Of a stretch of DNA of 64,000 bases, positions 1 through 64,000 are shown piece by piece. The DNA lies in assembly GCA_009780585.1 (NCBI GenBank), contig WQZS01000015.1, forward strand, positions 1 to 64,000. The letters are read 5' to 3'. The translations under genes were made by a program, and so were the position numbers. The stretch comes from Defluviitaleaceae bacterium (GTDB lineage Bacteria; Bacillota; Clostridia; Lachnospirales; WQUN01). Every line of letters begins with the position of its first letter. The first letter of the stretch is position 1. A model generated the notes under the pieces. The model did not search any database and had not been told where the DNA came from. It saw nothing but the letters and a program-made list of their open reading frames with translations.

Positions 1-83
1 AGCTTTGTTACGTCTGCCGGCGTTTCGCATTCTTGGCATAGTACCTTTACTAACGCTTGTCCGTTTTCATTCAATCGTGTCAT
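1..83 (-). CDS. Partial unknown protein, N-terminus only
   Basis: An ATG at 83-81 follows AAAGGAG at a good distance and opens a frame of 27 codons that leaves the window. The visible peptide begins MTRLNENGQALVKVLCQECE and contains a CxxC pair. No function can be assigned. Short proteins starting in this style are common in phages and integrative elements, but that is only an impression. The rest of the gene lies outside the window. Confidence 0.5.
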   Translation of the reverse strand, partial: MTRLNENGQALVKVLCQECETPADVTK

Positions 84-345
84 GCACTTCATCTCCTTTG
101 AGTTTTTTTTATTGGAGATTATTCCCATTTACACGGTTGATAATACACTCTCTTTTTCAACTTGCCGAATTTGGACGGCAACAGGGTATGCATCCTACAC
201 TAGCAATTTTTGATAGGGCATATATTCCGCGCGCGGGGTTGTAATTTTATAACAGGTCTATCGGAAGCGTTATAATAATCGTATAAGATTTTTACATCTT
301 TCGCCAACTGCCATTAAAATACCTGTAGTTCATTTACGTTCATTA
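84..345. other. Non-coding stretch, nothing identified
   Basis: This is AT-rich sequence between the leftward partial gene and the promoter of the small membrane-peptide gene. A plus-strand open frame covers part of it but has no ribosome binding site and runs antisense to the partial gene. No terminator or promoter is convincing here. Confidence 0.4.
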
Positions 346-354
346 TGGTATAAT
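346..354 (+). promoter_or_regulatory. Extended -10 promoter of toxin-like gene, copy 1
   Basis: TG-G-TATAAT is an extended -10 element with no good -35 box. The second copy of the locus has TG-A-TATAAT at the same distance from the gene, so the element is conserved between copies that differ around it. Transcription would start near 361, giving a leader of about 68 nt. Confidence 0.6.
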
Positions 355-380
355 CATCACGCAACCGTGGGTCGGCTTGC

Positions 381-423
381 TTCACGCCTTTTCATCCGCA
401 CGCAGGGATGGAAAGGAGGTGAA
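381..423 (+). promoter_or_regulatory. Leader stem-loop sequestering the ribosome binding site, copy 1
   Basis: Bases 381-397 pair with 405-423. The right arm contains the AAAGGAGG ribosome binding site (412-419), so the site is buried when the hairpin forms. In copy 2 the same stem is kept, with one C-to-T change that still allows pairing with G. A hidden ribosome binding site is a hallmark of type I toxin mRNAs. Confidence 0.65.
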
Positions 424-428
424 CGTAT

Positions 429-581
429 ATGGATACTTTTAACTTCGTGGATTTGTACGCATTTTTACAAACCGCTTTGGGCATGGTTTTAGCCTTTTTG
501 GGTGGTAGGCGGTCAATGAAGCGCAACGAAAAGAGCCGTCCCCCGAGCAAGGTTAACGGCTCTAATGCTTCTTTAGATTAA
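429..581 (+). CDS. Small membrane peptide, candidate type I toxin, copy 1
   Basis: This 50-residue peptide is too short for routine gene calling. It starts MDTFNFVDLYAFLQTALG and has one hydrophobic segment (about residues 7-26) followed by a basic tail beginning RRSMKRNEKSR. Size and layout match type I toxins of the TxpA/BsrG/Fst kind, though I do not recognise the exact family. A nearly identical copy lies at 12934-13086 in the opposite orientation, with differences mainly in the last 15 residues. The gene has its own promoter, a leader that hides the ribosome binding site, a terminator at 618-650 and a convergent antisense RNA covering its 3' third. Toxicity is inferred from architecture and has not been shown. 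Confidence 0.7.
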   Translation: MDTFNFVDLYAFLQTALGMVLAFLGGRRSMKRNEKSRPPSKVNGSNASLD

Positions 582-643
582 AGTGTGAAGCCAAGCCGGA
601 AACGGTTGTTCTTCACAGCAGGTCGCGGGTCATTCCGTGGCCT
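526..643 (-). ncRNA. Antisense RNA to toxin-like mRNA, copy 1
   Basis: A promoter at 650-677 fires leftward. About 118 nt later the transcript meets a GC-rich hairpin (532-563) whose minus-strand 3' side runs into TTTTCGTT, an intrinsic terminator. The RNA would pair with the 3' untranslated region and last 18-19 codons of the peptide mRNA, much like RatA with txpA or SR4 with bsrG in Bacillus. Copy 2 keeps the promoter and the terminator. In its terminator stem a T-A pair has become C-G on both arms, which supports a selected RNA structure. Confidence 0.65.
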
Positions 644-650
644 GTTTTTA
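618..650 (+). terminator. Terminator of toxin-like mRNA, copy 1
   Basis: GCAGGTCGCGG pairs with CCGTGGCCTG, allowing wobbles, and is followed by TTTTTATTATA. It overlaps the start of the antisense RNA, so the two transcripts converge and share this segment. Copy 2 has the same hairpin with changes that preserve pairing. Confidence 0.7.
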
Positions 651-677
651 TTATATCCAAAAAGTTAGGAAATGCAA
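650..677 (-). promoter_or_regulatory. Antisense RNA promoter, copy 1
   Basis: On the minus strand there is TTGCAT, a 16-bp spacer and a perfect TATAAT. Both boxes and the spacing are retained in copy 2 (12838-12865), and homology between the copies ends just beyond the -35 box. This marks the antisense promoter as part of the duplicated unit. Confidence 0.65.
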
Positions 678-694
678 CGGGTGTTTAAAAATTT

Positions 695-1870
695 TTATAT
701 AAAAAGCGGCTTTTTACCCAGCAGGAGATCCTCCAAGCCGCAATTCGCGCTGCCGACAACGAGCGAGAGGGCTTCGGGATATTGTTGTTTGAAGATAAGG
801 CTCCCTCCGACATTTTTTACCCTGCCGCTCTTGACTTCGATTGCGGTTAATTGGTTGCCTTTTTTTATAATGAAATCAACCTCGTTACCCCGATCGCGCC
901 ACCAAAAGACTTCAAATCCTTCCTCTTTTCCCCGGGCAAGCAGGTATGCCCCTACCGCGCTTTCGACAAGCCTGCCCTTGTTTGTCGGATTATCAAGCAA
1001 ACGTCGTCTGTTAGCGCCTTCAGCGTAAACCATTAGGGAAGTGTCGTACACCATAAACCTTGGAGCGCTTTTGCGGGTACGAATTTGATTGCCCGAATAA
1101 TTTTGCAAACCCGTCAATATATTCGCCTTACCGAGCAAGTCAAGATAATGCGCCAAGGTAACGGTGTTCCCCGCGTCTTGCAGTTGACCGAGCATTTTTG
1201 TAAAGGATAATTCCTGCGCGCTGTACCCCGAACCGAGCATAAAAAGGGAACGCAGCAAAGCGGGCTTGCGTACTTCCTCCATCATTAAAATGTCGTGTGA
1301 TATAGTCGGCTCCACGATGGACATACCCATATAACGCGCCCAGCGGCTTTCATCCTTGATTAATGAAGAAGCACCGGGATAACCGCCGAAGAATAAAAAA
1401 TCATCAAGGGTGTAGTCAAAGGCTTCTTTACATTCCGCATAATGCCAATGCGGTGAATAAAGGATTTCAAATCTTCCCATCAGCGATTCCGCAAGCCCTT
1501 TTTGCAACAACAGCGAAGACGAACCGGTTAACACCACTTTTAACGATGATAACAACCGATTGTCCTCGTCCCAAAGGAGCTTGACGATGGACGACCATTT
1601 ACTGACTTTTTGGATTTCATCAATCACCAACAGGGCTTCATTATTTTTAGCAAGCGCGCGGGCTTGCTCCCATTCGTTAATGAGCCACTCCGTGCCGACT
1701 GCGTTCGGATCGTCCGCGCTTACAAAATGCGCCGGTACATCCAAATCCTTTAAGGCTTGTATTACGGCGGTGGTTTTCCCCGTTTGCCTTGGCCCGACCA
1801 CGATTTGTATAAAACGGCGCGGTTCGATTAACCTTTCTTTAAGTTGCGCAACCAATTTCCGCTTGTACAT
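695..1870 (-). CDS. AAA ATPase, AAA_14/DUF4143 family
   Basis: A 391-residue ATP-binding protein. The Walker A motif is GPRQTGKTT near residue 26 and the Walker B is LLVIDEIQ near residue 100. The C-terminal third has the DUF4143 pattern ending in a VDFIIKKG...EVKSG stretch that resembles a nuclease-like fold. The family is widespread, often single-gene and mobile, and its role is unknown. The start at 1870 is supported by GAAGGA upstream. The gene has its own promoter back-to-back with that of rpmH and sits where dnaA might be expected in many Bacillota. A second, divergent member lies at 22221-23447. Confidence 0.85.
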   Translation of the reverse strand: MYKRKLVAQLKERLIEPRRFIQIVVGPRQTGKTTAVIQALKDLDVPAHFVSADDPNAVGTEWLINEWEQARALAKNNEALLVIDEIQKVSKWSSIVKLLWDEDNRLLSSLKVVLTGSSSLLLQKGLAESLMGRFEILYSPHWHYAECKEAFDYTLDDFLFFGGYPGASSLIKDESRWARYMGMSIVEPTISHDILMMEEVRKPALLRSLFMLGSGYSAQELSFTKMLGQLQDAGNTVTLAHYLDLLGKANILTGLQNYSGNQIRTRKSAPRFMVYDTSLMVYAEGANRRRLLDNPTNKGRLVESAVGAYLLARGKEEGFEVFWWRDRGNEVDFIIKKGNQLTAIEVKSGRVKNVGGSLIFKQQYPEALSLVVGSANCGLEDLLLGKKPLFI

Positions 1871-1919
1871 AATATGCGTCCTTCTTTACAATTTACTCAG
1901 TACGCTTTACTATTTGTAA

Positions 1920-1947
1920 ATTATACAGATTTACAAGCCATTGCCAA
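1920..1947 (-). promoter_or_regulatory. Promoter of AAA/DUF4143 ATPase gene
   Basis: On the minus strand: TTGGCA, 16 bp, TATAAT. It is divergent from and about 10 bp away from the rpmH promoter. Confidence 0.55.
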
Positions 1948-1958
1948 GGGGTTTTTAC

Positions 1959-1987
1959 TTGACGAGCCGTAAACCAAGGCATATAAT
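1959..1987 (+). promoter_or_regulatory. Promoter of rpmH-rnpA operon
   Basis: TTGACG, 17-bp spacer, TATAAT, close to sigma-A consensus. The leader from about 1994 to 2051 contains a GTGTTAGG hairpin motif that recurs at 13.65-13.85 kb (see findings). Confidence 0.75.
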
Positions 1988-2051
1988 GCGCGGTGCGTAT
2001 GTGTTAGGTTAAGCGATGACAGTACGAATCCATACAGAAAGCGTGAGAAGC

Positions 2052-2189
2052 ATGAGTAAGAGGACGTTCCAACCCAAGAAACGCCAGCGCAGTAAGGTAC
2101 ATGGTTTCCGTAAGCGCATGAGTACGACCAACGGGCGCAAGGTATTGCAAAGGAGACGGTTGAAGGGCAGGCATGTATTGTCCGCATAG
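2052..2189 (+). CDS. rpmH: Ribosomal protein bL34
   Basis: A 45-residue, highly basic protein starting [20 protein letters not shown], the standard bL34 sequence of the large ribosomal subunit. It is missed by ordinary length cut-offs. It is the first gene of the cluster, directly behind a strong promoter, and its last codons overlap the start of rnpA. This overlap is typical and couples synthesis of bL34 and the RNase P protein. Confidence 0.97.
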
Positions 2190-2550
2190 GCCCATCCTCT
2201 CTTTGCGTACCGGCAACGCCTTCCGACAAGTGTATCAAAGGGGCAGGCATGTAGCCGGCCCCCTTTTTGTGCTTCACAAACGCGCGCATGACAGCGGGGA
2301 GCCGCTTGGTTGCGCGCGGTTGGGTATATCCGTCAGCAAAAAGGTAGGGAACGCCGTCGTACGCAACCGCGTGAAGCGGCTCGTTAAGGAAAGTTTCCGC
2401 TTGAACCCCCCGCCCTCGGGTTATGATTATGTAGTGGCGGCACGCCCGGCGGCGGGTGATTTGCCGCGCGATGGCGCGTTTGTGATGGTGGACAAGGCTT
2501 TGAGGGAATTGATGTGTATGCCGGGCAAGCGGGCCTCGGGCGGGGCATGA
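2173..2550 (+). CDS. rnpA: Ribonuclease P protein component
   Basis: A 125-residue basic protein that binds RNase P RNA and helps 5' maturation of tRNA precursors. The family signature is visible as [13 protein letters not shown] around residues 65-77, preceded by [13 protein letters not shown]. The ATG at 2173 lies inside rpmH. The family usually begins close to the [16 protein letters not shown] segment, so a slightly later start is possible. It overlaps yidD by 4 bp. The RNase P RNA gene itself is not in this window. Confidence 0.95.
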
Positions 2551-2753
2551 GGGTTTCGCTGGCTTTGATACGGTTTTACCGGCTTGCGGTTTCGCCGCAT
2601 TTTAAGCCGCGTTGCCGGTATTACCCGTCCTGCTCCGGTTATACGTATGAAGCGATCGAGCGGTACGGCGCGGCGAAGGGTATTTGGCTGGGGATTAAAC
2701 GTATATTGAGGTGTAACCCGTTTAGCCGGGGCGGATACGACCCTGTGCCTTAA
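2547..2753 (+). CDS. yidD: Membrane protein insertion efficiency factor YidD
   Basis: A 68-residue protein with the family hallmark of clustered cysteines: [15 protein letters not shown] and later LRCNPF..GGYDPVP. It aids YidC-dependent insertion of membrane proteins. The start is taken at 2547 because its ATG overlaps the rnpA stop as ATGA and gives the usual length; an upstream in-frame ATG would add 11 residues. It lies directly before yidC. Confidence 0.93.
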
Positions 2754-2785
2754 CTCGGGAATTCACCCATTCGGAGGTAATTGTT

Positions 2786-3931
2786 ATGTACGGTCTATCG
2801 GGATTTATACAGGAAGCGGTCGTATTGGCCAGGCCGGTACAGTCCGAACCGGGGCGTATTGTGGGGCCGATCGCTTGGCTGTTCGGCACGATCTTCAGCT
2901 TCATGTTCGACGTCGCTTATTGGATTTCGGCCAATAATTCCCTGGGCTTGGCTATTATCATGCTGACGATCGTTGCCATGACCATCATGCTCCCCCTTAA
3001 CGTAAAATCGCAGAAGTCCATGTTAAAGATGCAGAAGCTCAACCCCGAAATCGAAAAGATCAAGGCGAAGTACGGCAGCAAAAACGACGCCGAAACCAAG
3101 CAAAAAATCAACCAAGAAACGCAAGCCCTATGGGCGAAGCACAAGGTAAATCCGCTGGGCAGTTGTTTGCCCATGCTGGTGATGATGCCTTTGTTCTTCG
3201 GCCTTCTTTATATTATGCAAAACAGCGTTATGTACATCGGCGCGTTAAGCGGGCTGTACCACGATATTTCCGTGGCGATACAGGCCGTACCGGGGTATAT
3301 CGATATGGTTACGCCGCTGGCGCTGCCGTACATCCCCGACGCGTGGCAGGTTAACGGGAACACGCTGATGGGTATTTTCAACGGCTTGATCGCCGGCGGT
3401 ATGCACCCCGACGCCGCCATGCAGACGGCGCTCTCCACGCTGGGTACGACGGACGTTATCGTACTGGGGCTGCCGGAACATATGTCGCGTGTACTCGACC
3501 GCTTCGTGCAGGAGGATTGGAACATCCTGCTGGCGCAGATCGGTGAAACGCAAGCCGCGCACCTGCCGCGGGTGCAGGGTTACTTCGACCGCTTACAATC
3601 GATCGAATTCTTCTTCGGCCTTTCCCTTAAGGAAAACAGCGGGCTGCGCTTCCCGGGGATTTTGATCCCGATATTCGCGGTTATTACTACAATGGCGTCG
3701 TCGTGGTTCAGCCAGCAGGTAAATAAACCGAAGGACCAGCAAGCCAAGACCATGCAAACCGTGATGATGACCGTCATGCCGTTGTTCATGGGCTTTATCA
3801 CCATCAGCTTCCCCGCGGGTGTGGGGCTGTATTGGATTACCTCCAACCTGTACCGCCTGGTACAGCAAATCGTGATGAACAAGCAAGCGGGCGTGCCGTT
3901 TAGGCTGCCCTTCAGCAAGAACGCCGTCTAA
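2786..3931 (+). CDS. yidC: Membrane protein insertase YidC/Oxa1
   Basis: A 381-residue insertase that places proteins in the cytoplasmic membrane. The Oxa1 core is recognisable: the first core helix near NSLGLAIIMLTIVAMTIMLP, a basic amphipathic loop with KSQKSMLKMQKLNPEIEKIK, then PLGSCLPMLVMMPLFFGLLY and a C-terminal pair of helices ending in GLYWITSNLYRLVQQ. There is no lipobox at the N-terminus, unlike many Bacillus SpoIIIJ proteins. An insert of about 130 residues between core helices 2 and 3 (about 150-280) is longer than usual. GGAGGTAATTGTT supports the start. Confidence 0.95.
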   Translation: MYGLSGFIQEAVVLARPVQSEPGRIVGPIAWLFGTIFSFMFDVAYWISANNSLGLAIIMLTIVAMTIMLPLNVKSQKSMLKMQKLNPEIEKIKAKYGSKNDAETKQKINQETQALWAKHKVNPLGSCLPMLVMMPLFFGLLYIMQNSVMYIGALSGLYHDISVAIQAVPGYIDMVTPLALPYIPDAWQVNGNTLMGIFNGLIAGGMHPDAAMQTALSTLGTTDVIVLGLPEHMSRVLDRFVQEDWNILLAQIGETQAAHLPRVQGYFDRLQSIEFFFGLSLKENSGLRFPGILIPIFAVITTMASSWFSQQVNKPKDQQAKTMQTVMMTVMPLFMGFITISFPAGVGLYWITSNLYRLVQQIVMNKQAGVPFRLPFSKNAV

Positions 3932-3955
3932 CGGCGGAGAAAAGAGGCGTAATAT

Positions 3956-4597
3956 ATGAACCGTGATAGGATCGAAAAGTCCGGTAAAACACCGGAGGAA
4001 GCCATTGCCGCGGCGCTTCGCGTATTGGACGCGTCGGAAGAGGATGTTACGATCGAGGTACTTGACCCGGGCGCGAAGGGCGGGTTGTTCGGCATCGGCG
4101 GACGCCCCGCGATGGTAGCGGTAACGCGCAAGTACGACCCCGTACAGGCGGCGAAGGAATTTTTACGGGAAGTGACGCTGGCGATGGGTTTAAGCGTAAC
4201 CATCGAAACAACGCGCAAGGATAAATACCTAAACATTAACGTGGTCGGCGAAAACATGGGGATATTGATCGGCAAACGCGGTGCAACGCTGGACGCTTTG
4301 CAATATTTAACGAACCTTGTGGTCAATCAAGGCGGCGTACCGGAATTCAGCGTTATCCTCGATACCGAGAATTACCGCAGGCGCAGGCGCGAAACCCTTG
4401 AGGGCTTGGCGCAGAACATCGCCCGTAAGGTAAAGGCCATCCGCAAACCCGTAAGCCTGGAGCCCATGAGCCGTTACGAACGGCACATCATCCATACCGT
4501 ATTGCAAAACGACCGCATGATACGGACATACAGCGAAGGAAACGAACCCTACAGGCATGTGGTGATCACCATTATGAGCAAACCGCGCGAAGCGTGA
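3956..4597 (+). CDS. jag: RNA-binding protein Jag/KhpB
   Basis: A 213-residue protein with the three Jag domains in order. These are Jag_N (residues 1-55, with KSGKTPEEAIAAALRVL), a KH domain (about 70-150, with GILIGKRGATLDALQYL), and an R3H domain near the end (PMSRYERHIIHTVLQ). KhpB binds RNA and influences cell division and elongation in Gram-positives. Its place directly after yidC is conserved. Confidence 0.94.
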   Translation: MNRDRIEKSGKTPEEAIAAALRVLDASEEDVTIEVLDPGAKGGLFGIGGRPAMVAVTRKYDPVQAAKEFLREVTLAMGLSVTIETTRKDKYLNINVVGENMGILIGKRGATLDALQYLTNLVVNQGGVPEFSVILDTENYRRRRRETLEGLAQNIARKVKAIRKPVSLEPMSRYERHIIHTVLQNDRMIRTYSEGNEPYRHVVITIMSKPREA

Positions 4598-4610
4598 TTT
4601 TTCATACGAA

Positions 4611-6038
4611 ATGACCGTCCCGTATGAAAACGACGTCATCGCCGCGATCGCTACCCCGCCCGGCCGGGGGGCCGTGGGCATCGTACGGTTGTCGGGTTCG
4701 GGTTCCGTTGGGGTCGTAAACCGAATATTTAAAAAAACGGGGAAGGATAGCCGCGGTTGCGGTAATTCTTTCCCTTCTTATTTAAAATCGCATCGGATGT
4801 ATTACGGTACCATTTCGGATAACGGGACTGTGATCGACGAAGTAATGCTTTGCTGTATGCGCGTGCCACGTTCCTTTACGCGGGAGGACGTCGTGGAAAT
4901 CTACGCCCACGGGGGTCTCGTGACGATGCATGGCGTACTCAACGCCGCGTTAAAAAACGGGGCGCGGTTAGCCTTGCCGGGTGAGTTCACCAAGCGGGCT
5001 TTTTTAAATGGGCGGATTAATTTGGCGCAGGCCGAAGCCGTGATGGATTTGGTTAACGCGGGCAGCGAGGCGGCGCGGGCGGCGGGTTTGCGCCAATTGG
5101 GCGGCGGGCTTTCCGGCCGCGTGGCGGCTTGCCGCGATACGATCCTGCGCTGGCTGGCGCATATCGCCCTCAGCATCGATTATCCCGAACATGAAGAAGA
5201 AGCCCTTAACCGCCAAACGATTATTTCCGAAGGACAAGCCTTGCTTGCCGATATGCGGGCGTTATTAAAGACGGCGGAGGTCGGGCGGGTTATACGCGAA
5301 GGTATCAAGACCGCGATTATCGGACCGCCCAACGCGGGCAAATCGACGCTGCTTAACGCCATCCTGGGCGAGGACAGGGCGATCGTGCATGAATCGCCGG
5401 GCACCACGCGGGATATATTAACCGAGCGGGTGATGGTGGGCGACGTGCCGCTGGTACTGATAGATACGGCGGGCTTGCGCGAGACGGAAGACCCCGTGGA
5501 GCAAATGGGGCTGGACAAGACATACGATGCCATCAAAAACGCGGAATTGGTTTTGTATGTGGTGGATGGGGGGGGGAGTTCAAAAGATAAGACCTTGGGG
5601 GCGCTGCCCCCAATCCCCCGCAAACTTTTAAAAAAGTTTGATCAAAATTTTATTGTACTTATTAATAAGTGTGATTTATTGCCGGCGGATGAATGGAAAA
5701 CCATGGACGAGGAAATACCCATCTCCGCTAAAACGGGGCAAGGGTTGGACCAATTGTATGACGCGATAAAAAGGCTTTTTTTATCGGGCATGGGGGACGC
5801 GGGTATAAAATATTTTGCCGAAAGCGATATCATCACGCGTGAACGGCACAGGGCTTTGCTTTGCGAAGCGATCGAATACTTGGAAACCGCGCTGGATGAT
5901 TTTGGGCGGGGCGAAACGGAGGACATCGCCGCCATTCCCTTACGGGCGGCTTACCTTTCCTTGGGGCATATATTGGGGCTTGAGTACGCGGACGATATCA
6001 TCGACCGTATTTTCGCGGAATTCTGCGTGGGGAAGTAA
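4611..6038 (+). CDS. mnmE: tRNA modification GTPase MnmE with embedded repeat
   Basis: A 475-residue protein, partner of MnmG in making the carboxymethylaminomethyl group at U34 of tRNAs. It shows the N-terminal folate-binding domain, the G domain (GPPNAGKST near residue 238, [20 protein letters not shown]) and the C-terminal FAEFCVGK with the catalytic Cys. Residues about 327-343 ([16 protein letters not shown]), between the DLVLYVVD-type strand and NKCD, are encoded by a palindromic element (5591-5640) that looks like an intergenic repeat but keeps the frame. The protein is about 15 residues longer than usual. Confidence 0.95.
5591..5640. repeat. Palindromic repeat embedded in mnmE
   Basis: Two adjacent perfect palindromes: a 19-bp GC-rich one (5595-5613, TTGGGGGCGCTGCCCCCAA) and a 20-bp AT-rich one (5621-5640, CAAACTTTT with its complement). 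This two-hairpin layout looks like intergenic REP-like elements common in Clostridia. Here it is translated in frame within the MnmE G domain. Confidence 0.6.
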
Positions 6039-6042
6039 GGAA

Positions 6043-7980
6043 ATGCAACATACGGCGTTCGGCGTTCGGGATAGGCATATCGTGGTCATCGGCGGCGGCC
6101 ATGCCGGATGTGAGGCGGCTTTGGCGGCGGCGCGGATAGGGGCGTTACGCGGCGCGGGCAAGATCCGCGTTACACTTTTCGCCATGAGCTTGGACGGCAT
6201 CGCCATGATGCCTTGCAACCCTTGCATCGGCGGCAGCGCGAAGGGGCATTTGGTGCGGGAAATCGACGCGCTGGGCGGTGAAATGGGTAAAGCCATCGAC
6301 GCGGCGTTTTTGCAAAGCCGGATGTTAAACACCGGAAAAGGGCCCGCCGTGTACAGCCTTCGCGCGCAAGCGGACAAGAAGCGGTACATGGCTTACATGA
6401 AACAAGCGTTGGAGCGCGAGCCGAATATCTCCCTGCGTGAAGGGGAGGTACGCGAACTCATTTTAGGGGAATCTTCCGATACTATCCGCGCCGTCCGCAC
6501 CGAATCGGGCGCGGTAGTGGCATGTGACGCGGTTATCGTTTGTTCGGGCACGTATTTGAACGCGCGCTGCCTGTATGGTGAAACGGTGAACGACGTCGGC
6601 CCCGGCGGGCAGCGTTCTTCGGGTATATTGAGTGAGTCGTTACGCCATTTGGGCTTTACGTTGCAACGGTTTAAAACGGGGACACCCGCGCGGGTACACC
6701 GCAGGAGCATCGACTTTACGAAGATGGCCGTACAACACGGCGACGATAAAATCGTGCCGTTCTCCTTCGGGACCGACCCCGCGAGCGTCACACGCGAGCA
6801 AATCCCTTGTTATTTGACGTATACCACCCCCCAAACGCATGACATCATCCGCGAAAACCTTCACCGCTCTGCCATGTACAGCGGTTTGATCTCCGCTACG
6901 GGTACGCGGTATTGCCCGTCCATTGAAGATAAAATCGTGCGCTTCGCCGATAAGGAACGGCATCCCGTATTCATCGAACCGGAAGGCGAGGATACGGAGG
7001 AAATGTACGTACAAGGCATGAGCTCGGCTTTACCGGAGGACGTACAGGAACGCGTCTACCGCAGCGTGCCGGGCTTGGAAAACGCGGAAATCATGCGCCC
7101 CGCCTACGCCATCGAATACGATTGCATCGACGCGACGCAATTGACGCTCGGCTTGGAAGCCAAGCACATCGGCGGCCTTTTCTTCGCGGGGCAGATATGC
7201 GGCTCCAGCGGCTACGAGGAAGCCGCCGCGCAAGGCTTGGTGGCAGGAATAAACGCGGCAATCGCCGCCAGCGGGAAAAACGCGCCCTTCCACATCACCC
7301 GCGCGCAAGGTTACATCGGCGTGCTGATCGACGACCTTGTGACGAAGGGTACCGCCGAACCCTACCGCATGATGACTTCCCGCGCGGAATACCGCCTGTT
7401 ATTACGGCAGGACAACGCCGACCTGCGCTTGACGCCGCTAGGTTACCAAGCCGGTTTGATCCCCGAGGAACGTTACGCCCGCTTCCAGCAAAAAAAAGAA
7501 TTGATCGAATCGGAAATCAAACGCTTGAAATCCACGACTATTTCCCCGGAAATAGCCAACCCCGTATTAGCGGAAAAAAACAGCACACCGCTTACTTCCG
7601 GCGCGAAATTGGCGGACTTGATCAAACGCCCGGAACTGGACTATTTGGATATCGCCCCCCTAACTCCGAACGACGGATCCCCCCTGCCTGATTTGCCTTC
7701 GTATGTACTCGACGCCGTCCGCGAGCAAGTCAACATCCAAATCAAATACGAAGGCTACATCGCCATGCAGCAAACCCAAGCCGAGCAAATCGCCAAGCTC
7801 GAATCGCGCCCGTTGCCGCCGGACTTGGATTACGAAGGCATTACCGGCTTGCGCATCGAAGCGCGGCAAAAACTGACGAAGCACCGCCCCGCCAATTTCG
7901 GCCAGGCCTCGCGGATTACGGGGGTTTCGCCCGCGGATTTGAGCATATTGATGATTTACTTAAAGGCAAGGCGTGGGTAG
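6043..7980 (+). CDS. mnmG: tRNA U34 modification enzyme MnmG (GidA)
   Basis: A 645-residue FAD enzyme that works with MnmE. The FAD-binding motif [10 protein letters not shown] is near residue 17, followed by [25 protein letters not shown], where the cysteine pattern is typical. Later come FRTGTPAR-like and [12 protein letters not shown] motifs and the C-terminal [18 protein letters not shown]. The start at 6043 is preceded by AAGTAAGGAA. An open frame extends further upstream, but that part lies inside mnmE and is not homologous. The gene begins 5 bp after mnmE and its last codons overlap the VanZ gene. Confidence 0.95.
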
Positions 7981-8470
7981 CCGCGCTTCGGCGGCGTCAC
8001 GCGCGGCGCGTTACGTGTGGCCTATTTTGGCGGTTGCCGTAGCCGCGGGGATTTTTTTCTCCTCGTCCATGCCCGGCGAAGATTCCGGCGAGGCCAGCAT
8101 GTCCATTATTGCTAAGATGTTGGAATGGTTCCCTTCCATTCCCTTTGGCGAAGACACGCTCAATTTTATCCTGCGCAAGGGCGCGCATTTTACGGTATAC
8201 CTTATATTGGCGTTTTGCGTTACGCACTCGTTGAAGTATTATAGCAAGGGACGCCGTTTGGCCTTCTTGTCGTGGGGTATCGCCGCTTTCTACGGCGTAA
8301 CGGACGAAATCCACCAATACTTCGTGCCGGGACGGGCGTGTACGGTAAGCGACATGCTGATTAACGCGGCGGGCGCGGCGGCGGGTACGGGCTTGGTATT
8401 ATTGTGGCTTTTATATAGGAAGCGGCATATAGTGGAGGGAAGCGATTCCTCCAACCATGAGAATACATAG
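7973..8470 (+). CDS. VanZ-family membrane protein
   Basis: A 165-residue protein with four predicted membrane segments and the VanZ signature [17 protein letters not shown], then [26 protein letters not shown]. VanZ proteins are linked to teicoplanin resistance in one plasmid context, but most chromosomal members have no known role. The start is a GTG at 7973 inside the end of mnmG. Its position between mnmG and rsmG is not the usual arrangement. Confidence 0.85.
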
Positions 8471-8480
8471 GAGGGATTGT

Positions 8481-8933
8481 ATGGCATTTCCTTTCATTCA
8501 CATAAGCAATTACGGACCGCGGGAAACCCCCGTCATCGTCTTGCCCTGCGCGAGCGACGGGCGGGCCGTTCACATGAACGTTTCCGGCGACCACGGCGTG
8601 GCGGCGCGTTTTATCGAGGCGGTGCAAGCCAACCCCGATTCCGCTTGGGCCTTCGTTAGCAAGATGTACGTCGGCGGGCTGGACCTTAACGCTCTGCGCG
8701 AATTGTTACCCGGGGACGCCGAAAGCGGCGCGTGCGCCAATTTTTGCAAATGGGTGAGCAAGGCGACTTACGGCGGCGACCCCAAGCGTTTCATGACGCG
8801 TTCGCTCTACGTGGCCGACCCGGAACGCAACCTGCGCCGCTTGGTGCATTTGCGTATGGTAAAGGAACCGGATAAATACGGTTTGTGGAAGATATGCGCA
8901 GTAGAACAAGAAGATTGCCCACGGGGGGTTTAA
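8481..8933 (+). CDS. Conserved-looking protein of unknown function
   Basis: A 150-residue soluble protein starting MAFPFIHISNYGPRETPVIV. The start is set by AGGAGGGATTGT directly upstream; a longer frame from 8457 lacks this. No domain is recognised. It contains several cysteines (CASD, GACANFCKW, LWKICAVEQEDCP), but there is no zinc-ribbon spacing. It ends 1 bp before rsmG, so it is probably co-translated with it. Confidence 0.7.
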   Translation: MAFPFIHISNYGPRETPVIVLPCASDGRAVHMNVSGDHGVAARFIEAVQANPDSAWAFVSKMYVGGLDLNALRELLPGDAESGACANFCKWVSKATYGGDPKRFMTRSLYVADPERNLRRLVHLRMVKEPDKYGLWKICAVEQEDCPRGV

Positions 8934-8934
8934 T

Positions 8935-9594
8935 ATGCGGGAAAAATTGATAATAGATTGGCTTGAAGGCCAACGGACAGGCGAACGAGGCATAACGCTG
9001 ACAAAGGACCAGCTTCACTTATTGTCGCGCTTTCAGGAGCTCGTTTTGGAGAAGAATAAAAAAATGAACCTTACCGCCATCACTTCCGATGAAGACTTCG
9101 CGGTCAAGCATTTCATCGACAGCTTTACGTTGCTATCGTTTTTGCCGCAAGGGAAGTTTTCATTGCTGGACATCGGCACGGGCGCGGGCTTCCCCGGCGT
9201 ACCGTTAAAGATCGCTCGCCCGGATCTTCATCTCGTCTTATTAGATTCGGTGGGCAAGCGGATCGATTTCCTGCAGGACGCGTTGGAAACGTTGGGTGTT
9301 AAAGCCGAATACCTTCACACGCGCGCGGAGGACATACCGCGTTTGTTGCCCGGTGTTTTATTTGACGTGATCACCGCCCGCGCCGTCGCGCGGTTGGACA
9401 AGCTGTGCAAATACGCGCTGCCGCTCCTGGATACCGACGGGATATTTTTGGCGATGAAGGGGCCCGACGTTGCCGATGAATTGGAGGAAGCCGCGGACGC
9501 GCTTAAAAAGTACGGCGGCGTGGTACGGGAAGTAACTTGTCCCCTATTAGAGGACAAGTTGCGGCATACGATTGTAGTAATCGAAAAGTGCTGA
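8935..9594 (+). CDS. rsmG: 16S rRNA (guanine-527-N7) methyltransferase RsmG
   Basis: A 219-residue methyltransferase. The SAM-binding motif is LLDIGTGAGFPGVPLKIARP near residue 78, and the family segment ITARAVARLDKLCKYALPLL follows. Near the C-terminus, residues VTCPLLEDKL are encoded by a 27-bp palindrome (9534-9560) of the AACTT/AAGTT family found elsewhere in the window. The following LRHTIVVIEK fits the normal C-terminal strand, so the protein seems intact. The gene overlaps the next one. Confidence 0.94.
   Translation: MREKLIIDWLEGQRTGERGITLTKDQLHLLSRFQELVLEKNKKMNLTAITSDEDFAVKHFIDSFTLLSFLPQGKFSLLDIGTGAGFPGVPLKIARPDLHLVLLDSVGKRIDFLQDALETLGVKAEYLHTRAEDIPRLLPGVLFDVITARAVARLDKLCKYALPLLDTDGIFLAMKGPDVADELEEAADALKKYGGVVREVTCPLLEDKLRHTIVVIEKC
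9534..9560. repeat. 27-bp AACTT/AAGTT palindrome inside rsmG
   Basis: Begins AACTTGTCCCCTA and ends TAGAGGACAAGTT, with one mismatched pair. It has the same length and ends as the copies at 14.25-14.61, 16.85, 18.05 and 56.04-56.10 kb. It reads through in frame. Confidence 0.65.
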
Positions 9595-10589
9595 CGCGCG
9601 AAACCTTTACCCGTACCGCCCAACGCTTGTACGACTTTTGCGCGTACCCCGCCGTGCGGTATAAAGTTTTTTTCCATTTGCTTGATGCGCCGTACGACGG
9701 CGAAGCGTTGACCGCCCTGCGTCCGGCCTTCCTGGGGAGCGACATCGTTAAGGAGCTGCGCGACGCGCAGGATTACCGCGGCGGATGGGGCAGGCTGCGC
9801 GACAAGGATTATTCGGCTAAGGATAAATTCCCCAGTTCGCTGGTGGCGATACGGCGGTGCCAATACATCGGCCTGACCCTCAACGACGGGGATATTTTAT
9901 TGCTCGCGCACGATTATTTGGAAGAATTCCTAAAGGGGACGGCCCGCGAGCCGCTGTTCGAAAAGAACGAACGCGCCGCGCCGTGGAACGCCGCGATGGT
10001 GAGCGAAGCCATCGAATCGATAAAACCATATAACAAGCTGTGCGACCGTACGTACAACGAATGGATGCACATCGCCACCCGCGCCTACGAAAACGGCGAA
10101 TATTCTTACGAGCGGGATCGGGACGCGCAGCACGAAGTGTTTTGGACGAAGGAGGCGCGGCTCGTGCCGATGCAATTCGGCTTGTTGCTCAAACGGCGCG
10201 CCGAGCTGCCGCCGGGCATGGAGGACGCCATGCTTCGCCACCACGGTGAACACGCGTACCAAAACGGCTATTTTTGGAACAAGACGCCCCAGCGGCTGCC
10301 GGATCATTTCGTGTATAAGCAAACCCGCCGATGGTTCCATACCTTCAACTATATCAACCAATTCCGGGGGTCGGCGCTATACCTCGCCGACGCGGCCGAA
10401 TGGCTGATGGCGAACCGTAATGCCGACGGCTTGTGGGATTGGGGCACGCAAACGAAGGACCCGTGGGGTTATTTCGGCTACTTCTCCGCGAACAGGGATT
10501 ACAAGCATAACCGCGTGGTGGATTGCACGATGGAGGCATTGGATTTCTTAAAGGCGTACATGGATAACAACGCGGGGTTGTTTGCGTGA
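9588..10589 (+). CDS. Unknown protein, possible alpha/alpha-toroid fold
   Basis: A 333-residue protein. The likely start is the GTG at 9588, which overlaps the rsmG stop. The only frame upstream of it lies in rsmG. Motifs such as GGWGRLRDKDYSAKDKFPSS, LGLTLND-like and ADGLWDWGTQTKDPWGYFGY recall helical-toroid enzymes of the prenyltransferase/terpenoid-cyclase type, but the catalytic residues of those families were not identified. There is no signal peptide. The gene overlaps the following secreted hydrolase by 4 bp (GTGA). Confidence 0.65.
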   Translation: MLTRETFTRTAQRLYDFCAYPAVRYKVFFHLLDAPYDGEALTALRPAFLGSDIVKELRDAQDYRGGWGRLRDKDYSAKDKFPSSLVAIRRCQYIGLTLNDGDILLLAHDYLEEFLKGTAREPLFEKNERAAPWNAAMVSEAIESIKPYNKLCDRTYNEWMHIATRAYENGEYSYERDRDAQHEVFWTKEARLVPMQFGLLLKRRAELPPGMEDAMLRHHGEHAYQNGYFWNKTPQRLPDHFVYKQTRRWFHTFNYINQFRGSALYLADAAEWLMANRNADGLWDWGTQTKDPWGYFGYFSANRDYKHNRVVDCTMEALDFLKAYMDNNAGLFA

Positions 10590-12811
10590 AGCGGCGGGGA
10601 ATGAGAGGGTATTATACCGCCTTATTTTTATTGATCATCGCGGCCCTTGCGGTTGCGGTTGCCGTCCTGCGGGACGTTCCGCCGATTACAGCGGAAGATG
10701 GAGCGGATTCGATTGGTAATAATGAAATTAAAACCGCAATTACAAACGGACAGGCACAAGGTAATAATGAAACGGAAAACGGGTTTAACAACGAAGCGGA
10801 ACCCGCTCCCGTTTTTATTTGGCGCGAAATCCCCCCATACATACCTGCGCAGCCGACCAATACCGATCATCTCTCTGCGCTTATCAACTACGCTCTTAAC
10901 CGATTGCGTTGGGCGCAAGCGGAAGGCGCGAACGTCCAAACCGGCAGGTACGCGGAAGCGGATTTGCGTATATTCCGCGAAACCGTACAACGGAGCCAAA
11001 ACATACTAAACGACGCGAACCCCGCGGACATCCTAACGGAAATATCCGTTTTGCAATCCGCCATCGATCGTTTCCATCACGCCGTCATCGATCCGGCTGA
11101 CCGTTACCGTCCTTTTCTGCCCGTCATCGCGCGCGGCGAGGACGAACCGCAAAAGCACCACCTGCGCGCGGTGTGGATCGCGACGGTCGTGAACATCGAC
11201 TGGCCTTCCGCCGAAGCGCGCGGGACTTCCCCCGCCCATGTGGACAGGCAAAAGGACGAGCTGCGCCAACGCTTCGAAGAAATCGCGGACTTGGGCTTTA
11301 ACGCCGTGGTCTTCCAAATCAGCCCGACGGGGGACGCGCTGTACCGATCGGAGATTTCCCCGTGGTCGGCGTGGCTGACCGGGGAAACGAACTTTACCGG
11401 CGAATTGCTTGATTCCAACGGTACGGAGTTCGACCCCTTGGCGTACGCCATCCGCTTGGCGCGGGAACACAACATCGAGTTCCACGCGTGGTTTAACCCC
11501 TACCGCGTTACGCACATCATCGAAAGCTACCGCGGCATCACCCTCTCCTCCACGGGTGAGCCCGTGACGGCGTTGTCGCAAATCCGCCATGAATGGGCGC
11601 AAATCCCCGGCACGGCGTTTTACCTCTTCGGCGATTACGTTAAATTGGGCGAAAACCGCTACGTCGTGGACCCCGCCGCGCCCGGCGTGCGCGAATGGAT
11701 CGTACGCCGTGTGTTGGAAGTGGTGGAGAATTATGACATCGACGCGGTGCATTTCGACGATTACTTTTACCCCTCCGACTTCCCCATTGCGGATACCTTC
11801 GCGCGGTACAACGCTTCCGCTTTCCCCGATACCGCCGCGGGCCGCGCAAACTTCCGCCGCGAGCAAACGGAAAAAATGATCATAGACGTAGGCACGGCCA
11901 TCCGCGCGGCGGCCCCGTGGGTGAAGTTCGGCATCAGCCCCGGCGGCGTGTGGAAATCGGCGGCGGAAGGCAATACGGGATTGAACGGCGGCGGTTTCGA
12001 CGCGGGTACGGGTTCGCCTTCCGCCACGACATGGTCGAATTACCATTCATCCTTCGCCGATACGCGCCGCTGGGTGATCGAAAACTACATCGATTACCTG
12101 ACCCCGCAAATCTATTGGGAATGGACGCATACCCTCGCCCCCTACGGTGTTATCGCCGATTGGTGGGCGCGGCTGTTCGAGGATTACGGGCCGCACGGGC
12201 ATTTGCGCAATTCACATGGGGCGCATACCAACGCGCAGCTTTACATCGGCGTGGGTTTGTACCGCATGTACAACCAATATAGGTCAAACCCCACCACCAT
12301 CCCCATGAAATGGCGCAATTCACCCGGTTTTGAAAACGAGGGGATGCGGACGCTTTTGCGGCAGGAGGCGTACAACCTGGGCAATCCCAATATCCGCGGC
12401 TCCATGTTCTTTTCCCAAAACCAAATGCGCCCCGGCCGCGGGCAAGGCATGAGGGACACGATGGAAAACCTGCGGCAAACCCTGTGGCGCTACCCCGCGC
12501 TCGTCCCGCCTATGCCCCACCTCGGCGGCACCGCGCCGTCGCGCCCCGCGAACGTGCTTATCGGCGGGGATTTCATCGCATGGAAAAATACCGAAGACAA
12601 CCCGTGTCCAACGGTTGCGCCCCGGTATTTCGTGATTTACCGCTCACCGCACGAACGGATTAACTTGGACAATCCCGCGAACATCCTCGCCATCGTACCC
12701 GCTACGCCGGGAGAGGATAATTATCGGTTCGACATCCCCGGCGGTACGGGGGATTATTTTTATACCATTACCGCCGTTAATCGCTTGCATGATGAAAGCG
12801 CGGCGGGATGA
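10586..12811 (+). CDS. Secreted GHL10/DUF187 glycoside hydrolase-like protein
   Basis: A 741-residue protein. It has an N-terminal membrane/signal segment (about residues 7-28), then a helical region (about 85-165) like FIVAR modules. Next is a TIM-barrel of the GHL10 (DUF187) type from LRAVWIATVVNIDWPS at about 205, with FHAWFNPYRVTH, AVHFDDYFYP and KFGISPGGVW motifs. A fibronectin-like domain closes the protein at about 655-741. The family acts on cell-wall or exopolysaccharide sugars. The start may be GTG 10586, overlapping the previous stop, or ATG 10601. Confidence 0.85.
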   Translation: MKRRGMRGYYTALFLLIIAALAVAVAVLRDVPPITAEDGADSIGNNEIKTAITNGQAQGNNETENGFNNEAEPAPVFIWREIPPYIPAQPTNTDHLSALINYALNRLRWAQAEGANVQTGRYAEADLRIFRETVQRSQNILNDANPADILTEISVLQSAIDRFHHAVIDPADRYRPFLPVIARGEDEPQKHHLRAVWIATVVNIDWPSAEARGTSPAHVDRQKDELRQRFEEIADLGFNAVVFQISPTGDALYRSEISPWSAWLTGETNFTGELLDSNGTEFDPLAYAIRLAREHNIEFHAWFNPYRVTHIIESYRGITLSSTGEPVTALSQIRHEWAQIPGTAFYLFGDYVKLGENRYVVDPAAPGVREWIVRRVLEVVENYDIDAVHFDDYFYPSDFPIADTFARYNASAFPDTAAGRANFRREQTEKMIIDVGTAIRAAAPWVKFGISPGGVWKSAAEGNTGLNGGGFDAGTGSPSATTWSNYHSSFADTRRWVIENYIDYLTPQIYWEWTHTLAPYGVIADWWARLFEDYGPHGHLRNSHGAHTNAQLYIGVGLYRMYNQYRSNPTTIPMKWRNSPGFENEGMRTLLRQEAYNLGNPNIRGSMFFSQNQMRPGRGQGMRDTMENLRQTLWRYPALVPPMPHLGGTAPSRPANVLIGGDFIAWKNTEDNPCPTVAPRYFVIYRSPHERINLDNPANILAIVPATPGEDNYRFDIPGGTGDYFYTITAVNRLHDESAAG

Positions 12812-12837
12812 AAATATATATTATAATAAAATCGCAA

Positions 12838-12865
12838 TTGCATTTTCTAACTTTTTGGATATAAT
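12838..12865 (+). promoter_or_regulatory. Antisense RNA promoter, copy 2
   Basis: TTGCAT, 16 bp, TATAAT, on the plus strand. It is the mirror of 650-677. Homology between the two copies stops at the -35 box. Confidence 0.65.
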
Positions 12866-12896
12866 AAAAACAGGTCACGGCGTGAACCGCGACCTG
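12866..12896 (-). terminator. Terminator of toxin-like mRNA, copy 2
   Basis: On the minus strand CAGGTCGCGG pairs with CCGTGACCTG, followed by TTTTTATTATA. The pairing is better than in copy 1. Confidence 0.7.
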
Positions 12897-12990
12897 CTGT
12901 GAAGAACAACCGTTTTCGGCTTGACTTCACGACTTAATCTTTATTAGCATTGGAGCCGCTAACCTCGTCCGAAGGGCGGCTCTTTTCGTT
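12872..12990 (+). ncRNA. Antisense RNA to toxin-like mRNA, copy 2
   Basis: Expected from the promoter at 12838-12865 to the hairpin GAGCCGC/GCGGCTC (12953-12982) followed by TTTTCGTT, about 118 nt. It is complementary to the 3' part of the peptide mRNA on the opposite strand. The terminator stem has GCCGC/GCGGC where copy 1 has GCCGT/ACGGC, a paired change. Confidence 0.65.
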
Positions 12991-13086
12991 GCGCTTCATT
13001 GACCGCCTGCCGCCCATAAAGGCTAAAACCATGCCTAAAGCGGTTTGTAGAAAAGCGTACAAATCCACGAAATTAAAAGTATCCAT
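12934..13086 (-). CDS. Small membrane peptide, candidate type I toxin, copy 2
   Basis: A 50-residue peptide identical to the copy at 429-581 over almost all of the first 37 residues (one Leu/Met change). It differs near the end (PSDEVSGSNANKD instead of PPSKVNGSNASLD). The ribosome binding site AAAGGAGGTGAAC, the leader hairpin, the terminator and the antisense gene are all kept. Together the two loci form an inverted pair about 12.3 kb apart around the rpmH-rsmG cluster. Both frames are intact, which suggests both are functional or recently duplicated. Confidence 0.7.
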   Translation of the reverse strand: MDTFNFVDLYAFLQTALGMVLAFMGGRRSMKRNEKSRPSDEVSGSNANKD

Positions 13087-13091
13087 ATACG

Positions 13092-13133
13092 TTCACCTCC
13101 TTTCCATCCCTACGTGCGGATAAAAAGGCGTGA
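13092..13133 (-). promoter_or_regulatory. Leader stem-loop sequestering the ribosome binding site, copy 2
   Basis: The ribosome-binding-site strand pairs with TTCACGCCTTTTTATCC upstream. The stem is conserved with copy 1 and differs by one wobble-neutral change. Confidence 0.6.
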
Positions 13134-13161
13134 AGCAAGCCGACCCACGATTGCGGGAGAT

Positions 13162-13170
13162 ATTATATCA
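13162..13170 (-). promoter_or_regulatory. Extended -10 promoter of toxin-like gene, copy 2
   Basis: TGATATAAT on the minus strand, at the same distance from the start codon as TGGTATAAT in copy 1. Confidence 0.6.
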
Positions 13171-13208
13171 TAAGATGTCGATACAAACCCAAATTATCCA
13201 AAAGTTGA

Positions 13209-13553
13209 TCACCCCCGCTTCATCCTCTCATCCTCCAAAATATCGATAATCCGATTCACATTGAGCAGGGCGCGCACGACGTTGTCCTGCAGCGCGGAAA
13301 GGCCGGGATAGTCGGCTTGCGTTTTCATTAATTCGTATAGGACGGCCTCAAATTTTAAAAAATCCTTCATATAGGGCCGAAAGTTATTGATAAATGAATA
13401 GTAGAATTCCATGTATTCGGCGTCGTCCATTTCCCGAATGTTTTTCCTGATATAAGCCTCGTCGAAGATAACGGCGTTGGATACCCTTCCGACGCTCCAT
13501 TCCACGTTATGTATAAATATTTTTATATCTTGTTCCGTAGCCGGTACCTTCAT
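13209..13553 (-). CDS. Small unknown protein
   Basis: A 114-residue, probably helical protein with no recognised domain. It contains VGRVSNAVIFDEAYIRKNIR and ends in a predicted helix ILEDERMKRG. ATG 13553 is preferred because AAAGGA lies 9 nt upstream; a TTG three codons earlier abuts the ribosome binding site. A stable hairpin (about 13587-13615, GGGGGA/TCCCCC with inner GCAT/ATGC) lies in its leader. Confidence 0.6.
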   Translation of the reverse strand: MKVPATEQDIKIFIHNVEWSVGRVSNAVIFDEAYIRKNIREMDDAEYMEFYYSFINNFRPYMKDFLKFEAVLYELMKTQADYPGLSALQDNVVRALLNVNRIIDILEDERMKRG

Positions 13554-13586
13554 TAACGCCAATCCTTTCGTATACGGCTACGCCAT

Positions 13587-13615
13587 GGGGGAGGCATCCG
13601 TCCCATGCATCCCCC
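13587..13615 (-). promoter_or_regulatory. Leader hairpin upstream of the 114-aa gene
   Basis: GGGGGA pairs with TCCCCC and GCAT with ATGC around a 7-nt loop. It is not followed by a T-run on either strand, so it is not an obvious terminator. Confidence 0.35.
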
Positions 13616-13629
13616 GCGGAGCCGTTAAA

Positions 13630-13891
13630 GATAAAAAAGCGTGTAAGGACAGCAGAAATCTGCCATCACCTACACACTTCGTAATCCATACAAACGAATA
13701 AGCCGTTATCGCCGACCGGCAACGACCCCATTATGACACGCCAAAACCCCCAATATTATTGAAACGGCGGTATTCTAGTGCTAAACTAAGGTCGCGTAGT
13801 GGCAGGCGCGAGCCTGTGTGTGTTAGGTGATGCTACGAATCCCTACACTCGCCGTGTGGTGCGTCAACACCTCACGGTCACTACGATTTAT
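13630..13891 (-). ncRNA. Candidate structured RNA with four-way junction
   Basis: Bases 13795-13801 (CGTAGTG) pair with 13879-13885 (CACTACG). They enclose three hairpins: 13803-13816 (5 bp, 4-base loop), 13820-13848 (GTGT-AGG stem), and 13852-13877 (9 bp with one T-T mismatch). The whole is a cloverleaf-like four-way junction. On the minus strand a promoter (13898-13926) would start the RNA at about 13891, just outside the closing stem. A terminator hairpin with TTTTTT (about 13633-13677) would end it about 260 nt later. On the plus strand the first loop is GCGA, a GNRA tetraloop, so the transcribed strand is not settled. It is not a tRNA, and tmRNA and RNase P signatures were not found. Confidence 0.4.
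13633..13677 (-). terminator. Intrinsic terminator
   Basis: On the minus strand GTGTAGG pairs with CCTTACAC around an inner GGCAG/CTGCT-type hairpin. The stem is followed by GCTTTTTT. Confidence 0.6.
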
Positions 13892-13897
13892 GTTACA

Positions 13898-13926
13898 AAC
13901 ATATTTTAACATATTTGTTAATTCAA
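13898..13926 (-). promoter_or_regulatory. Putative promoter with operator-like repeat
   Basis: On the minus strand: TTGAAT, 17 bp, TATGTT. ACAAATAT...ATATGTTTGT forms an inverted repeat over the spacer and -10. A similar ACAAATATGT direct repeat overlaps the promoter at 53779-53807, so a shared regulator is possible. Confidence 0.4.
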
Positions 13927-14033
13927 GCGCAAATTATCTTTTTCATTCACCGGGGAAGCGGGGATTGCTTTTTTTGTACGGGGTTGGTGCTGACGCGGTT
14001 TATACAAAGAGTGGTTTATGTGGCTTCCACACC

Positions 14034-14205
14034 GAGGGGGTGGGGGTACTCCAACGCTGCGCTGGACGAAATTGGGCGGAAATCGGCTCCGTACGCGAAG
14101 TGGTTGCATCGGTTGCAAGCACCCGATGCCAACCACATAACGCGTCCGTTCGCCGATTTCCGCCCAATTTCGTAGGCGCTGCTTATGGAGTACCCCCGCC
14201 CCTTC
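14034..14205. repeat. Long modular palindrome H1
   Basis: A near-perfect inverted repeat of about 170 bp whose weaker similarity extends to about 14011-14230. Arms read GGGGGTACTCC...GGAGTACCCCC outermost. Next come CGAAATTGGGCGG and its complement, then TCGGCTCCGTACGCG...CGCGTCCGTTCGCCG, then GTGGTTGCATCGG...CCGATGCCAACCAC around a short loop. It shares constant blocks with H2 at 14661-14872. Open frames across it are by-products of the repeat. Confidence 0.75.
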
Positions 14206-14252
14206 GGACGGATGTGTCCGTATAAACTACGAAGGATTTAACCCCTATCTTC

Positions 14253-14279
14253 AACTTTTGCTCAAGTTGGGCAGAAGTT
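14253..14279. repeat. 27-bp AACTT/AAGTT palindrome, decayed
   Basis: Starts AACTTTTGCTC and ends GGGCAGAAGTT. Two arm positions no longer pair. Same length and ends as the other copies. Confidence 0.5.
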
Positions 14280-14298
14280 AACCCACAGTATTTTGCCT

Positions 14299-14325
14299 GA
14301 CTTGTCCCCCACCGGGGGACAAGTT
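14299..14325. repeat. 27-bp palindrome (GACTT/AAGTT)
   Basis: GACTTGTCCCCC, a 3-base centre, then GGGGGACAAGTT. The inner stem is related to the copy inside rsmG. It directly abuts the next palindrome with no gap. Confidence 0.65.
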
Positions 14326-14352
14326 AACCTTTGCTCGCGGCGAGCAAAAGTT
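14326..14352. repeat. 27-bp palindrome (AACCT/AAGTT)
   Basis: AACCTTTGCTCGC followed by GCGAGCAAAAGTT. It abuts the previous palindrome and runs into the broken LysM frame. Confidence 0.65.
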
Positions 14353-14518
14353 TTAACCAAAGTGCGTTGCTTTTGCGCAGCGGTGATACATTAAGCAGCA
14401 TCGCTCGCCACTTCTACGGAGACGCACACGAATGGGGCAGAATCCGCGAGGCTAACGCCCCCGCGTCGGCACAAACAACATGATATTCGAAGGACAATGG
14501 TTGATCATTCCGAAATAA
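14329..14518 (+). pseudogene. LysM-domain remnant, frameshifted
   Basis: Translation gives SGDTLSSIARHFYGDAHEW and then GRIREANAP, a clear LysM peptidoglycan-binding domain. The frame then shifts by one base near 14465-14475 and continues as NNMIFEGQWLIIPK before a stop at 14516-14518. A terminator follows at 14537. The 5' end merges into the 27-bp palindromes, with no start codon or ribosome binding site of quality. It looks like the tail of a larger, lost protein such as a phage-tail or cell-wall protein. Confidence 0.65.
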
Positions 14519-14536
14519 TGTTCATTCAAAACACAA

Positions 14537-14572
14537 GACCGCTTGTCCATTTATCGGGCAGGCGGTTTTTAT
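14537..14572 (+). terminator. Intrinsic terminator after LysM remnant
   Basis: ACCGCTTGTCC pairs with GGGCAGGCGGT and is followed by TTTTTATG. Confidence 0.6.
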
Positions 14573-14586
14573 GTGTTTCTTATGTC

Positions 14587-14614
14587 AACTTCCGGACCTA
14601 TTAGGTCCGAAGTT
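14587..14614. repeat. AACTT/AAGTT palindrome, 28 bp
   Basis: AACTTCCGGACCTA followed by TTAGGTCCGAAGTT. One extra C makes it 28 bp instead of 27. The inner stem CGGACC/GGTCCG differs from all other copies but is self-complementary. Confidence 0.6.
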
Positions 14615-14660
14615 ACCGCCCCCAAAGTATCTTCTTCCCTACGCCCCAACCGCCTATTGC

Positions 14661-14872
14661 GGGGGGCGTAACGCCGTACATGCGCGGGCGGCGCGGCGGG
14701 CGGATGTTCCATAAGCCGCGCCTACGAAAACGGGTGTCGGGCGGCGAACGGGCGCGTTACGTGGTTGGCATCGGGCATTTATGACCGATGCAACCACTTC
14801 GCGCACGGAGCCGACCGGCGCCCGTTTTCGCTGAGCGCGGCGTTGGAACATCCGCCCGCCGCGCTGCCCCCC
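14661..14872. repeat. Long modular palindrome H2
   Basis: An inverted repeat of about 200 bp, reversed relative to H1. The outer stem GGCGGGCGGATGTTCC/GGAACATCCGCC and part of the middle stem differ from H1 yet pair internally. The blocks TCCAACGC, GCGCT, CGAAA, TCGGCTCCGT, GAAGTGGTTGCATCGG, CCCGATGCCAACCAC and CCGTTCGCCG are shared. One pair is A-T in H1 (ACGCG/CGCGT) and G-C in H2 (GCGCG/CGCGC). It ends right at the methyltransferase stop codon and could also act as its terminator. Confidence 0.75.
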
Positions 14873-14887
14873 GTATCGATTAGAACC

Positions 14888-15721
14888 CTACACCCGCTGC
14901 GCGACAAAGCACATTTCCTTCCCGTCGTCACAATACTCCGCGCCCAGCATGTCCCCGCAAACGGATTTGACGCGCAACCCCGCCGCGTTCAAGTCCCGCG
15001 TAAATTCCTCCCGCGTGAAGGTATGGTGCCAGATATTCACGCTCCGTACATCGCCTTCCATTATGATGACCGTTCGGTCAAGCACCGTGTTGTGTTCATC
15101 GTACCGATGGAACGCCTCGAGGCATACGTGCGGTTCGCCGCAAAGGAAGCCGGACTCCGCGTATTCCCACCGCGTATATTCTTCCTTCCCCTCGATATGT
15201 CGCGGCGTATGAACTTCGACGATTAACAGCCCACCCTTTTTTAACGCCGCGTTGATATTTTCCAACGCCTTGGCCCTGCTTTCTGTGGGAAGCGTGCAGA
15301 AGTCGTAATAAATCAACGTAATCAAGTCAAAACATTCCGAAAAGTCCATCGCTGTGAAGTCTTTGCACCAGTATGTGATGGGCAAATCCCTTTCCTTGGC
15401 TGCGCTGCGGGCGTAATCAATGGAGCGTTGGGAGATGTCCATCCCCGACACCCGATACCCCGCTTTATGGAATTCCTCCGCGTAAATGCCGGGGCCGCAG
15501 CCCAAGTCAAGTAAATCGCGGTATGTTTCCGGAGGCGCGGCTGAGGCGATGAATTTGACATTTTCCCGTACGGTGGCGTGGTTGCGCGTTGCCGCGTCCC
15601 ATGCGGGGTTAAGATGGGCTTCGAGCATACCCTTCGAAATGTGTTCGTCGGTCCACAAGGCGATTGTGCCTTTTTCGTAAAGAGCGGGCTTTTGCAACAT
15701 TTTCTTTAATTGTGTAAACAT
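14888..15721 (-). CDS. Class I SAM-dependent methyltransferase
   Basis: A 277-residue soluble protein. Motif I is LLDLGCGPGIYAEEFHKAGY near residue 70, followed by GMDISQRSIDYAR (motif II) and ITLIYYDFCTLP (post-motif region). It is close to the Methyltransf_25/UbiE-like group. The substrate cannot be read from the sequence. It stands alone between palindrome H2 and a short gap before yifB. Confidence 0.85.
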   Translation of the reverse strand: MFTQLKKMLQKPALYEKGTIALWTDEHISKGMLEAHLNPAWDAATRNHATVRENVKFIASAAPPETYRDLLDLGCGPGIYAEEFHKAGYRVSGMDISQRSIDYARSAAKERDLPITYWCKDFTAMDFSECFDLITLIYYDFCTLPTESRAKALENINAALKKGGLLIVEVHTPRHIEGKEEYTRWEYAESGFLCGEPHVCLEAFHRYDEHNTVLDRTVIIMEGDVRSVNIWHHTFTREEFTRDLNAAGLRVKSVCGDMLGAEYCDDGKEMCFVAQRV

Positions 15722-15793
15722 AAATGCCTCCTTAATAAAAACGACGGCAACGTATCACAAGGGTTTGCAAACGTCAAAATAAAAAATTTTTCA

Positions 15794-17359
15794 TTACCAA
15801 TATTTCCTATCCAATCCGCGGTACGAAACCGCCTCCGCGATGTGCGCGGCGTCGATGTCCGGCGCGCCGGCCAAGTCGGCGATCGTCCGCGCGATCTTTA
15901 ATATCTTGTGGTACGCCCGCGCGCTCATGTTCATGGATTCAAATACTTGCTTGAGCAAATCGCCGCTTTCGCGGTTGAGTTTGCAATGCTTCTTTACCAT
16001 GGCGGCGGACATCTTGGCGTTAAAACGCACGGGCGCGGAGGCGAAGCGGTGGGACTGCCGCTCGCGGGCCTGCTCCACGCGGGCCTTTATTTCGGCGGAG
16101 GTTTCCGCGGACGGCGGAGGCGCGGAGGGGGGATATTTTCCGCCCGCGTTTTCGTTCCCCGCCAATTCCCCGTAACTGACCGGCACGGCTTCCACCATAA
16201 TATCGATCCGATCCAGCAGCGGGCCGGAAATCTTGTCCAAGTACCGCGCGATCTCCGCGTCGGTGCATTTGCACCGCTCGGTGCCTTGGTAGCCGCAGGG
16301 GCATGGGTTCATCGCCGCAAGCAAAAGGAACACGCTGGGGTACGTGCATACGCCGCCCGCGCGCGCGATTGTGATCTGCCCGTCCTCCATCGGCTGGCGC
16401 AGGGTTTCAAGGGCCTTTTTTTGGAATTCGGGCAATTCGTCGAGGAAGAGGACGCCGTTGTGCGCGAGGCTGATCTCCCCCGGCGCGGGCACGCGCCCGC
16501 CTCCCGTCAGCGATATGTACGAAGCCGTATGGTGCGGCGTACGGAAGGGCCGTTCGGTGATTAAGTGCCGCTCGCCCAATAAACCCGCGATGGAATATAT
16601 TTTGGTGATTTCGATGCTTTCGTCGAAGGAAAGATCGGGCAGGATCGTGGGCATCCTTCGGGCGAGCATCGTCTTGCCCGCGCCGGGCGGGCCGATCATA
16701 ACCAGGTTGTGGCCGCCCGCGGCGGCGATCTCCAGCGCGCGCTTTACGTGGTTTTGGCCCGCGACATCGGCGAAATCCACGTCGTAGGGGTTGCCGTCCC
16801 TTGCGCTTGGGGCGGGCGTTTGCGCTTCATTAATAAACGGCGTGATTGAACTTGTACCGGAATCCGGTACAAGTTCCTTCAAATGGGTAATCGGGTACAC
16901 CGCCATGCCCGTCACCAAAGAAGCCTCCCGCGCGTTTTCCGAAGGGACGAAGCATTTCATGGCTCCCGCGCCCCGCGCGGCCAACAGCATCGGCAAAATG
17001 CCCGATACGGGGCGGACAGCACCGTCCAGCGATAATTCCCCCGCGAAGAAGGCGTTTTCCGCAATATCTTCTTTCAATACCCCCGAGCAAATCAAAAGAC
17101 CCACCGCGATTGGCAGGTCGAAGGCGGGGCCGGACTTACGCGTATCGGCGGGCGCGAGGTTGACGGTGATGCGTTTGATGGGGAAGGCGAAGCCCGCGTT
17201 GCGGATGGCGGCGCGTACCCGTTCGCGCGATTCCTTCACGGCGGAATCGGGCAGGCCCACCACGTCGAAACCCGGCAAGCCGCTTGCCACGTCCACTTCA
17301 ACGTCCACGATGTAGCCGTCCACCCCCATCACCGCGCCGCTTGAAACCTTGACAAACAT
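15794..17359 (-). CDS. YifB/ComM family Mg-chelatase-like AAA ATPase
   Basis: A 521-residue protein. The N-terminal Lon-protease-like domain is at about 1-170 (KRITVNLAPADTRKSGPAFD). The AAA core has Walker A GPPGAGKTMLARRMP and Walker B VLFLDELPEF, followed by the sensor LLLAAMNPCPCGY, and there is a C-terminal Mg_chelatase_C helical domain. ComM is a helicase aiding branch migration in natural transformation of other bacteria; the role here is inferred. In the linker before DFADVAGQ the residues ELVPDSGTSS are encoded by a 27-bp palindrome (16849-16875). Confidence 0.92.
   Translation of the reverse strand: MFVKVSSGAVMGVDGYIVDVEVDVASGLPGFDVVGLPDSAVKESRERVRAAIRNAGFAFPIKRITVNLAPADTRKSGPAFDLPIAVGLLICSGVLKEDIAENAFFAGELSLDGAVRPVSGILPMLLAARGAGAMKCFVPSENAREASLVTGMAVYPITHLKELVPDSGTSSITPFINEAQTPAPSARDGNPYDVDFADVAGQNHVKRALEIAAAGGHNLVMIGPPGAGKTMLARRMPTILPDLSFDESIEITKIYSIAGLLGERHLITERPFRTPHHTASYISLTGGGRVPAPGEISLAHNGVLFLDELPEFQKKALETLRQPMEDGQITIARAGGVCTYPSVFLLLAAMNPCPCGYQGTERCKCTDAEIARYLDKISGPLLDRIDIMVEAVPVSYGELAGNENAGGKYPPSAPPPSAETSAEIKARVEQARERQSHRFASAPVRFNAKMSAAMVKKHCKLNRESGDLLKQVFESMNMSARAYHKILKIARTIADLAGAPDIDAAHIAEAVSYRGLDRKYW
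16849..16875. repeat. 27-bp AACTT/AAGTT palindrome inside yifB
   Basis: AACTTGTACCGG, AAT, then CCGGTACAAGTT: a perfect palindrome apart from its centre. It has the same core as the copy at 56044-56070 and is in frame in the inter-domain linker. Confidence 0.7.
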
Positions 17360-17475
17360 AGTATCCCCCCGAATCCCGTCATACTCCGTCGAATCCGTGG
17401 GATTATATACCGTGTGTCGTTTACATGTCTATCCGTACGGCGGCGCGTAAATTCCGCGCGTAAACTCCGAAATCC

Positions 17476-17504
17476 TTGACTTCTCGCTTGTTCGCTGATA
17501 CAAT
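17476..17504 (+). promoter_or_regulatory. Promoter of str operon
   Basis: TTGACT, 17-bp spacer, TACAAT. The leader to the rpsL start is about 74 nt. Confidence 0.7.
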
Positions 17505-17584
17505 CCCGTTCGTTTTCCTATTCTGTAAAAATCGCGAGGGAAGCCTGCGGTTTTACTCCGCTTGAAAGGAGGTGAAAAGAAACG

Positions 17585-18001
17585 ATGCTGACATTCAACC
17601 AACTGGTCAAGCAAGGACGCAAGTCCAACAAGCGCAAGTCGAAATCCCCCGTATTGCAAAAGGGCCTCAACTCCCTTAAAGACAGGGAACTCGATCAATC
17701 CGCCCCCCAAAAGCGCGGCGTATGCACCTACGTGCGTACCAAGACCCCGAAGAAGCCCAACTCCGCCCTGCGCAAGATCGCCCGCGTGCGCCTTTCCAAC
17801 AAAATGGAAGCCACTTGCTACATCCCCGGCGAGGGACACAACCTGCAGGAGCATAGCGTGGTGCTGATCCGCGGCGGTCGCGTGCGCGACCTTCCCGGTG
17901 TGCGCTACCACATCATCAGGGGTACGCTCGACACCGCCGGCGTGGCCAAGCGCGGCCAAGCCCGCTCAAAGTACGGCGCGAAACGCCCGAAAAAGGCGTA
18001 A
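17585..18001 (+). CDS. rpsL: Ribosomal protein uS12
   Basis: A 138-residue protein of the 30S decoding centre. The conserved [20 protein letters not shown]-type segment and [20 protein letters not shown] are intact. The lysine in [10 protein letters not shown], which is mutated in streptomycin-resistant strains, is wild type. The start is supported by AAAGGAGGTGAA. It opens the str operon, but rpoB/rpoC are not directly upstream as they are in many Bacillota. Confidence 0.97.
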
Positions 18002-18222
18002 CCCGGGAATCGCAATCAAATTGCCTGCGGTTTAACTTCTAATAAGATATAACTTCGTGTCGAATTGACACGAAGTTAAAATATAGCGGCTTTATCGCAA
18101 ATTGCGGAAAAGATGACGGAAGAGATGCAGGCGCGAACGTCGGGTACAACGGTTTTGCGAAAACCGCGGTACCCCGCACGAGTACCGATGAATTAATCAT
18201 CTATGTTAAGGAGGGAAGCCTC
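18002..18222 (+). other. rpsL-rpsG intergenic leader
   Basis: This 221-nt gap is long for this gene pair. It contains a 27-bp palindrome (18051-18077) and a small hairpin CGGTTTT/AAAACCG near 18150. It may hold the S7-type autoregulatory site, but no known motif was recognised. Confidence 0.4.
18051..18077. repeat. 27-bp AACTT/AAGTT palindrome
   Basis: AACTTCGTGTCGAA then TTGACACGAAGTT. It has the same core, in opposite orientation, as the copy at 56071-56097. Confidence 0.7.
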
Positions 18223-18693
18223 GTGCCAAGGAAAGGACACGTAGCAAAACGTTCCGTCCTGCCCGATCCGTTGTTCGGCTCAAAGGTAGTCACCAAGCTG
18301 ATCAACGGCATTATGCTGGACGGTAAGAAGGGCGTTGCCCAAAAGATCGTATACGACGCGTTCGAAAAGGCGGCGGCCAAAAAAGGGTCCCCCGCTATCG
18401 AAATCTTCGAAGAGGCGTTGAACAACGTAATGCCGGTGCTGGAGGTTAAGGCCCGCCGTGTGGGCGGCGCCACTTACCAGGTACCCATAGAAGTACGGCC
18501 CGACCGCCGCCAAGCCTTGGGCTTGCGTTGGCTCGTGTTCTTCTCGCGCAAACGCAGCGAAAAGAACATGACCGACCGTTTGGCCAATGAGCTGCTGGAC
18601 GCGTCCAACAACACCGGCGCGGCCGTCAAGCGTAAGGAAGAAATGCACAGGATGGCGGACGCCAACAAAGCGTTCGCGCATTATAAGTGGTAG
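18223..18693 (+). CDS. rpsG: Ribosomal protein uS7
   Basis: A 156-residue primary 16S rRNA binding protein. It starts with GTG after AAGGAGGGAAGCCTC and has the family sequence [20 protein letters not shown], with [16 protein letters not shown] in the middle. It lies between rpsL and fusA as usual. Confidence 0.97.
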
Positions 18694-18711
18694 GAAAGAA
18701 GGCGTAACGAA

Positions 18712-20790
18712 GTGAGAGCTTTCCCATTGGAAAGGACACGCAACATCGGCATCATGGCGCATATCGACGCGGGTAAGACCACCCTCACCGAACGCATCCT
18801 CTATTATACCGGCCGCAATTACAAACTGGGCGAAACCCACGAAGGCACGGCTACGATGGACTGGATGGAGCAGGAGCAGGAGCGGGGCATTACGATCACT
18901 TCCGCGGCGACGACCACGAAATGGGAAAACCATCGCATCAACATCATCGATACTCCCGGCCATGTGGACTTTACCGTAGAAGTTGAACGCAGCCTGCGCG
19001 TACTGGACGGCGCGGTGGGCGTTTTTTGCGCCAAAGGCGGCGTGGAGCCGCAATCGGAAACCGTTTGGCGGCAAGCCGACAAATACGGCGTACCCCGCGT
19101 GGCCTATGTTAACAAAATGGACATCATGGGCGCGGATTTCCTTAACGTCGTGGACATGATCAAGGACCGCCTGGGCGCGAACGCCGTACCCGTGCAATTG
19201 CCCATCGGCGCGGAAAGCCAGTTCACCGGCATCGTGGATTTGTTCGACATGAAGGCGTATTTCTACCCCGACAAATTGGACGAAGACGTGAACATCGGGG
19301 AAATCCCGTCCGAAATGCTGGCGTTATGCGAAGACTTCCGCGCGAAAATGGTGGAATCCATCACCGAAACCGACGACGATTTAATGGAAGCCTACCTCAA
19401 CGGCGACGAGCCGGAGACGGCGGCGCTCAAAGCGGCCTTGCGCAAAGCCTGCATCGCCACGACGATCACGCCCGTATTCTGCGGCTCGGCGTACAAGAAC
19501 AAGGGCGTACAGCGTCTGCTGGACGGCGTGGTGGATTACCTCCCCGCCCCGACGGACGTCGCCGACATCAAAGGCATCGACCCCAATACGGATAAGGAAG
19601 TGGAGCGCAAGTCCTCCGACGACGAACCGTTTTCCGCGCTCGCGTTTAAGATCATGAACGACGAGCACGTAGGTAAGCTGGCGTTCTTCCGCGTATATTC
19701 GGGCTCACTTTCCGCGGGTTCGTATATCCACAACTCCACGAAGGACAAAAAGGAACGCATGGGCCGCATCCTGCAAATGCACGCCAACCACCGGGAGGAC
19801 GTGCAGAAGGTATACGCGGGCGATATCGCTGCCGTCGTGGGCTTAAAATTCACGACCACGGGCGACACCCTTTGCGACGAAAAGCATGAAGTTATACTGG
19901 AGTCCATGAACTTCCCCGAGCCCGTCATTTCCGTGGCGATTGAGCCGAAGACCAAGGCGGGGCGCGACCGTATGGGCATCGCCCTTAATAAGCTCTCGGA
20001 GGAAGACCCGACCTTTAAGACACACACCGACCCGGAAAGCGGCCAAACGATTATCTCGGGCATGGGTGAGCTTCACCTGGAGATCATCGTGGACAGGCTG
20101 CTGCGCGAATTCCGCGTGGAAGCGAACGTGGGTAAACCGCAGGTCGCGTACCGCGAGGCGTTCCGCAAGCCCGCTGACGTGGAAGGCCGTTATATCCGCC
20201 AGTCCGGCGGGCGCGGCCAGTACGGCCATGTCAAGGTATTGTTCGAACCGATGGACGCCAACGATTCCGACAAGCCCTTCGAATTCGTGGATAAGGTCGT
20301 GGGCGGCGTAGTCCCGCGCGAGTATATCCCCGCCGTCGAACAGGGTATCAAGGAAGCGATGGCTTCCGGCATTATCGCGGGCTATCCGGTGCTTGGCGTA
20401 CGCGCCACGCTCTACGAAGGCAGCTACCACGACGTGGATTCTTCGGAGCTCGCGTTTAAGATCGCGGGTTCCATGGCCTTTAAGGAAGCGATGCGCAAGG
20501 CCGACCCCGCGTTGCTTGAACCGATCATGAAGGTTGACGTGACCGTGCCCGACGAATATATGGGCGACGTGATCGGCGACATTAACAAACGGCGCGGAAA
20601 GATCGACAGCTTCGAAGACCAAAACAACGCCAAAGTCATCCATTCCTATGTACCGCTGGCCGAAATGTTCGGCTACGCGACCGACCTGCGCTCCAAAACC
20701 CAGGGACGCGGTATTTATTCAATGGAAGTACACCATTACGAGCCCGTACCCAAGAGCGTGCAGGAGCAGGCGACCGGACGTAAGGAATAG
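18712..20790 (+). CDS. fusA: Translation elongation factor G
   Basis: A 692-residue GTPase that drives ribosomal translocation. G motifs are [15 protein letters not shown] (residues 16-30), DTPGHVDF and NKMD. Domains II-V follow, including [17 protein letters not shown]-type and [20 protein letters not shown] segments. It starts with GTG, 18 bp after rpsG. Confidence 0.97.
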
Positions 20791-20804
20791 ATGAGTAATA
20801 AGGC

Positions 20805-20832
20805 TTGCAATGCTTGGTAATACTTGTATAAT
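20805..20832 (+). promoter_or_regulatory. Additional promoter for tuf
   Basis: TTGCAA, 16 bp, TATAAT between fusA and tuf. It probably lets tuf be transcribed apart from the operon. Confidence 0.65.
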
Positions 20833-20868
20833 ACGTTGGACATGTAAAATTGATTGGAGGAATCCCCC

Positions 20869-22062
20869 ATGGGAAAAGCAAAGTTTGAAAGGAACAAGCC
20901 CCACGTTAACATCGGTACCATCGGCCATATCGACCATGGTAAGACCACGTTAACCGCAGCAATCACCAAAACGCTTTACGAGCGTTATAAGCTGGGGGCT
21001 GCCGTTGCTTTCGATAAGATCGACAAAGCACCCGAAGAAAAGGCACGCGGAATCACCATCTCCACCACCCACGTCGAGTACGAAACCCCCAACCGCCACT
21101 ACGCCCACGTTGACTGCCCCGGCCATGCCGACTACGTTAAGAACATGATCACGGGCGCGGCCCAAATGGACGGCGCGATCCTGGTGGTAGCGGCCACCGA
21201 CGGCGTAATGAGCCAAACGCGCGAGCATATCCTGCTGGCCCGTCAGGTAAACGTACCCAAAATCGTCGTGTTCATGAACAAGTGCGACATGGTAGAGGAC
21301 GAAGAACTCCTCGACCTGGTTGACATGGAAATCCGCGAACTCCTCGACAAGTACGAATTCCCCGGCGACGACACACCCATCATCCGCGGTTCGGCGTTGC
21401 AAGCGCTTAACGACCCCGCGGGCCCTTGGGGCGACAAAATCCTCGAGCTCTTCGAAGCGGTGGACACCTTCATCACCACCCCCGAACGCGACCAAGACAG
21501 GCCCTTCCTCATGCCCGTTGAAGACGTATTCACCATCACCGGCCGCGGCACCGTAGTAACCGGCCGTGTGGAGCGCGGTACGCTCAACCTCAACGACAAA
21601 GTGGAAATCGTCGGCTTTACCGATGAAAAACGCGAAGTCGTCGTAACCGGCATCGAAATGTTTAAGAAGGACCTCGGCACCGCCATGGCGGGCGACAACG
21701 CAGGCCTCCTGCTCCGCGGCGTACAACGCACCGACATCGAGCGCGGCCAAGTGCTGTGCAAGCCCGGCTCGGTAGCCGCGCACACCAAGTTTACCGCCCA
21801 GGTTTACGTCCTTTCCAAGGACGAAGGCGGCCGCCACAAGGCGTTCTTCTCCAACTACCGTCCCCAATTCTACTTCCGCACCACCGACGTTACCGGCGTA
21901 ATCCAACTGCCCGACGGCGTTGAAATGTGTATGCCCGGCGACCATATCGAAATGACCGTCGAGCTCATCTCCCCCATCGCCATGGAAGAAGGCTCCCGCT
22001 TCGCCATCCGCGAAGGCGGCAGAACCGTAGGCGCGGGTTCGGTTGTTAAGATTTTGAAGTAA
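20869..22062 (+). CDS. tuf: Translation elongation factor Tu
   Basis: A 397-residue GTPase delivering aminoacyl-tRNA. Motifs are [28 protein letters not shown] and NKCD, followed by intact domains II and III ending in GSVVKILK. The start at 20869 follows GGAGGAATCCCCC; a TTG frame extension to 20854 contains the ribosome binding site and is rejected. A terminator follows. Confidence 0.98.
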
Positions 22063-22085
22063 GTCAGCGAATCAAGGTATAAACG

Positions 22086-22118
22086 AAAAGCGGCCTCAAA
22101 CGAGGCTGCTTTTTTTGT
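22086..22118 (+). terminator. Terminator of str operon
   Basis: AAAGCGGCCTC, loop AAAC, GAGGCTGCTTTTTTT. Confidence 0.85.
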
Positions 22119-22164
22119 GATATAATCAAGGGCCTGTATTTAATTTAAAAAAGTGAGGTGCGCG

Positions 22165-22392
22165 ATGAGTACGCGGGAATATATAAGGACACAAGTTGAC
22201 TTACTGCCGGATATTCCCCGCTATATTAAATTACACGGTATAAAACAATCCCTCTCGTCAATCGGCGTTACTTCCTCGCACATACAAATGATACCGCCGC
22301 AACCGCGTTCCGCCGTAACCTTATCCAGCAGCGAAAATTTCTTTACCTCACGTCGGTCGGGATTGGCCGATTTTTTAATTTCCAAGGGATGA
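22165..22392 (+). pseudogene. Possible truncated antitoxin-like fragment
   Basis: An ATG after GTGAGGTGCGCG opens a frame starting MSTREYIRTQVDLLPDIP. This recalls the N-terminus of small antitoxin proteins (DUF2281/VapB-like). After about 18 codons the frame runs antisense into the convergent AAA ATPase gene, and its later residues look like shadow sequence. I read it as a remnant cut by the ATPase insertion, with low certainty. Confidence 0.3.
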
Positions 22393-23447
22393 ATTGTATT
22401 TCCCTGCTCAACGAAGATATCAACCTCCTTCGCGTTGGAATCCCGGTAGTAGGTCATGTTTGCCTTTTGGGGCGCGTAAGTGTAGTGCTTCATCAACTCC
22501 GATATAACGTGGTTTTCGAAGAATCGCCCGCTTGCGGCTCCGTTCATCATGGTTTCCCGCGTTGGCCACATGGAAAGGTGAGCGGCCAATCCTGTATCGT
22601 AAAAATACAGCTTCGGCGTTTTCGTCAAGCGTTTTAACGCGTTGTTGGCATAAGGGCGCAACAGGAAAATGATACCCAACCCTTCCAACAACCGCAGCCA
22701 CTCCTTTGCCGTGGGTTGTGAAATTTCGGCTGTGTCGGCCAGCGTTTTGCAATTAACCTGTTCGGCAACCAAAGCGGCGCAAGCCGTTAGGAATTTACCG
22801 AAGCGCAATGTATCGGTCACGCCGCCCAAGTCGGTCACGTCACGCATCAAATATGTGTTGACGTAAGCGGAAAAATATTCTTCCCGTTGTTCCGCGTCGG
22901 CTCGCAAGACTTGCGGCATACCGCCGCGCCAAATATGGTCGAAAACATGAATGACGTCGTTTTTATTAACTTGCTTTTGCCGTGCTTGCAAGCAAGCCAA
23001 CGAAAAATCCAATGGGTTATCAAAGTTAACGCCATCCTTTTCCGTCATTGATAGGCTGTGCAGTTCCAATATCCCAATCCGCCCCGCCAGCGTTTCCCGT
23101 ACGTTTTTCATCATGGAGAATTGTTGTGACCCGGTCAGCCAAAATTGGCCGGGTTCTTCGCTTTCCTCGCAAAGCACCTTTATTTGCCCGAACAATTCGG
23201 GTGCATATTGCACTTCATCAATGATAACCGGCGGCTTATATGTTTGGAAGAACAGCACCGGATCTGTTTTTGCCAAATCGCGGGCCATAATATTATCAAG
23301 CGTGACGTAGGTTCGGTTCTGTCCTTCCGCCAAACGGCGGAGCATGGTGGTTTTGCCTACCTGCCGCGCTCCGGTGACCAAGATAACCTTGAAGAACGTA
23401 TTCATATGAAGGAACTTGCGTTCTAACTTCCTGCGGATATATTGCAT
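22221..23447 (-). CDS. AAA ATPase, AAA_14/DUF4143 family
   Basis: A 408-residue ATP-binding protein with Walker A TGARQVGKTTML near residue 26, Walker B PVIIDEVQYAPELF, and LTGSQQFSMMKNV as sensor region. A DUF4143 C-terminal region ends in KEVDIFVEQGN..PLEIKKS. It is the same family as 695-1870 but only distantly similar in sequence, so it is not a recent duplicate. It has its own consensus promoter and a long palindrome over the promoter. Its end overlaps a small remnant frame on the other strand. Confidence 0.86.
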   Translation of the reverse strand: MQYIRRKLERKFLHMNTFFKVILVTGARQVGKTTMLRRLAEGQNRTYVTLDNIMARDLAKTDPVLFFQTYKPPVIIDEVQYAPELFGQIKVLCEESEEPGQFWLTGSQQFSMMKNVRETLAGRIGILELHSLSMTEKDGVNFDNPLDFSLACLQARQKQVNKNDVIHVFDHIWRGGMPQVLRADAEQREEYFSAYVNTYLMRDVTDLGGVTDTLRFGKFLTACAALVAEQVNCKTLADTAEISQPTAKEWLRLLEGLGIIFLLRPYANNALKRLTKTPKLYFYDTGLAAHLSMWPTRETMMNGAASGRFFENHVISELMKHYTYAPQKANMTYYRDSNAKEVDIFVEQGNTIHPLEIKKSANPDRREVKKFSLLDKVTAERGCGGIICMCEEVTPIDERDCFIPCNLI

Positions 23448-23466
23448 GATATGCTCCCAATAAAAT

Positions 23467-23516
23467 AGGATATAATAAAATATACTTTATTATATCCTAA
23501 TATTATTGATTGTCAA
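23467..23516 (-). promoter_or_regulatory. Promoter and palindromic operator of DUF4143 ATPase
   Basis: On the minus strand: TTGACA, 16 bp, TATAAT (23489-23516). AGGATATAATAAA and TTTATTATATCCT (23467-23498) form a 32-bp palindrome overlapping the -10 and start site. This suggests repression by a dimeric protein. Confidence 0.6.
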
Positions 23517-23559
23517 ATGAGTTGTTGTAAAGCGGTTAATTCTATTTCATCCGACATTA

Positions 23560-24684
23560 TTACATCCTCCCGTTATCATTTATTATTTCAACCACTCGAT
23601 CAAGTCGTCCGGCGTAATCACGGAAAAGGGCGGATACTTTCGAGCGTTTTTCCTTGTCTCGCATGGTAATTCTTACTTCGTCCATATCCATACCCGCGCC
23701 TAATTCATCCAACTTTACCCACAACCCACATCGACCGTCTCTTGAACCATTTCCATCTTCCAATGCTTTATTAATTTTTTCGCTCAAGGGAATTAAATAC
23801 AAATAAGATTGATTCATATCGGCGAGTTTGTTAAAAATGCTTGTTGAAACTCCCCCAGCGTTTGTAGCAAGATGCGCGACATATACGCCGTAGTTCTCCC
23901 AAAGGGGAATGTTTGCATCTTCAAACCGCCCCGCGTCAATATCATCAGCCCATGCGCGGAAAGCCATTGCACCAAAACACTTTCCGTCACGTTCGGGCAA
24001 AGTCAACCAATGCGTCATTTTTTTTATCGCTTTAACATAGAGTTCTTCAAGCGTAACTTCGTGCTGCTTTTCACCTATAAATATCAAATCCATCTTATTT
24101 TCACCCGTTAAGATGCAATCGATATATGATGTTTGATTTGTATCAGCGTTTTGATTTACATCGGTATCATGAAAAAGCAACCTTATAATATGTCCTCCAT
24201 GATTGTACCCAACTATTAAACAATGGGTTCCAACGTCCGAGTTCCAATCAGGCATATCATGCAAATTCGTTTTTACAAGAACGGGGATGTCACGGTCAAT
24301 CATTTCAACGATTTTTTTGATATATCGACCATTATCAGCGTTAAGTTCCTTTGCCGTTACGTATTCATGGTTATACCCAAGCGTGTCGAAAATATATTTG
24401 ATATTTTCTGCCCCCGCCAAATAACCCGACGGGCAATACTCACAACCGGTTGAAGGATTCCGGTTATATACTTGCGCGACGGTATCTCCTGTAATCGCGG
24501 CAATGTCCCAAAAATCAGGTTTTTCGCCCTCTCCCATACATTCCAAAATAAACTTCACACAATCCGGCAGCCCGTAATTATGGCCTTTTCCTCCGTCAAT
24601 TAACGGGCGGTTGTTTTTAATCCTTTTCATTTTCGCATCTCCTTCGATAACGGATGGGGCGTTGGTGGTATTTTGCTCAGACAT
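23560..24684 (-). CDS. Unknown protein, BtrH/C39 peptidase-like
   Basis: A 374-residue protein without signal peptide. The N-terminal half has the pattern YGLPDCVKFILECMG ... GTHCLIVGYNHGGHIIRLLF, which resembles cysteine-peptidase-fold proteins such as BtrH_N/C39-like. The conserved Cys and His are present, but activity is not proven. The C-terminal half is helical. It starts after a GGAGGTTAACA site. It follows the MerR-type gene on the same strand with a 163-bp gap. Confidence 0.6.
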   Translation of the reverse strand: MSEQNTTNAPSVIEGDAKMKRIKNNRPLIDGGKGHNYGLPDCVKFILECMGEGEKPDFWDIAAITGDTVAQVYNRNPSTGCEYCPSGYLAGAENIKYIFDTLGYNHEYVTAKELNADNGRYIKKIVEMIDRDIPVLVKTNLHDMPDWNSDVGTHCLIVGYNHGGHIIRLLFHDTDVNQNADTNQTSYIDCILTGENKMDLIFIGEKQHEVTLEELYVKAIKKMTHWLTLPERDGKCFGAMAFRAWADDIDAGRFEDANIPLWENYGVYVAHLATNAGGVSTSIFNKLADMNQSYLYLIPLSEKINKALEDGNGSRDGRCGLWVKLDELGAGMDMDEVRITMRDKEKRSKVSALFRDYAGRLDRVVEIINDNGRM

Positions 24685-24702
24685 TGTTAACCTCCAAAAA
24701 TT

Positions 24703-24847
24703 TTATTCATCCCTCGCATGTTTTTCCAATTCCAGCAATCTCTTTATAACGTTGAAAGTCGTTTCATCCGGGTTTGTAAAACCCTCATTAAAATGACTGA
24801 CATGCTTGATTTCCTTTCCAAGTATAATGTGACTAGTTATTTTATAC
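24703..24847 (-). other. Short frame between MerR-type gene and 374-aa gene
   Basis: The minus strand encodes GFTNPDETTFNVIKRLLELE and ends HARDE, which reads like a real C-terminus, but no start codon with a ribosome binding site is in frame. A GGAAAGGAAATC site precedes an ATG in another frame that stops after 19 codons. It may be a frameshifted small gene or a remnant. Confidence 0.3.
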
Positions 24848-26212
24848 TTAATTTTGTCCGGTAACATCCATAGAAAAATTTCGGATTTCATATTCCGCAA
24901 CATCAACATCGGTTCCCCACGTTTGGACATACAAAAACGGGTCATTATTTGTAAACTGGCCTGTCCATTCGCCGTTCATCTTATGCCAAACATCAGATGC
25001 GGCGTTGGGGATGACTTCACCAACCACGGGATATTTGTCATTATCATTGATTTGCCACGTTAAATCGCCGACTGCGTTAGTTCGCTTTACCTCCGCTGAA
25101 AATTTGATTGTTATTTGCTTTCCGATGTAGGGTTTCAAATCATAACTTATAGGCGTTGTTTCACATCCAACGTAGTAACCAAAGGTGTAATCGTCGCTCG
25201 GTACTTCGGGATAAACTTCGGCGGTGAATTTCCATATAGCCGCTCTATGTCGGCCTTGCCGTTCAATTTCATCCCAAAATAAACCTTCTCCCAATGTATC
25301 ACCAAAGTATTCACCAAGTGCATTGTCGCCTCTTTTATCACCTTTGGGGGAAGCGGCATGGTTTCTTGCCCAACCTTTAGCCACCACCATTTTAGGTATA
25401 TCGAAAAAATCCATTTCATCCGGTACGGGGGTTTCGGGTTTCATAAATCTACCTACAGTATAGGTTTTTAATTGCCCTTTTTCTTCGTTATACCATTCCC
25501 ATGTCATCAACGCGGAATTATGGGGTTCATCAGAAGCATGCTTTTTTAATTTATCCAATTCTTCAAAAACCCACGCGCTGTTGTGCCAATTACTGCGGAA
25601 CAGCGCGGCGGTTCCGCGCTGGTTATGTCCCCGCGCGAGAACAGATTTACCGATGAAGCGGAACGGCCCACATTGTTCGGTTTTAAGACTAATTAACTTG
25701 GGTGGGTATGGGTCGGGCTTTTCTTCAATTGCAATAGTTGTTATCATTTCGTCGATATGAGCAGAAGTGTCCAGTAGGCGCGTGAGGTCGGGTTTTTCTG
25801 TGGTCAAGGATGATTCAATTTCTACTGCTTTATCAAACAGGGTTTTTACATCCGCTTCGTTATGAAAGTCGATTTTACGCATTTGTTGGATAAATTCCAA
25901 TATCAACTCCTTCAATTCATACAACAACGCGATGTCGTTATCAATGTCGTCTACTTTTTTATCCAACACGGAAAGCACGGTATAGGAATTGTGGGAGGCA
26001 AATATTTTTCCTATGTCGCCGATAGAAATGTTCATTTTGCGTAAAATGAGTATCTGCCGTAAACGGGCAAGCGCGGTTTCATCGTATAAACGATAACCGG
26101 AACTTTCATCGCGGGTACTTTTAATGAGTCCCATTTTTTCATAAAAGCGGAGGGTTCGTGTAGTTACATTGAAAAGGTTACTGACTTCTTTAATTTTAGT
26201 TAATTCGTTCAT
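24848..26212 (-). CDS. MerR-type regulator fused to effector-binding and CBM-like domains
   Basis: A 454-residue protein. Residues 1-70 are a MerR HTH (TKIKEVSNLFNVTTRTLRFY, then EKMGLIKSTRDESSGYRLYD). Residues about 75-145 are a coiled coil. The middle (about 150-345) resembles a tandem effector-binding region. The C-terminal 100 residues (YIGKQITIKFSAEVKRT ... WHKMNGEWTGQFTNNDPFLY ... YEIRNFSMDV) look like a CBM4/9-type jelly roll, normally found on secreted glycosidases. There is no signal peptide. ATG 26212 is preferred to an upstream ATG that adds no HTH sequence. Confidence 0.7.
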   Translation of the reverse strand: MNELTKIKEVSNLFNVTTRTLRFYEKMGLIKSTRDESSGYRLYDETALARLRQILILRKMNISIGDIGKIFASHNSYTVLSVLDKKVDDIDNDIALLYELKELILEFIQQMRKIDFHNEADVKTLFDKAVEIESSLTTEKPDLTRLLDTSAHIDEMITTIAIEEKPDPYPPKLISLKTEQCGPFRFIGKSVLARGHNQRGTAALFRSNWHNSAWVFEELDKLKKHASDEPHNSALMTWEWYNEEKGQLKTYTVGRFMKPETPVPDEMDFFDIPKMVVAKGWARNHAASPKGDKRGDNALGEYFGDTLGEGLFWDEIERQGRHRAAIWKFTAEVYPEVPSDDYTFGYYVGCETTPISYDLKPYIGKQITIKFSAEVKRTNAVGDLTWQINDNDKYPVVGEVIPNAASDVWHKMNGEWTGQFTNNDPFLYVQTWGTDVDVAEYEIRNFSMDVTGQN

Positions 26213-26312
26213 ATTGACCCCCGGTTTTCGGAAATGGGCACCGGCAATATCGCCGCCGCCGGTCAAAAGATAAACTATTACCTAAGGTCAAAGTCAAATT
26301 TAATTTTTTTGT

Positions 26313-26612
26313 TTATTCATCGTCATCGCCTTCAAGACATTCAGCAATAAGTTCAGCCGCATTTTTAAAACTTTTGTATAAATGCGGGTTTGCTTCCATA
26401 TGCTTAGCCTCCGCCAACGCAGCCAGGCTTTCCGGGTCGTTCCATCGTTCTGCTCGTTTTAATTCAAAAGGGAACCCTCCTACATGGCAAGCGTGTTTGA
26501 GGAAAACCGTGATCGCATCGGGTAACGATAAACCGTGGTAGGAAAAAACATCCTCCGCTTCCTTTTTTAGATCGGGATATAAGCGGATGTTAATGTTTGC
26601 TGTCTTTGTCAT
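26313..26612 (-). CDS. RelB/DinJ family antitoxin, orphan
   Basis: A 99-residue protein with the ribbon-helix-helix start MTKTANINIRLYPDLKKEAE and the family segment GLSLPDAITVFLKHA. The start is set by AAAAAGGATGG upstream; a longer frame lacks a ribosome binding site. No RelE-like toxin gene lies on either side, so it is either solitary or works with a toxin elsewhere. Confidence 0.8.
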   Translation of the reverse strand: MTKTANINIRLYPDLKKEAEDVFSYHGLSLPDAITVFLKHACHVGGFPFELKRAERWNDPESLAALAEAKHMEANPHLYKSFKNAAELIAECLEGDDDE

Positions 26613-26696
26613 ATAAACCATCCTTTTTGCAACATGATTAATAAAGTATATACAAATTCGTTGCAATTGCAAGCATTTTGACAATTTCCCTATCAT

Positions 26697-26751
26697 TTGA
26701 CAAACAAAAAAGACTGTTGTAGAATTTATAAAAACTACAGCCGTCTTTTTT
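26697..26751 (+). promoter_or_regulatory. Promoter and BlaI-type operator
   Basis: TTGACA, 17-bp spacer, TAGAAT (26697-26725). A palindrome AAAAAGAC...TGTAG, 12 bp, CTACA...GTCTTTTT (26706-26751) overlaps the -10. TGTAG/CTACA half-sites resemble BlaI/MecI operators, so autorepression by the next gene is likely. Confidence 0.6.
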
Positions 26752-26785
26752 ATTTATAACCCTAAACACCGGAAGGATGATAACG

Positions 26786-27169
26786 ATGAGCGATTACAAT
26801 TGCTTACCGGACGCGGAATTTGACGTTATGCAGATTATATGGGGGCAGCCGGTGCCCATATCCTCGGTGCGGATATTTACGCTGGCCGCGCCGGAAAAGA
26901 TGTGGAAACCGCAAACGGTGTTAACGCTGTTAACGCGGTTGGAAAAACGGGGGTTCCTCTCCAGCGAAAAGAAGGGGAAGGAACGTTATTATACGCCGCT
27001 GGTCACGCGGGACGAATATTTGAATATGGAAACGGGTTTGTTTGTCAAGCGCTTCCATAAGAATTCGTTGACGGGATTGATGAGCGCATTGTTTGCGGGG
27101 GCCAAGCCGAAGGAAAAGGACTTATCGGAAATCGAAAAATGGTTGGAAGCCCAAAAACCAAGCGAATGA
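26786..27169 (+). CDS. BlaI/MecI family transcriptional repressor
   Basis: A 127-residue winged-helix protein. It begins MSDYNCLPDAEFDVMQIIWG, and the recognition region reads KPQTVLTLLTRLEKRGFLSS. BlaI-type dimers repress until cleaved by a BlaR1-type protease, which is encoded by the next gene. The start is chosen for spacing to GGAAGG. The linked operator supports autoregulation. In the canonical systems the signal is a beta-lactam; here the sensor is different. Confidence 0.85.
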   Translation: MSDYNCLPDAEFDVMQIIWGQPVPISSVRIFTLAAPEKMWKPQTVLTLLTRLEKRGFLSSEKKGKERYYTPLVTRDEYLNMETGLFVKRFHKNSLTGLMSALFAGAKPKEKDLSEIEKWLEAQKPSE

Positions 27170-27232
27170 TTACGGTATAGATTCCGCGGCGAAGCGTGGT
27201 TGGGTCACGGAGCTCCAACCGGATGAAAGGAA

Positions 27233-29797
27233 GTGAACGAAGTGTTTGATATATGGGTACGATTGATTGAAAACTCGGCGGTAATGTCGGTAGCGGTATT
27301 GGTGATGTATGGGTTGTCACGGCTGACGCGGAACAAAACATCTCCGCGGGTGCGTTATATATGCTGGATTGTGGTTGCGGTGGGGTTACTTTTGCCCGTG
27401 CGTCCGGTGTTGTTTACGGTTAACGTGCCGGAGTCGGTTGCGTGGATGGTTCCGGCGGGTGAACACGGGGATATATATGCGGAAGGACATACGGCAGTAT
27501 ACCCGGAAATATATACAGAAAAATATACAACGGTATACCCGGGAATACATACGGAAGGACATACGCCGTTATGCCCGGAAACAAATACAGACAATTATAC
27601 AGCGTTAAATATAAATACGGCATACGCTTACATTGGTGCGGATGCGACAAATAAAACGGTTCCCGCAACGGGATTAACCGCGGCTCCGACGGAAGGTTAC
27701 ATGCGCACCGTAAATTGGCGGGCTTTGCTCCCCGTTGTATGGGGTGCGGGGGCGTTGTTGTTCCTGTTAACTTGCACCCTACGGCACATGCGTTTTATAA
27801 AGAAAATCCGCCGTTGGGCGGTGCCGTGTACGGATGCCGAGGCAATCGCGTTGTTAAACGGGGTATGCCGCGAAGTAAACCTTAAGCGCGTACCGCGTAT
27901 GTTTGCTTGCCCGCTTACGGCTACGCCGATTATCACGGGATTGTTCCGTTCATTGCTCATCTTACCCGACGGTACGGAAAACCCCGAACGTTTACGGCTT
28001 ATGCTCCTGCACGAGGTGCTGCATATCAAACGCGGCGACCTTTGGGTACGGCTGCTGACGTTGGCGGCGATGGCTGTACATTGGTTTAACCCGCTTGTGT
28101 ATTTGATGAACCGCGCAATCCAAACCGAGGCGGAGCTGTGCTGCGACAGGCAGGTCTTACGTATCGCGGGGGACGGTGCCCGCGCGGCATACGGGCAAAC
28201 GGTTTTTAATACGGCGCGCCGTACGCAAAGGATGTTTTCCGTTTTGGCCACCGCTTTGTCGGGTGAAGGGAAGAATTTGAAACGCAGGCTTGCCGATATC
28301 ATCGAACGCAAGCACACACGGCGGGGGCTTGCCATCGCTTTCGCGGCTTTGATGATCGGCGGGGTTTTGCTTGCGGGGATGCTTTCCTATGAAGGGGAGG
28401 TTCCCGTACCCGAAGGGGGGTTCGTTGAGGATATCGGCTGGTTGGGCGACGGGGTTACCCTGGATGCCGATCCCGACCGTTACGCCCCCGGCCCGGCGGA
28501 TACGGCCGACCCCATTACGCTGGAGGCGAGCAACGAATTGATTATCTACGTACCGGGGCATGACAGCGGCCACCGTCGATTTGTTGCGGCAATCCAAATA
28601 TTCGGGAACCGCTTCCCCGATGTAAACCTAATCGTCGAATCGGTCGGCGACCGTGACGATTGGGATAATAAGGCGTATATCCAACGTGTCGGTACGGAAC
28701 TCATGGCGGGGATGGGGCCGGACGTGATACTGACCCATTTCTTTGAAGACATCCACAAGACCATGGACAGCGGTGTTTTCCTTAACCTTTCCCCATTATG
28801 GCACAGGGACGCGGGTTTTGGGCACAGGGAGCAATTAAATCCAGCGGTTATGGACGCGGGGATATACAAAGGGCAGCGTTATCTGATACCGCTAAGTTAC
28901 AACATTAACCTGGTGATGGGCGAACGGGGGCTGCTGGAAAGCGTGGGCTTCGATACGGACGGCGATTGGGGGATCACCCCGTTCTTTAACGCGTTATCGG
29001 CTTCCTTACCCGCCGCGCGGGCGAACCCGATGTTCCGGATAGCGATGAGTTTACATGACACGTTTTTCCGCAACGGAAACCCGACGGGTATTCCCATCGT
29101 GGACTTTGAACAGGGTATCGTTTTACCCGAAGAGGCCGCTTTACGGGCTTTCACCGAAGCGTACAAACCCTTTTGGGGGGAAAGGGTGGATTGGGTGGAT
29201 TATTCGCTGCCTTATGAACTTTGGCGGAAGGAAAGTCCTGAATATTGGTTTCAGCAAGAGACCACCCTTTTCCATTACGAAGCAACGCCGGTCCAAATAT
29301 TCCTGTACTACAGCCGATTCATCCATTATAACGGCGACCCGGTAGTCAACGCGCTTCGCAACCCGAACGGGGAAACCCACGCCACCGTAAGGCAAAGCGT
29401 TGCCATACGCGCCGGCAGCCCAAATTACGCCAACGCGTGGGAGTTTATAAAAATATTATTGGAGGAAGACACCCAATACGGAAGGATTGGCGATATTGAT
29501 TCCTGGGGGCTTGGGGGCGGAATACCCGTAAACATGGCAACGGTAAACAGGCAAGTGAATGAAGTATTGCGCACCGCTTTAGGGGTGGGTTTCTATTTCG
29601 AACAACCCGCGCTGACGCAGGAACAAAAAGAACCGATCAGGGACTTGCTCATCGGCGTATCCTCCGCTTCCCTTCCCAACCAAACGGAAATCAACTTTTA
29701 TATAGAAGCCATGGAGCCGTATATCCGGGGTGAACAAAGCCTCGATGCCGCCATGGAAGAGTTGGGTCGGCGGTTGCGGATTTACCTTTCGGAGTAA
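27233..29797 (+). CDS. BlaR1-type M56 protease fused to ABC solute-binding protein
   Basis: An 854-residue fusion. Residues 1-70 hold two membrane helices, and about 80-125 a 12-residue tandem repeat in the outer loop. A third helix is near 170-190. The M56 zinc protease has HEVLH at residues 260-264 with downstream HWFNPLVY, and a fourth helix is near 375-395. From about 420 to the end it resembles a family 1 sugar-binding ABC solute-binding protein (IQIFGNRFPDVNLIVES ... MGPDVILTHFFEDI ... YLIPLSYNINLVMG). BlaR1 normally ends in a penicillin-binding sensor; here a solute-binding protein takes that place. Two permease genes follow 3 bp later. Confidence 0.8.
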   Translation: MNEVFDIWVRLIENSAVMSVAVLVMYGLSRLTRNKTSPRVRYICWIVVAVGLLLPVRPVLFTVNVPESVAWMVPAGEHGDIYAEGHTAVYPEIYTEKYTTVYPGIHTEGHTPLCPETNTDNYTALNINTAYAYIGADATNKTVPATGLTAAPTEGYMRTVNWRALLPVVWGAGALLFLLTCTLRHMRFIKKIRRWAVPCTDAEAIALLNGVCREVNLKRVPRMFACPLTATPIITGLFRSLLILPDGTENPERLRLMLLHEVLHIKRGDLWVRLLTLAAMAVHWFNPLVYLMNRAIQTEAELCCDRQVLRIAGDGARAAYGQTVFNTARRTQRMFSVLATALSGEGKNLKRRLADIIERKHTRRGLAIAFAALMIGGVLLAGMLSYEGEVPVPEGGFVEDIGWLGDGVTLDADPDRYAPGPADTADPITLEASNELIIYVPGHDSGHRRFVAAIQIFGNRFPDVNLIVESVGDRDDWDNKAYIQRVGTELMAGMGPDVILTHFFEDIHKTMDSGVFLNLSPLWHRDAGFGHREQLNPAVMDAGIYKGQRYLIPLSYNINLVMGERGLLESVGFDTDGDWGITPFFNALSASLPAARANPMFRIAMSLHDTFFRNGNPTGIPIVDFEQGIVLPEEAALRAFTEAYKPFWGERVDWVDYSLPYELWRKESPEYWFQQETTLFHYEATPVQIFLYYSRFIHYNGDPVVNALRNPNGETHATVRQSVAIRAGSPNYANAWEFIKILLEEDTQYGRIGDIDSWGLGGGIPVNMATVNRQVNEVLRTALGVGFYFEQPALTQEQKEPIRDLLIGVSSASLPNQTEINFYIEAMEPYIRGEQSLDAAMEELGRRLRIYLSE
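27473..27604 (+). repeat. 36-bp tandem repeat coding 12-residue units
   Basis: Three full units (27473-27508, 27509-27544, 27545-27580) and a partial fourth encode IYAEGHTAVYPE, IYTEKYTTVYPG and IHTEGHTPLCPE. They lie in the first outer loop of the protease fusion, so the number of units could vary between strains. Confidence 0.8.
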
Positions 29798-29800
29798 CCC

Positions 29801-30658
29801 ATGCGTACCCTGTCCCTTAAGAATAAGGAAACCCTAACCGGGCTCGCCTACGCCGCATTGCCCCTTGCGGGATTTTCCCTGTTCTATATCATCCCCTTCG
29901 GCATCATGCTGTGGCGCACGGTTTCGCGGGGCGGTACGTTCGTCGGCTTTACGTTATATACCGCCGTGCTGCAAAGCGATGCCTTCCGCCTTGCGGCGTG
30001 GAATACCTTCCGTTTTATCGGGCTGGGCTTGCCGATGCTGATGCTGCTTGCCTTATGTACGGCGTTGTTGCTTAACACGCGCTTAAAATATAAGGACGGC
30101 TTCCGCGCGGCGTTCGTGTTGCCGCTGGTACTGCCCGCCGCGTCGGTGATTATGGTGTTCCGGGTGTTGGTCGACCATGGCGGCTTTATCAATTATATAT
30201 TGGACGGTTTGGCGTTGGACACGGTTAATTTCTTCAACTCGGGCCGTATGTTTTGGATCATCCTTTTCCTTTATTTATGGAAGAATACCGGGCTTGCCGT
30301 TATTTTAATGCTGGGCGGGTTGTTACAAATCCCCGCGGAATATTACGAAGCGGCGCGGGTGGACGGGGCGAGCGCGTTTTTGCGCTTGCGTAAAATCACG
30401 CTGCCGCTGATGGCGCCCACGTTTATCTTCGTCGCCATCCTTTCCATTGTGGGGGCGTTCAAATCCTTCCGCGAGGCTTTTGCCCTTGGCGGGTCCCATC
30501 CCCACGACAGCATCTACATGATCCAACACTTTATGCAGAACAATTTCGAGCGGCTTAATTTCCCGCGTTTGTCGGTGGCGGCGGTGCTGACGTTTATTGT
30601 TATCTTCGCCTGCGTGCTGGTGATGTTCGCTTGGCCGGAGGAGCGTGAGGGGGAGTGA
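29801..30658 (+). CDS. Sugar ABC transporter permease
   Basis: A 285-residue membrane protein with six predicted helices and the EAA loop EYYEAARVDGASAFLRLRKI at about residue 183. It is a UgpA/MalF-type permease. It follows the protease/solute-binding fusion immediately and overlaps the next permease by 4 bp (GTGA). Confidence 0.88.
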   Translation: MRTLSLKNKETLTGLAYAALPLAGFSLFYIIPFGIMLWRTVSRGGTFVGFTLYTAVLQSDAFRLAAWNTFRFIGLGLPMLMLLALCTALLLNTRLKYKDGFRAAFVLPLVLPAASVIMVFRVLVDHGGFINYILDGLALDTVNFFNSGRMFWIILFLYLWKNTGLAVILMLGGLLQIPAEYYEAARVDGASAFLRLRKITLPLMAPTFIFVAILSIVGAFKSFREAFALGGSHPHDSIYMIQHFMQNNFERLNFPRLSVAAVLTFIVIFACVLVMFAWPEEREGE

Positions 30659-31491
30659 GACAATACGCGAAATATCTGTTCTTATTTGCGCTGGTTTTTG
30701 CCGCGTTGTTCCCGTTGTTTTATACCTTCGTCAATTCCTTCATGGGCGCGGGGGAGTTCAACCGTTATTACAGCGCGCTTTCCGTCGGCGTAACGCGGCA
30801 TAACCCGCTTCGGATTATCCCCGATTGGATTACCTTAGAGGGTTACCGGGAAGTTTTTATTTCGCGCCCGCATTATTTGATGCGTTTTTGGTCATCTATG
30901 TTCATAAGCGGGTCAATCCTTATCGGGCAGTTGGTGGTCGCCGTATTAGGCGGGTACGCGTTTGCGCGCTTCCGCTTCCCCGGGAGAAGCATCCTGTTCT
31001 TCGTAATTGTCTTGATCATGATGATGCCCTTGCAAGTCACCCTCGTACCCAACTTTATCATCGTGGAAGCGTTGAACATAAACGGCACCTTCGCCGCGTT
31101 GATACTGCCCGGCATGTTTTCGGCGTTTGGGGTATTTTTGATGCGGCAGGTGATGTAGGCGGTCCCCCTAAGCCTGTTCGAATCGGCAAAGCTGGACGGC
31201 GCCAAATCCTTCGCCGCTTTATGGTACGTGTGCCTTCCCAATTGCAAGCACGGGCTCGCCGCCCTTGCGGTATTAAACTTTGCCGAAAGTTGGAACATGG
31301 TGGAGCAGCCGCTTACCTTTTTGCACGACGCGCTGCGTTATCCGTTGTCGGTATATTTGATCAACTTCGGGTCGGTCCCCCCGGAGGTTGTGTTTACCGG
31401 GGGGTTGTTATCCGTGTTGCCCGTTATGATGCTGTTTTTGTGGTTTAAGGACGAAATCGCGTTCGGAATCGAATATTCGGTGGTGAGGTGA
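30655..31491 (+). pseudogene. Sugar ABC transporter permease with in-frame amber stop
   Basis: A UgpE/MalG-type permease of 278 codons interrupted by TAG at 31156-31158. The sequence reads FGVFLMRQVM-stop-AVPLSLFESAKLDGAKSF in one frame, and the EAA loop lies just after the stop. A CAG-to-TAG change would explain it. The remaining frame is intact to a stop that overlaps the next gene, so the mutation is recent or is read through. Without read-through the transporter should be inactive. Confidence 0.8.
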
Positions 31492-31496
31492 ACCCT

Positions 31497-31994
31497 ATGA
31501 AAAGAATCATGAAGATTATCATTGTTTCGGTACTGGCGGCGCTTGCGGTGCTTACCTTCGTATCGCGGACGGTATATAACCGTAACCTGCCGAGGGTTTC
31601 CACCGTGACGGTTACGCAAGGTTTCGTACCGCTTACTTTCGTAGAGGAAATGCCCGTAACCGAATGCGGTGAATGCGGCAGACCCATTGAAACCGAACGG
31701 ATGGAAATTACAGACCAAGGGGAACGTTACCCTTATGTCGTGCCGCTTGACAGTATTTTTGCTATAAGCAGCGGACAATATGCCGTATATGCGGTGGGGA
31801 GCCGCCGGGGTTATTTCGGCCCCGAGGATTATGTTACGGAGATAAGGGTAACTATATTACGGGAGAATGAAAGCCTTGCCGCCATCGATGTTATCGGCGC
31901 AATGGGCGAATCGGAGCTGCACGGCGCTATTTTGGCACGGGATATATCGGGCTTTGTCAGCAGCGGCGATACGGTTTGGGTGAGGGAAAGATAA
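31497..31994 (+). CDS. Membrane-anchored protein of unknown function
   Basis: A 165-residue protein with one N-terminal membrane anchor (about residues 5-24) and an outer domain. The end (YAVGSRRGYFGPEDYVTEIRV ... SSGDTVWVRER) resembles the C-terminal beta domain of HlyD/RND-type adaptor proteins. A CGECG cysteine pair is present. The start at 31497 follows GAGGTGA; an overlapping GTG 9 nt earlier is possible. It is the last gene of the BlaI-protease-permease set. Confidence 0.6.
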   Translation: MKRIMKIIIVSVLAALAVLTFVSRTVYNRNLPRVSTVTVTQGFVPLTFVEEMPVTECGECGRPIETERMEITDQGERYPYVVPLDSIFAISSGQYAVYAVGSRRGYFGPEDYVTEIRVTILRENESLAAIDVIGAMGESELHGAILARDISGFVSSGDTVWVRER

Positions 31995-31998
31995 CGTT

Positions 31999-32580
31999 CT
32001 ACTTGTTTTCCGTTTTGATAAAATGCCGCCATTCCGCAAATACCGCAGTGAAAATTTTAGCGATATTCTTTGCATCGTCCAATCCGCGGTGATGGGTTCC
32101 GGTAAGGGGGATCCCCAATATTTCCAAGGCTTTTTTCATACCGCAACGCTTCTTACCGGGCAACTTAGCGAAATCGTGTTTAATGCTGCGATGGTTAGCC
32201 AATAAATCAACGATTATTCCGTTGTAATGATTGTTTTCACATTCTTCCAAAAGTTGCGTTTTATCGTAATAACCCCACGAAATCAGCATGGTATCCGCAT
32301 CGCGTATTGTTATCCATTGTTCGAAGTCGCATATGGCATGGGCAAAGAAGGGTGCGTTGTCCACATCCCCTTGCCGGATACCGGTTAGGTTTTTGCAGAA
32401 ATCAGTAAGAATCGGTGCCGTTGTAGGTTTTATGAAGGTTTGAAAGCTATCCAACAATTGTGCCGTTTCATTCAACCGCACCGCTCCGATTTCGATAATT
32501 TCATGAGGGTAGCGCGGGTTGATGGATTTGTCATCGCAGGTAGCTTCCAAATCATAAATGATGTATTGCTTTATTCCCAT
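31999..32580 (-). CDS. DEDDh-family 3'-5' exonuclease
   Basis: A 193-residue exonuclease of the ERI-1/KapD type. Motifs are YIIYDLEATC (Exo I), SWGYYDKTQL (Exo II) and THHRGLDDAKNIAKI (Exo III, H-x4-D). It could act on RNA or DNA ends. It begins the lower-GC island read leftward and is separated from the neighbouring operon by a terminator. Confidence 0.88.
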   Translation of the reverse strand: MGIKQYIIYDLEATCDDKSINPRYPHEIIEIGAVRLNETAQLLDSFQTFIKPTTAPILTDFCKNLTGIRQGDVDNAPFFAHAICDFEQWITIRDADTMLISWGYYDKTQLLEECENNHYNGIIVDLLANHRSIKHDFAKLPGKKRCGMKKALEILGIPLTGTHHRGLDDAKNIAKIFTAVFAEWRHFIKTENK

Positions 32581-32619
32581 GGCATTATGTCCCTTTCAGA
32601 TTGTTATATCCTTATCATA

Positions 32620-32656
32620 ATAAAAAACGTGGTCATTTTTTACGCCACGTTTTTTG
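32620..32656 (-). terminator. Bidirectional-looking terminator of LRR/phosphoesterase operon
   Basis: AAAAAACGTGG, 12-nt loop, CCACGTTTTTT. It lies downstream of the last phosphoesterase gene. An imperfect palindrome with GCAAC...GGGTTGC arms (about 32706-32752) lies between it and the gene. Confidence 0.75.
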
Positions 32657-32766
32657 CAATAATCTGCGAATAAAATTTATTGGATTACGACCCTTTTTCC
32701 GTAGGGCTTGCAACACTTCCCGGAAGCACGTCCGGCTGTAGGGTTGCCAACCGTGCGTTTTCGCGG

Positions 32767-33528
32767 TTAAGTATTACATATTTCCTCCCACTCGCCATAA
32801 TCGACCTCCTCGTAGTCCAAATCTACATCCAACTCATCATAACCGAACTCCATAAAATGGATGCCGTTGTAAAACCCATCCATATGGAAATGCCCGCAAT
32901 ACCACTTCGTAAAATTAAGGCGCGAATGGATATCATTAAGCCATGGTTCGGTATAATCCTCTGCTTTACCGGAAAGGTCGGATTTATCCAATAGTTTAGG
33001 CAACTCGGTATATGGCAAACAGCTTCGCGGGCAGGTGTGCGAAAAAACATAATCCACTTGCCAATCCGCATCATCCAGTTTGCGTTGCGCGTGTTCTATT
33101 ATGGTTTCGCTGGGTTGTTCATCCGGCCACCAACTTATGCCAATGGTACGATCTTTCTTATCCATACTGTGTGCGCCCCCCAAGGCAATGCACCGCTTCC
33201 CCTCCAATTCATAAATTTCGCCGTCTACGGCAAATAGGATGTTGGGAAATTCCGATTCCCAATACACCTCACCGCTGCGCCATCGCTTCTTTTCATATGT
33301 TTTAATGTTATGCGGGCGAATTTCATGGTTGCCGTGAATGCACAGTAGCGTAACGGGCAACTCCGACACCTGTTCTTTTAATTCGCGGTCCTTTGGGTCG
33401 CCGAAATAATTGAAACCCACATCACCCAAAATCACCAGCACGTCGTCATCTTCGGTAAAGGCTTCGCCGTAACAAAACTCTTCTATGCGTTCGAACTTAC
33501 CGTGGGTGTCACCCGTGATGTATATCAT
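32767..33528 (-). CDS. Metallophosphoesterase
   Basis: A 253-residue calcineurin-like phosphoesterase. All metal motifs are present: YITGDTHG (D-x-H), VILGDVG, GNHE, FSHTCPRSC and CGHFHMDG. The substrate is unknown. It is a paralogue of the protein at 37166-37867. The start at 33528 is the ATG before IYITGDTHG; its first bases overlap the upstream gene (ATGA). Confidence 0.87.
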   Translation of the reverse strand: MIYITGDTHGKFERIEEFCYGEAFTEDDDVLVILGDVGFNYFGDPKDRELKEQVSELPVTLLCIHGNHEIRPHNIKTYEKKRWRSGEVYWESEFPNILFAVDGEIYELEGKRCIALGGAHSMDKKDRTIGISWWPDEQPSETIIEHAQRKLDDADWQVDYVFSHTCPRSCLPYTELPKLLDKSDLSGKAEDYTEPWLNDIHSRLNFTKWYCGHFHMDGFYNGIHFMEFGYDELDVDLDYEEVDYGEWEEICNT

Positions 33529-34241
33529 ATATAAAACTCCTCTCCCGTTTCCAAGCAAATACAACCCAGTATATCCGGTGCGTTTTCGTATGCGATGCCG
33601 ATATCTATGGCAATATGACCGGGGGTGTGGAAAATGCGCCCTCTGCTATTTTCGTCTATGCTGCATGTGGAACGGTGGCCTGTTACAAGAATCACGTCAT
33701 CGGCAAAGGCTTTTTTATAATCTGCGGACGCTATGGAAAAATCATATGGATCAAAGAAGCACAATGTACCGGGTGCCGCGCCATCGGGTACGCCGCTGTG
33801 GGTGAGGATGTATTTTTGCCCGCCGACAGCGAGTTTAACATAAAAAGCGAACCCTTTCATGTATTCCAACAAAAATACGCGTTCATCCTGTGTCAACCCT
33901 TGAAAGCCTTCGAGGGTGGTTAGTCCGCCGATTTTGAACCACTCTTCCAGCTCCCATGCCAATGTTTCCGCTTCATTTTTCGGAAGATGCGAAAAATCAC
34001 CGTTACGCAACTCAACAAACAGCTTCGAAAGCATCTCAAGGGCATAATATTCGTGATTCCCCATGATGGGAATGACATTAGCACGTTTGGCCATATCCCG
34101 CAGCACTTCAACGGGTTGCGGCCCCCAATCCACCACATCGCCCAATATATACAAAACGTCATCGCCGCAGAATCGAATTTTTTCCAACATTTTCATGTAC
34201 TGCTCGTAACAACCGTGGATGTCGGACATTGCGTAGGTCAT
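33525..34241 (-). CDS. PPP-type metallophosphoesterase
   Basis: A 238-residue phosphoesterase of the PPP/ApaH-like type: MSDIHGCYEQY, LGDVVDWGPQP, MGNHEYYALE, LTHSGVPDGA and VTGHRSTC. Enzymes of this kind cleave phosphoproteins or dinucleoside polyphosphates. It is coupled to both neighbours by 4-bp overlaps. Confidence 0.87.
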   Translation of the reverse strand: MTYAMSDIHGCYEQYMKMLEKIRFCGDDVLYILGDVVDWGPQPVEVLRDMAKRANVIPIMGNHEYYALEMLSKLFVELRNGDFSHLPKNEAETLAWELEEWFKIGGLTTLEGFQGLTQDERVFLLEYMKGFAFYVKLAVGGQKYILTHSGVPDGAAPGTLCFFDPYDFSIASADYKKAFADDVILVTGHRSTCSIDENSRGRIFHTPGHIAIDIGIAYENAPDILGCICLETGEEFYI

Positions 34242-35875
34242 GGCAGCACCCGGTCGGACAGATATTCCCCTGCTTCCAAAACGAGATGCGTTCCGTAATT
34301 ATCTTCTTTAAAGTCGTCTTGAAATTCATCCCAACCGTCCACGAAATAACGCATGAAGGTCTCGTTGTTACCGCGGGCTGCGTAGCGGGCGCGGTATTCC
34401 TCTTTTAGGGTGCGGTTCGGGTACGCCAGCGTATAGGGAATACCGCCACGATACAATTCGCAAAGCACCGGATATGACGGGGGGATGAGTAGGGTCCTGC
34501 CGCTTTTCATGGCTTCCTTGATTGCTTTTATATAATTGGACGGCCATTCCGGATGAATTTCCAATTCCGGGTTGGCCTTGTTTGCTTCGTGTTCTTCCTG
34601 CGGCGTGTCGGGCAATAGATATTTATATGGCATTACCACAAGGTCTATGAAGTTTTCCGGGTGATTCGCGGCGAGGGTTGTTTTGCCGGTTCCGGCATGG
34701 GCGGCGATGATTTTTGATGCCAAGCGGAACGGGATTTTGTTTTCTACAGTATATATATGTCCGGCAGTACCTTCATAAACGGTTAATGTCAGCGCGGGGC
34801 ACGCGGAAAAAGCCCGTTCACCGATTTTTGTGATGGTGGGCGGGATGATTACATCTTCAAGCGTATGGCACATGGATAATTCCGACGCGCCTAATTCCGT
34901 TAGCTCCGGGGGAATGTTTATCCGCTTCAAGCTATCGCACATTCCAATGGCTGATTGTAGTTTCGGGTTTTGCGTCAAATCATCCGCACCCAATTCCTTT
35001 AAATGTTGGGGCAGATAAATTTCTTCCAAACCTTCACACCAATGGAAAGCGTTCCAACCGATGCTGTGTACAAAAAACGGAATAATAATTTTTTTCAGCC
35101 CATGACAATAGCTAAAAGCAATCGGGGCGATGCGTTCCAAGCTGAACGGCAATTCTATTTCTTCCAAATGCCAGCAATCGTCGAATAACCCCCGGCTCAG
35201 TTCCTTAACCCCTTCCGGGATGGTGATATGTTTTAAATGTACACATTCACGAAAAGCCGCTACCCCGAAGGAACGCACAGTATTTGGTACACAAAAAAAT
35301 TCACGCTTCGCCGCTGCTGCCGCTACGATCAGTTGGGTTTGCGCCTTGTTGTATAACACATCCCCTACGGCACAATAATTGGGGTTTGCTTCATTTACAG
35401 TTATTTCCTCCAACGCCGTGCAGCCCAATAACGCCATTTCGCCGATTTCCTTCACACCCGCCGGGATGTGTATGCGCTTTAACCCCTTGCAACACCAAAA
35501 GGCATTTGAACCGATGCGTTGCAATCCGCTCGGAAGGTTTATTCCGGTCAATCTTTCGCAATCCCGCAAAGCATTTTCTCCGATTTGTGTTATGCAATCG
35601 GGTATGGAGAAAATATCGGATCCTTTTTCACGCGGGAAACACAGTAAAATGGTTTCGTCCTTATTGTATAGGATGCCATCTTTCGCTGTGAAATGTTGGT
35701 TGTCTTTGTCTACGGTAATACATTGTAAGCGGAATAAAGTGGAACCAATAACATTTACATCCACTTCGTTCACTTCCGCATGGAGATGCAATTGCGCGGC
35801 GTCACTTTTTGCATCAAGTGCCATAAAAAAATTTCGGTCAACGTGATTAACATGGTTAGGAACGGTTAACGTCAT
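34238..35875 (-). CDS. BspA-type LRR protein fused to P-loop domain
   Basis: A 545-residue protein with no signal peptide, hence probably cytoplasmic. Residues about 20-385 are LRR_5 repeats (IPAGVKEIGEMALLGCTALE and similar). From about 387 a P-loop domain starts with KIIAAHAGTGKTTLA (Walker A). It includes a segment LAYPNRTLKEEYRARYAARG that recalls nucleotide-kinase-like proteins of phages and Bacillota. LRR_5 proteins are usually surface proteins, so this fusion suggests an internal sensor-effector. Its stop overlaps the next phosphoesterase gene by 4 bp. Confidence 0.75.
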   Translation of the reverse strand: MTLTVPNHVNHVDRNFFMALDAKSDAAQLHLHAEVNEVDVNVIGSTLFRLQCITVDKDNQHFTAKDGILYNKDETILLCFPREKGSDIFSIPDCITQIGENALRDCERLTGINLPSGLQRIGSNAFWCCKGLKRIHIPAGVKEIGEMALLGCTALEEITVNEANPNYCAVGDVLYNKAQTQLIVAAAAAKREFFCVPNTVRSFGVAAFRECVHLKHITIPEGVKELSRGLFDDCWHLEEIELPFSLERIAPIAFSYCHGLKKIIIPFFVHSIGWNAFHWCEGLEEIYLPQHLKELGADDLTQNPKLQSAIGMCDSLKRINIPPELTELGASELSMCHTLEDVIIPPTITKIGERAFSACPALTLTVYEGTAGHIYTVENKIPFRLASKIIAAHAGTGKTTLAANHPENFIDLVVMPYKYLLPDTPQEEHEANKANPELEIHPEWPSNYIKAIKEAMKSGRTLLIPPSYPVLCELYRGGIPYTLAYPNRTLKEEYRARYAARGNNETFMRYFVDGWDEFQDDFKEDNYGTHLVLEAGEYLSDRVLP

Positions 35876-35915
35876 ATTCGCCTCCCAATAATTTCATTAT
35901 CCGCTTTATTGTGCT

Positions 35916-37157
35916 TTAAACCAATTGAAACGGAATATTATTTTCCATGGCGTATTTATGTGCAACGGAGTCTTCAACACAATGAATGGTCAGCTTGGGG
36001 CAATCATAAAACGCTTCTTCGCCAATTTCCGCAACCCCGGCGGGAATCGTAACGCCTTCCAACTCCTTACAACGTTTAAACGCCATGCAACCTATTTTCG
36101 TCACCCCGTCAGGCAACTTGATGTGCCCGCTTATTTTTGAAGATGACAGTTCCATCGGTGAGATTTCCGTTATATATGCAGGAAAGGTAAAGCTGTGCAT
36201 TTCGTGACAATAGGAAAAAACTGCCGACGGCCATTCACCGAAATTAACACCCATGCGCGTAATGCTGTCCGGCAAGTGAACCTCACGCAGGCTTTCGCAA
36301 TAGCAAAACGCTTCCCCGCCAAGTGTGGTTACTCCTTCGGGAATATTTATTTCTTCCAAGTAGCCGCAACGGGAAAACGCCAACGCGTCAATTATTTTTA
36401 ATCCTTCGGGCAATACCAACCGCTTCATGCCACATTCTTCAAAGGCACCGCGCCCGATTACCGTTACCCCTTTCGGAATTGTCAGCTCCTCCAATTCCAC
36501 ACAACTGCGGAACGCACAAGCGGCAATAGCGCGTACCGTCGGCGGGATTGTAAAATTTTTATGCCCCGCGCCGGGCGGCACTTTAAGGATTGCCGTTTTT
36601 GCTTTGTTGTACAGCGTACCGTTTTCGGAACAGTAATGGGTATTGTTTTCGTCCACAATAATTTCTTTTAGGTGGGTACCGCAACCGAAAAATGCCAAGT
36701 GCCCGATGTATCCAACACCGGCGGGAATGTGAAAACGCGTTAGGCAATTACATTTAAAAAACGCATAGGCTTCAATCCGTTTCAATCCGGCGGAAAAAAT
36801 AACTTCACCCAATTCCGGCCTGTCATCATACAGCCAATTCAAATCAAAAGAATGTTTGCCGATGACGGTTACGCTTTCGGGTATGATGAACACTTCGCCG
36901 GCTCTTTTTTTGGGATAAAATAACAATTCGGTCATGTCCCTGTTATACAATACCCCGTCCACGGCGGTAAATTGTGTATTACCTTCCTCAACCACGATAC
37001 GTTCCAAGTTATCCATTGAAGATGAAAGTGTACCGAATGACCAGTTTGACGGCTTTATTTCCGTTGCCTGCGCCGGTATCATAATGGTTTTGATGTCATC
37101 ATATATATCAATTAAATCGTTATGACACACTTTTTTGTATTTTTTTATTTCGCTCAT
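35916..37157 (-). CDS. BspA-type LRR protein
   Basis: A 413-residue LRR_5 protein, about twelve repeats of the type IPEGVTTLGGEAFCYCESLR, without signal peptide or anchor. The start is uncertain: ATG 37157 with GGAAAG close by, or GTG 37166 overlapping the stop of the upstream phosphoesterase. It is likely made together with that enzyme. Confidence 0.82.
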   Translation of the reverse strand: MSEIKKYKKVCHNDLIDIYDDIKTIMIPAQATEIKPSNWSFGTLSSSMDNLERIVVEEGNTQFTAVDGVLYNRDMTELLFYPKKRAGEVFIIPESVTVIGKHSFDLNWLYDDRPELGEVIFSAGLKRIEAYAFFKCNCLTRFHIPAGVGYIGHLAFFGCGTHLKEIIVDENNTHYCSENGTLYNKAKTAILKVPPGAGHKNFTIPPTVRAIAACAFRSCVELEELTIPKGVTVIGRGAFEECGMKRLVLPEGLKIIDALAFSRCGYLEEINIPEGVTTLGGEAFCYCESLREVHLPDSITRMGVNFGEWPSAVFSYCHEMHSFTFPAYITEISPMELSSSKISGHIKLPDGVTKIGCMAFKRCKELEGVTIPAGVAEIGEEAFYDCPKLTIHCVEDSVAHKYAMENNIPFQLV

Positions 37158-37165
37158 TCTTTCCA

Positions 37166-37867
37166 CTACCTTTCCATTAGAATTATATCTTTATATAAAA
37201 ATTGCATCTTATCGCGGGGTTTATTTATGTGGAAGTGACCGCAGTACCACTTTGTGTAAGTGAGCTTATTTTTGATGGATTCCAGCCATTCTTCCGTGCT
37301 TTTATCAATGAACATTTGCGATTTGGGCGAAAAGATCAAATCCTCATACGGGGTGTCGCTTAATGGGCAGGTGTGGGAAAAAACGTAATCCACCGTCCAA
37401 TTTTCTTCCGTCAATTGTGCCTCCGCGTGTTTTTTAATTTCATCCGAAGGTTGTTCATCCTCCCACCAACAGGGCGGGTTCATTTTTAATCGGTCGAATT
37501 TGTCCACGCTGTACGCGCCGCCGAGTACAAGGCATTTCTTGCCTGCCAGTTCATACGTTTCACCGCATTTGGCAAAGAGAAGATTGGGGTAAAGTGCTTG
37601 CCGATACACAACGCCGCCGAAATGCCTTGCTTCTTCGTAGCCTTTGATTTTTTCCGGGCGCATTTCATGGTTGCCGTGGATGCACAGCAATGTTAAGGGC
37701 AGTTGAGCCAATTCGCTTTTCAAACTTGCATCTTGCGGGTCGCCAAAGAAATTAATACCCGCATCCCCCAAAATCACCAAAACATCATCCGCCGTAATAG
37801 TAAATTCCCGGCATAAAAATTCAACCCGCCGAAAATCGCGGTGCGTATCGCCTGTGATATAAATCAT
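37166..37867 (-). CDS. Metallophosphoesterase
   Basis: A 233-residue calcineurin-like enzyme with YITGDTHRDF, VILGDAGINFFGD, HGNHEMRP, FSHTCPLSD and CGHFHINK. It is a paralogue of 32767-33528 and has the same VSHTCP and KWYCGHFH segments, so the operon seems to contain a duplicated phosphoesterase-LRR unit. It overlaps its upstream neighbour by 4 bp. Confidence 0.87.
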   Translation of the reverse strand: MIYITGDTHRDFRRVEFLCREFTITADDVLVILGDAGINFFGDPQDASLKSELAQLPLTLLCIHGNHEMRPEKIKGYEEARHFGGVVYRQALYPNLLFAKCGETYELAGKKCLVLGGAYSVDKFDRLKMNPPCWWEDEQPSDEIKKHAEAQLTEENWTVDYVFSHTCPLSDTPYEDLIFSPKSQMFIDKSTEEWLESIKNKLTYTKWYCGHFHINKPRDKMQFLYKDIILMER

Positions 37868-38472
37868 TTTTGCCCTCCTTCCATGTCGATTTCGATGACA
37901 CGATGCCCAAACGCGTTGTAAAGCAACGTATCCTTGTATTGGATCGGGTATTCTTGCTTCCCTGCGTAAGACAAATGCTGATGCCCGAAGATATGCAGCT
38001 TCGGTTTTGCGTCATCCAATATTTCATGGAAGCACGCAAACCCCTTGTGGAAAAAATCCCCACCGTCGCCCAACCCCAATGCAGGAGCGTGGGAAACGAA
38101 GATATCAATATGGTTCCCCGCCTCGTGCATCAGCTTTTTGACGCGGGCTGCCATTTGCTGCTCCGACAACTGGAAAACGCCGTCGGGGTTACGGCTTTGG
38201 CAACCGCCCAGCCCGGCAATTTTAATACCATTGACGGATGCGATTTTGCCGTCTACGGGATAACACCCTTTGGGTTTATTCTCCGCCATGTACGTGTCAT
38301 GGTTGCCCGGGACGTACAGCAAGGGCACCGGAAGCATCGCTGCGAGATGCTCCAAATAGTATTGTTTTATATCCCCCGCGCTGATGACCATTTTGACGCC
38401 TTCGAATTGTGTCCGGTCAAAATGCTTCCAAAGGGTTCTGTTTTCTTTATCGCTGACGATTAATATATTCAT
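37864..38472 (-). CDS. Metallophosphoesterase with changed first motif
   Basis: A 202-residue enzyme. The usual D-x-H is replaced by VSDKEN, while SAGDIKQY, VPGNHDTY, VSHAPALG and FGHQHLSY remain. Families of this kind with an altered first motif are known among Bacillota. ATG 38472 overlaps the upstream stop. Confidence 0.83.
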   Translation of the reverse strand: MNILIVSDKENRTLWKHFDRTQFEGVKMVISAGDIKQYYLEHLAAMLPVPLLYVPGNHDTYMAENKPKGCYPVDGKIASVNGIKIAGLGGCQSRNPDGVFQLSEQQMAARVKKLMHEAGNHIDIFVSHAPALGLGDGGDFFHKGFACFHEILDDAKPKLHIFGHQHLSYAGKQEYPIQYKDTLLYNAFGHRVIEIDMEGGQK

Positions 38473-38903
38473 ACAGAACATTCCTTTTTCCAAATATATC
38501 GCTGGATTTTTTTAACATTAAGGGTAACTGCGTAATCCCAAAAGAGTAATTCGCCGTCATCGTTCCCATTACCGTCGGCCTTGGTTTTTACAACAGCATC
38601 CATATAAACTTTGTGCCATACTATACGATTTGATTTAAACGGGTGTGGACATGACTTCCTCTTGTGGTAGAGTGCCTTGATTTCTTCTACTGTCCCTGAT
38701 ACTTCATACATGATGGCATCAAGCTCGTTCATGTCGTAGAGCTTGTCATAACGAAAATCCAGTTGCAAGTCAGGAAGAATTTTGGCAGACGAGGGTTCGC
38801 ATATCCACTCAGCGGTGTCTCCGAGTTTAAAAGGACGCTCATAAATGCCATCTTTTGCAATTTGTCTGCATTCAATCAACACAACGACTTTATTTTTGTT
38901 CAT
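38469..38903 (-). CDS. Unknown protein, weak DUF6578-like start
   Basis: A 144-residue protein. The segment YERPFKLGDTAEWICEPSSA weakly recalls DUF6578 proteins; the rest is unassigned. ATG 38903 is chosen because AAAGGGG is 6 nt upstream, while ATG 38909 would abut the ribosome binding site. It is coupled to the phosphoesterase that follows. Confidence 0.6.
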   Translation of the reverse strand: MNKNKVVVLIECRQIAKDGIYERPFKLGDTAEWICEPSSAKILPDLQLDFRYDKLYDMNELDAIMYEVSGTVEEIKALYHKRKSCPHPFKSNRIVWHKVYMDAVVKTKADGNGNDDGELLFWDYAVTLNVKKIQRYIWKKECSV

Positions 38904-38915
38904 GCACATCCCCTT

Positions 38916-39689
38916 TCAATTTTGCAACTCATCATACAACTCCGGGAACTCACGCCAGCTACGGATTTTTTCCGGATAATCAAAGATGATTTTCTGATGT
39001 GCAATGGCGTGCTTCAATTCATCGCTGATTTTATTTTCGTTACGTGCGCATTTGCGTAAATAATTTAGTGGATGCCCCATCGGGATTTCGCCATCGAATA
39101 TACGAATATCTCTTTCAGGTATATGGTTGTGGGTAAAAAAACCTTTTCCGTCAACACCTTCAACCAAATATACATTTTCCCATGCGCAAAGATGCGGCCA
39201 TTCGCTTTTTTTACCCGGGGTTCGCATAATTACCCAAACGTCTTCCCCATCGAAATAACGGCCGCCCAACAAATTTTTTTCGGCTGTTACAAACATTCCG
39301 CGTTCATACTTTGTCCCCGCATCCTCATCTTCATCTCCTATGAAGAAGAATGCTCCATTTTCGTTTTCGCCATACAAAAATACACCGTTATAATCATACT
39401 TCCATTGTTTACGGTCTTCTTTTTTATTGCCAATCGACGGGTCGGTTTCATATACTATGAAATCATAATATACTGCCTCTTTTACAAGCGTTTCAACCGT
39501 CCATTCTTCACCGCACATTTCCCTGCATAATGATTTGAGTTTTTTTTCGAGTCGTTCCTTTCCAGAGGCTACGGCATGGTCAATTGTATGAAATACATCG
39601 CTGTCTTTCCAAAAGGCTATTAATTTACCGCTACTTACATAACGTGTATCTTGCGGATAAATCGCGAGTTCCAGCATATATACGGTCAT
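38916..39689 (-). CDS. Unknown protein, first gene of LRR/phosphoesterase operon
   Basis: A 257-residue soluble protein starting MTVYMLELAIYPQDTRYV, rich in aromatic and acidic residues, with no recognised domain. AAAGGACAGTGAAAAT supports the start. It lies 12 bp before the next gene and is the first gene of a leftward operon of eight genes to 32767. Confidence 0.6.
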   Translation of the reverse strand: MTVYMLELAIYPQDTRYVSSGKLIAFWKDSDVFHTIDHAVASGKERLEKKLKSLCREMCGEEWTVETLVKEAVYYDFIVYETDPSIGNKKEDRKQWKYDYNGVFLYGENENGAFFFIGDEDEDAGTKYERGMFVTAEKNLLGGRYFDGEDVWVIMRTPGKKSEWPHLCAWENVYLVEGVDGKGFFTHNHIPERDIRIFDGEIPMGHPLNYLRKCARNENKISDELKHAIAHQKIIFDYPEKIRSWREFPELYDELQN

Positions 39690-39929
39690 ATTTTCACTGT
39701 CCTTTCATTTTTAAATCTTCAAGCAAAACCCCATTCCCACCCTCAAAGAACAAAACCCGGCGATGGTTTTAACATTGAATTTTAAACAGATAAACATTAA
39801 AGCTTGAGCCGTATCTACGATAAGCCTTATATAGCCCCCTCGCAAAGAGGGCTTTATCACCGTAGATTTTTGACCCAGTCTACAAAGGTTTCCGCCGCGC
39901 ATTTTGACCTTTTACCGCTGTGCTTGAAT
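39690..39929. other. Gap with hairpin and a short C-terminal remnant
   Basis: A hairpin with arms CTACGATAAGCC and GGGCTTTATCACCGTAG lies near 39821-39872. On the minus strand LYKFKHSGKRSKCAAETFVD runs to a stop with no start codon in reach and looks like the tail of a lost gene. No active gene is seen. Confidence 0.35.
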
Positions 39930-40391
39930 TTATATAAGCTCTGTCGTCCAGTTTAACCCTTGAATTTTCGTGTCCAGTTCACGAAATTGTTTTGCCATGC
40001 CGTCCGTCGATTTCCGCATTTCGGATATGTCCACAAGGCGAATATATTTTATTCGTTTTTCGGAACGCCAACTATCACCGCGAAGGTCGGCGGCTTCTTT
40101 AATAAGTTCGTTGTATACGCCGATTTTTGCTTTTAGGCAATCGCGTGCGGCAATCGCGTCTACCAGTGTTTCACCTGCATCAATAACGGTTACCGCATTT
40201 GTTTTGTTGATCCGCTTAACGAGTGTTTCCAAGTCGCTCATTGTCGCGTCGTATTGCCGAAAGAGCTTCGCAATATCCTCGGCGGGTTCAGTATCTTCCT
40301 CTACCTTGATGTTTTGTTCCATCCGTCTCTTAATTTGCGCCGCTTTGTTTTGATAATCCTTGCGTGCGATTAATGCTTCTGCCAGTTTCAT
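39930..40391 (-). CDS. DIP1984 family protein
   Basis: A 153-residue, largely helical protein (MKLAEALIARKDYQNKAAQI ... IAARDCLKAKIGVYNELIKEA) matching the DIP1984 family, whose function is unknown. GAGGAGGATTAGA precedes the start, which overlaps the stop of the upstream frameshifted gene (ATGA). Confidence 0.8.
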   Translation of the reverse strand: MKLAEALIARKDYQNKAAQIKRRMEQNIKVEEDTEPAEDIAKLFRQYDATMSDLETLVKRINKTNAVTVIDAGETLVDAIAARDCLKAKIGVYNELIKEAADLRGDSWRSEKRIKYIRLVDISEMRKSTDGMAKQFRELDTKIQGLNWTTELI

Positions 40392-40767
40392 TCTAATCCT
40401 CCTCGAAATGGGGTTATTTTTTGGGGCTGTATACTCTCCGGCTCGCCCAAGATACGCATAAGTGTGATACGATGGTGCGGGGACAAATTTTCAACGATGG
40501 TACCGCTTTGCAATTCCCACCATAGAGTGGTGTTAATACCGCAACTCCCGCAGGTGCGCGGGCTGATGATGCCATAAACACCCATGCGGGGTGGGTAATC
40601 CCATCCTTGGTTAAAGGCTTCTTCGGTTATTAAGATTTCGTCTTTACCACAAGTCTCGCAGATATAGCGCGATGGACAGGGGCGTACACATTACGCGGCG
40701 TGTCGATGTTTAAAATGATTTCAGGAGTGTAAACAATGCTCCAGTTTTCCATTTTGGCTTCTCGCAT
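40388..40767 (-). pseudogene. Frameshifted zinc-ribbon protein
   Basis: A start at 40767 (MREAKMENWSIVYTPEIIL) leads after about 28 codons to a one-base shift within a GCCCC run near 40685. The other frame continues SRYICETCGKDEILITEEAF ... ISPRTCGSCGINTTLWWEL to the stop at 40388. Rejoined, the protein would be about 126 residues with two CxxC knuckles. Sequencing error is an alternative explanation. Confidence 0.65.
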
Positions 40768-40808
40768 GGTTTCACCTCGCTCGTGTAATTTTTGCTTTTT
40801 ATTTCAAC

Positions 40809-40837
40809 TTGCGCCCGTATCTCAACCGTGATACAAT
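40809..40837 (+). promoter_or_regulatory. Promoter of Phd/PIN module
   Basis: TTGCGC, 17 bp, TACAAT, about 33 bp before the antitoxin start. Confidence 0.55.
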
Positions 40838-40869
40838 GGTGCTGTCAATAATCCGCAGGAGGTTCATGT

Positions 40870-41235
40870 ATGATAAAAACCCATGTACGCCCGGTACGTG
40901 ATTTGCGCAACAATTTTGCCGAACTGGATAATATCGTAAATAATCGTGACCATGTGATTATTACCAACAATGGCCGCGGTACGGCGGCACTCATCGGCAT
41001 TGAGGAATATGCCGTTTACGAAAAAGTGATGCAAGGTTTGCTGGGCAAGTATCTTCCCGGTATTACCGCTTTGCCAAAAGATTGGACTGACATTGTATTG
41101 GCCGGAATGGCAAAGAACGCTCCCTCTCCCAAGCCCAAAATGTCCCGTGCCGAATCTTTCGGTTGTATGCGCGGGCAATTTATCATGTCGGATGACTTCG
41201 ACGCGCCGTTGGATGATTTCAAGGAGTATATGTGA
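40870..41235 (+). CDS. Phd/YefM-type antitoxin
   Basis: A 121-residue antitoxin. The N-terminal DNA-binding part is MIKTHVRPVRDLRNNFAELD with VIITNNGRGTAALIGIEEYA. The C-terminus SRAESFGCMRGQFIMSDDFD ... PLDDFKEYM resembles the toxin-binding tail of DUF2281 antitoxins. GCAGGAGG precedes the start. The stop lies at the toxin start. Confidence 0.88.
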   Translation: MIKTHVRPVRDLRNNFAELDNIVNNRDHVIITNNGRGTAALIGIEEYAVYEKVMQGLLGKYLPGITALPKDWTDIVLAGMAKNAPSPKPKMSRAESFGCMRGQFIMSDDFDAPLDDFKEYM

Positions 41236-41621
41236 TGCGGCTTTTATTGGACACACATACTGCTTTGTGGTGGATAAACGAACATGAACGTCTTTCCCCG
41301 ACGGCAAAGGCTATGCTTCTTGATGAATCAAATGAACTGTATCTAAGCGTTGTCACTCTGTGGGAAATTGCCATCAAGGTAAGCCTAAACAAGCTATCGG
41401 AAATGCCCGGTGGGGTGGAGGTTTTTATCGCCAAGGTAGAGGAACTACCTGTTCAACTTGTTTCGCTCCTGCCGCAGTATACATCCGAGGTTGAAAAGTT
41501 ACCTTTTATACACCGCGACCCATTTGACCGTATGTTGATAACTACGGCGGTCAAAGAAGGCATGACGATTTTAACATCGGATGAAAATATCCACAGGTAC
41601 GATGTGCCGACGGTTTGGTAA
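41235..41621 (+). CDS. PIN-domain toxin (VapC-like)
   Basis: A 128-residue nuclease. The acidic PIN residues are in LLLDTHTALWW (D), SVVTLWEIAIK (E), HRDPFDRMLI (D) and LTSDENI (D). Such toxins cut tRNA or rRNA and are blocked by the linked antitoxin. AAGGAG at 41221-41226 lies inside the end of the antitoxin gene. Confidence 0.9.
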   Translation: MRLLLDTHTALWWINEHERLSPTAKAMLLDESNELYLSVVTLWEIAIKVSLNKLSEMPGGVEVFIAKVEELPVQLVSLLPQYTSEVEKLPFIHRDPFDRMLITTAVKEGMTILTSDENIHRYDVPTVW

Positions 41622-41631
41622 AGTGTTACGC

Positions 41632-42543
41632 TTACCGTAATTTTTCAACCATACGCTTCCCCCGTGATCTTATCTTTTTGTTTACCGTTTGTAAAAACTC
41701 GGTCAGTTCGTTCCTTGTTTGCGGCTCGTGATGCCACGGGGTTGTTTTGCGTTCAAACATTCGGACTATTTCACCGTTTTCGATATAGTCGTTGAGGTCG
41801 AAAACTTGGATGTAAGCGTTGAACAATTCGTCGCTTTGCAACCGTTTCTTTAGAAGCATCAGCGTCAAATCCCAATAATCCTTTGTAGGATAGTATCTGC
41901 CGACGTTGAAGCCTTTCCTGTAATATTCAAAATCCGGATTAGGAATCATCGTGAAATTCCCGATGGTATGTGTCAATGTTGCAAATTCATTAAGGTCGGC
42001 GTTGCGTTGCAATTTTCCCGCAATTTCGGGAAAATCTTCCAATATCATTTCAATGGATGTACAGCCGTATACGTTCCGGTAACTTAACAAGTCTACGTTG
42101 ATTTCATTCGCTTCTATCAAAACCGCTTGGTTATACGTTGTCTTAAAGGAGTTCATAGTGTCACGTTCAAGCATGTTTCCGACAAATGGAATCCTTGCTT
42201 TTATTATCGCATCCAAGAAGTTTCCCATGTCATATTTTGGTGAACCACTCATAATGAATGCGCACCCCCATAAACTTTCATATATTTCATTCATCAGCGG
42301 ACAACAGTCGCAATCGAACGCGTTCCACGCGCCGTTGCTTAACTCAACGTATTTTTTGCTGTAGGCATTTTTATGAAGAAGGATTTTATCAAGTGTAAAA
42401 TCCGGCGTGTCGAATATTTTTTGTGTGGTTACTTTCAACTCGGGATAGCTTGTTAGGTTTGGGTTGCTGTCCGCGTCGTTCATCTCATTTTTGAAATCGT
42501 AATCGGCGGGGTTGGTTAAATTTATGAAATCGCTCAATTTCAT
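41632..42543 (-). CDS. Unknown protein, possibly DUF6994-like
   Basis: A 303-residue soluble protein. The segment FATLTHTIGNFTMIPNPDFE followed by GRYYPTKDYWDLTLMLLKKR recalls a family of uncharacterised bacterial proteins; I am not certain of the number. GAAAGGAGCAATAACC supports the start. It is convergent with the PIN toxin gene. Confidence 0.6.
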   Translation of the reverse strand: MKLSDFINLTNPADYDFKNEMNDADSNPNLTSYPELKVTTQKIFDTPDFTLDKILLHKNAYSKKYVELSNGAWNAFDCDCCPLMNEIYESLWGCAFIMSGSPKYDMGNFLDAIIKARIPFVGNMLERDTMNSFKTTYNQAVLIEANEINVDLLSYRNVYGCTSIEMILEDFPEIAGKLQRNADLNEFATLTHTIGNFTMIPNPDFEYYRKGFNVGRYYPTKDYWDLTLMLLKKRLQSDELFNAYIQVFDLNDYIENGEIVRMFERKTTPWHHEPQTRNELTEFLQTVNKKIRSRGKRMVEKLR

Positions 42544-42589
42544 GGTTATTGCTCCTTTCGGTTTGTGATGCTTTCATTATACAGACGTG

Positions 42590-42622
42590 GTGGTCATAAA
42601 AAATGCCACCGTATGGGTGGCG
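42590..42622 (-). terminator. Terminator of EEP nuclease gene
   Basis: On the minus strand GCCACC, CATAC-type loop, GGTGGCATTTTTT. Confidence 0.75.
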
Positions 42623-42655
42623 TGTTCGTTAGATTGAATTAAATTATAAATGCAT

Positions 42656-43474
42656 TTACATGTTGAAAATTTCATCAATGACAAGCGGTATATGATCTGA
42701 AAGTGTAGAATCAATATCCAAATGCTGGACTGTATATTTACTATCCTTTGCCAAACAAGGAGATAAAAAAGCGTAATCGAGCCTAAAGCCGTTCTTTGCA
42801 CGACTTCGCCATGTGAACCTATTATAATTATTACCTCGTTCACCCCATGCATCTACCCAATTCATTTTGTTGTACAGTTTTAGCATATCTGTATCAACTA
42901 ATTTTTTACTACGCATGTCTTTTTTCTCAATATCGTCAACTGATAAATATCCGTTAAAATCCCCTATTATTATTGCTGCGTCATCATTTTTTATCTTATC
43001 AACAAATTCTTCAAAAATATTATTCCAAAATACTGTATTTGCTGCTCCATTTTTACTCACGCCCGGGATATAAACACCGAGTAAATTAATTATCTTTTTT
43101 TCATCACTTTTTTTCAAGTTGATATAAAGCCACCTATTCACAAAAAAACTTTTATCGTTCTTTTGTTTATCGCTAAGTTCTATCGGTGTCCCCTTCCATC
43201 CACATGATTTTTTAATGGCAATAATAATTGTGCAGGGTATATCGCCAAGTTTACATACTTCCCCTTTTTTATGCCCATTTTTTACACGCCCCATAGGTAA
43301 ATGGCATTCGTAATTGTTTTTTTCAAGAGTATCAAGGATTGGTCCCCTCATCCGACTCCTGCCCGCTTCAGTTAACACGATAATGTCTGCTTCACATTCA
43401 AGCACTTGTTTTGCTATATTTTCAGGATTTGTTTTTGGATAGAGCCCTTTGATATTCCAAGTCATTATTTTCAT
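42656..43474 (-). CDS. Endonuclease/exonuclease/phosphatase (EEP) family protein
   Basis: A 272-residue protein with all EEP-fold motifs: MTWNIKGLYP, VLTEAGRSRM, IIGDFNGYLS, FRLDYAFLSP and TLSDHIPLVIDE. Members include exonuclease III-like DNases and phosphatases. Very AT-rich codon use compared with the core genes suggests transfer. Confidence 0.85.
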   Translation of the reverse strand: MKIMTWNIKGLYPKTNPENIAKQVLECEADIIVLTEAGRSRMRGPILDTLEKNNYECHLPMGRVKNGHKKGEVCKLGDIPCTIIIAIKKSCGWKGTPIELSDKQKNDKSFFVNRWLYINLKKSDEKKIINLLGVYIPGVSKNGAANTVFWNNIFEEFVDKIKNDDAAIIIGDFNGYLSVDDIEKKDMRSKKLVDTDMLKLYNKMNWVDAWGERGNNYNRFTWRSRAKNGFRLDYAFLSPCLAKDSKYTVQHLDIDSTLSDHIPLVIDEIFNM

Positions 43475-43527
43475 GTGTTTATGCTCCTTAATTTTTTGTA
43501 TTTATATCATATCTTACAATATGATTG

Positions 43528-43769
43528 TCACCCCAACCGCATCAAGCACCCATTATCCGTAGTACAAAATAAAATATCCCCATATCCGCTCATGCTGTCA
43601 TCATCCAAATTCATGCAGTATGCCGGAAGGCAACCTTTTCGGCACCGGAATTGCCCGGGGATGCTCCCCCCAAATGTTCCGGCATTACAAACCATTGTTC
43701 AGACATCCCCATTTTTCCTTCATCACGCAACGCGTTAATGAAGTTTTCACCCATATCGATGGCTTCCAT
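43528..43769 (-). pseudogene. Frameshifted remnant, possibly SMI1/KNR4-like
   Basis: From ATG 43769 the frame reads MEAIDMGENFINALRDEGKM and stops after 54 codons. A neighbouring frame picks up YCMNLDDDSMSGYGDILFCT and ends MRLG at 43528. The second part resembles the end of SMI1/KNR4 (SUKH)-type immunity proteins, but this is weak. A one-base shift near 43625 explains the break. Confidence 0.5.
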
Positions 43770-43823
43770 TAACGAAAGTGCCGACTTTCTTCATTCTTTT
43801 CTTGTTGCCTTAATGACAGAATT

Positions 43824-44342
43824 CTACCCTCCATCTGTACGTAATACCATGTTATATGTGCGCTTAAGCACTATTTCGCAATCGTCGGCATAATCAAAAT
43901 CGTAGTTGGTGTATCCTTCGGCTTTGTAATGTGTTAAAAGTTCATCAAATGCTTTAAATATTTCATCACGGATTGCGCTTTCTGCTCCGTCCTTGCCGAG
44001 GTATTCGTGGGCTAAATAGCTGTACCCAATGACAATGGGTGTCGAAGAATCGTATTTTGCCCTTGATTCAAGGAGCCAGTCTAAAAGCACAGGTTCCGGA
44101 TTTATTAAAGGTTCCGGTTCCGCATCTTGCCAAAGTTCAATATTTTCCGGTGAGATACCGGGCCGGTGCGTAGAAAGAACCTTATCATTAAAGCAAACAG
44201 AAACATTTTCCATCCACGCGCCTTTTTTCCGTAAAATATCAACAATTTTATGCGCTATTTCTTCGCATTGTTCATTTGTTAAAGTTTTAGCCGATATGGC
44301 CGTTATCCTTCTTCCAACTGCCTTATCGCTTTTTTTGCTCAT
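43824..44342 (-). CDS. Unknown protein
   Basis: A 172-residue soluble protein starting MSKKSDKAVGRRITAISAKT. There is no recognised domain. The central part ENVSVCFNDKVLSTHRPGIS and the end DFDYADDCEIVLKRTYNM look folded. ATG 44342 follows a GGAGGACAATT site. It lies 16 bp after the LRR gene on the same strand. Confidence 0.6.
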   Translation of the reverse strand: MSKKSDKAVGRRITAISAKTLTNEQCEEIAHKIVDILRKKGAWMENVSVCFNDKVLSTHRPGISPENIELWQDAEPEPLINPEPVLLDWLLESRAKYDSSTPIVIGYSYLAHEYLGKDGAESAIRDEIFKAFDELLTHYKAEGYTNYDFDYADDCEIVLKRTYNMVLRTDGG

Positions 44343-44358
44343 AATTGTCCTCCTCGTT

Positions 44359-46323
44359 TTAATTTTTTCCCGTATTAACCGCATCTTTCAAAGTCGCAAT
44401 CCCCACGCCATTCCAATGCAAATGAAACGCCATCCGGGGCATTTCTACGTCCTTAGTGGGCAGCATGTATAAGATGATATTTTCCAATTTTATCCCATTT
44501 TTCTTTGCCGCGGCGATTTCCCGCTTCACCGCGTTTTTAAGCAGTTCGGAGGGGGTGTTTTGGGAATAAGTTTTGCAAATATCGGGCAGGAAAATGGTCA
44601 TCTTTTCGCCGTCTATAATGGAAACCGGCTGCTGTGCAAGAGTTTCAACACGGAAGCCTTGTTGTTTCGCGTATTCCAATGCGAATGAACCTTCATAACA
44701 ACGGAAAGTTAATTCTTTATAACAACCTTCGAACGCCCCTTCACCGATTTCCGTTACGCTTGCGGGGATGGTAACGGTTTTAAGGTTACAAGCTCCGGCG
44801 AAAGCATAAACCCAAATATGGCTCGTTCCGTCCGTGATGGGATACGTATCCTGCGGTTTGGCTTGAGGATAGCGCATCAAGGTGTATTCCGTCCATTCAA
44901 CTATGTCCTCGGGTTTTATTCCGCGTTGGTAGGTAATGGGGCCTCTGTACAAAACTTCGTCGCAGCTATGCAATCGGATCGGTTTGCGGTTTTCCGAATC
45001 AAGGCTTATGTTGATACGTTCCAGTTTTGGGCAATTGTAAAATATACGTTGGTCTTTATTAAAATCGACATTCGGCAGGGTTATTTTCGTAAGGTTTACG
45101 CAACCCTCAAATACATCATGGCCTATCCAACCCACGCTGTCGGAGATTTTTATGTTGGTTAGATTGCGCGCATTTTTGAATGCATCGTGCCAAATGCTTT
45201 TTATCCCATCCGGCACTTCATAAAATTCATTTTTTTTCAAGGGTGGGTAAGCATACAGTTTCGTCATATATTTACTGAACAGTACACCATCCACACATGT
45301 AAACGCCGGGTTGTCGGGGTGGATGATGATTTCTTTTATACAGCCGTCGTTAAATACACCCCATATGGTATTGCTGTCCATCGTTTTGGGAATGGACACG
45401 GCGGTTATATTTTCGCAGCCTTTAAACGCATTTTTCAAAATGTGCTGCGTGCCGTCGGGGATTTCATAACGGATGGGGTTTTTTGCCATTTTTGACGGGT
45501 ATTTAACCAAATGGCGATGTGTTTCGTTTTGGTATTGCCGATTCTCAAACAACACACCTTCAATAGTGGTATAGTTTTTATTTTCTTCATGTACAATTAT
45601 TTTGTCCAACCAAGGCATGGCATCGAAAACATCGTCTTCGATATACCGCACCCATTGCGGAATAAACAAGGGTTTTCCTTCCGAATATTCGGCTTCCGTT
45701 ATTTTTTGCGCGGTTAGGGTTTGGCTTTCCAATTCCTTTCGTTCGGCTTCGCGCTCGGCTTCCAACAGTTCCGGATTTTCTTCCCGTTCTTTCTTTTTCC
45801 GTTCATGTTTTTCGCGTTTTGCCTTGACCCCTGCATAACAAGGTTCGCAAAGGGTTGTTACCCATCTTATATCCGTCCTTCTTTCTGCTTCGGCACCGCA
45901 TGTTTCGCAAACCTTAGCGGATTCGGTTTCCCACTTGCGTACGATTTCGTTTATTTTCTTATGCAAATCGGAATCTCCCGGGTTCATCCGTAAGCCGCCG
46001 CCGCCAATAAGATCAAACGCAAACAAACCCGGGTCGTGACCTTCCGGGTGGCAATAAAAACGCAGCGCGCCGTATTTTTCCTTGACTTGCCTGACTACGA
46101 TATCTACCGATTGGCCGGCTTTTTCGTATGCGCGGGTAATATCGAGGCACAACCCGCGCAACACGCTATACCAACCTTTGCCGACACAACACCCGTAAGC
46201 ATCGTAGTCTGAATATCCGCCTTTTTCCCATTGCTCGCCCGTGATTTCTTTTTGCCGCATAAAAGGGAATTCCTGTTCAAGTTTGAGTTGCAATTCACTT
46301 TTTTCGTGTTTTGTCCTTCTCAT
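44359..46323 (-). CDS. LRR_5 protein with N-terminal VKEKYG/zinc-ribbon module
   Basis: A 654-residue protein without signal peptide. Residues about 1-165 resemble a stand-alone phage/bacterial family (VKEKYGALRFYCHPEG, then CETCGAE ... CEPCYAG zinc ribbon). A charged helical linker (about 170-210) follows, then LRR_5 repeats to about 560. A C-terminal region ends ILYMLPTKDVEMPRMAFHLH. GGAGGTAGATGT sets the start at 46323. It is transcribed leftward after the WYL regulator. Confidence 0.75.
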   Translation of the reverse strand: MRRTKHEKSELQLKLEQEFPFMRQKEITGEQWEKGGYSDYDAYGCCVGKGWYSVLRGLCLDITRAYEKAGQSVDIVVRQVKEKYGALRFYCHPEGHDPGLFAFDLIGGGGLRMNPGDSDLHKKINEIVRKWETESAKVCETCGAEAERRTDIRWVTTLCEPCYAGVKAKREKHERKKKEREENPELLEAEREAERKELESQTLTAQKITEAEYSEGKPLFIPQWVRYIEDDVFDAMPWLDKIIVHEENKNYTTIEGVLFENRQYQNETHRHLVKYPSKMAKNPIRYEIPDGTQHILKNAFKGCENITAVSIPKTMDSNTIWGVFNDGCIKEIIIHPDNPAFTCVDGVLFSKYMTKLYAYPPLKKNEFYEVPDGIKSIWHDAFKNARNLTNIKISDSVGWIGHDVFEGCVNLTKITLPNVDFNKDQRIFYNCPKLERINISLDSENRKPIRLHSCDEVLYRGPITYQRGIKPEDIVEWTEYTLMRYPQAKPQDTYPITDGTSHIWVYAFAGACNLKTVTIPASVTEIGEGAFEGCYKELTFRCYEGSFALEYAKQQGFRVETLAQQPVSIIDGEKMTIFLPDICKTYSQNTPSELLKNAVKREIAAAKKNGIKLENIILYMLPTKDVEMPRMAFHLHWNGVGIATLKDAVNTGKN

Positions 46324-46366
46324 ACATCTACCTCCGGGAATATTCATCACATACATACCCTAACCA

Positions 46367-47449
46367 TCATTGGTATTTTGCCCACATCTTTTCTACGTTT
46401 TCCCGCACCTTCAAACGCAGGGAGGTTGGCTTGAGCACTTCCACGCAAGCACCATATTGCAATGCCCAATATGACAAGGCCTTTTCATTGGCGGTTACGG
46501 CAGCGGTCACAAAATCCTCCGTTTCATCCGAAAAACGCACGCCGTCCCCGTACCCGAACCAATCGATAATGTGTCCTATTATATGCTTGTTTTCTCGCTT
46601 GTCGCAACGGAAAGCGGCCGTAACACTCTCGCCGCCATACATGTAGATATGCTCGTCCATATACCGCGTCAAATCAAAGCGTTTGCCGTCCCCGATAATA
46701 TCGGTAATGGGGCGGGCAGCCGCCGTTTCTATTTCCGCATTATGGATATAATCGATGCGGTAATGGTGGAACTGTTCGCTGTTTTCATGGGCGCAGATAA
46801 GATAATAACGGCCGTTGGTAACAACGATTTCATAGGGGGTGACTTTATAAAGCCGCGGGGTGCTATCCGCGTTCATAATAATTTTTGGCTTCTTGTCCGC
46901 TCCGTAGTACATAAATTGAAAGGAAAGCCTCAACCCTTTGGCGATGGCTTCATTTATTTTTTCGACGGTTAGCGGCTGGGGCCTCATGCGTTTTTCGATA
47001 TCACGATGTTCATCAGAGTTTAATGCCTTTACACGCAAAGCATTATGCCCCAATAAATTTTTTAAATTGGTTACCAACGCGGTGTAATTCCTGTTGGACA
47101 TTTTAAATTTTGAAAACAGCAAGGCATCAATGAGCAGTTGAACTTCGCCGTCGCTCAGGTCGCGGTCCAAATACCAACCGATTGACATTTCGGATATCTC
47201 GCCATTTTTAACACGGTCTTGTGTATCATTGTGCAACTCGAACCCTATGTTGGAATGCTCCAAAAAATCTTGCAAATACCTTAAATCCTCCGTCAACGTA
47301 TGACGGCCAAGGGATAAGCCGTATTTTGTTTTTAGCATTTCCCTGAGTTTTTTATTCTTTAAAGGATTATTTTTGCTCGAGTGTTCTTTTAATAGATCGA
47401 AAATCATGAGGAATTTTGTTTTCTTGGGGAAATCGATAAAATTATCCAT
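46367..47449 (-). CDS. WYL-domain transcriptional regulator
   Basis: A 360-residue regulator. The N-terminal winged helix is at about 10-75 (KFLMIFDLLKEHSSKNNPLK). The WYL domain is at about 150-250 (FQFMYYGADKKPKIIM ... VTPYEIVVTNGRYYLICAHE), and a WCX-like C-terminal region follows. WYL proteins sense ligands such as nucleic acid ends and often sit in defence or stress islands. AAAAGGAGACTGTT precedes the start. Confidence 0.88.
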   Translation of the reverse strand: MDNFIDFPKKTKFLMIFDLLKEHSSKNNPLKNKKLREMLKTKYGLSLGRHTLTEDLRYLQDFLEHSNIGFELHNDTQDRVKNGEISEMSIGWYLDRDLSDGEVQLLIDALLFSKFKMSNRNYTALVTNLKNLLGHNALRVKALNSDEHRDIEKRMRPQPLTVEKINEAIAKGLRLSFQFMYYGADKKPKIIMNADSTPRLYKVTPYEIVVTNGRYYLICAHENSEQFHHYRIDYIHNAEIETAAARPITDIIGDGKRFDLTRYMDEHIYMYGGESVTAAFRCDKRENKHIIGHIIDWFGYGDGVRFSDETEDFVTAAVTANEKALSYWALQYGACVEVLKPTSLRLKVRENVEKMWAKYQ

Positions 47450-47505
47450 AACAGTCTCCTTTTATTCGGAATTGATTAACCGCTTCCATTATAACAGCCT
47501 TTACC

Positions 47506-48474
47506 TCAAACGGGGCTAACCATAGCCCCGTCCTCCTCCTCTTTAACCGTTATTGATTTGTTGTACCGGAGTATTTTATTAAAAATTTCGTCCGGCATGT
47601 TTTTACCGAAAAATTCCCGGGCATAACTGTCGTCAGCGCAATGGATTCGCATCATCACGGCTTCGCCGACCAATTCGCCGATACTCACTATTGTTTCGGG
47701 GACGACTAGGTTTGTCAGGTTTGCGGTGCAAGCAACCGCGGCATCACCTATACGGCGCACACCGTATGGGATTTTATATGTGCGGGCAGATTGTACCCGG
47801 CACGAAGGATATGCCAGCAGCGTGGTCATGGCCTTGTCATACAACACCCCACCCGGGGAAACATAGTTGGGATTATCTTCGGATACATCTATAACTTGCA
47901 ACGCATAACCACCGTAAAAAGCGGATTCGCGGATGTGCCGTACACCTTTGGGGATCACTACCCGCTTTAAATGCCGGCACCACATAAACGCCATCGGTGC
48001 GATTTCATCCACGAAATCAGGGATAAAATAAACATCATCTTTTTTCCCGGGGGGATATGCGAAGAGAATCAACTTGTCACCGAAATAGGTTGTCTCATGC
48101 TTCTTAAACAACACCCCGTCGATGGCTACGAAATATTGATTGCCTTCATCTACCGTAATGCGTGTTAAGTGTTCATTGCTGAACGCGCCTTTCCCGATCC
48201 GCTCAACCGTACAGGGAATGTCTATGTGTTCCAACTTGCTGTCACGGAACGCGAATTCGGCGATGTCGGTAATTTCCATACCACTTATGCTTTCCATGAG
48301 GTGAGCCGTTCTGCCTTTTCCGGGGAAGTCGGTGATGATGAGCTTCGTATCCACATCATCGGGGAAACAATCGGGAAAACAAGGTTCCTCTTCAGTTTGT
48401 TGAATCAATCCCCGCAACAATTGCGCGGTTTGTTCGATTAAAGCCATTGTTTGTTCTAACATTTTTTTGTTCAT
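47506..48474 (-). CDS. BspA-type LRR protein
   Basis: A 322-residue LRR_5 protein with no signal peptide. It has a helical N-terminal region (MALIEQTAQLLRGLIQQTEE) followed by about eight repeats. A GGGGCT/AGCCCC hairpin (about 47510-47530) spans its last codons and may terminate transcription. It is the first gene of the island on the right. Confidence 0.8.
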   Translation of the reverse strand: MNKKMLEQTMALIEQTAQLLRGLIQQTEEEPCFPDCFPDDVDTKLIITDFPGKGRTAHLMESISGMEITDIAEFAFRDSKLEHIDIPCTVERIGKGAFSNEHLTRITVDEGNQYFVAIDGVLFKKHETTYFGDKLILFAYPPGKKDDVYFIPDFVDEIAPMAFMWCRHLKRVVIPKGVRHIRESAFYGGYALQVIDVSEDNPNYVSPGGVLYDKAMTTLLAYPSCRVQSARTYKIPYGVRRIGDAAVACTANLTNLVVPETIVSIGELVGEAVMMRIHCADDSYAREFFGKNMPDEIFNKILRYNKSITVKEEEDGAMVSPV

Positions 48475-48594
48475 GTTTTACTCCTCTCTCGCATTTACCA
48501 TCGATTTTCAAGGTTCATTCGGGGCACAAATTCATTATAATCATTCTGTGGCGATAAATTTAACCACGAACAATCCAAATTTTAAGTGTTAATA

Positions 48595-48651
48595 AAAACA
48601 AAAACCCCGTGCGGGAAGCTCAAGCATCATAAGATGCACCCGCACAGGGTT
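48595..48651 (-). terminator. Strong intrinsic terminator
   Basis: On the minus strand ACCCTGTGCGGG and CCCGCACGGGGTTTTTGTTTTT enclose an inner GCATC/GATGC hairpin. Confidence 0.85.
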
Positions 48652-48652
48652 G

Positions 48653-48715
48653 TCACTCGCTTCCAAATCCGGGTGGAAGCGGTTTAAGGTTGTTTTGGTT
48701 TTCTTGGTTGTTCAT
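48653..48715 (-). CDS. Possible 20-residue peptide
   Basis: The frame MNNQENQNNLKPLPPGFGSE ends at the base of the terminator. There is no clear AGGAGG site; AAGCAAGCAA precedes the ATG. The proline- and glycine-rich end is unusual for random sequence. It is speculative. Confidence 0.25.
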   Translation of the reverse strand: MNNQENQNNLKPLPPGFGSE

Positions 48716-48827
48716 TTGCTTGCTTATGCTGTTTCGTGGAACGGTAAATCACTCGGGAGGGCCCGTTACATGCATTACCCGTGACCCCAATGACGCGGCC
48801 GGCCGGTACAAGGGAGTCGTTGGATTC

Positions 48828-48855
48828 ATTATATATAAATCGAACGTTTTGTCAA
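48828..48855 (-). promoter_or_regulatory. Consensus promoter with AACGTTC repeats
   Basis: On the minus strand: TTGACA, 16 bp, TATAAT, perfect at both boxes. AAACGTTC occurs twice, once upstream of and once overlapping the end of the -35 box, as an operator-like direct repeat. Confidence 0.7.
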
Positions 48856-48895
48856 CACGTATATTGATAGAACGTTTATTGTTATTGTGCATTTT

Positions 48896-50467
48896 TTACG
48901 GCAGAGGGATAAATGGGGAAGCGGTATATGTCACGCCCGCGGGTGCGCCGTCCATATCGGGCCACAAGGGTTCCTGCCCCGGTACCCAAAAGACGTTGGA
49001 TATATTCACGTTGGTAATCGGGCGCACGCCGTTGTGGTCGTTAAATACCCAACCCGCCAGGGCGCGGTTGCCGCCCAGCACCCACACGCCGTCCACGGTG
49101 ATGTTATCGATGACCCAATGTTCGCCGTCGCAGTTGCGGTACCCTTGGAAGGTATGGGGCATACCCGCGTTGCGGAAGTCGATGAGGTATCTGAAGCCCG
49201 AAGCGTTCATGTTCGCGTTTTCGACGATAATGTTCCGGTAAGTTACGTCTCGCACGAGGGCGCGGTTGTCATTGTGTATGGAAATAACGGACTGGTGGTT
49301 GGCGTGGAGTACGTCGATATTTTCAAACAGGATGTCATAAATCTGCGCGTCGCGGTTAAAGCGCCCGCCGAACCACCGTTCGTTGCCCGCGTTGGTTTCG
49401 TAGCCGATTTCCATGGCTTGGGCGAGGTCAACCCATAAAACCATGTTGGTATAACGCTGGTGCGCGGAATCGATGGGGCTGTAGTTCTTGATGACGATGG
49501 CATCGTCCCACGAACGTACGAAGCTGCGGTCCACATGGACGTTGCGGCAGCTTTGCACGGTGATGCCGTCGCCGTTGTTGCCCGCGGAAATGATCTTGAT
49601 GTTGTGTACGTTTACATATTCGGAGTTGCGCAGCTCGAACACCCAGCGGCTTTGGTTAAAGCACGCGATGCCGTCGATTTCCACGTTTACTTGGTCCCAC
49701 ACGCGCACGGCGTTGGCGTTGCGGGAGAGGATTTCGCCGTCGCTGATGGGCGTGTGCGGGCCATGCCCCCATATGATGCCGCGCCCTTCCAGGCGGGTAT
49801 CGCTGCCCATCACCACGCCACCGTGTACCACGGAACCGGGCATAAGCGAGACGGTTTCGCCTGTGTAAACGGTCAGCCTGCCGTCGATGCGTCCGTCGAT
49901 TTGCCTTGCCCCTTCGGTGGGGATGAAGGGCGGGTTGGCGAAGAGGTGCAATGTGTCGGTTAGGGGGTCGCCGTCGAATTCCACGGTATATTGCCCCCAT
50001 TCGCGCAGGGTGAATATAACCGTATCACCTTCGATGACGGGCGCGATGCCCGCGCGGAAGGGGCGTACCGTTACTTCGTTTACCCCCGCCGGGCGGGTGA
50101 CGCGTACTTCCGCGTAGCCGTCCGACATATCGAACATGGCAACGGCGGAATCGCGGAAATACCGCGCGGGGATGGGGATGATCCACCCGCGGCGGATGTT
50201 GACGGGAACGTTTGCGAGTTCGATTTCGTGATCGTTCGCCGTTACGGTTAATCCTTCGAAACGGGGGATGCTTTCGTGCAGGGGGATGGGGGTTACGTCC
50301 GCGAAGAAGGGGTATTGGGCGGATTCCCCCGTGCGGGCGCACGCCGTGCAAAAAAATAACGGCATCGCGAGGACCGTTATGAATAAAAATAAACGCTTGT
50401 TTTTTATAGGAAGGGTTGCCATTAGCATAAGGGTCGCTATTAACAAACGTGCATGTTTAACCATCAT
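48896..50467 (-). CDS. Secreted beta-helix glycoside hydrolase-like protein (GH28/GH49 type)
   Basis: A 523-residue protein. A hydrophobic N-terminus ends near PLFFCTACARTG, possibly a lipobox. A beta-sandwich domain is at about 50-180. A right-handed parallel beta-helix follows with GNNGDGITVQSCRNVHVDRS and RSWDDAIVIKNY, holding candidate catalytic aspartates, then AMEIGYETN. The pattern fits GH28/GH49-type enzymes such as polygalacturonase, dextranase or isopullulanase. AAAAGGAGCGTCCCC precedes the start. It follows pgmB by 18 bp on the same strand and is a distant paralogue of 53918-55411. Confidence 0.8.
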   Translation of the reverse strand: MMVKHARLLIATLMLMATLPIKNKRLFLFITVLAMPLFFCTACARTGESAQYPFFADVTPIPLHESIPRFEGLTVTANDHEIELANVPVNIRRGWIIPIPARYFRDSAVAMFDMSDGYAEVRVTRPAGVNEVTVRPFRAGIAPVIEGDTVIFTLREWGQYTVEFDGDPLTDTLHLFANPPFIPTEGARQIDGRIDGRLTVYTGETVSLMPGSVVHGGVVMGSDTRLEGRGIIWGHGPHTPISDGEILSRNANAVRVWDQVNVEIDGIACFNQSRWVFELRNSEYVNVHNIKIISAGNNGDGITVQSCRNVHVDRSFVRSWDDAIVIKNYSPIDSAHQRYTNMVLWVDLAQAMEIGYETNAGNERWFGGRFNRDAQIYDILFENIDVLHANHQSVISIHNDNRALVRDVTYRNIIVENANMNASGFRYLIDFRNAGMPHTFQGYRNCDGEHWVIDNITVDGVWVLGGNRALAGWVFNDHNGVRPITNVNISNVFWVPGQEPLWPDMDGAPAGVTYTASPFIPLP

Positions 50468-50485
50468 GGGGACGCTCCTTTTCGG

Positions 50486-51127
50486 CTAATCGAAATAATC
50501 CAATATATCCTTCACATTTTCAATCCGATGCGTTGCCCGTCCGTAATCCGCCGCGTCGCCCATGGCGAAGCAAGTGAAGCCGCCGTCAACCGCCGCGTCC
50601 ACCCCGGCGCGGGCATCCTCCACGACGGTACATTCCTCGGGGGTTAAACCCATGTATTGCGCTGCCAGTAAAAATACCTCGGGGTGCGGCTTCGAATGGG
50701 TTATGTTGTTCCCGTCCGATACCGCGTCAAACATCGTTGATAAACCGATATTTTGTAAGATCGTCCGCGCGTTTTTGCTGGATGATCCGATCGCCAATTT
50801 TATTCCTTTTTCCCTTAGCGCGTGCAAGGATTTGCGTATGTCCGGTTCGACGGATAACGGGGTGAGACTTTTCAACAAATTGCGGTAAAGTTTGTTTTTT
50901 TCATCTGCCATCGCTTGTTTTTCTTCGTCCGTCCGGTTTTTATCGTCGTTTTCCAAAATGATTGCCAAACTTTCCATGCGGGATACGCCCCGCAAGCGGT
51001 GATTCACTTCCCGATCGAAGGGGATGCCCGCTTTGTCGGCGATTTGCTTCCACGCTTGGTAATGCAGCTCGTCGGTATGCACCAATACCCCGTCAAGATC
51101 AAAGATAATGCCCTTGATATGCTTCAT
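50486..51127 (-). CDS. pgmB: Beta-phosphoglucomutase
   Basis: A 213-residue HAD-superfamily mutase converting beta-glucose-1-phosphate to glucose-6-phosphate. It has GIIFDLDGVLVHTDELHYQAW (nucleophile and acid/base aspartates), the cap sequence RLRGVSRMESL, GSSSKNA, SKPHPEVF and VVEDARAG. It overlaps lacI by 4 bp. It fits the GH65 phosphorylase encoded at 60492, whose product it would use. Confidence 0.93.
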   Translation of the reverse strand: MKHIKGIIFDLDGVLVHTDELHYQAWKQIADKAGIPFDREVNHRLRGVSRMESLAIILENDDKNRTDEEKQAMADEKNKLYRNLLKSLTPLSVEPDIRKSLHALREKGIKLAIGSSSKNARTILQNIGLSTMFDAVSDGNNITHSKPHPEVFLLAAQYMGLTPEECTVVEDARAGVDAAVDGGFTCFAMGDAADYGRATHRIENVKDILDYFD

Positions 51128-52206
51128 ACCCGCTCCCTCTCGTTTTGCTCCGCAAAACAGGACGGGCGGCCCGGTGCTTGCGCACCTCCGGCTTTGCCGA
51201 TGTTTGCCACGCTCTCCCGCTCCACCAGCCGTACGGGCAGGACGCGCTTCTTTTCCTTGATCCGTTTGCCCGCCAGCAGATTCGCCATCATTTCGGTGGC
51301 TACGATGCCTTTTTCCTCGATGCTTTGGTGGATGGTGGTCAAGCGAGGGGAGGTGATTTGGCAGAGGTAGTTATCGTCGAAGCCGACGATGGATTTATGC
51401 TCGGGTACGCGTATGCCCTTGTCGCCAAGACCCGAAACGATGCCCGCCGCTAAGATATCCGCTGTGGCGAAGATACCCGTGATTTGCTTCCTTTCGCTGA
51501 GCGCGCGCCCCAGCTTGATGCCTTCCTCCACGCCGATCTCCTGCTCGTACACGAGCGCGGGGTCGAAGGATACGCCGAACTCCGCAAGGGCTTGTTTGTA
51601 CCCTGCAAGACGTTGTTCCACTACGCCGTTTTCGCGGATGGGGGGTGAGGTGAACGCGATGGTGCGGTGGCCGTTTTCCAGTAAATGGCGGGTGGCGAGG
51701 TAGCCCCCCCGTTGGTCCTCCAAGCCCACGTTGCATACCTCGGGCAAGTCCACGTAGCTGTCGATCAGCACGTAGGGGATGCCGATCTTACGCACCGTTT
51801 CGAAGAAGATGTCGCGGAACATCCCCACGAGGATGATCCCCGCGAGGTTCCAATTACGGCAGACCGTTTCCAGTCCCTTCGCGTCCTCCACCGTGCGCAC
51901 CATGATGAAATAATCCCGCGCGCGGGAATAGCGTTCGATGCTGTCGATGAAGATGTTATGGAAGGGGTCGGCCATTAAACCGCTGCCCTTGCGGGGTACG
52001 GTGTGGTTGATTACGCCGATGATGGGGGACGCCTTGCCCGCCAAGGTACGCGCCGTCATGCTGGGGACGTAGTTGTTTGAATGGGCGATGGCTTGGATCT
52101 TTTTAACCAAATCGGGGGAGGCGCGGTCGAATTTCTTGTTAATCACATTGGAAACCGTTGTGACGCTGACCCCCGCCTCGCGGGCGATGTCCTTTAACGT
52201 GGCCAT
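51124..52206 (-). CDS. LacI-family transcriptional regulator
   Basis: A 360-residue repressor. The HTH is TLKDIAREAGVSVTTVSNVI (residues 3-22), and the effector domain includes SIVGFDDNYLCQITSPRLTT. After RESVANIGKA about 20 extra residues are encoded by two short palindromes (51142-51158 and 51173-51186), so the C-terminal tail seems to come from a repeat. It likely controls the surrounding sugar genes. A terminator separates it from the lipoprotein gene upstream. Confidence 0.92.
   Translation of the reverse strand: MATLKDIAREAGVSVTTVSNVINKKFDRASPDLVKKIQAIAHSNNYVPSMTARTLAGKASPIIGVINHTVPRKGSGLMADPFHNIFIDSIERYSRARDYFIMVRTVEDAKGLETVCRNWNLAGIILVGMFRDIFFETVRKIGIPYVLIDSYVDLPEVCNVGLEDQRGGYLATRHLLENGHRTIAFTSPPIRENGVVEQRLAGYKQALAEFGVSFDPALVYEQEIGVEEGIKLGRALSERKQITGIFATADILAAGIVSGLGDKGIRVPEHKSIVGFDDNYLCQITSPRLTTIHQSIEEKGIVATEMMANLLAGKRIKEKKRVLPVRLVERESVANIGKAGGAQAPGRPSCFAEQNERERV
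51142..51186. repeat. Palindrome pair at the lacI C-terminus
   Basis: GTTTTGCTCCGCAAAAC (51142-51158) and GGTGCTTGCGCACC (51173-51186). They read through as the C-terminal tail of the LacI protein. Confidence 0.45.
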
Positions 52207-52218
52207 TGGTCGCTCCTA

Positions 52219-52254
52219 TAAAAAGGGCTGACTTATTTCAGCCAGCCCTTTCGT
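52219..52254 (-). terminator. Terminator of lipoprotein gene
   Basis: On the minus strand AAAGGGCTG, GCTGAAATAAGTC-type loop, CAGCCCTTTTTA. Confidence 0.8.
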
Positions 52255-52274
52255 ATTACAGCATTATAAAACTT

Positions 52275-53708
52275 TTAGTTAGCCGCCGCAACGAATCCCG
52301 CCATGTCAAGCGCGTCCATGGGCTTGTTGGGCTGGGTGATACCCGCAAGCGGCGCGTCGGGGTTAAGCGCGGAGGCGAAACCTTCGAAGCGGATTTCCTG
52401 TAAATAAACCGTCGCGGGCGCGAAGGCGCGGATATGCATACGGTTGGTCATGCCGGGGAAGCCGGACGCCGCCAGGTCGATATGGATTTCCTCCATTTCG
52501 TCCGTGATCACGACGTTGCCGCCGCCGCGTGCCACCAAATCGGCGAAGCGGGCGACGAATATGGGGCCGTCCTCGGGTTGGAAGTGCAGGAGCAGGTTAT
52601 TTTCTTCGCCGCCCAGCGCGCCGCGCATACGCAGTACGAGGTAGCGGCAATAGTGGATGTTATCCAACGCCCACATGTTGACCGCTTCGCCCCAGTTGCC
52701 CATCCAGTTCATGGCGTGGGCGTAGTAGTCTTCCAAATCGTCGTAGTCGTCCGCGTTGAACGCCGCGGGGCGGAACTCGATGCGCGTGCCTTCGTCCACG
52801 GCTTCGGCGCGGAGGTTGGCCCAGTTGTCCCACCAAATATTTACGCCGCCGGTGGAGAAGTCAGGCTTGGCGTTGGGGTCACGGCCGATGAAGTTGTTCC
52901 ACGGGAACACGCCGGGCACCAGGGTTTCCAACCCGGCGGATTCCGCCACGGTAAAGCCGGCGTGGATCGTTTCGTTGCTGGTGGCGTCAACGGGGGCTAC
53001 GGGATCGGAGAAGTGGATTTGGTACAGGTGGATCGTGGCTTCGTCAAAAGCGCGGATGTGCATACGGTTGGTCATGCCGGGGAAGCCGGAGGCCTCCAGG
53101 TCGATGTAGATGTCCTGCGCCGATGTGGTGATTTGCGGGGGTCCGCCTTCGCGCGTCACCAGATCGGAGAAGCGTGCCGCGAACAACGGGCCGTCGTTGG
53201 GCTGGAAGTGGAGGAGCAGCGCGTTTTCCTCACCGCCTTGCCCACCGCGTACGCGGATCACCAAATAGCGGCAGAAATGGACATCATCCAAGGCCCACAT
53301 GTTAACCGCTTCGCCCCAGTTGCTCATCCAGGAAGTGGGGCGCGCGTAGAAGTCGGCCAAATCGTCGTAATCCTCGGGGTCGAACCGTCCGGGACGGAAC
53401 TGGATTTGTACGTGGTCGTCAGCCGCGGCCGCGCGCATCCCGTACCAGTTGTCCCACCAGATATTCACGCCGCCGGTGGAAAACTCGGGGCGGGCGTTGG
53501 GGTCGCGCCCGGCGTAGTCGTTCCACATAAACGTGGAGGGCGTGACGGGGACGGGCTCCGGTGTAGGTGCTGCCGGCGTGGGTGTCGGTGCCGGGGTGGC
53601 CGTAGGCGCGGGCGCGGGCGTGGCTTCAGGCTCGTTGTTGCGCCCGCAGGCGGCGATCGTCAATGCCAATACCAACGCCGCAAGTAAGATAATTACCTTC
53701 TTTTTCAT
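52275..53708 (-). CDS. Lipoprotein with two repeated domains, probably sugar-binding
   Basis: A 477-residue lipoprotein. The signal MKKKVIILLAALVLALTIAA ends at a lipobox Cys, followed by a Pro/Thr/Ala linker (about 25-60). Then come two copies of a domain of about 195 residues (about 65-255 and 270-455). Both contain FSTGGVNIWWDNW, NWGEAVNMWALD and ASGFPGMTNRMHIRAF. I do not recognise the domain; the aromatic richness suggests a carbohydrate-binding beta-sandwich. GAGGAGCCGAGAAC sets the start. It is divergent from the second beta-helix gene. Confidence 0.75.
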   Translation of the reverse strand: MKKKVIILLAALVLALTIAACGRNNEPEATPAPAPTATPAPTPTPAAPTPEPVPVTPSTFMWNDYAGRDPNARPEFSTGGVNIWWDNWYGMRAAAADDHVQIQFRPGRFDPEDYDDLADFYARPTSWMSNWGEAVNMWALDDVHFCRYLVIRVRGGQGGEENALLLHFQPNDGPLFAARFSDLVTREGGPPQITTSAQDIYIDLEASGFPGMTNRMHIRAFDEATIHLYQIHFSDPVAPVDATSNETIHAGFTVAESAGLETLVPGVFPWNNFIGRDPNAKPDFSTGGVNIWWDNWANLRAEAVDEGTRIEFRPAAFNADDYDDLEDYYAHAMNWMGNWGEAVNMWALDNIHYCRYLVLRMRGALGGEENNLLLHFQPEDGPIFVARFADLVARGGGNVVITDEMEEIHIDLAASGFPGMTNRMHIRAFAPATVYLQEIRFEGFASALNPDAPLAGITQPNKPMDALDMAGFVAAAN

Positions 53709-53778
53709 GTTCTCGGCTCCTCTTTTATTAATGGGTTTGTACAACTTGCTTTTTCGTTAAGCGTTTGACTGCGGGGTT

Positions 53779-53807
53779 AAGATAGCAATGTTATACATAT
53801 TTGTCAA
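53779..53807 (-). promoter_or_regulatory. Promoter of lipoprotein gene with direct repeat
   Basis: On the minus strand: TTGACA, 17 bp, TATCTT. ACAAATATGT occurs twice around the -35 box, a possible regulator site. Confidence 0.6.
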
Positions 53808-53845
53808 CATATTTGTAAATAATTTTAGTTATTATTATATTTATC

Positions 53846-53874
53846 TTGCATTGGAATTATTTATTTTGTATGAT
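53846..53874 (+). promoter_or_regulatory. Promoter of second beta-helix operon
   Basis: TTGCAT, 17 bp, TATGAT. It is divergent from the lipoprotein promoter 40 bp away. Confidence 0.5.
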
Positions 53875-53917
53875 ATCCATAATTTATCGCTTAACCTACC
53901 CCCGCAGGAGGGCTTGT

Positions 53918-55411
53918 ATGCAAAAAAAAACCGTCATTCCCGTCATTTGCTTGGGCGTCGTTGCCGTATTATGCACCGCGTTCGCGATTTTTATGTTGAT
54001 TAGGCCCGTACCCGCGGCGGCGCATGATCCCGATTTGCCTACGCTTATTTTGTACGAAGGGCCGCAAACCATGGACACGTCCCAATCGGCGCGGATATGG
54101 GTTGAAGGGCATGAGCTGTTCGTCTACGACGTAATGGTAAACCACGAGCATATTTGGAACTCGAACACCATCCCTTCCCGTACGCCCATGGCGTATTTCG
54201 ACTTTGAAGGGGAGCTTTTAATCGAAATCGAGGTGCCGGGGCTGGCGCAGGGTATCAATGAAGCGAAAATCCTGCCCTCCGCGCACGGCATTGTTCCGCG
54301 TGTCGAAAATAACCGTGTGTCATTTACCGTCAGCGAGCCGGGCTTCTATACCGTGGTGTATAACGACCACGTCCACCTTGCCACGCACATCTTCGCCAAT
54401 CCTTTGGAAACCGACGTACCCGACCGCGACGACCCCGATGTCATCTTCATTGACCCGGGGCATTGGACGCTGGACGCGATCGTGCTTAACAGCGGGCAAA
54501 CGCTGTATATTTCGGGCGGCGCGGTGGTTAATTCGATCGTGGTGGTGGACGGAGCGCAGGACGTAACCATACGCGGCAGAGGAATCATTTGCGGTGCCGA
54601 CCGCCCCGCGTGGAACCAACCCGGCTCCTACGCCCGCGTACCCATCGACATCCGCTCGAGCCGGAACATCACCGCCGAAGGCATCATCTTAATCAACGGC
54701 AACGCGTGGAAGTTCAATTCCTTTAATTCCGACGGATTATTCGCTTCCAATATAAAGATCATTTCCGGCAGGCAAAACGGCGACGGCTTCACCTTCCAAT
54801 CCTGCCGAAACCACCATGTGGCGGATTCCTTCGTACGGACGTGGGACGACAGCCTGGTTATCAAGAACTACGCCGGATCGTCGCGCGATATCACGTTCGA
54901 ACGCGTACAGATTTGGACCGACTTGGCCCAGTCCATGGAAATCGGCTACGAAACGAACCGCGGTTTGACGATTAACCCGACGATTTCGAACATCACCTTC
55001 CGCGATATCCACGTCCTCTACGCCAACCACAAGCCGATCATCAGCATCCACAACTCCGACGACGCCGAGATTTTCAACATCCTGTGGGAGAATATCACCG
55101 TGGACAACGCGTTCATGCGGGGCGACCATGGGGTTAACAATGAACTCATCGAGTTTAATATGATAAAAACGCATTGGTCCACCGTCCGCGACGAATGGGG
55201 CAGCATCCGCGATATCACCATCGACGGCTTAACCGTACACCGTACCCTCGACGGCAGCGTACCCATGTCCAATTTTTGGGGCGCCAACGAAAACCACACG
55301 CTGGAAAACGTCACCCTGCGCAACATTTATATCAACGGCAACCGCGTCACCACCCTGCGCGAGCTCCGCGCCCATGTAAACGACTACGCCTTCAACATCA
55401 CGATTGAATAG
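53918..55411 (+). CDS. Secreted beta-helix glycoside hydrolase-like protein (GH28/GH49 type)
   Basis: A 497-residue protein with an N-terminal signal anchor (about residues 4-28). A beta-sandwich domain is at about 40-180. The parallel beta-helix contains SGRQNGDGFTFQSCRNHHVA and RTWDDSLVIKNY, then SMEIGYETN. The architecture matches the protein at 48896-50467, so the two are probably paralogues with the same class of substrate. ATG 53918 follows GCAGGAGGGCTTGT; the longer frame upstream is not expected to be translated. Confidence 0.8.
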   Translation: MQKKTVIPVICLGVVAVLCTAFAIFMLIRPVPAAAHDPDLPTLILYEGPQTMDTSQSARIWVEGHELFVYDVMVNHEHIWNSNTIPSRTPMAYFDFEGELLIEIEVPGLAQGINEAKILPSAHGIVPRVENNRVSFTVSEPGFYTVVYNDHVHLATHIFANPLETDVPDRDDPDVIFIDPGHWTLDAIVLNSGQTLYISGGAVVNSIVVVDGAQDVTIRGRGIICGADRPAWNQPGSYARVPIDIRSSRNITAEGIILINGNAWKFNSFNSDGLFASNIKIISGRQNGDGFTFQSCRNHHVADSFVRTWDDSLVIKNYAGSSRDITFERVQIWTDLAQSMEIGYETNRGLTINPTISNITFRDIHVLYANHKPIISIHNSDDAEIFNILWENITVDNAFMRGDHGVNNELIEFNMIKTHWSTVRDEWGSIRDITIDGLTVHRTLDGSVPMSNFWGANENHTLENVTLRNIYINGNRVTTLRELRAHVNDYAFNITIE

Positions 55412-55422
55412 GAGGAAACGGG

Positions 55423-56040
55423 ATGAATAATAAAAACTACATTATTATATTTTCCGTCATAACCGTGTTGTCGCTCGCCATTTCCGCCGTCGCCCTCCTA
55501 ACGCGGCGGGGTGAGGAGCCGACCGTTAACCTTACGGTCGTACAAGCACCCGCGCAAACCGAGGCGGAATGGCCGCCCACCATTTTCAACCCCTTATCGC
55601 TGATCATCGCGCTGCCCGATACGCCCAACCTCGCGCTGGAACGGCCCGTTACCGCGTCGTCCTTTACGGACATTTATGTACCGGCAAACGCGGTGGACGG
55701 TTCGGCAACCTCCTATTGGGAGAGCCACGGCTTCCCCGCCGAGTTTACGATCGAATTGGACGGCACGCACAACGTTTCGACCGTCGCCGTCGCGCTCAAC
55801 CCTTCGTTGTTATGGGAAGCGCGTTCGCAAGCGTTTGAAATTTTGGTGAGCAGCGACGGGAACAGCTTCACTTCCATTGTTGCGAATGAAATGCACGCCT
55901 TCGACCCGACGACCGGCAACACGGTACGGGTGGACTTCGCCCCCGTGCAAGCGCGGTACGTCCGGTTGGTGTTTACGGTCAATTCCGCCGTACGCACCAT
56001 GGGGGCGCAAGCGGCGGAAATTATGGTGTTCGGTTCCTAA
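55423..56040 (+). CDS. Membrane-anchored F5/8 type C (discoidin) protein
   Basis: A 205-residue protein with a signal anchor (about residues 6-27), a short linker and one F5/8C/CBM32-like domain (LALERPVTASSFTDIYVPAN, AVDGSATSYWES, ARYVRLVF). It probably binds sugars at the cell surface. It is in the operon with the beta-helix enzyme upstream (12-bp gap). Tandem 27-bp palindromes follow its stop. Confidence 0.82.
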   Translation: MNNKNYIIIFSVITVLSLAISAVALLTRRGEEPTVNLTVVQAPAQTEAEWPPTIFNPLSLIIALPDTPNLALERPVTASSFTDIYVPANAVDGSATSYWESHGFPAEFTIELDGTHNVSTVAVALNPSLLWEARSQAFEILVSSDGNSFTSIVANEMHAFDPTTGNTVRVDFAPVQARYVRLVFTVNSAVRTMGAQAAEIMVFGS

Positions 56041-56043
56041 CGC

Positions 56044-56070
56044 GACTTGTACCGGATTCCGGTACAAGTT
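56044..56070. repeat. 27-bp palindrome (GACTT/AAGTT)
   Basis: GACTTGTACCGG, ATT, CCGGTACAAGTT. It has the same core as the copy within yifB and abuts the next palindrome directly. Confidence 0.7.
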
Positions 56071-56097
56071 AACTTCGTGTCAATTCGACACGAAGTT
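56071..56097. repeat. 27-bp AACTT/AAGTT palindrome
   Basis: AACTTCGTGTCAA then TTCGACACGAAGTT. It has the same core as 18051-18077. It forms a head-to-tail pair with the previous palindrome, just before the next gene's ribosome binding site. Confidence 0.7.
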
Positions 56098-56123
56098 GAA
56101 ATAATATTCGGGAGGTATATTTA

Positions 56124-57641
56124 ATGAAGAAACGAGTTTTCCGATTGTTGACGATCCTTGCCTTTTTCACTTTGTTCGGCGTTCTTGCGGCTTGCGGCGG
56201 CGGCGGTACATCCGGTGCCGACGGGCATACCCCCACCGCGCCCGGCGGCGTGGAGCCTTCCGAAGAAGTACGGGAGGAAATCCGCGACATCGCCACCGAT
56301 GTGGTCAACGCCGACCTTAACGTAACGATTACCTTGGGCAACTGGCCGCCCGATACCGCGCCCGCGCAGGAGCTTGCGTTGTTCGACGGTTTTCGGGAGG
56401 TTATGCGCGCCCAATACCCCAACGTGACGGTCATACCCGCGTTCTTCTCCTACACGCTGGCCAATTACCTGCCCATGGCGCGCGGCGGCACGGCGCCCAA
56501 TCTGTTCCAACCGCCCTTTACCGATCCGCAATTGTTGATTAACCAAGGGCTCGTCGCCGACGTAACCGACGCGTTGGCCGAATTCGGCTTGTTGGAAAAA
56601 TTCTCCCCTTCCTATATCGAGCTGTTGGGTGATGAGAACGGCCGTTTATTCGGCCTGCCCCGCGACGGTTATGTACTGGGGATGCACATTAATATTGACC
56701 TTTTCCGCGAAGCCGGATTGATGGACGAAAACGACTTGCCCCTCATCCCCACGACCCTGCACGAAATGGCCGAAACCGGACGCATCATCCGCGAACGCAC
56801 GGGCGCGGCGGGGCTTGTGTTCCCCGCGAGCGAAACCTTCGGCGGCTGGCTGTTCTCGAATATGGCGTGGAATTTCGGCGCGTTCGGCGAACACGCCATG
56901 CAATACCAGGACGCGGACGGCAACTGGCGCGCCAATTTCACTTCGCCGCCCATGGTCGAAGCGATGTACTTCATGCGCTCCCTGCGCTGGGATTATGACA
57001 TCCTTAACGCCGACGCCACTACGACCGATTGGGCGGGCTCGCATAACATCCTGGGTACGGGCCGCGCGGCGATGAACTTCGCCGCCAACGACTCGGTCGC
57101 CGAACCCACGGCGGGGCGCGGCCTCCCCGTGGACAGCTTCGCGCTGGCACCCTTCCCCGCGGGGCCGGGCGGGTCGTTCGCGTTAACCGGCGGTACGGCG
57201 TTTATGTTCTCGCCCGATACTTCCCATGACCAGGCGCTTGCCATTCTCGGCTTTTTGCAAATTATCGGCGTACTTCCCGTCATCACCGACGATACGGTTG
57301 CCGCCATGCGCGCGGGGGCGATTTCCGCCCGTGACCGCGGCGTACCCGTGCTTCCGCCCATCCCCGCGTGGAACGACGAGGAATTTATCGCCCAACAACG
57401 CGCCATCGCGGCGGAATTTTCCAACGTGGATATGCGCTTGTATGATGATTTCTTTGATTCCTTGGTGGACGGGCGTATATCCCTGCGCGGCGAGGAACCT
57501 GTGTTTACCCAGCAGATGTACCGCGAATTGACCGCGGTTATACAGCGTTTGATTACCCGCGAGATTGCGGATGTGCTGACGGCGCTTGAGCAAGCGGAGG
57601 GAAGATTTCAAGAGTTCCTTGATGATATGATTAACAGATAA
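56124..57641 (+). CDS. Sugar ABC transporter solute-binding lipoprotein
   Basis: A 505-residue extracellular binding protein. The signal peptide ends in LAACGGGG (lipobox Cys near residue 24). Family 1 features include MRAQYPNVTVIPAFF, INQGLVADVTDALAEFG and LFGLPRDGYVLGMHIN. It delivers the imported sugar to the permeases at 58706 and 59598, from which it is separated by an inserted GNAT gene. GGGAGGTATATTTA precedes the start. Confidence 0.92.
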   Translation: MKKRVFRLLTILAFFTLFGVLAACGGGGTSGADGHTPTAPGGVEPSEEVREEIRDIATDVVNADLNVTITLGNWPPDTAPAQELALFDGFREVMRAQYPNVTVIPAFFSYTLANYLPMARGGTAPNLFQPPFTDPQLLINQGLVADVTDALAEFGLLEKFSPSYIELLGDENGRLFGLPRDGYVLGMHINIDLFREAGLMDENDLPLIPTTLHEMAETGRIIRERTGAAGLVFPASETFGGWLFSNMAWNFGAFGEHAMQYQDADGNWRANFTSPPMVEAMYFMRSLRWDYDILNADATTTDWAGSHNILGTGRAAMNFAANDSVAEPTAGRGLPVDSFALAPFPAGPGGSFALTGGTAFMFSPDTSHDQALAILGFLQIIGVLPVITDDTVAAMRAGAISARDRGVPVLPPIPAWNDEEFIAQQRAIAAEFSNVDMRLYDDFFDSLVDGRISLRGEEPVFTQQMYRELTAVIQRLITREIADVLTALEQAEGRFQEFLDDMINR

Positions 57642-57677
57642 ATACAAAAATAAAATCCCAAGTCCCCACGTTATTCC

Positions 57678-57750
57678 GTCGCGGGGAGCAGGGGGGTTGC
57701 GCTCACTTGAAGGCGAAGTCGCTCGCTGCAACCCCCCTGCTTACCGCGAC
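57678..57750. repeat. Palindromic element P1 left of GNAT gene
   Basis: GTCGCGG..AGCAGGGGGGTTGC pairs with GCAACCCCCCTGCT..CCGCGAC. The loop contains GCGCTCACTTGAAGG and CGAAGTCGCTCGCT. The same loop occurs inverted in P2. Confidence 0.7.
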
Positions 57751-57824
57751 TGTTAGCCGGCACAAGGCAATGTATCATCGTAATATATGGTAAGTGCGTA
57801 AATTTACATCATCGGAGGTAGCGC

Positions 57825-58367
57825 ATGACAATTAAAACTAATCGGTTATTGTTGCGTGATTTATGTGAAGAAGATGTAAATGAAGTGTATAAATTGTTTT
57901 CCAACAAGGACACAATGTTGTATTTGGATTTGCCACATTCGGATATTGAACACACAAAAAAGTATATTACAGAATTGTTGGCAAGATACTTGGAAACCCC
58001 ACGTAGGTGTTACGAATTAGCAGTTATTTTAACCGAAACGAATACGTTCATCGGAGTAGTTAATCTTGACATCGAACATCCGTATCTCAAAGATGCGCGA
58101 GCGTGCTTGGATTATTACTTTCTGCCTGAATATTGGGGACAGGGGTATGCAACTGAGGCAAGTACAGCCTTGATAAAATTCGCGTTTGAAACGCTCGAAG
58201 TAAACAAAATTACGGCTGGCACGATGAAGTGCAACATTAACTCGGAAACTGTTATGAAAAAATGTAGAATGATACAAGAAGCTGAATTTAAGCAACATAC
58301 GCAATTCAACGGTGAATGGGTAAGCAGGGTTGAATATGCAATTTTGAAACAAGAATATTTCGCTTAA
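57825..58367 (+). CDS. GNAT family N-acetyltransferase (RimJ/RimL-like)
   Basis: A 180-residue acetyltransferase of the Acetyltransf_3 type: IKTNRLLLRDLCEEDVNEVY at the start, YYFLPEYWGQGYATEASTAL (acetyl-CoA loop) and KITAGTMKCNINSETVMKK. Its codons are much more AT-rich than those of its neighbours. It splits the solute-binding protein gene from its permeases and is flanked by inverted copies of a palindromic element, so it is very likely an insertion. Confidence 0.88.
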   Translation: MTIKTNRLLLRDLCEEDVNEVYKLFSNKDTMLYLDLPHSDIEHTKKYITELLARYLETPRRCYELAVILTETNTFIGVVNLDIEHPYLKDARACLDYYFLPEYWGQGYATEASTALIKFAFETLEVNKITAGTMKCNINSETVMKKCRMIQEAEFKQHTQFNGEWVSRVEYAILKQEYFA

Positions 58368-58559
58368 CAGACATTAATAACGTTATTTTCACTCTTCACA
58401 GATTACATCCTATGGATCATTTGTATAACCGTTCAACGAAGCGCCAAATATAAATCATGCAAGATGGACGGACGAATAATTGCTGTCATTTCCGATACCG
58501 CATTTGCACCTTGCAATTAAAACCTTGTACCCTCCGCCCCATCCGTTAACCAGCCGTAA

Positions 58560-58613
58560 GGGAGGGGGTTGCAGCGACCGACTTCGCCTTCAAGGGAGCG
58601 CAACCCCCTCCCT
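58560..58613. repeat. Palindromic element P2 right of GNAT gene
   Basis: GGGAGGGGGTTGC pairs with GCAACCCCCTCCC. In reverse the loop reads GCGCTCCCTTGAAGG and CGAAGTCGGTCGCT, with two changes from P1. The stem differs from that of P1 but is fully self-complementary. No other gene was seen in 58368-58705. Confidence 0.7.
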
Positions 58614-58705
58614 CCCGGCGGGAATGATTGGAGCCGGAGCGTTTCTTAGCGGAAGCAAATGGAGCCGTGATGTATTTCTATAATAACAAAATCGGAGGCC
58701 GATAA

Positions 58706-59584
58706 ATGACCAAAGCCCGCCAGCAATTAACCAGTTGGATGATCATGCTTCCCGGCATCGCGCTCTTCGCGTTTTTCCTGTGGATACCGCTGGTGCAGAG
58801 CGTGCGCATGAGCTTTTACCGTACGCGCAACGTCGAACTGATCGAGTTCGTGGGGTTCGATAATTACGTCAGCATCTTCGGGCGGCAGGAATTTCAGCAG
58901 GCGTTGCTCAATACGTTTATGTATACGTTTTGGTCGCTGCTCATCGGCTTCGTCGTGCCGATCTTTTTGGCGCTGGTGATCGGTGAAACGGTACGCAGCC
59001 GTGGGTTCTTCCGTACGGCGGCGTATTTGCCGAATATTCTGCCGGGTCTGGCCGCGATGATTTTGTGGCGGGCGTTTTGGTCGGCGGAAACCACGGGCGT
59101 AATCAATATCATGCTGGGGCATTTGGGTTTTGAGCCCATGACGTTCCTTACCGAAGCGAATTGGGTCATCCCGATTATCGTGGTCGTTTCCACTTGGCGG
59201 GGCGCGGGGGCGACGGCGCTTATCTACATGGCGGGGCTTGCGGGGGTCAACCCCGAATTGTACGAAGCCGCCACCATCGACGGCGCGGGCGTGATGAAGC
59301 GCGTGCGCCACATTACGTTGCCCGCTATCTTTAATTTAGGCTCGACGCTTCTTATCTTGCAAATCATCGCCGTGTTCCAAATCATGTACGAACCGCTCGT
59401 CTTAACGAGGGGCGGGCCGGACAACGCCTCCATGTCGCTGATGCTCCTTATGTGGCAGTATGCCTTCGGCGGGAACATGGACTTCGGGCGGGCGAGTGCC
59501 GTTGCGGTGATCACGGCGTGTATATTACTGTGCTTTACCGCGTTGTATTCCTTCGTCAACCGGCGAAGGACCGAATGGGATTAA
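58706..59584 (+). CDS. Sugar ABC transporter permease (UgpA/MalF type)
   Basis: A 292-residue membrane protein with six helices and the EAA loop ELYEAATIDGAGVMKRVRHI at about residue 190. CGGAGGCCGATAA precedes the start. With the next gene it forms the channel for the solute-binding protein at 56124. Confidence 0.92.
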   Translation: MTKARQQLTSWMIMLPGIALFAFFLWIPLVQSVRMSFYRTRNVELIEFVGFDNYVSIFGRQEFQQALLNTFMYTFWSLLIGFVVPIFLALVIGETVRSRGFFRTAAYLPNILPGLAAMILWRAFWSAETTGVINIMLGHLGFEPMTFLTEANWVIPIIVVVSTWRGAGATALIYMAGLAGVNPELYEAATIDGAGVMKRVRHITLPAIFNLGSTLLILQIIAVFQIMYEPLVLTRGGPDNASMSLMLLMWQYAFGGNMDFGRASAVAVITACILLCFTALYSFVNRRRTEWD

Positions 59585-59597
59585 AGGGGGTAATTAT

Positions 59598-60479
59598 ATG
59601 AAGATAAAAAAATCGGCACCCCCCCGTACGGGCATCATACGCGACTACGACAGCAGGAAGCTGAGCGTCAAAATCGCGCTCGTCGTCGTTTATGTGTTTT
59701 GCGTTTGTATCGTGTTGGTTTCGCTGTTCCCCATTTATTGGGTGCTGATGGCGGGATTTAAGGATCTGCGGGAATTTATGAACAGTACCTCCATTCATCC
59801 TTCCGTTTTTGAATTTGCCCGCTACACGCGTACGTGGACGCAGTTGGGCATCATGCGCAATTATTTGAATTCATTTTACGTGATTGCGGGGAGCGTGTTT
59901 TTTGCGCTGGTGGTCAACGGGCTGCTGGCGTACGGTTTGGCGATCCTTAAACCCAAGGGGCATGGGATTGTTAACAAAATGGTTGTGTTGTCGCTGTTAA
60001 TACCCGCGACGATCGCGCTGGTGCCGCTGTTTATCAATATCATGAACATGAATATGGGCGGTTTCTTTACGCCCTTGTGGCTGGCCGCCGGAGCGAACGC
60101 CTTTTACGTCATCGTCTTCCGGCAATTCTTCCTGTCCCTGCCGCCTTCGCTGATCGACGCGGGGCGTATCGACGGCTGCTCGCAGTTGGCTATTTTCTCA
60201 AAGATCGTCATGCCGTTATCAAAGCCGATTTGCGTGGTGGTTACGATTTTTACGGTCAACGGCGTTTGGAGCGACTTCCTCCTGCCGTATTTGGTGCTGG
60301 GCGTGGGGCGTTGGCAGACGGTTATGGTACGGCTTTTCGTGTTCAGCACACAGCAGACGATCAACCACGACGACTTGATGCGGGCGGTGGTCTTCTCCAT
60401 GATACCGCCGATTATTTTGTTCTTTATCTTCCAAAAGAAATTGACGGAGAATATCGTTACAGTCGGCATTAAAGGCTAG
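59598..60479 (+). CDS. Sugar ABC transporter permease (UgpE/MalG type)
   Basis: A 293-residue membrane protein with six helices and the EAA loop SLIDAGRIDGCSQLAIFSKI near residue 180. AAAGGGGGTAATTAT precedes the start. It ends 12 bp before the GH65 gene, so import and phosphorolysis are probably co-expressed. Confidence 0.92.
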   Translation: MKIKKSAPPRTGIIRDYDSRKLSVKIALVVVYVFCVCIVLVSLFPIYWVLMAGFKDLREFMNSTSIHPSVFEFARYTRTWTQLGIMRNYLNSFYVIAGSVFFALVVNGLLAYGLAILKPKGHGIVNKMVVLSLLIPATIALVPLFINIMNMNMGGFFTPLWLAAGANAFYVIVFRQFFLSLPPSLIDAGRIDGCSQLAIFSKIVMPLSKPICVVVTIFTVNGVWSDFLLPYLVLGVGRWQTVMVRLFVFSTQQTINHDDLMRAVVFSMIPPIILFFIFQKKLTENIVTVGIKG

Positions 60480-60491
60480 GAGGCGCGGCAC

Positions 60492-62804
60492 ATGGCAAAA
60501 CAGGCGGACAAATACTTCGCGACCGATACGTGGAAGGTAATCGAAAACGGCTTCGACCCGAAATACGCGCGGGTGTCGGAATCGGTCTTCGCGCTGTCCA
60601 ACGAAACGCTGGGCGTGCGCGGGTACTTTGACGAGGGCGGCACGGCGGACAGCCTGCGCGGGGCTTATATCAACGGTGTATACGATATCGACCAATTACC
60701 CCGTTCCTACAAAGGTATCGTGGACAAAACCCATTTTATGATACCCGCGGCGGATTGGCTGCACACGGCAATCGACATGGACGGCGAAAAGCTGGACTTG
60801 GGGCGTGTAAAATTCAGCGGTTTCACGCGGGAGCTGGATTTACGCAAGGGGACGCTTACGCGCAGGTTTATATGGCATACGAAGTCGGGCAAGGATTTAC
60901 AGCTTACTTTTTTGCGTTTCGTGGACATGACGCACGGCGAACGCGCGTACCAACGGATCACCTTTCTGCCGCTCAACTTCTCCGGCAATGTGGGGGTCAT
61001 ATCGGGCATTAACTTCAACGTAAAGCACCAAGGCCGCGATAAGTGCTTTTGGAACAGCCTTAAAACGGAAACGAACCGCGAAACCTGCGCGCTTACGGCA
61101 CGCACTTTGTCCTCCGGGCAGGAGGTGTTCGCGGGGATGCACGTAGAAATGGGGAACGATACGTTAGCGATGGATACCTGCGGCGAAAAATCCGCCGCCA
61201 TAAAAGGCTATGTTAATTTGAAAAAGGGTGAACCGATTTCCGTTGACAAGCGCGTGGTCATCGTATTCGCGCCCATGGACCATCACGACAGCGAAAGCCT
61301 TTGGCAAGACGGGCAAAAGAAATTAAAAGAATCGATGAACGTCCCCTTCGAGGACGCTTTAAAAGCACAGGAAGCCTACTGGGAAAAACATTGGCAGCTT
61401 TCCGACGTAATAATCGAGCCCGCCGACGGCGAATCAATCGAAACCGTCGCCCAAGAACAGCAGGGCATCCGCTTCTGCTCCTTCCAAATGGCGCAGACCT
61501 ATAAAGGCGGCAGCGTTTCCCACAACATCGGCGCGAAGGGTTTGACCGGGGAAGCCTACAACGGCCACGCTTTTTGGGATACCGAGGCTTGCTGTTTCCC
61601 GTTCTACCTCTTTACTAACCCCGAAGCGGCAAAAAGCCTGCTCCTATTCCGTTACAACACGCTCCCCCAAGCCATCGAACGCGCCAAAATGCTCGACTGC
61701 GAAGGCGCGTGCTACCCCATCGCCACCCTCAACGGCGACGAAGCGTGCAACCTGTGGCAACACGCCAGCTTGCAATTCCAGCCTTCAACGGCGGTGGCGT
61801 ACGGCATTTGGCACTATGTAAAGGTCACGGGGGACACGGCTTTCCTGTGGGAATACGGGGCGGAAATGCTCTTGCAAATCGCCCGTTTTATGGCGAGCCG
61901 TGTCGGGCAGAACCCGCACACCGGGCAATACGGCTACTACGGCGTGATGGGGCCGGACGAATTTAAAATGATGGTGAACAACAACGCCTACACAAACTAC
62001 ATGGGTAAACGCGCGTTGGAATACGCCGCCGAAACATTGACGCGTATGGAAAATGAAACGCCCGGCGCTTTCGCACGCTTGTCGCAAGCCGCAAGCCTCA
62101 CTCCAGCGGAAATCAACCGCTGGCAAACCATCGCCGATAACATGGCCATCCCCGCCACCCCCGAGGGCTTGATCGAACAGCACGACGGCTATTTCGGCTT
62201 GCCCCACATCGACATAAACGCCATCCCCGTAGAAGAGTTCCCCCTGTACAACCATTGGTCGTACGACCGCATCTACCGCTCCAACATGATTAAACAGCCC
62301 GATGTACTGATGTTCCTGTACCTTTACAATTCCTCCTTCACGCTCGAGCAGAAGCGCACTAACTACGAATACTACGAGCCGCGTACCATCCACGAATCAT
62401 CCCTTTCCCCCGCGGTCCATTCCATTTTGGCGGCGGAACTGGACCGCATGGACGAAGCGACGCGGTTCTTCGGCTACGCCACGCGGTTGGATTTGGACAA
62501 TTACAACCGCAATACCTGCGAGGGCTTGCACACCACGTCCATCGCGATGGCGTGGGTCAACATCGTTTACGGCTTTGCGGGTTTACGTTCGGACGGGGAT
62601 ATCCTGCGTTTCGCCCCGCGCCTGCCCGACCGCTGGAAAAGCCTGCGCTTTTCCCTCACTTGGCAAGGCCGCATCCTCGAAATAGAAATGCAAAAAAATA
62701 AGACCCTGTTTACGTTGAAACAGGGTGAGGGGATGGAGTATTTGGTGTACGAGAAAAATGTTTCACTTAACGAAGGTAGTTATATCAAAATACAAAATAA
62801 TTAG
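60492..62804 (+). CDS. GH65 family disaccharide phosphorylase
   Basis: A 770-residue enzyme. It has an N-terminal beta-sandwich (about 1-290), a linker, an (alpha/alpha)6 barrel with GYYGVMGPDEFKMMVNNNAY carrying the catalytic Glu, HESSLSPAVHSILAAELDRM (phosphate region), and a small C-terminal beta domain. GH65 members phosphorolyse maltose, trehalose, kojibiose, nigerose and others to beta-glucose-1-phosphate; the exact sugar cannot be read here. pgmB in the same locus fits this product. It overlaps the convergent gene by 4 bp. Confidence 0.92.
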   Translation: MAKQADKYFATDTWKVIENGFDPKYARVSESVFALSNETLGVRGYFDEGGTADSLRGAYINGVYDIDQLPRSYKGIVDKTHFMIPAADWLHTAIDMDGEKLDLGRVKFSGFTRELDLRKGTLTRRFIWHTKSGKDLQLTFLRFVDMTHGERAYQRITFLPLNFSGNVGVISGINFNVKHQGRDKCFWNSLKTETNRETCALTARTLSSGQEVFAGMHVEMGNDTLAMDTCGEKSAAIKGYVNLKKGEPISVDKRVVIVFAPMDHHDSESLWQDGQKKLKESMNVPFEDALKAQEAYWEKHWQLSDVIIEPADGESIETVAQEQQGIRFCSFQMAQTYKGGSVSHNIGAKGLTGEAYNGHAFWDTEACCFPFYLFTNPEAAKSLLLFRYNTLPQAIERAKMLDCEGACYPIATLNGDEACNLWQHASLQFQPSTAVAYGIWHYVKVTGDTAFLWEYGAEMLLQIARFMASRVGQNPHTGQYGYYGVMGPDEFKMMVNNNAYTNYMGKRALEYAAETLTRMENETPGAFARLSQAASLTPAEINRWQTIADNMAIPATPEGLIEQHDGYFGLPHIDINAIPVEEFPLYNHWSYDRIYRSNMIKQPDVLMFLYLYNSSFTLEQKRTNYEYYEPRTIHESSLSPAVHSILAAELDRMDEATRFFGYATRLDLDNYNRNTCEGLHTTSIAMAWVNIVYGFAGLRSDGDILRFAPRLPDRWKSLRFSLTWQGRILEIEMQKNKTLFTLKQGEGMEYLVYEKNVSLNEGSYIKIQNN

Positions 62805-64000
62805 ATGTTTATGTTTTCTCCTCGACTTTTGCGACACCAAGGGTATTTGGCGGAATTGCAATCACAAAAATCGCACTTTATTTCCCGATTTTCAAGTAAC
62901 GGTTCATCTTCCAAAACGGATTTTAACCATGGTTCACCGTACTTTCCATACCTATTATTTATCCACTTGTTGACTTCGCCGCAAGCAAAATAAAAACTGT
63001 AGTCTTCTTTCATGTCGTTATATAATAATTCGCGATATTCCAATAAAATCCTTGCAAAATAAGTGGCTTCAAACTCAATATGTAAAGGAACCTTATCATG
63101 CCCATGCCATAACGGACCCGTATATCCGGGCAACCAATGGCAAACGATATGGCCGAGTTCGTGCGACCAAACCAATCTTAACAGGGACAACGCCATGCCT
63201 TCATTACCTGTTAGGGTTAATAATTCCTTCGTTGTGCTTAATTCCGTAAAAAGGATATCAAACCCGTCATCAAAGCAATTCGTTTTTCCTAAGATACGCC
63301 CCATCCCACCAACCGGATGGAAGCGTATGTCGCATTTATTATGCGAAGTCATGGACGCTTTCCTATGTAGGGATTGTTCGATTAATTTTATGTCGCTGGA
63401 TAACATACTCTCTGTTTCGATGCGTATCAACATGTTGCCGAAAACGTCTTGGAAAACCTTATCGATCTTTGTTTTGTCATTGCTTTTGCTTAAAATCGCT
63501 TCATCATATTTGATCCCATAACCGGAACAGAACTTTTTTATCATACCCGATATCCCGAGACCGGTTCCCGTATATTTTTTACGTAAAACAGAACCGTATT
63601 CCCTATCCGCGCATGAAAGGAGTAATTTCTCCGCAAAATAAGTAATCGCTTGTTGTGCAAACGTAGAGTCCGCGGGAATCAAGCTTTGCGCGTTTTTATG
63701 AGGTAAAAGATATAAAACGATTACACCTAAAGCACGTGCCAAAGCGAGGCGTTCATCGAAACGGCTTTCTTTAGCGGCAAATAATATTTTAAGGTTTTTC
63801 CTATCTCTATCTAAACTAATAATTTTAAAATCGTTATTAATCCTTGTGTATTCAACGGGACTCCATTCCATTTTTAAATCCGATATGTCAAAGTGATCGG
63901 CTGCATATTGCCTTACCGCGTCACAAGCATCCCCTATGTAACCGAACTGTAAATACTTCAATGCTTCCATAGTTGGTATAGGTCTGGTAGCGTGAAACAT
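62801..64000 (-). CDS. Zinc metallopeptidase-like protein, may extend beyond the window
   Basis: 399 residues are visible, with ATG at the last bases of the window, so the true start may lie outside. A zinc motif WSHELGHIVCHWLPG (HExxH at about residues 280-284) with a downstream acidic EFEATYFARILLE resembles ImmA/IrrE-type metallopeptidases. A C-terminal cysteine cluster (CDFCDCNSAKYPWC) could bind another metal. Low GC suggests accessory DNA. The substrate is unknown. Confidence 0.65.
   Translation of the reverse strand: MFHATRPIPTMEALKYLQFGYIGDACDAVRQYAADHFDISDLKMEWSPVEYTRINNDFKIISLDRDRKNLKILFAAKESRFDERLALARALGVIVLYLLPHKNAQSLIPADSTFAQQAITYFAEKLLLSCADREYGSVLRKKYTGTGLGISGMIKKFCSGYGIKYDEAILSKSNDKTKIDKVFQDVFGNMLIRIETESMLSSDIKLIEQSLHRKASMTSHNKCDIRFHPVGGMGRILGKTNCFDDGFDILFTELSTTKELLTLTGNEGMALSLLRLVWSHELGHIVCHWLPGYTGPLWHGHDKVPLHIEFEATYFARILLEYRELLYNDMKEDYSFYFACGEVNKWINNRYGKYGEPWLKSVLEDEPLLENREIKCDFCDCNSAKYPWCRKSRGENINI

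Follow-up and report, generated by a model that had tools for sequence, protein, structure and literature searches.

REPINs and REP-BIMEs, which are extragenic, high-copy and non-autonomous repeats moved by RAYT (Y1) transposases, are built as a unit of two imperfect palindromes in inverted orientation, with compensatory changes in their hairpins and with single copies that are likely remnants (PMC3116915). The palindromes described here, from a Defluviitaleaceae bacterium (source genome, G000), its sister species (G002) and another species of the same genus (G004), share this plan, as 29 of the 32 close-neighbour palindromes face each other in inverted doublets of imperfect palindromes (p = 7.5e-15 against 25%). 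However, REP palindromes measure ~20-40 bp, whereas those of the present family are 160-200 bp long and fold as three-storey hairpins; the units also carry accessory genes, unlike REPINs, and no RAYT/Y1 transposase is present in G000, G002 or G004, so that size, cargo and the missing RAYT exclude them from the REPINs. Integron cassettes are similar in having accessory single-gene cargo and an imperfect palindrome (attC) whose stem varies, which contains unpaired bases and of which one strand folds better, but each carries one attC and stands in a tandem array, while here two palindromes face each other at dispersed loci, no array or platform was recognised, and no integron integrase scored over the cut-off. 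MITEs and transporter-IS elements also have inverted ends, are non-autonomous and carry passenger genes, whereas here each end is a long structured palindrome, inspection showed no target-site duplication and no parental IS was found. IS200/IS605 elements and PATEs resemble the family in their hairpin ends with a bulged base and in possible ssDNA recognition, but the ends here are far longer inverted repeats facing each other, and TnpA was not found. The family is thus best filed among palindrome-ended non-autonomous elements that are REPIN-like in plan.

The window, i.e. the whole analysed stretch of 64,000 nucleotides, contains two members of the family, H1 and H2. H1, the three-storey palindrome at the left end (14032..14207, plus strand; inverted repeats I5 and I3; covariance model match of 181 bits), consists of an outer stem (14032-14053/14186-14207), a middle stem (14066-14087/14152-14173) and a constant tip (14097..14136) in which GAAGTGGTTGCATCGG and CCCGATGCCAACCAC flank the loop and the 3' arm has a single extra unpaired base. 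The 16-mer of the tip has 26 exact and 18 near copies in G000, giving 44 matches, several of them at contig ends. H2, the three-storey palindrome at the right end (14686..14869, minus strand; inverted repeats I2 and I6; 177 bits), has its constant tip at 14761..14800 on the minus strand. The two are inverted relative to each other, with arms of 166 nt that are 76% mutually complementary. The RNA fold energy is -143.5 kcal/mol for H1 (z -14.0) and -158.2 kcal/mol for H2 (z -13.2), and in neither case were any of 200 dinucleotide shuffles as good. These values bear out the initial annotation in its view of H1 and H2 as real long palindromes. It had also placed the constant blocks in the same order in both elements, which is true of GAAGTGGTTGCATCGG and CCCGATGCCAACCAC once H2 is reverse-complemented; H2 should be read on the minus strand, a correction that matters because the facing-pair layout is a feature of the whole family.

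Immediately inside H1 there is a 27-nt hairpin of the form AACTT..AAGTT (14253..14279, no strand assigned), followed by two more small hairpins of similar build but imperfect at their ends (14299..14353, no strand assigned; inverted repeats I4 and I13, direct repeat D1). Next comes an open stretch (14361..14480, plus strand) that runs into a stop, its translation showing weak similarity to Pfam LysM (E 0.0015, 18.9 bits, below the cut-off of 20.9), with more LysM-like sequence read by eye in another frame up to ~14525. A terminator-like hairpin with a T tail lies 3' of this cargo remnant (14535..14569, plus strand; the count of such sites for the region is not above that in shuffles), and sequence inspection places a further small hairpin immediately inside H2 (14585..14613, no strand assigned). 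The 27-nt hairpins, which consist of AACTT, six variable nucleotides, a loop, six matched nucleotides and AAGTT, come after many palindrome copies and occur in the window at 9534, 14253, 16849, 18051 and 56071; in G000 they number 45 over 600 kb of loci, compared to 1 in shuffles, and 246 kb of G004 has none.

What the initial annotation missed is that H1 and H2 form one unit of 0.84 kb as the facing ends of a cassette, and that such cassettes elsewhere carry exchangeable genes; the copy in the window has degenerated and retains the LysM-like remnant as its sole cargo. Our preferred reading, to which we give a probability of roughly 0.55, is that a small mobile gene cassette, itself non-autonomous, is bounded by H1 and H2 as its facing ends. 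It is based on the conserved fold, the facing pairs, cargo differences at the same sites, reused promoter and 3' modules, the occupied or empty state of orthologous sites and palindrome loss, while the lack of a mobiliser and of evident target-site duplications, the single copies, the gene-free units and the deletions count against it.

A covariance model built from 33 copies gave 121 hits in G000 on both strands, and the loci read contain at least 61 distinct palindromes in G000, 24 in G002 and 28 in G004. The model also gave dozens of hits in each of G002 and G004. The carriers are uncultured bacteria. A few each were detected in genomes G003 and G001, and a few in three genomes from two other genera of the same taxonomic family. 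When the order was searched with the model, 8 out of 392 genomes were positive, all within that taxonomic family, and the other 384 genomes tested had no palindromes; the viral contigs searched gave no match either. In a scan of genome contigs, the one source of the exact core outside G000 was Defluviitaleaceae bacterium Lab288P3bin217, the sister species. This bin, which the G002 contigs match, we take from its name to have come out of a survey of termite gut microbes. Many of the palindromes stand alone, or their partner falls past the contig end.

All intact copies have a common layout. From the tip outward it comprises the tip helix, whose 3' arm carries one additional base, then a loop (AA/RTAA) and a short helix, then a second loop, which is asymmetric, and the middle stem, and lastly a third loop and the outer stem. 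Across 33 aligned copies, 93% of cells are paired (99.6% in the tip helix), both sides have changed in 44 of 65 base pairs, and the double-changed cells number 216 compared to 15-40 with the pairing slid. Divergent copies with the same storeys are present in other species and genera, so the suggestion that the fold is kept while the stem sequence varies is upheld by covariation far beyond the window. Copies with unpaired variable parts, which would have contradicted it, were looked for: intact copies pair internally, and the exceptions are deletion derivatives or truncated elements, namely the centre-deleted copies L119 ~5540 and L170:8902-8988, together with L052:16931-17091 near a contig end, which has one outer arm absent.

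The fold had been attributed either to cruciform DNA or to a long RNA hairpin, and a long structured RNA as the selected entity, either a hairpin ncRNA or an RNase III substrate, would account for the strong covariation. It would also agree with a strand bias: the complement of the GAAGTGGTTG strand is the better-folding one in all 34 copies from other genomes and in 65 of the 85 from G000/G002. This bias, however, is not decisive for the choice between ssDNA and RNA, because the conserved loops probably account for part of it by a fixed increment. G-U pairs are usually better tolerated in RNA helices, but here, in G000, G002 and G004, they account for just 2-4% of the pairs whichever strand is read, and one-sided G-U steps are almost absent. 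Pair types counted in well-paired columns of G000/G002, from a set of 119 collected elements, are 4375 Watson-Crick against 34 G-T and 58 A-C, the mismatch types together being ~2%. Such a near-absence of G-T pairs argues for symmetry at the DNA level rather than maintenance as RNA, and the window has no Rfam family at the gathering score, so that the fold stands but a conventional structured RNA as its cause is very unlikely. Hits to miRNA precursors in the window at a relaxed Rfam threshold were set aside as weak artefacts typical of any long hairpin. The evidence points to palindrome arms kept matched at the DNA level, either by selection for a foldable strand or by arm-to-arm copying of DNA. 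Templated symmetrisation would fit the rarity of G-T and A-C intermediates as well as the copy L076:4464, in which one outer loop has been converted to the sequence of the opposite arm.

In G000 and G002 a unit starts with an A palindrome, the outer arms of which extend into a T-rich stretch, followed by small hairpins, a promoter-like module and an ORF, and then by a 3' module at or shortly past the stop codon, a terminator-like hairpin and an inverted B palindrome. Shared promoter and 3' modules are joined to exchanged genes: in L086 and L176 the same promoter module extends to the start codon although the encoded proteins are different. In many units the cargo belongs to accessory families including deaminase, acetyltransferase, methyltransferase and PIN toxin, with the Pfam names dCMP_cyt_deam_1, Acetyltransf_3, Adenyl_transf, Methyltransf_25, PIN, His_Phos_1, DUF1905, DUF3795, HD and LRR_5 among those assigned. 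Some units are gene-free, with 48-175 bp between the palindromes, and those of G004 are mainly short and without cargo, 143-278 bp separating the palindromes. Short tandem repeats of the GCAA or GCAG type are located at L057 ~7260-7330, L082 ~7900 and L131 ~6690, in units whose cargo includes LRR-type lipoproteins and is possibly phase-variable.

Occupancy of orthologous sites was closely compared between species at a few loci. At the site of the window unit, G002 has no palindromes, and a gene judged by eye to encode an ABC-F-type ATPase lies between a leader-like element and a methyltransferase gene. In G004 a gap of 16 bp separates fliH from fliI, and G046 likewise has no insert, while in G000 a palindrome, an adenylyltransferase, a deaminase and an acetyltransferase gene and a second palindrome lie between them; G002 retains one palindrome and the deaminase, and in place of the second palindrome has a single CCCCGCGGGG, the 10-mer found in G000 at either border of that palindrome. 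L054/L083 and L059/L084 are the same sites with different cargo. L119/L087 has lost the centre of a palindrome and L059/L084 an entire one, and these two differences, like that between L123 and L174, are deletions. Since several species differences are of this kind, movement itself was never observed, and the compared sequences indicate insertion and turnover, though palindromes suffer deletions anyway.

Many copies lie directly 3' of a gene (in G000 as well as in G004, one follows a gene read as rpoC), which, with the T-rich stretch of the type-A outer arms, would suit vertically inherited intergenic palindromes that serve the chromosome (transcription end, mRNA protection, binding of gyrase or a nucleoid protein) and border recombining accessory genes by chance. 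We consider this rather unlikely in view of the facing-pair layout, the differing occupancy of orthologous sites, the reuse of end modules with different genes and the lack of the T tail in most types. The role of intrinsic terminator was rejected for the family as a whole, the T-rich tail being limited to type-A ends. Palindrome pairs also adjoin a gene read as dnaA, on opposite sides in two species (L121:7332-7701, L136:1721-2329).

The shared flanks on both sides of the cargo, up to several hundred bp long, could alternatively mean that genes are swapped solely by homologous recombination between the palindromic ends, these being an old family of repeats, with no dedicated transposition. 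The absence of a mobilising enzyme from the searches agrees with this, as does L055:10305-10467, where the core is inverted relative to the outer stem and which sits at a rearrangement between G000 and G002. It is nevertheless unlikely as the full explanation, as it accounts neither for the spread of ~60 pairs and singles to different sites nor for the insertion at the fliH-fliI junction; recombination between repeated ends may explain part of the cargo exchange.

As the initial annotation had noted for the window, no transposase adjoins the palindromes in any of the copies read, and the units read encode neither a transposase nor a recombinase. No Y1 transposase (PF01797) was detected in G000, G002, G004, G003 or G001, and one was detected in G046. 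Nothing scored over the cut-off for integron integrase (TIGR02249) in six genomes including G000, G002 and G004, the weak hits probably being other tyrosine recombinases, and there is no reverse transcriptase (RVT_1) in G000 or G004 of the kind that a retron or another RT-driven system has. Clustering of the 361 ORFs inside units revealed no recurring transposase, the largest cluster consisting of spurious ORFs that cross palindromes. Target-site duplications were not evident in the outer flanks inspected by eye, where the exact ends are uncertain.

The pairs have the look of a mobile gene cassette of a kind not recognised before. Under the cassette reading, each end is a long imperfect palindrome that, as a single strand, adopts a hairpin of three storeys; its stems vary but match, its internal loops and tip are fixed, and a single base is bulged. 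A trans-acting host enzyme would recognise the folded strand, exposed as an extruded cruciform or as lagging-strand ssDNA, at both ends and move whatever lies between them. The arms would stay identical either because one is copied from the other or because a foldable strand is selected for, and ordinary homologous recombination, acting on the repeated ends, could further exchange the cargo of a settled unit. Recognition of the ends by shape is what we infer from this architecture. Our more tentative suggestion, doubtful as it stands, is a new class of cassettes in which an enzyme moves any gene lying between two structured palindromes that face each other, guided by the shape of the DNA (its storeys, loops and bulge) and not by sequence, so that the stems are free to drift. 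If true, this would be a route of gene capture outside integrons in Gram-positive gut bacteria, and the more than 100 diverged yet foldable elements would form a natural data set on hairpin recognition by shape. With elements at contig ends in this assembly, such units may hide variable genes from short-read genomes.

A leader-like element is located beside the unit (window 13633-13913, minus strand). It has no Rfam match, is repeated in all four of the other genomes of the genus that were searched and, by sequence, also lies inside the palindrome unit L146 in G046. Its 5' part, GTGTAGGGA, could pair with a terminator-like 3' hairpin (TCCCTACAC in other copies) in an attenuator-like manner.

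Follow-up and report, generated by a model that had tools for sequence, protein, structure and literature searches.

In the genome of a Defluviitaleaceae bacterium, a GNAT acetyltransferase gene flanked by two palindromic elements in opposite orientation lies inside a transporter operon. The arrangement raises the question of whether the palindromes carried the gene into the operon, as a first-pass annotation of the sequence had proposed, or whether gene and palindromes arrived independently. The window referred to below is the whole stretch of 64,000 nucleotides analysed (contig WQZS01000015.1), and coordinates without a locus prefix are positions within it.

The interrupted operon and its two palindromes

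The solute-binding protein (SBP) gene (56124-57641, plus strand; SBP_bac_1, PF01547) lies upstream of the insert and a permease gene (58706-59584, plus strand; BPD_transp_1, PF00528) lies downstream. The SBP gene is recovered in 6 of 60 relatives besides its own genome (E < 1e-40), and in all six it adjoins the permease gene directly with no GNAT match between them, the gaps spanning ~5 to 250 bp as judged from tblastn ends. This uninterrupted state agrees with the annotation's description of an insertion into the operon; a GNAT gene shared by all relatives at this site, which would speak against it, is not found at any of the six junctions. In the most compact relative, the congener G001, the SBP stop codon lies 2 bp before the permease start, and measured against it the insert covers positions 57642-58705 (1064 bp), with the first palindrome (P1), the GNAT gene and the second palindrome (P2) all missing from the empty operon. 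Apart from any native spacer it may include, this segment is new to the genome. The two palindromes do not form its ends, as 36 bp between the SBP stop and P1 (57642-57677) and 83 bp between P2 and the permease start (58623-58705) lie outside them, both missing in G001 and described by length and GC. Part of this outer DNA could be native spacer, since the SBP-permease spacer of the relative G011 is 84 bp.

The GNAT gene (57825-58367, plus strand; PF13302, E 3e-28) has a GC content of 0.37 and a GC3 of 0.39 versus 0.74-0.76 in the SBP and permease genes, in agreement, together with the Pfam matches, with the annotated picture of an AT-rich GNAT gene splitting SBP from permease. It is present as a single copy in this genome and has no ortholog in the 60 relatives, where hits in 31 are only 25-37% identical (best 37%), and matches in plasmid and phage records are all below 60% identity, the best listed being 33%. 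With the same moderate confidence that attaches to the favoured explanation as a whole, the gene is probably a singleton gained by horizontal transfer and placed between SBP and permease.

P1 (57678-57750, plus strand, 73 nt) has arms at 57678-57700 and 57728-57750 that are 91% complementary and a loop core CTTGAAGGCGAAGTCG at 57706-57721. P2 (58550-58622, minus strand, 73 nt) belongs to the same family in reversed orientation, with arms at 58550-58572 and 58600-58622 (87% complementary) and the loop core at 58579-58594; P1 was placed correctly by the annotation, whereas P2 ends at 58622 rather than 58613. Inverted, the two match at 85% over 68 nt. Their loops differ at two bases and their self-complementary arms are different, as had been noted. 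Folded as DNA hairpins and compared with 200 shuffles, P1 has a z-score of -6.1 and P2 of -4.4, with no shuffle as good, and the exact loop 15-mer occurs in the window only at P1 and P2. A separate feature at 56045-56101 comprises two adjacent short perfect palindromes, CTTGTACCGGATTCCGGTACAAG and the ACTTCGTGTC/GACACGAAGT hairpin, which match many other places in this genome and in the congener G002 at 26-35 nt and probably represent further repeat families.

Dispersed copies and their insertion sites

Exact matches to the 16-nt loop core number 13 in the bacterium's own genome (G000), 19 in G002 (a Defluviitaleaceae MAG of a series that presumably derives from termite guts) and one in G029, with none in the other 143 of the 146 genomes searched; the G029 sequence does not fold as an element and was rejected as a member. 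A covariance model was built from 28 copies, the alignment A1 holding 28 of the 33 loop-core copies and leaving out one nested copy, three with altered loop or register and that of G029. Over 41 genomes and under strict filters the model finds at least 21 places in G000 and at least 28 in G002, each place counted once, and none in G001, G003, G004 or 35 further relatives; the listing holds these 49 places plus a hit in G041, which is an unrelated hairpin and not a family copy. The counts are lower bounds, as a degenerate mfd copy in G000 is missed by the model, which listed the mfd element in G002 only although direct comparison locates it in both genomes. Among the genomes searched the family is found only in this species and G002. 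A wider contig search gives matches also outside the Defluviitaleaceae, plus three viral-contig hits, all of these being sequence matches only.

The annotation had treated the palindromes as repeated elements, and comparison of G000 with G002 extends this to a dispersed family with presence and absence at individual sites. On G002 contig C45 an intergenic copy of ~117 bp, flanked on both sides by ACC (a possible 3-bp target-site duplication), has no counterpart in the G000 sequence, which is otherwise closely similar. Nearby, a further copy whose arms are the same and whose flanks are similar is likewise lacking in G000, along with more DNA, ~200 bp in all. The tatD gene of G002 carries an in-frame copy, exactly 90 bp long, that the G000 gene lacks, with no clear target-site duplication. 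The DNA gained 5' of the hairpin amounts to ~0 and 13 bp in the two single-copy insertions. Less clean sites are uvrA, where the genomes differ by 45 nt, possibly through partial loss, and rnr, where the insert is accompanied by a second change. Family copies are mobile, inserting singly in spacers or in-frame in genes. Even without this copy, the tatD of G000 contains, by eye, additional residues about a quasi-palindrome AAGGGGGG...CCTTCCCCCC (tatD at L113 and L202); these may stem from an older insertion that served as the target of the G002 copy. On G002 contig C1, two copies with nearly identical arms lie 6 kb apart, one of them in the NFACT/RqcH-like gene (copies concerned: L059 1380-1455, L164 3793-3868, L103 3349-3424), which suggests a local duplication.

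Twelve of the 21 places in G000 fall within long open reading frames assigned to genes, namely thiN, lysA (twice), an NFACT/RqcH-like gene, cinA, miaB, rnr, rlmD, uvrA, hemZ, trmD and a polyol dehydrogenase-like gene. In G002 the figure is 14 of 28, the additional genes being addB (twice), an MFS transporter, tatD and mfd; no family-supported reading frame spans the other places. For most ortholog pairs one member was scanned against family profiles, and the assignment was extended to the rest by matching peptide context. The rnr insert lies between domains, and in the polyol dehydrogenase-like gene the profile match stops before the insert. Five of the six reading frames through the loop core are open, both strands are used, and each of the five occurs in genes, giving peptides of the LKAKS, SLEGE, RLRLQ, PTSPS and TDxAxKG types. 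In these genomes, 25-30-residue inserts in conserved enzymes can be derived from the element.

The annotation had seen no transposase in the unit, and the absence extends to the genus genomes searched, a Y1-type transposase (Y1_Tnp, PF01797) being detected in none of the five, which are drafts, with the control positive in 5 of 14 named genomes. The reverse transcriptase profile PF00078 (RVT_1) is matched in G001 and G002 and was rejected as the mover on its absence from G000. Profile searches with Y1_Tnp and RVT_1 identify no mobilising enzyme. A natural guess for the mover would be an activity recognising the loop once the hairpin is extruded.

Hairpin architecture and changes in the arms

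The element unit is a bulged hairpin composed of long arms, an 11-nt bulge, a 5-bp inner stem and a hexaloop. The loop columns are nearly invariant, in part from the choice of rows, and the inner arm pairs are mostly conserved; the outer arms are near-random within a purine-rich frame and yet complementary. Paralogs disagree at 57-59% in the outer arm columns, both sides have changed in 23 of the 24 arm pairs, and arm covariation is 0.64, compared with 0.21 after shuffling and no more than 0.22 with the arms slid. Across 11 ortholog pairs (231 arm pairs) there are 10 double and 9 single changes, where ~0.9 and 27 would be expected if the sides changed independently; a further five pairs, in which hairpins are nested or lengths differ, are excluded from this count. 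Few arm cells are G-U and Watson-Crick double changes are common, some of them G-C to C-G or G-C to T-A, that is, without a G-U intermediate. The co-change of the arms fits arm-to-arm templating in DNA, with selection as the alternative; templating of this kind is proposed for other palindromes in the relevant portion of PMC6649704. After insertion the arms would then change together, most likely with one arm templating the repair of the other during replication.

Divergence of the outer arms relative to the loop is ~8-fold in orthologs and ~6-fold in paralogs, where it is saturated, the choice of exact-core rows lowering loop divergence; ratios of this order do not separate arm diversity present at insertion from that gained by drift. 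Templating of the arms from the target flank was considered and rejected, as exact arm-flank matches are no longer in an element's own flanks than in those of other copies (tests on 36 elements and on 29 elements, p 0.57-0.97), and the steady purine bias of the 5' arms also disfavours it. Part of one arm looks native by eye in the second lysA copy, and next to the rnr insert a 9-nt stretch of the arm recurs; neither observation generalised. Linked positions in the loop were likewise rejected as base pairs, the C/G, A/C, T/T pattern of G000 being broken by A/T and C/C copies in G002, which makes the pattern one of lineage linkage.

Some copies contain a small second hairpin nested mostly in the loop (G000 contigs C5 and C33, G002 contigs C10 and C17; L162 3513-3612, L167 9805-9901, L104 5512-5608 and L067 near 3396). 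The thiN copy of G002 (97 nt) contains such a nested hairpin, and that of G000 (76 nt) lacks it.

Origin of the arrangement and relation to known elements

The favoured and probable explanation is that P1 and P2 are copies of a small mobile palindrome (~90-117 bp), similar in behaviour to the Rickettsia palindromic elements (RPEs), that settled around an independently acquired GNAT gene. Copies would insert singly, in spacers or in-frame, with presumably only frame-keeping insertions surviving in genes. The GNAT gene would have arrived horizontally between the SBP and permease genes, and the palindromes most likely landed in or near the non-coding DNA that it brought, as later settlers and not as carriers. 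Independent arrival is favoured because the GNAT gene is a single copy, the two palindromes have new DNA on their outer sides, the other close pairs arose as independent insertions in different genes and the left palindrome at a comparable locus, the dnaA-dnaN spacer, has a different loop. That close pairs can arise by separate insertions is illustrated by the thiN and lysA copies, which lie 0.9 kb apart in G000 and ~4 kb apart in G002.

The proposal of the first-pass annotation, a cassette moved with or by the palindromes, would correspond to a composite unit in which facing palindromes and gene move together, an enzyme acting on the hairpins in trans. Taken at this locus alone a single event is the more economical, since P1, GNAT and P2 are all absent from the operons of the six relatives, and facing orientation is in excess, occurring in 6 of 9 pairs closer than 2 kb (P ~0.01, with P1/P2 included and the test framed after they had been seen). 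A search for other genes flanked by the loop motif produces one further case, so that an extra gene is bracketed by palindromes at only two loci. In the dnaA-dnaN spacer of G000 an M23-peptidase-like gene (L072 1889-2488, GC 0.41) lies between a family copy and another palindrome (L072 1541-1800), but the latter, on the left where G002 has a family copy, has a different loop. No second place with P1-GNAT-P2 is found in G000, and no ortholog of the gene in the 60 relatives. Copies are mostly solitary and about half lie in genes, and the 36 and 83 bp outside the palindromes compare with ~0 and 13 bp in the single-copy insertions, which, with the missing Y1 transposase, makes a composite unit unlikely.

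A rather improbable reading reverses the order, with a break or fork stall at a pre-existing hairpin pair capturing the GNAT DNA. The clustering of palindrome copies in the genome is in its favour, as is the dnaA-dnaN spacer: in G002 it contains a pair of family copies separated by 287 bp with no gene, and in G000 it retains the right-hand one, with the M23-like gene between that copy and another palindrome. That gene is in this spacer in G000 only; a homolog lies elsewhere in G001 (73%; free of nearby hairpins and of dnaA or dnaN within 1.5 kb in either direction), and G003 has a remnant containing a stop codon. The reading rests, however, on two loci, the odd loop of the left palindrome argues against it at one of them, and no strain is known with P1 and P2 but without GNAT. 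Functional RNA hairpins (terminators, mRNA stabilisers or a protein-binding loop) under selection and immobile would account for strong hairpins with covarying arms and for the many sites kept in both genomes, but are very improbable given the clean presence and absence between close genomes, the in-frame copies in five frames on both strands, the Watson-Crick double changes with little G-U, and the absence of any Rfam family at the gathering score over window positions 55000-61000, where there is one sub-threshold hit.

Beyond the favoured account of singly settling copies, a more far-reaching version is possible but doubtful: an inside-out mobile palindrome whose identity resides in a ~27-nt loop, whose arms are free and stay complementary through arm-to-arm DNA templating, which invades housekeeping genes in-frame, in any of five reading frames, and whose facing pairs could capture genes such as GNAT.

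Compared with known systems, MITEs (RUP, Correia, ERIC, QMITE) are likewise short, non-autonomous and hairpin-forming, located in spacers and sometimes genes, according to excerpts of PMC2229807 and PMC5896051; their terminal inverted repeats are conserved, whereas here conservation is central and the ends vary, with no conserved terminal repeats shared between paralogs. REP elements with RAYT transposases are also short palindromes dispersed in a genome, but no Y1_Tnp gene is found in this genome or four congeners and the copies here are often intragenic. The conserved-centre plan of the family would not fit integron attC sites. The coding palindromes of Nematomorpha mitochondria are intragenic perfect inverted repeats with complementary arms for which template switching is proposed; they differ in being mitochondrial and longer and, in the portion of PMC6649704 that treats them, are not described as a shared-loop family.

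Within the open-licence literature no report of this palindrome family, or of in-frame palindromes in this bacterial group, was found. By their descriptions rather than by sequence, the elements closest in behaviour appear to be the RPEs, which excerpts of PMC2229807 and PMC10969869 portray as palindromes of ~100-150 bp occurring in many copies, both in spacers and, in-frame, within conserved genes, the mover being unknown. The dispersed hairpins of ~105-146 bp that mark RPEs have a counterpart here in units of ~117 and 90 bp at 21 and 28 places, and in-frame copies in conserved genes occur beside those in spacers. RPEs encode a conserved peptide (in the part of PMC10969869 concerned), whereas here five frames and both strands are used; with this feature lacking and the likeness being one of behaviour alone, the family is not filed as an RPE. 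The host group is another, and the arms stay complementary, while RPE arms lose identity over time as described in part of PMC6649704. In-frame palindromic insertion at such a scale is best known from Rickettsia, and a passage of a 2024 review regards a similar process in other prokaryotes as merely conceivable (PMC10969869). The present case is in a Defluviitaleaceae genus, where two close genomes catch insertions at the single-base level and the arms co-change, so that both the spread of such palindromes and the upkeep of their arms become testable.
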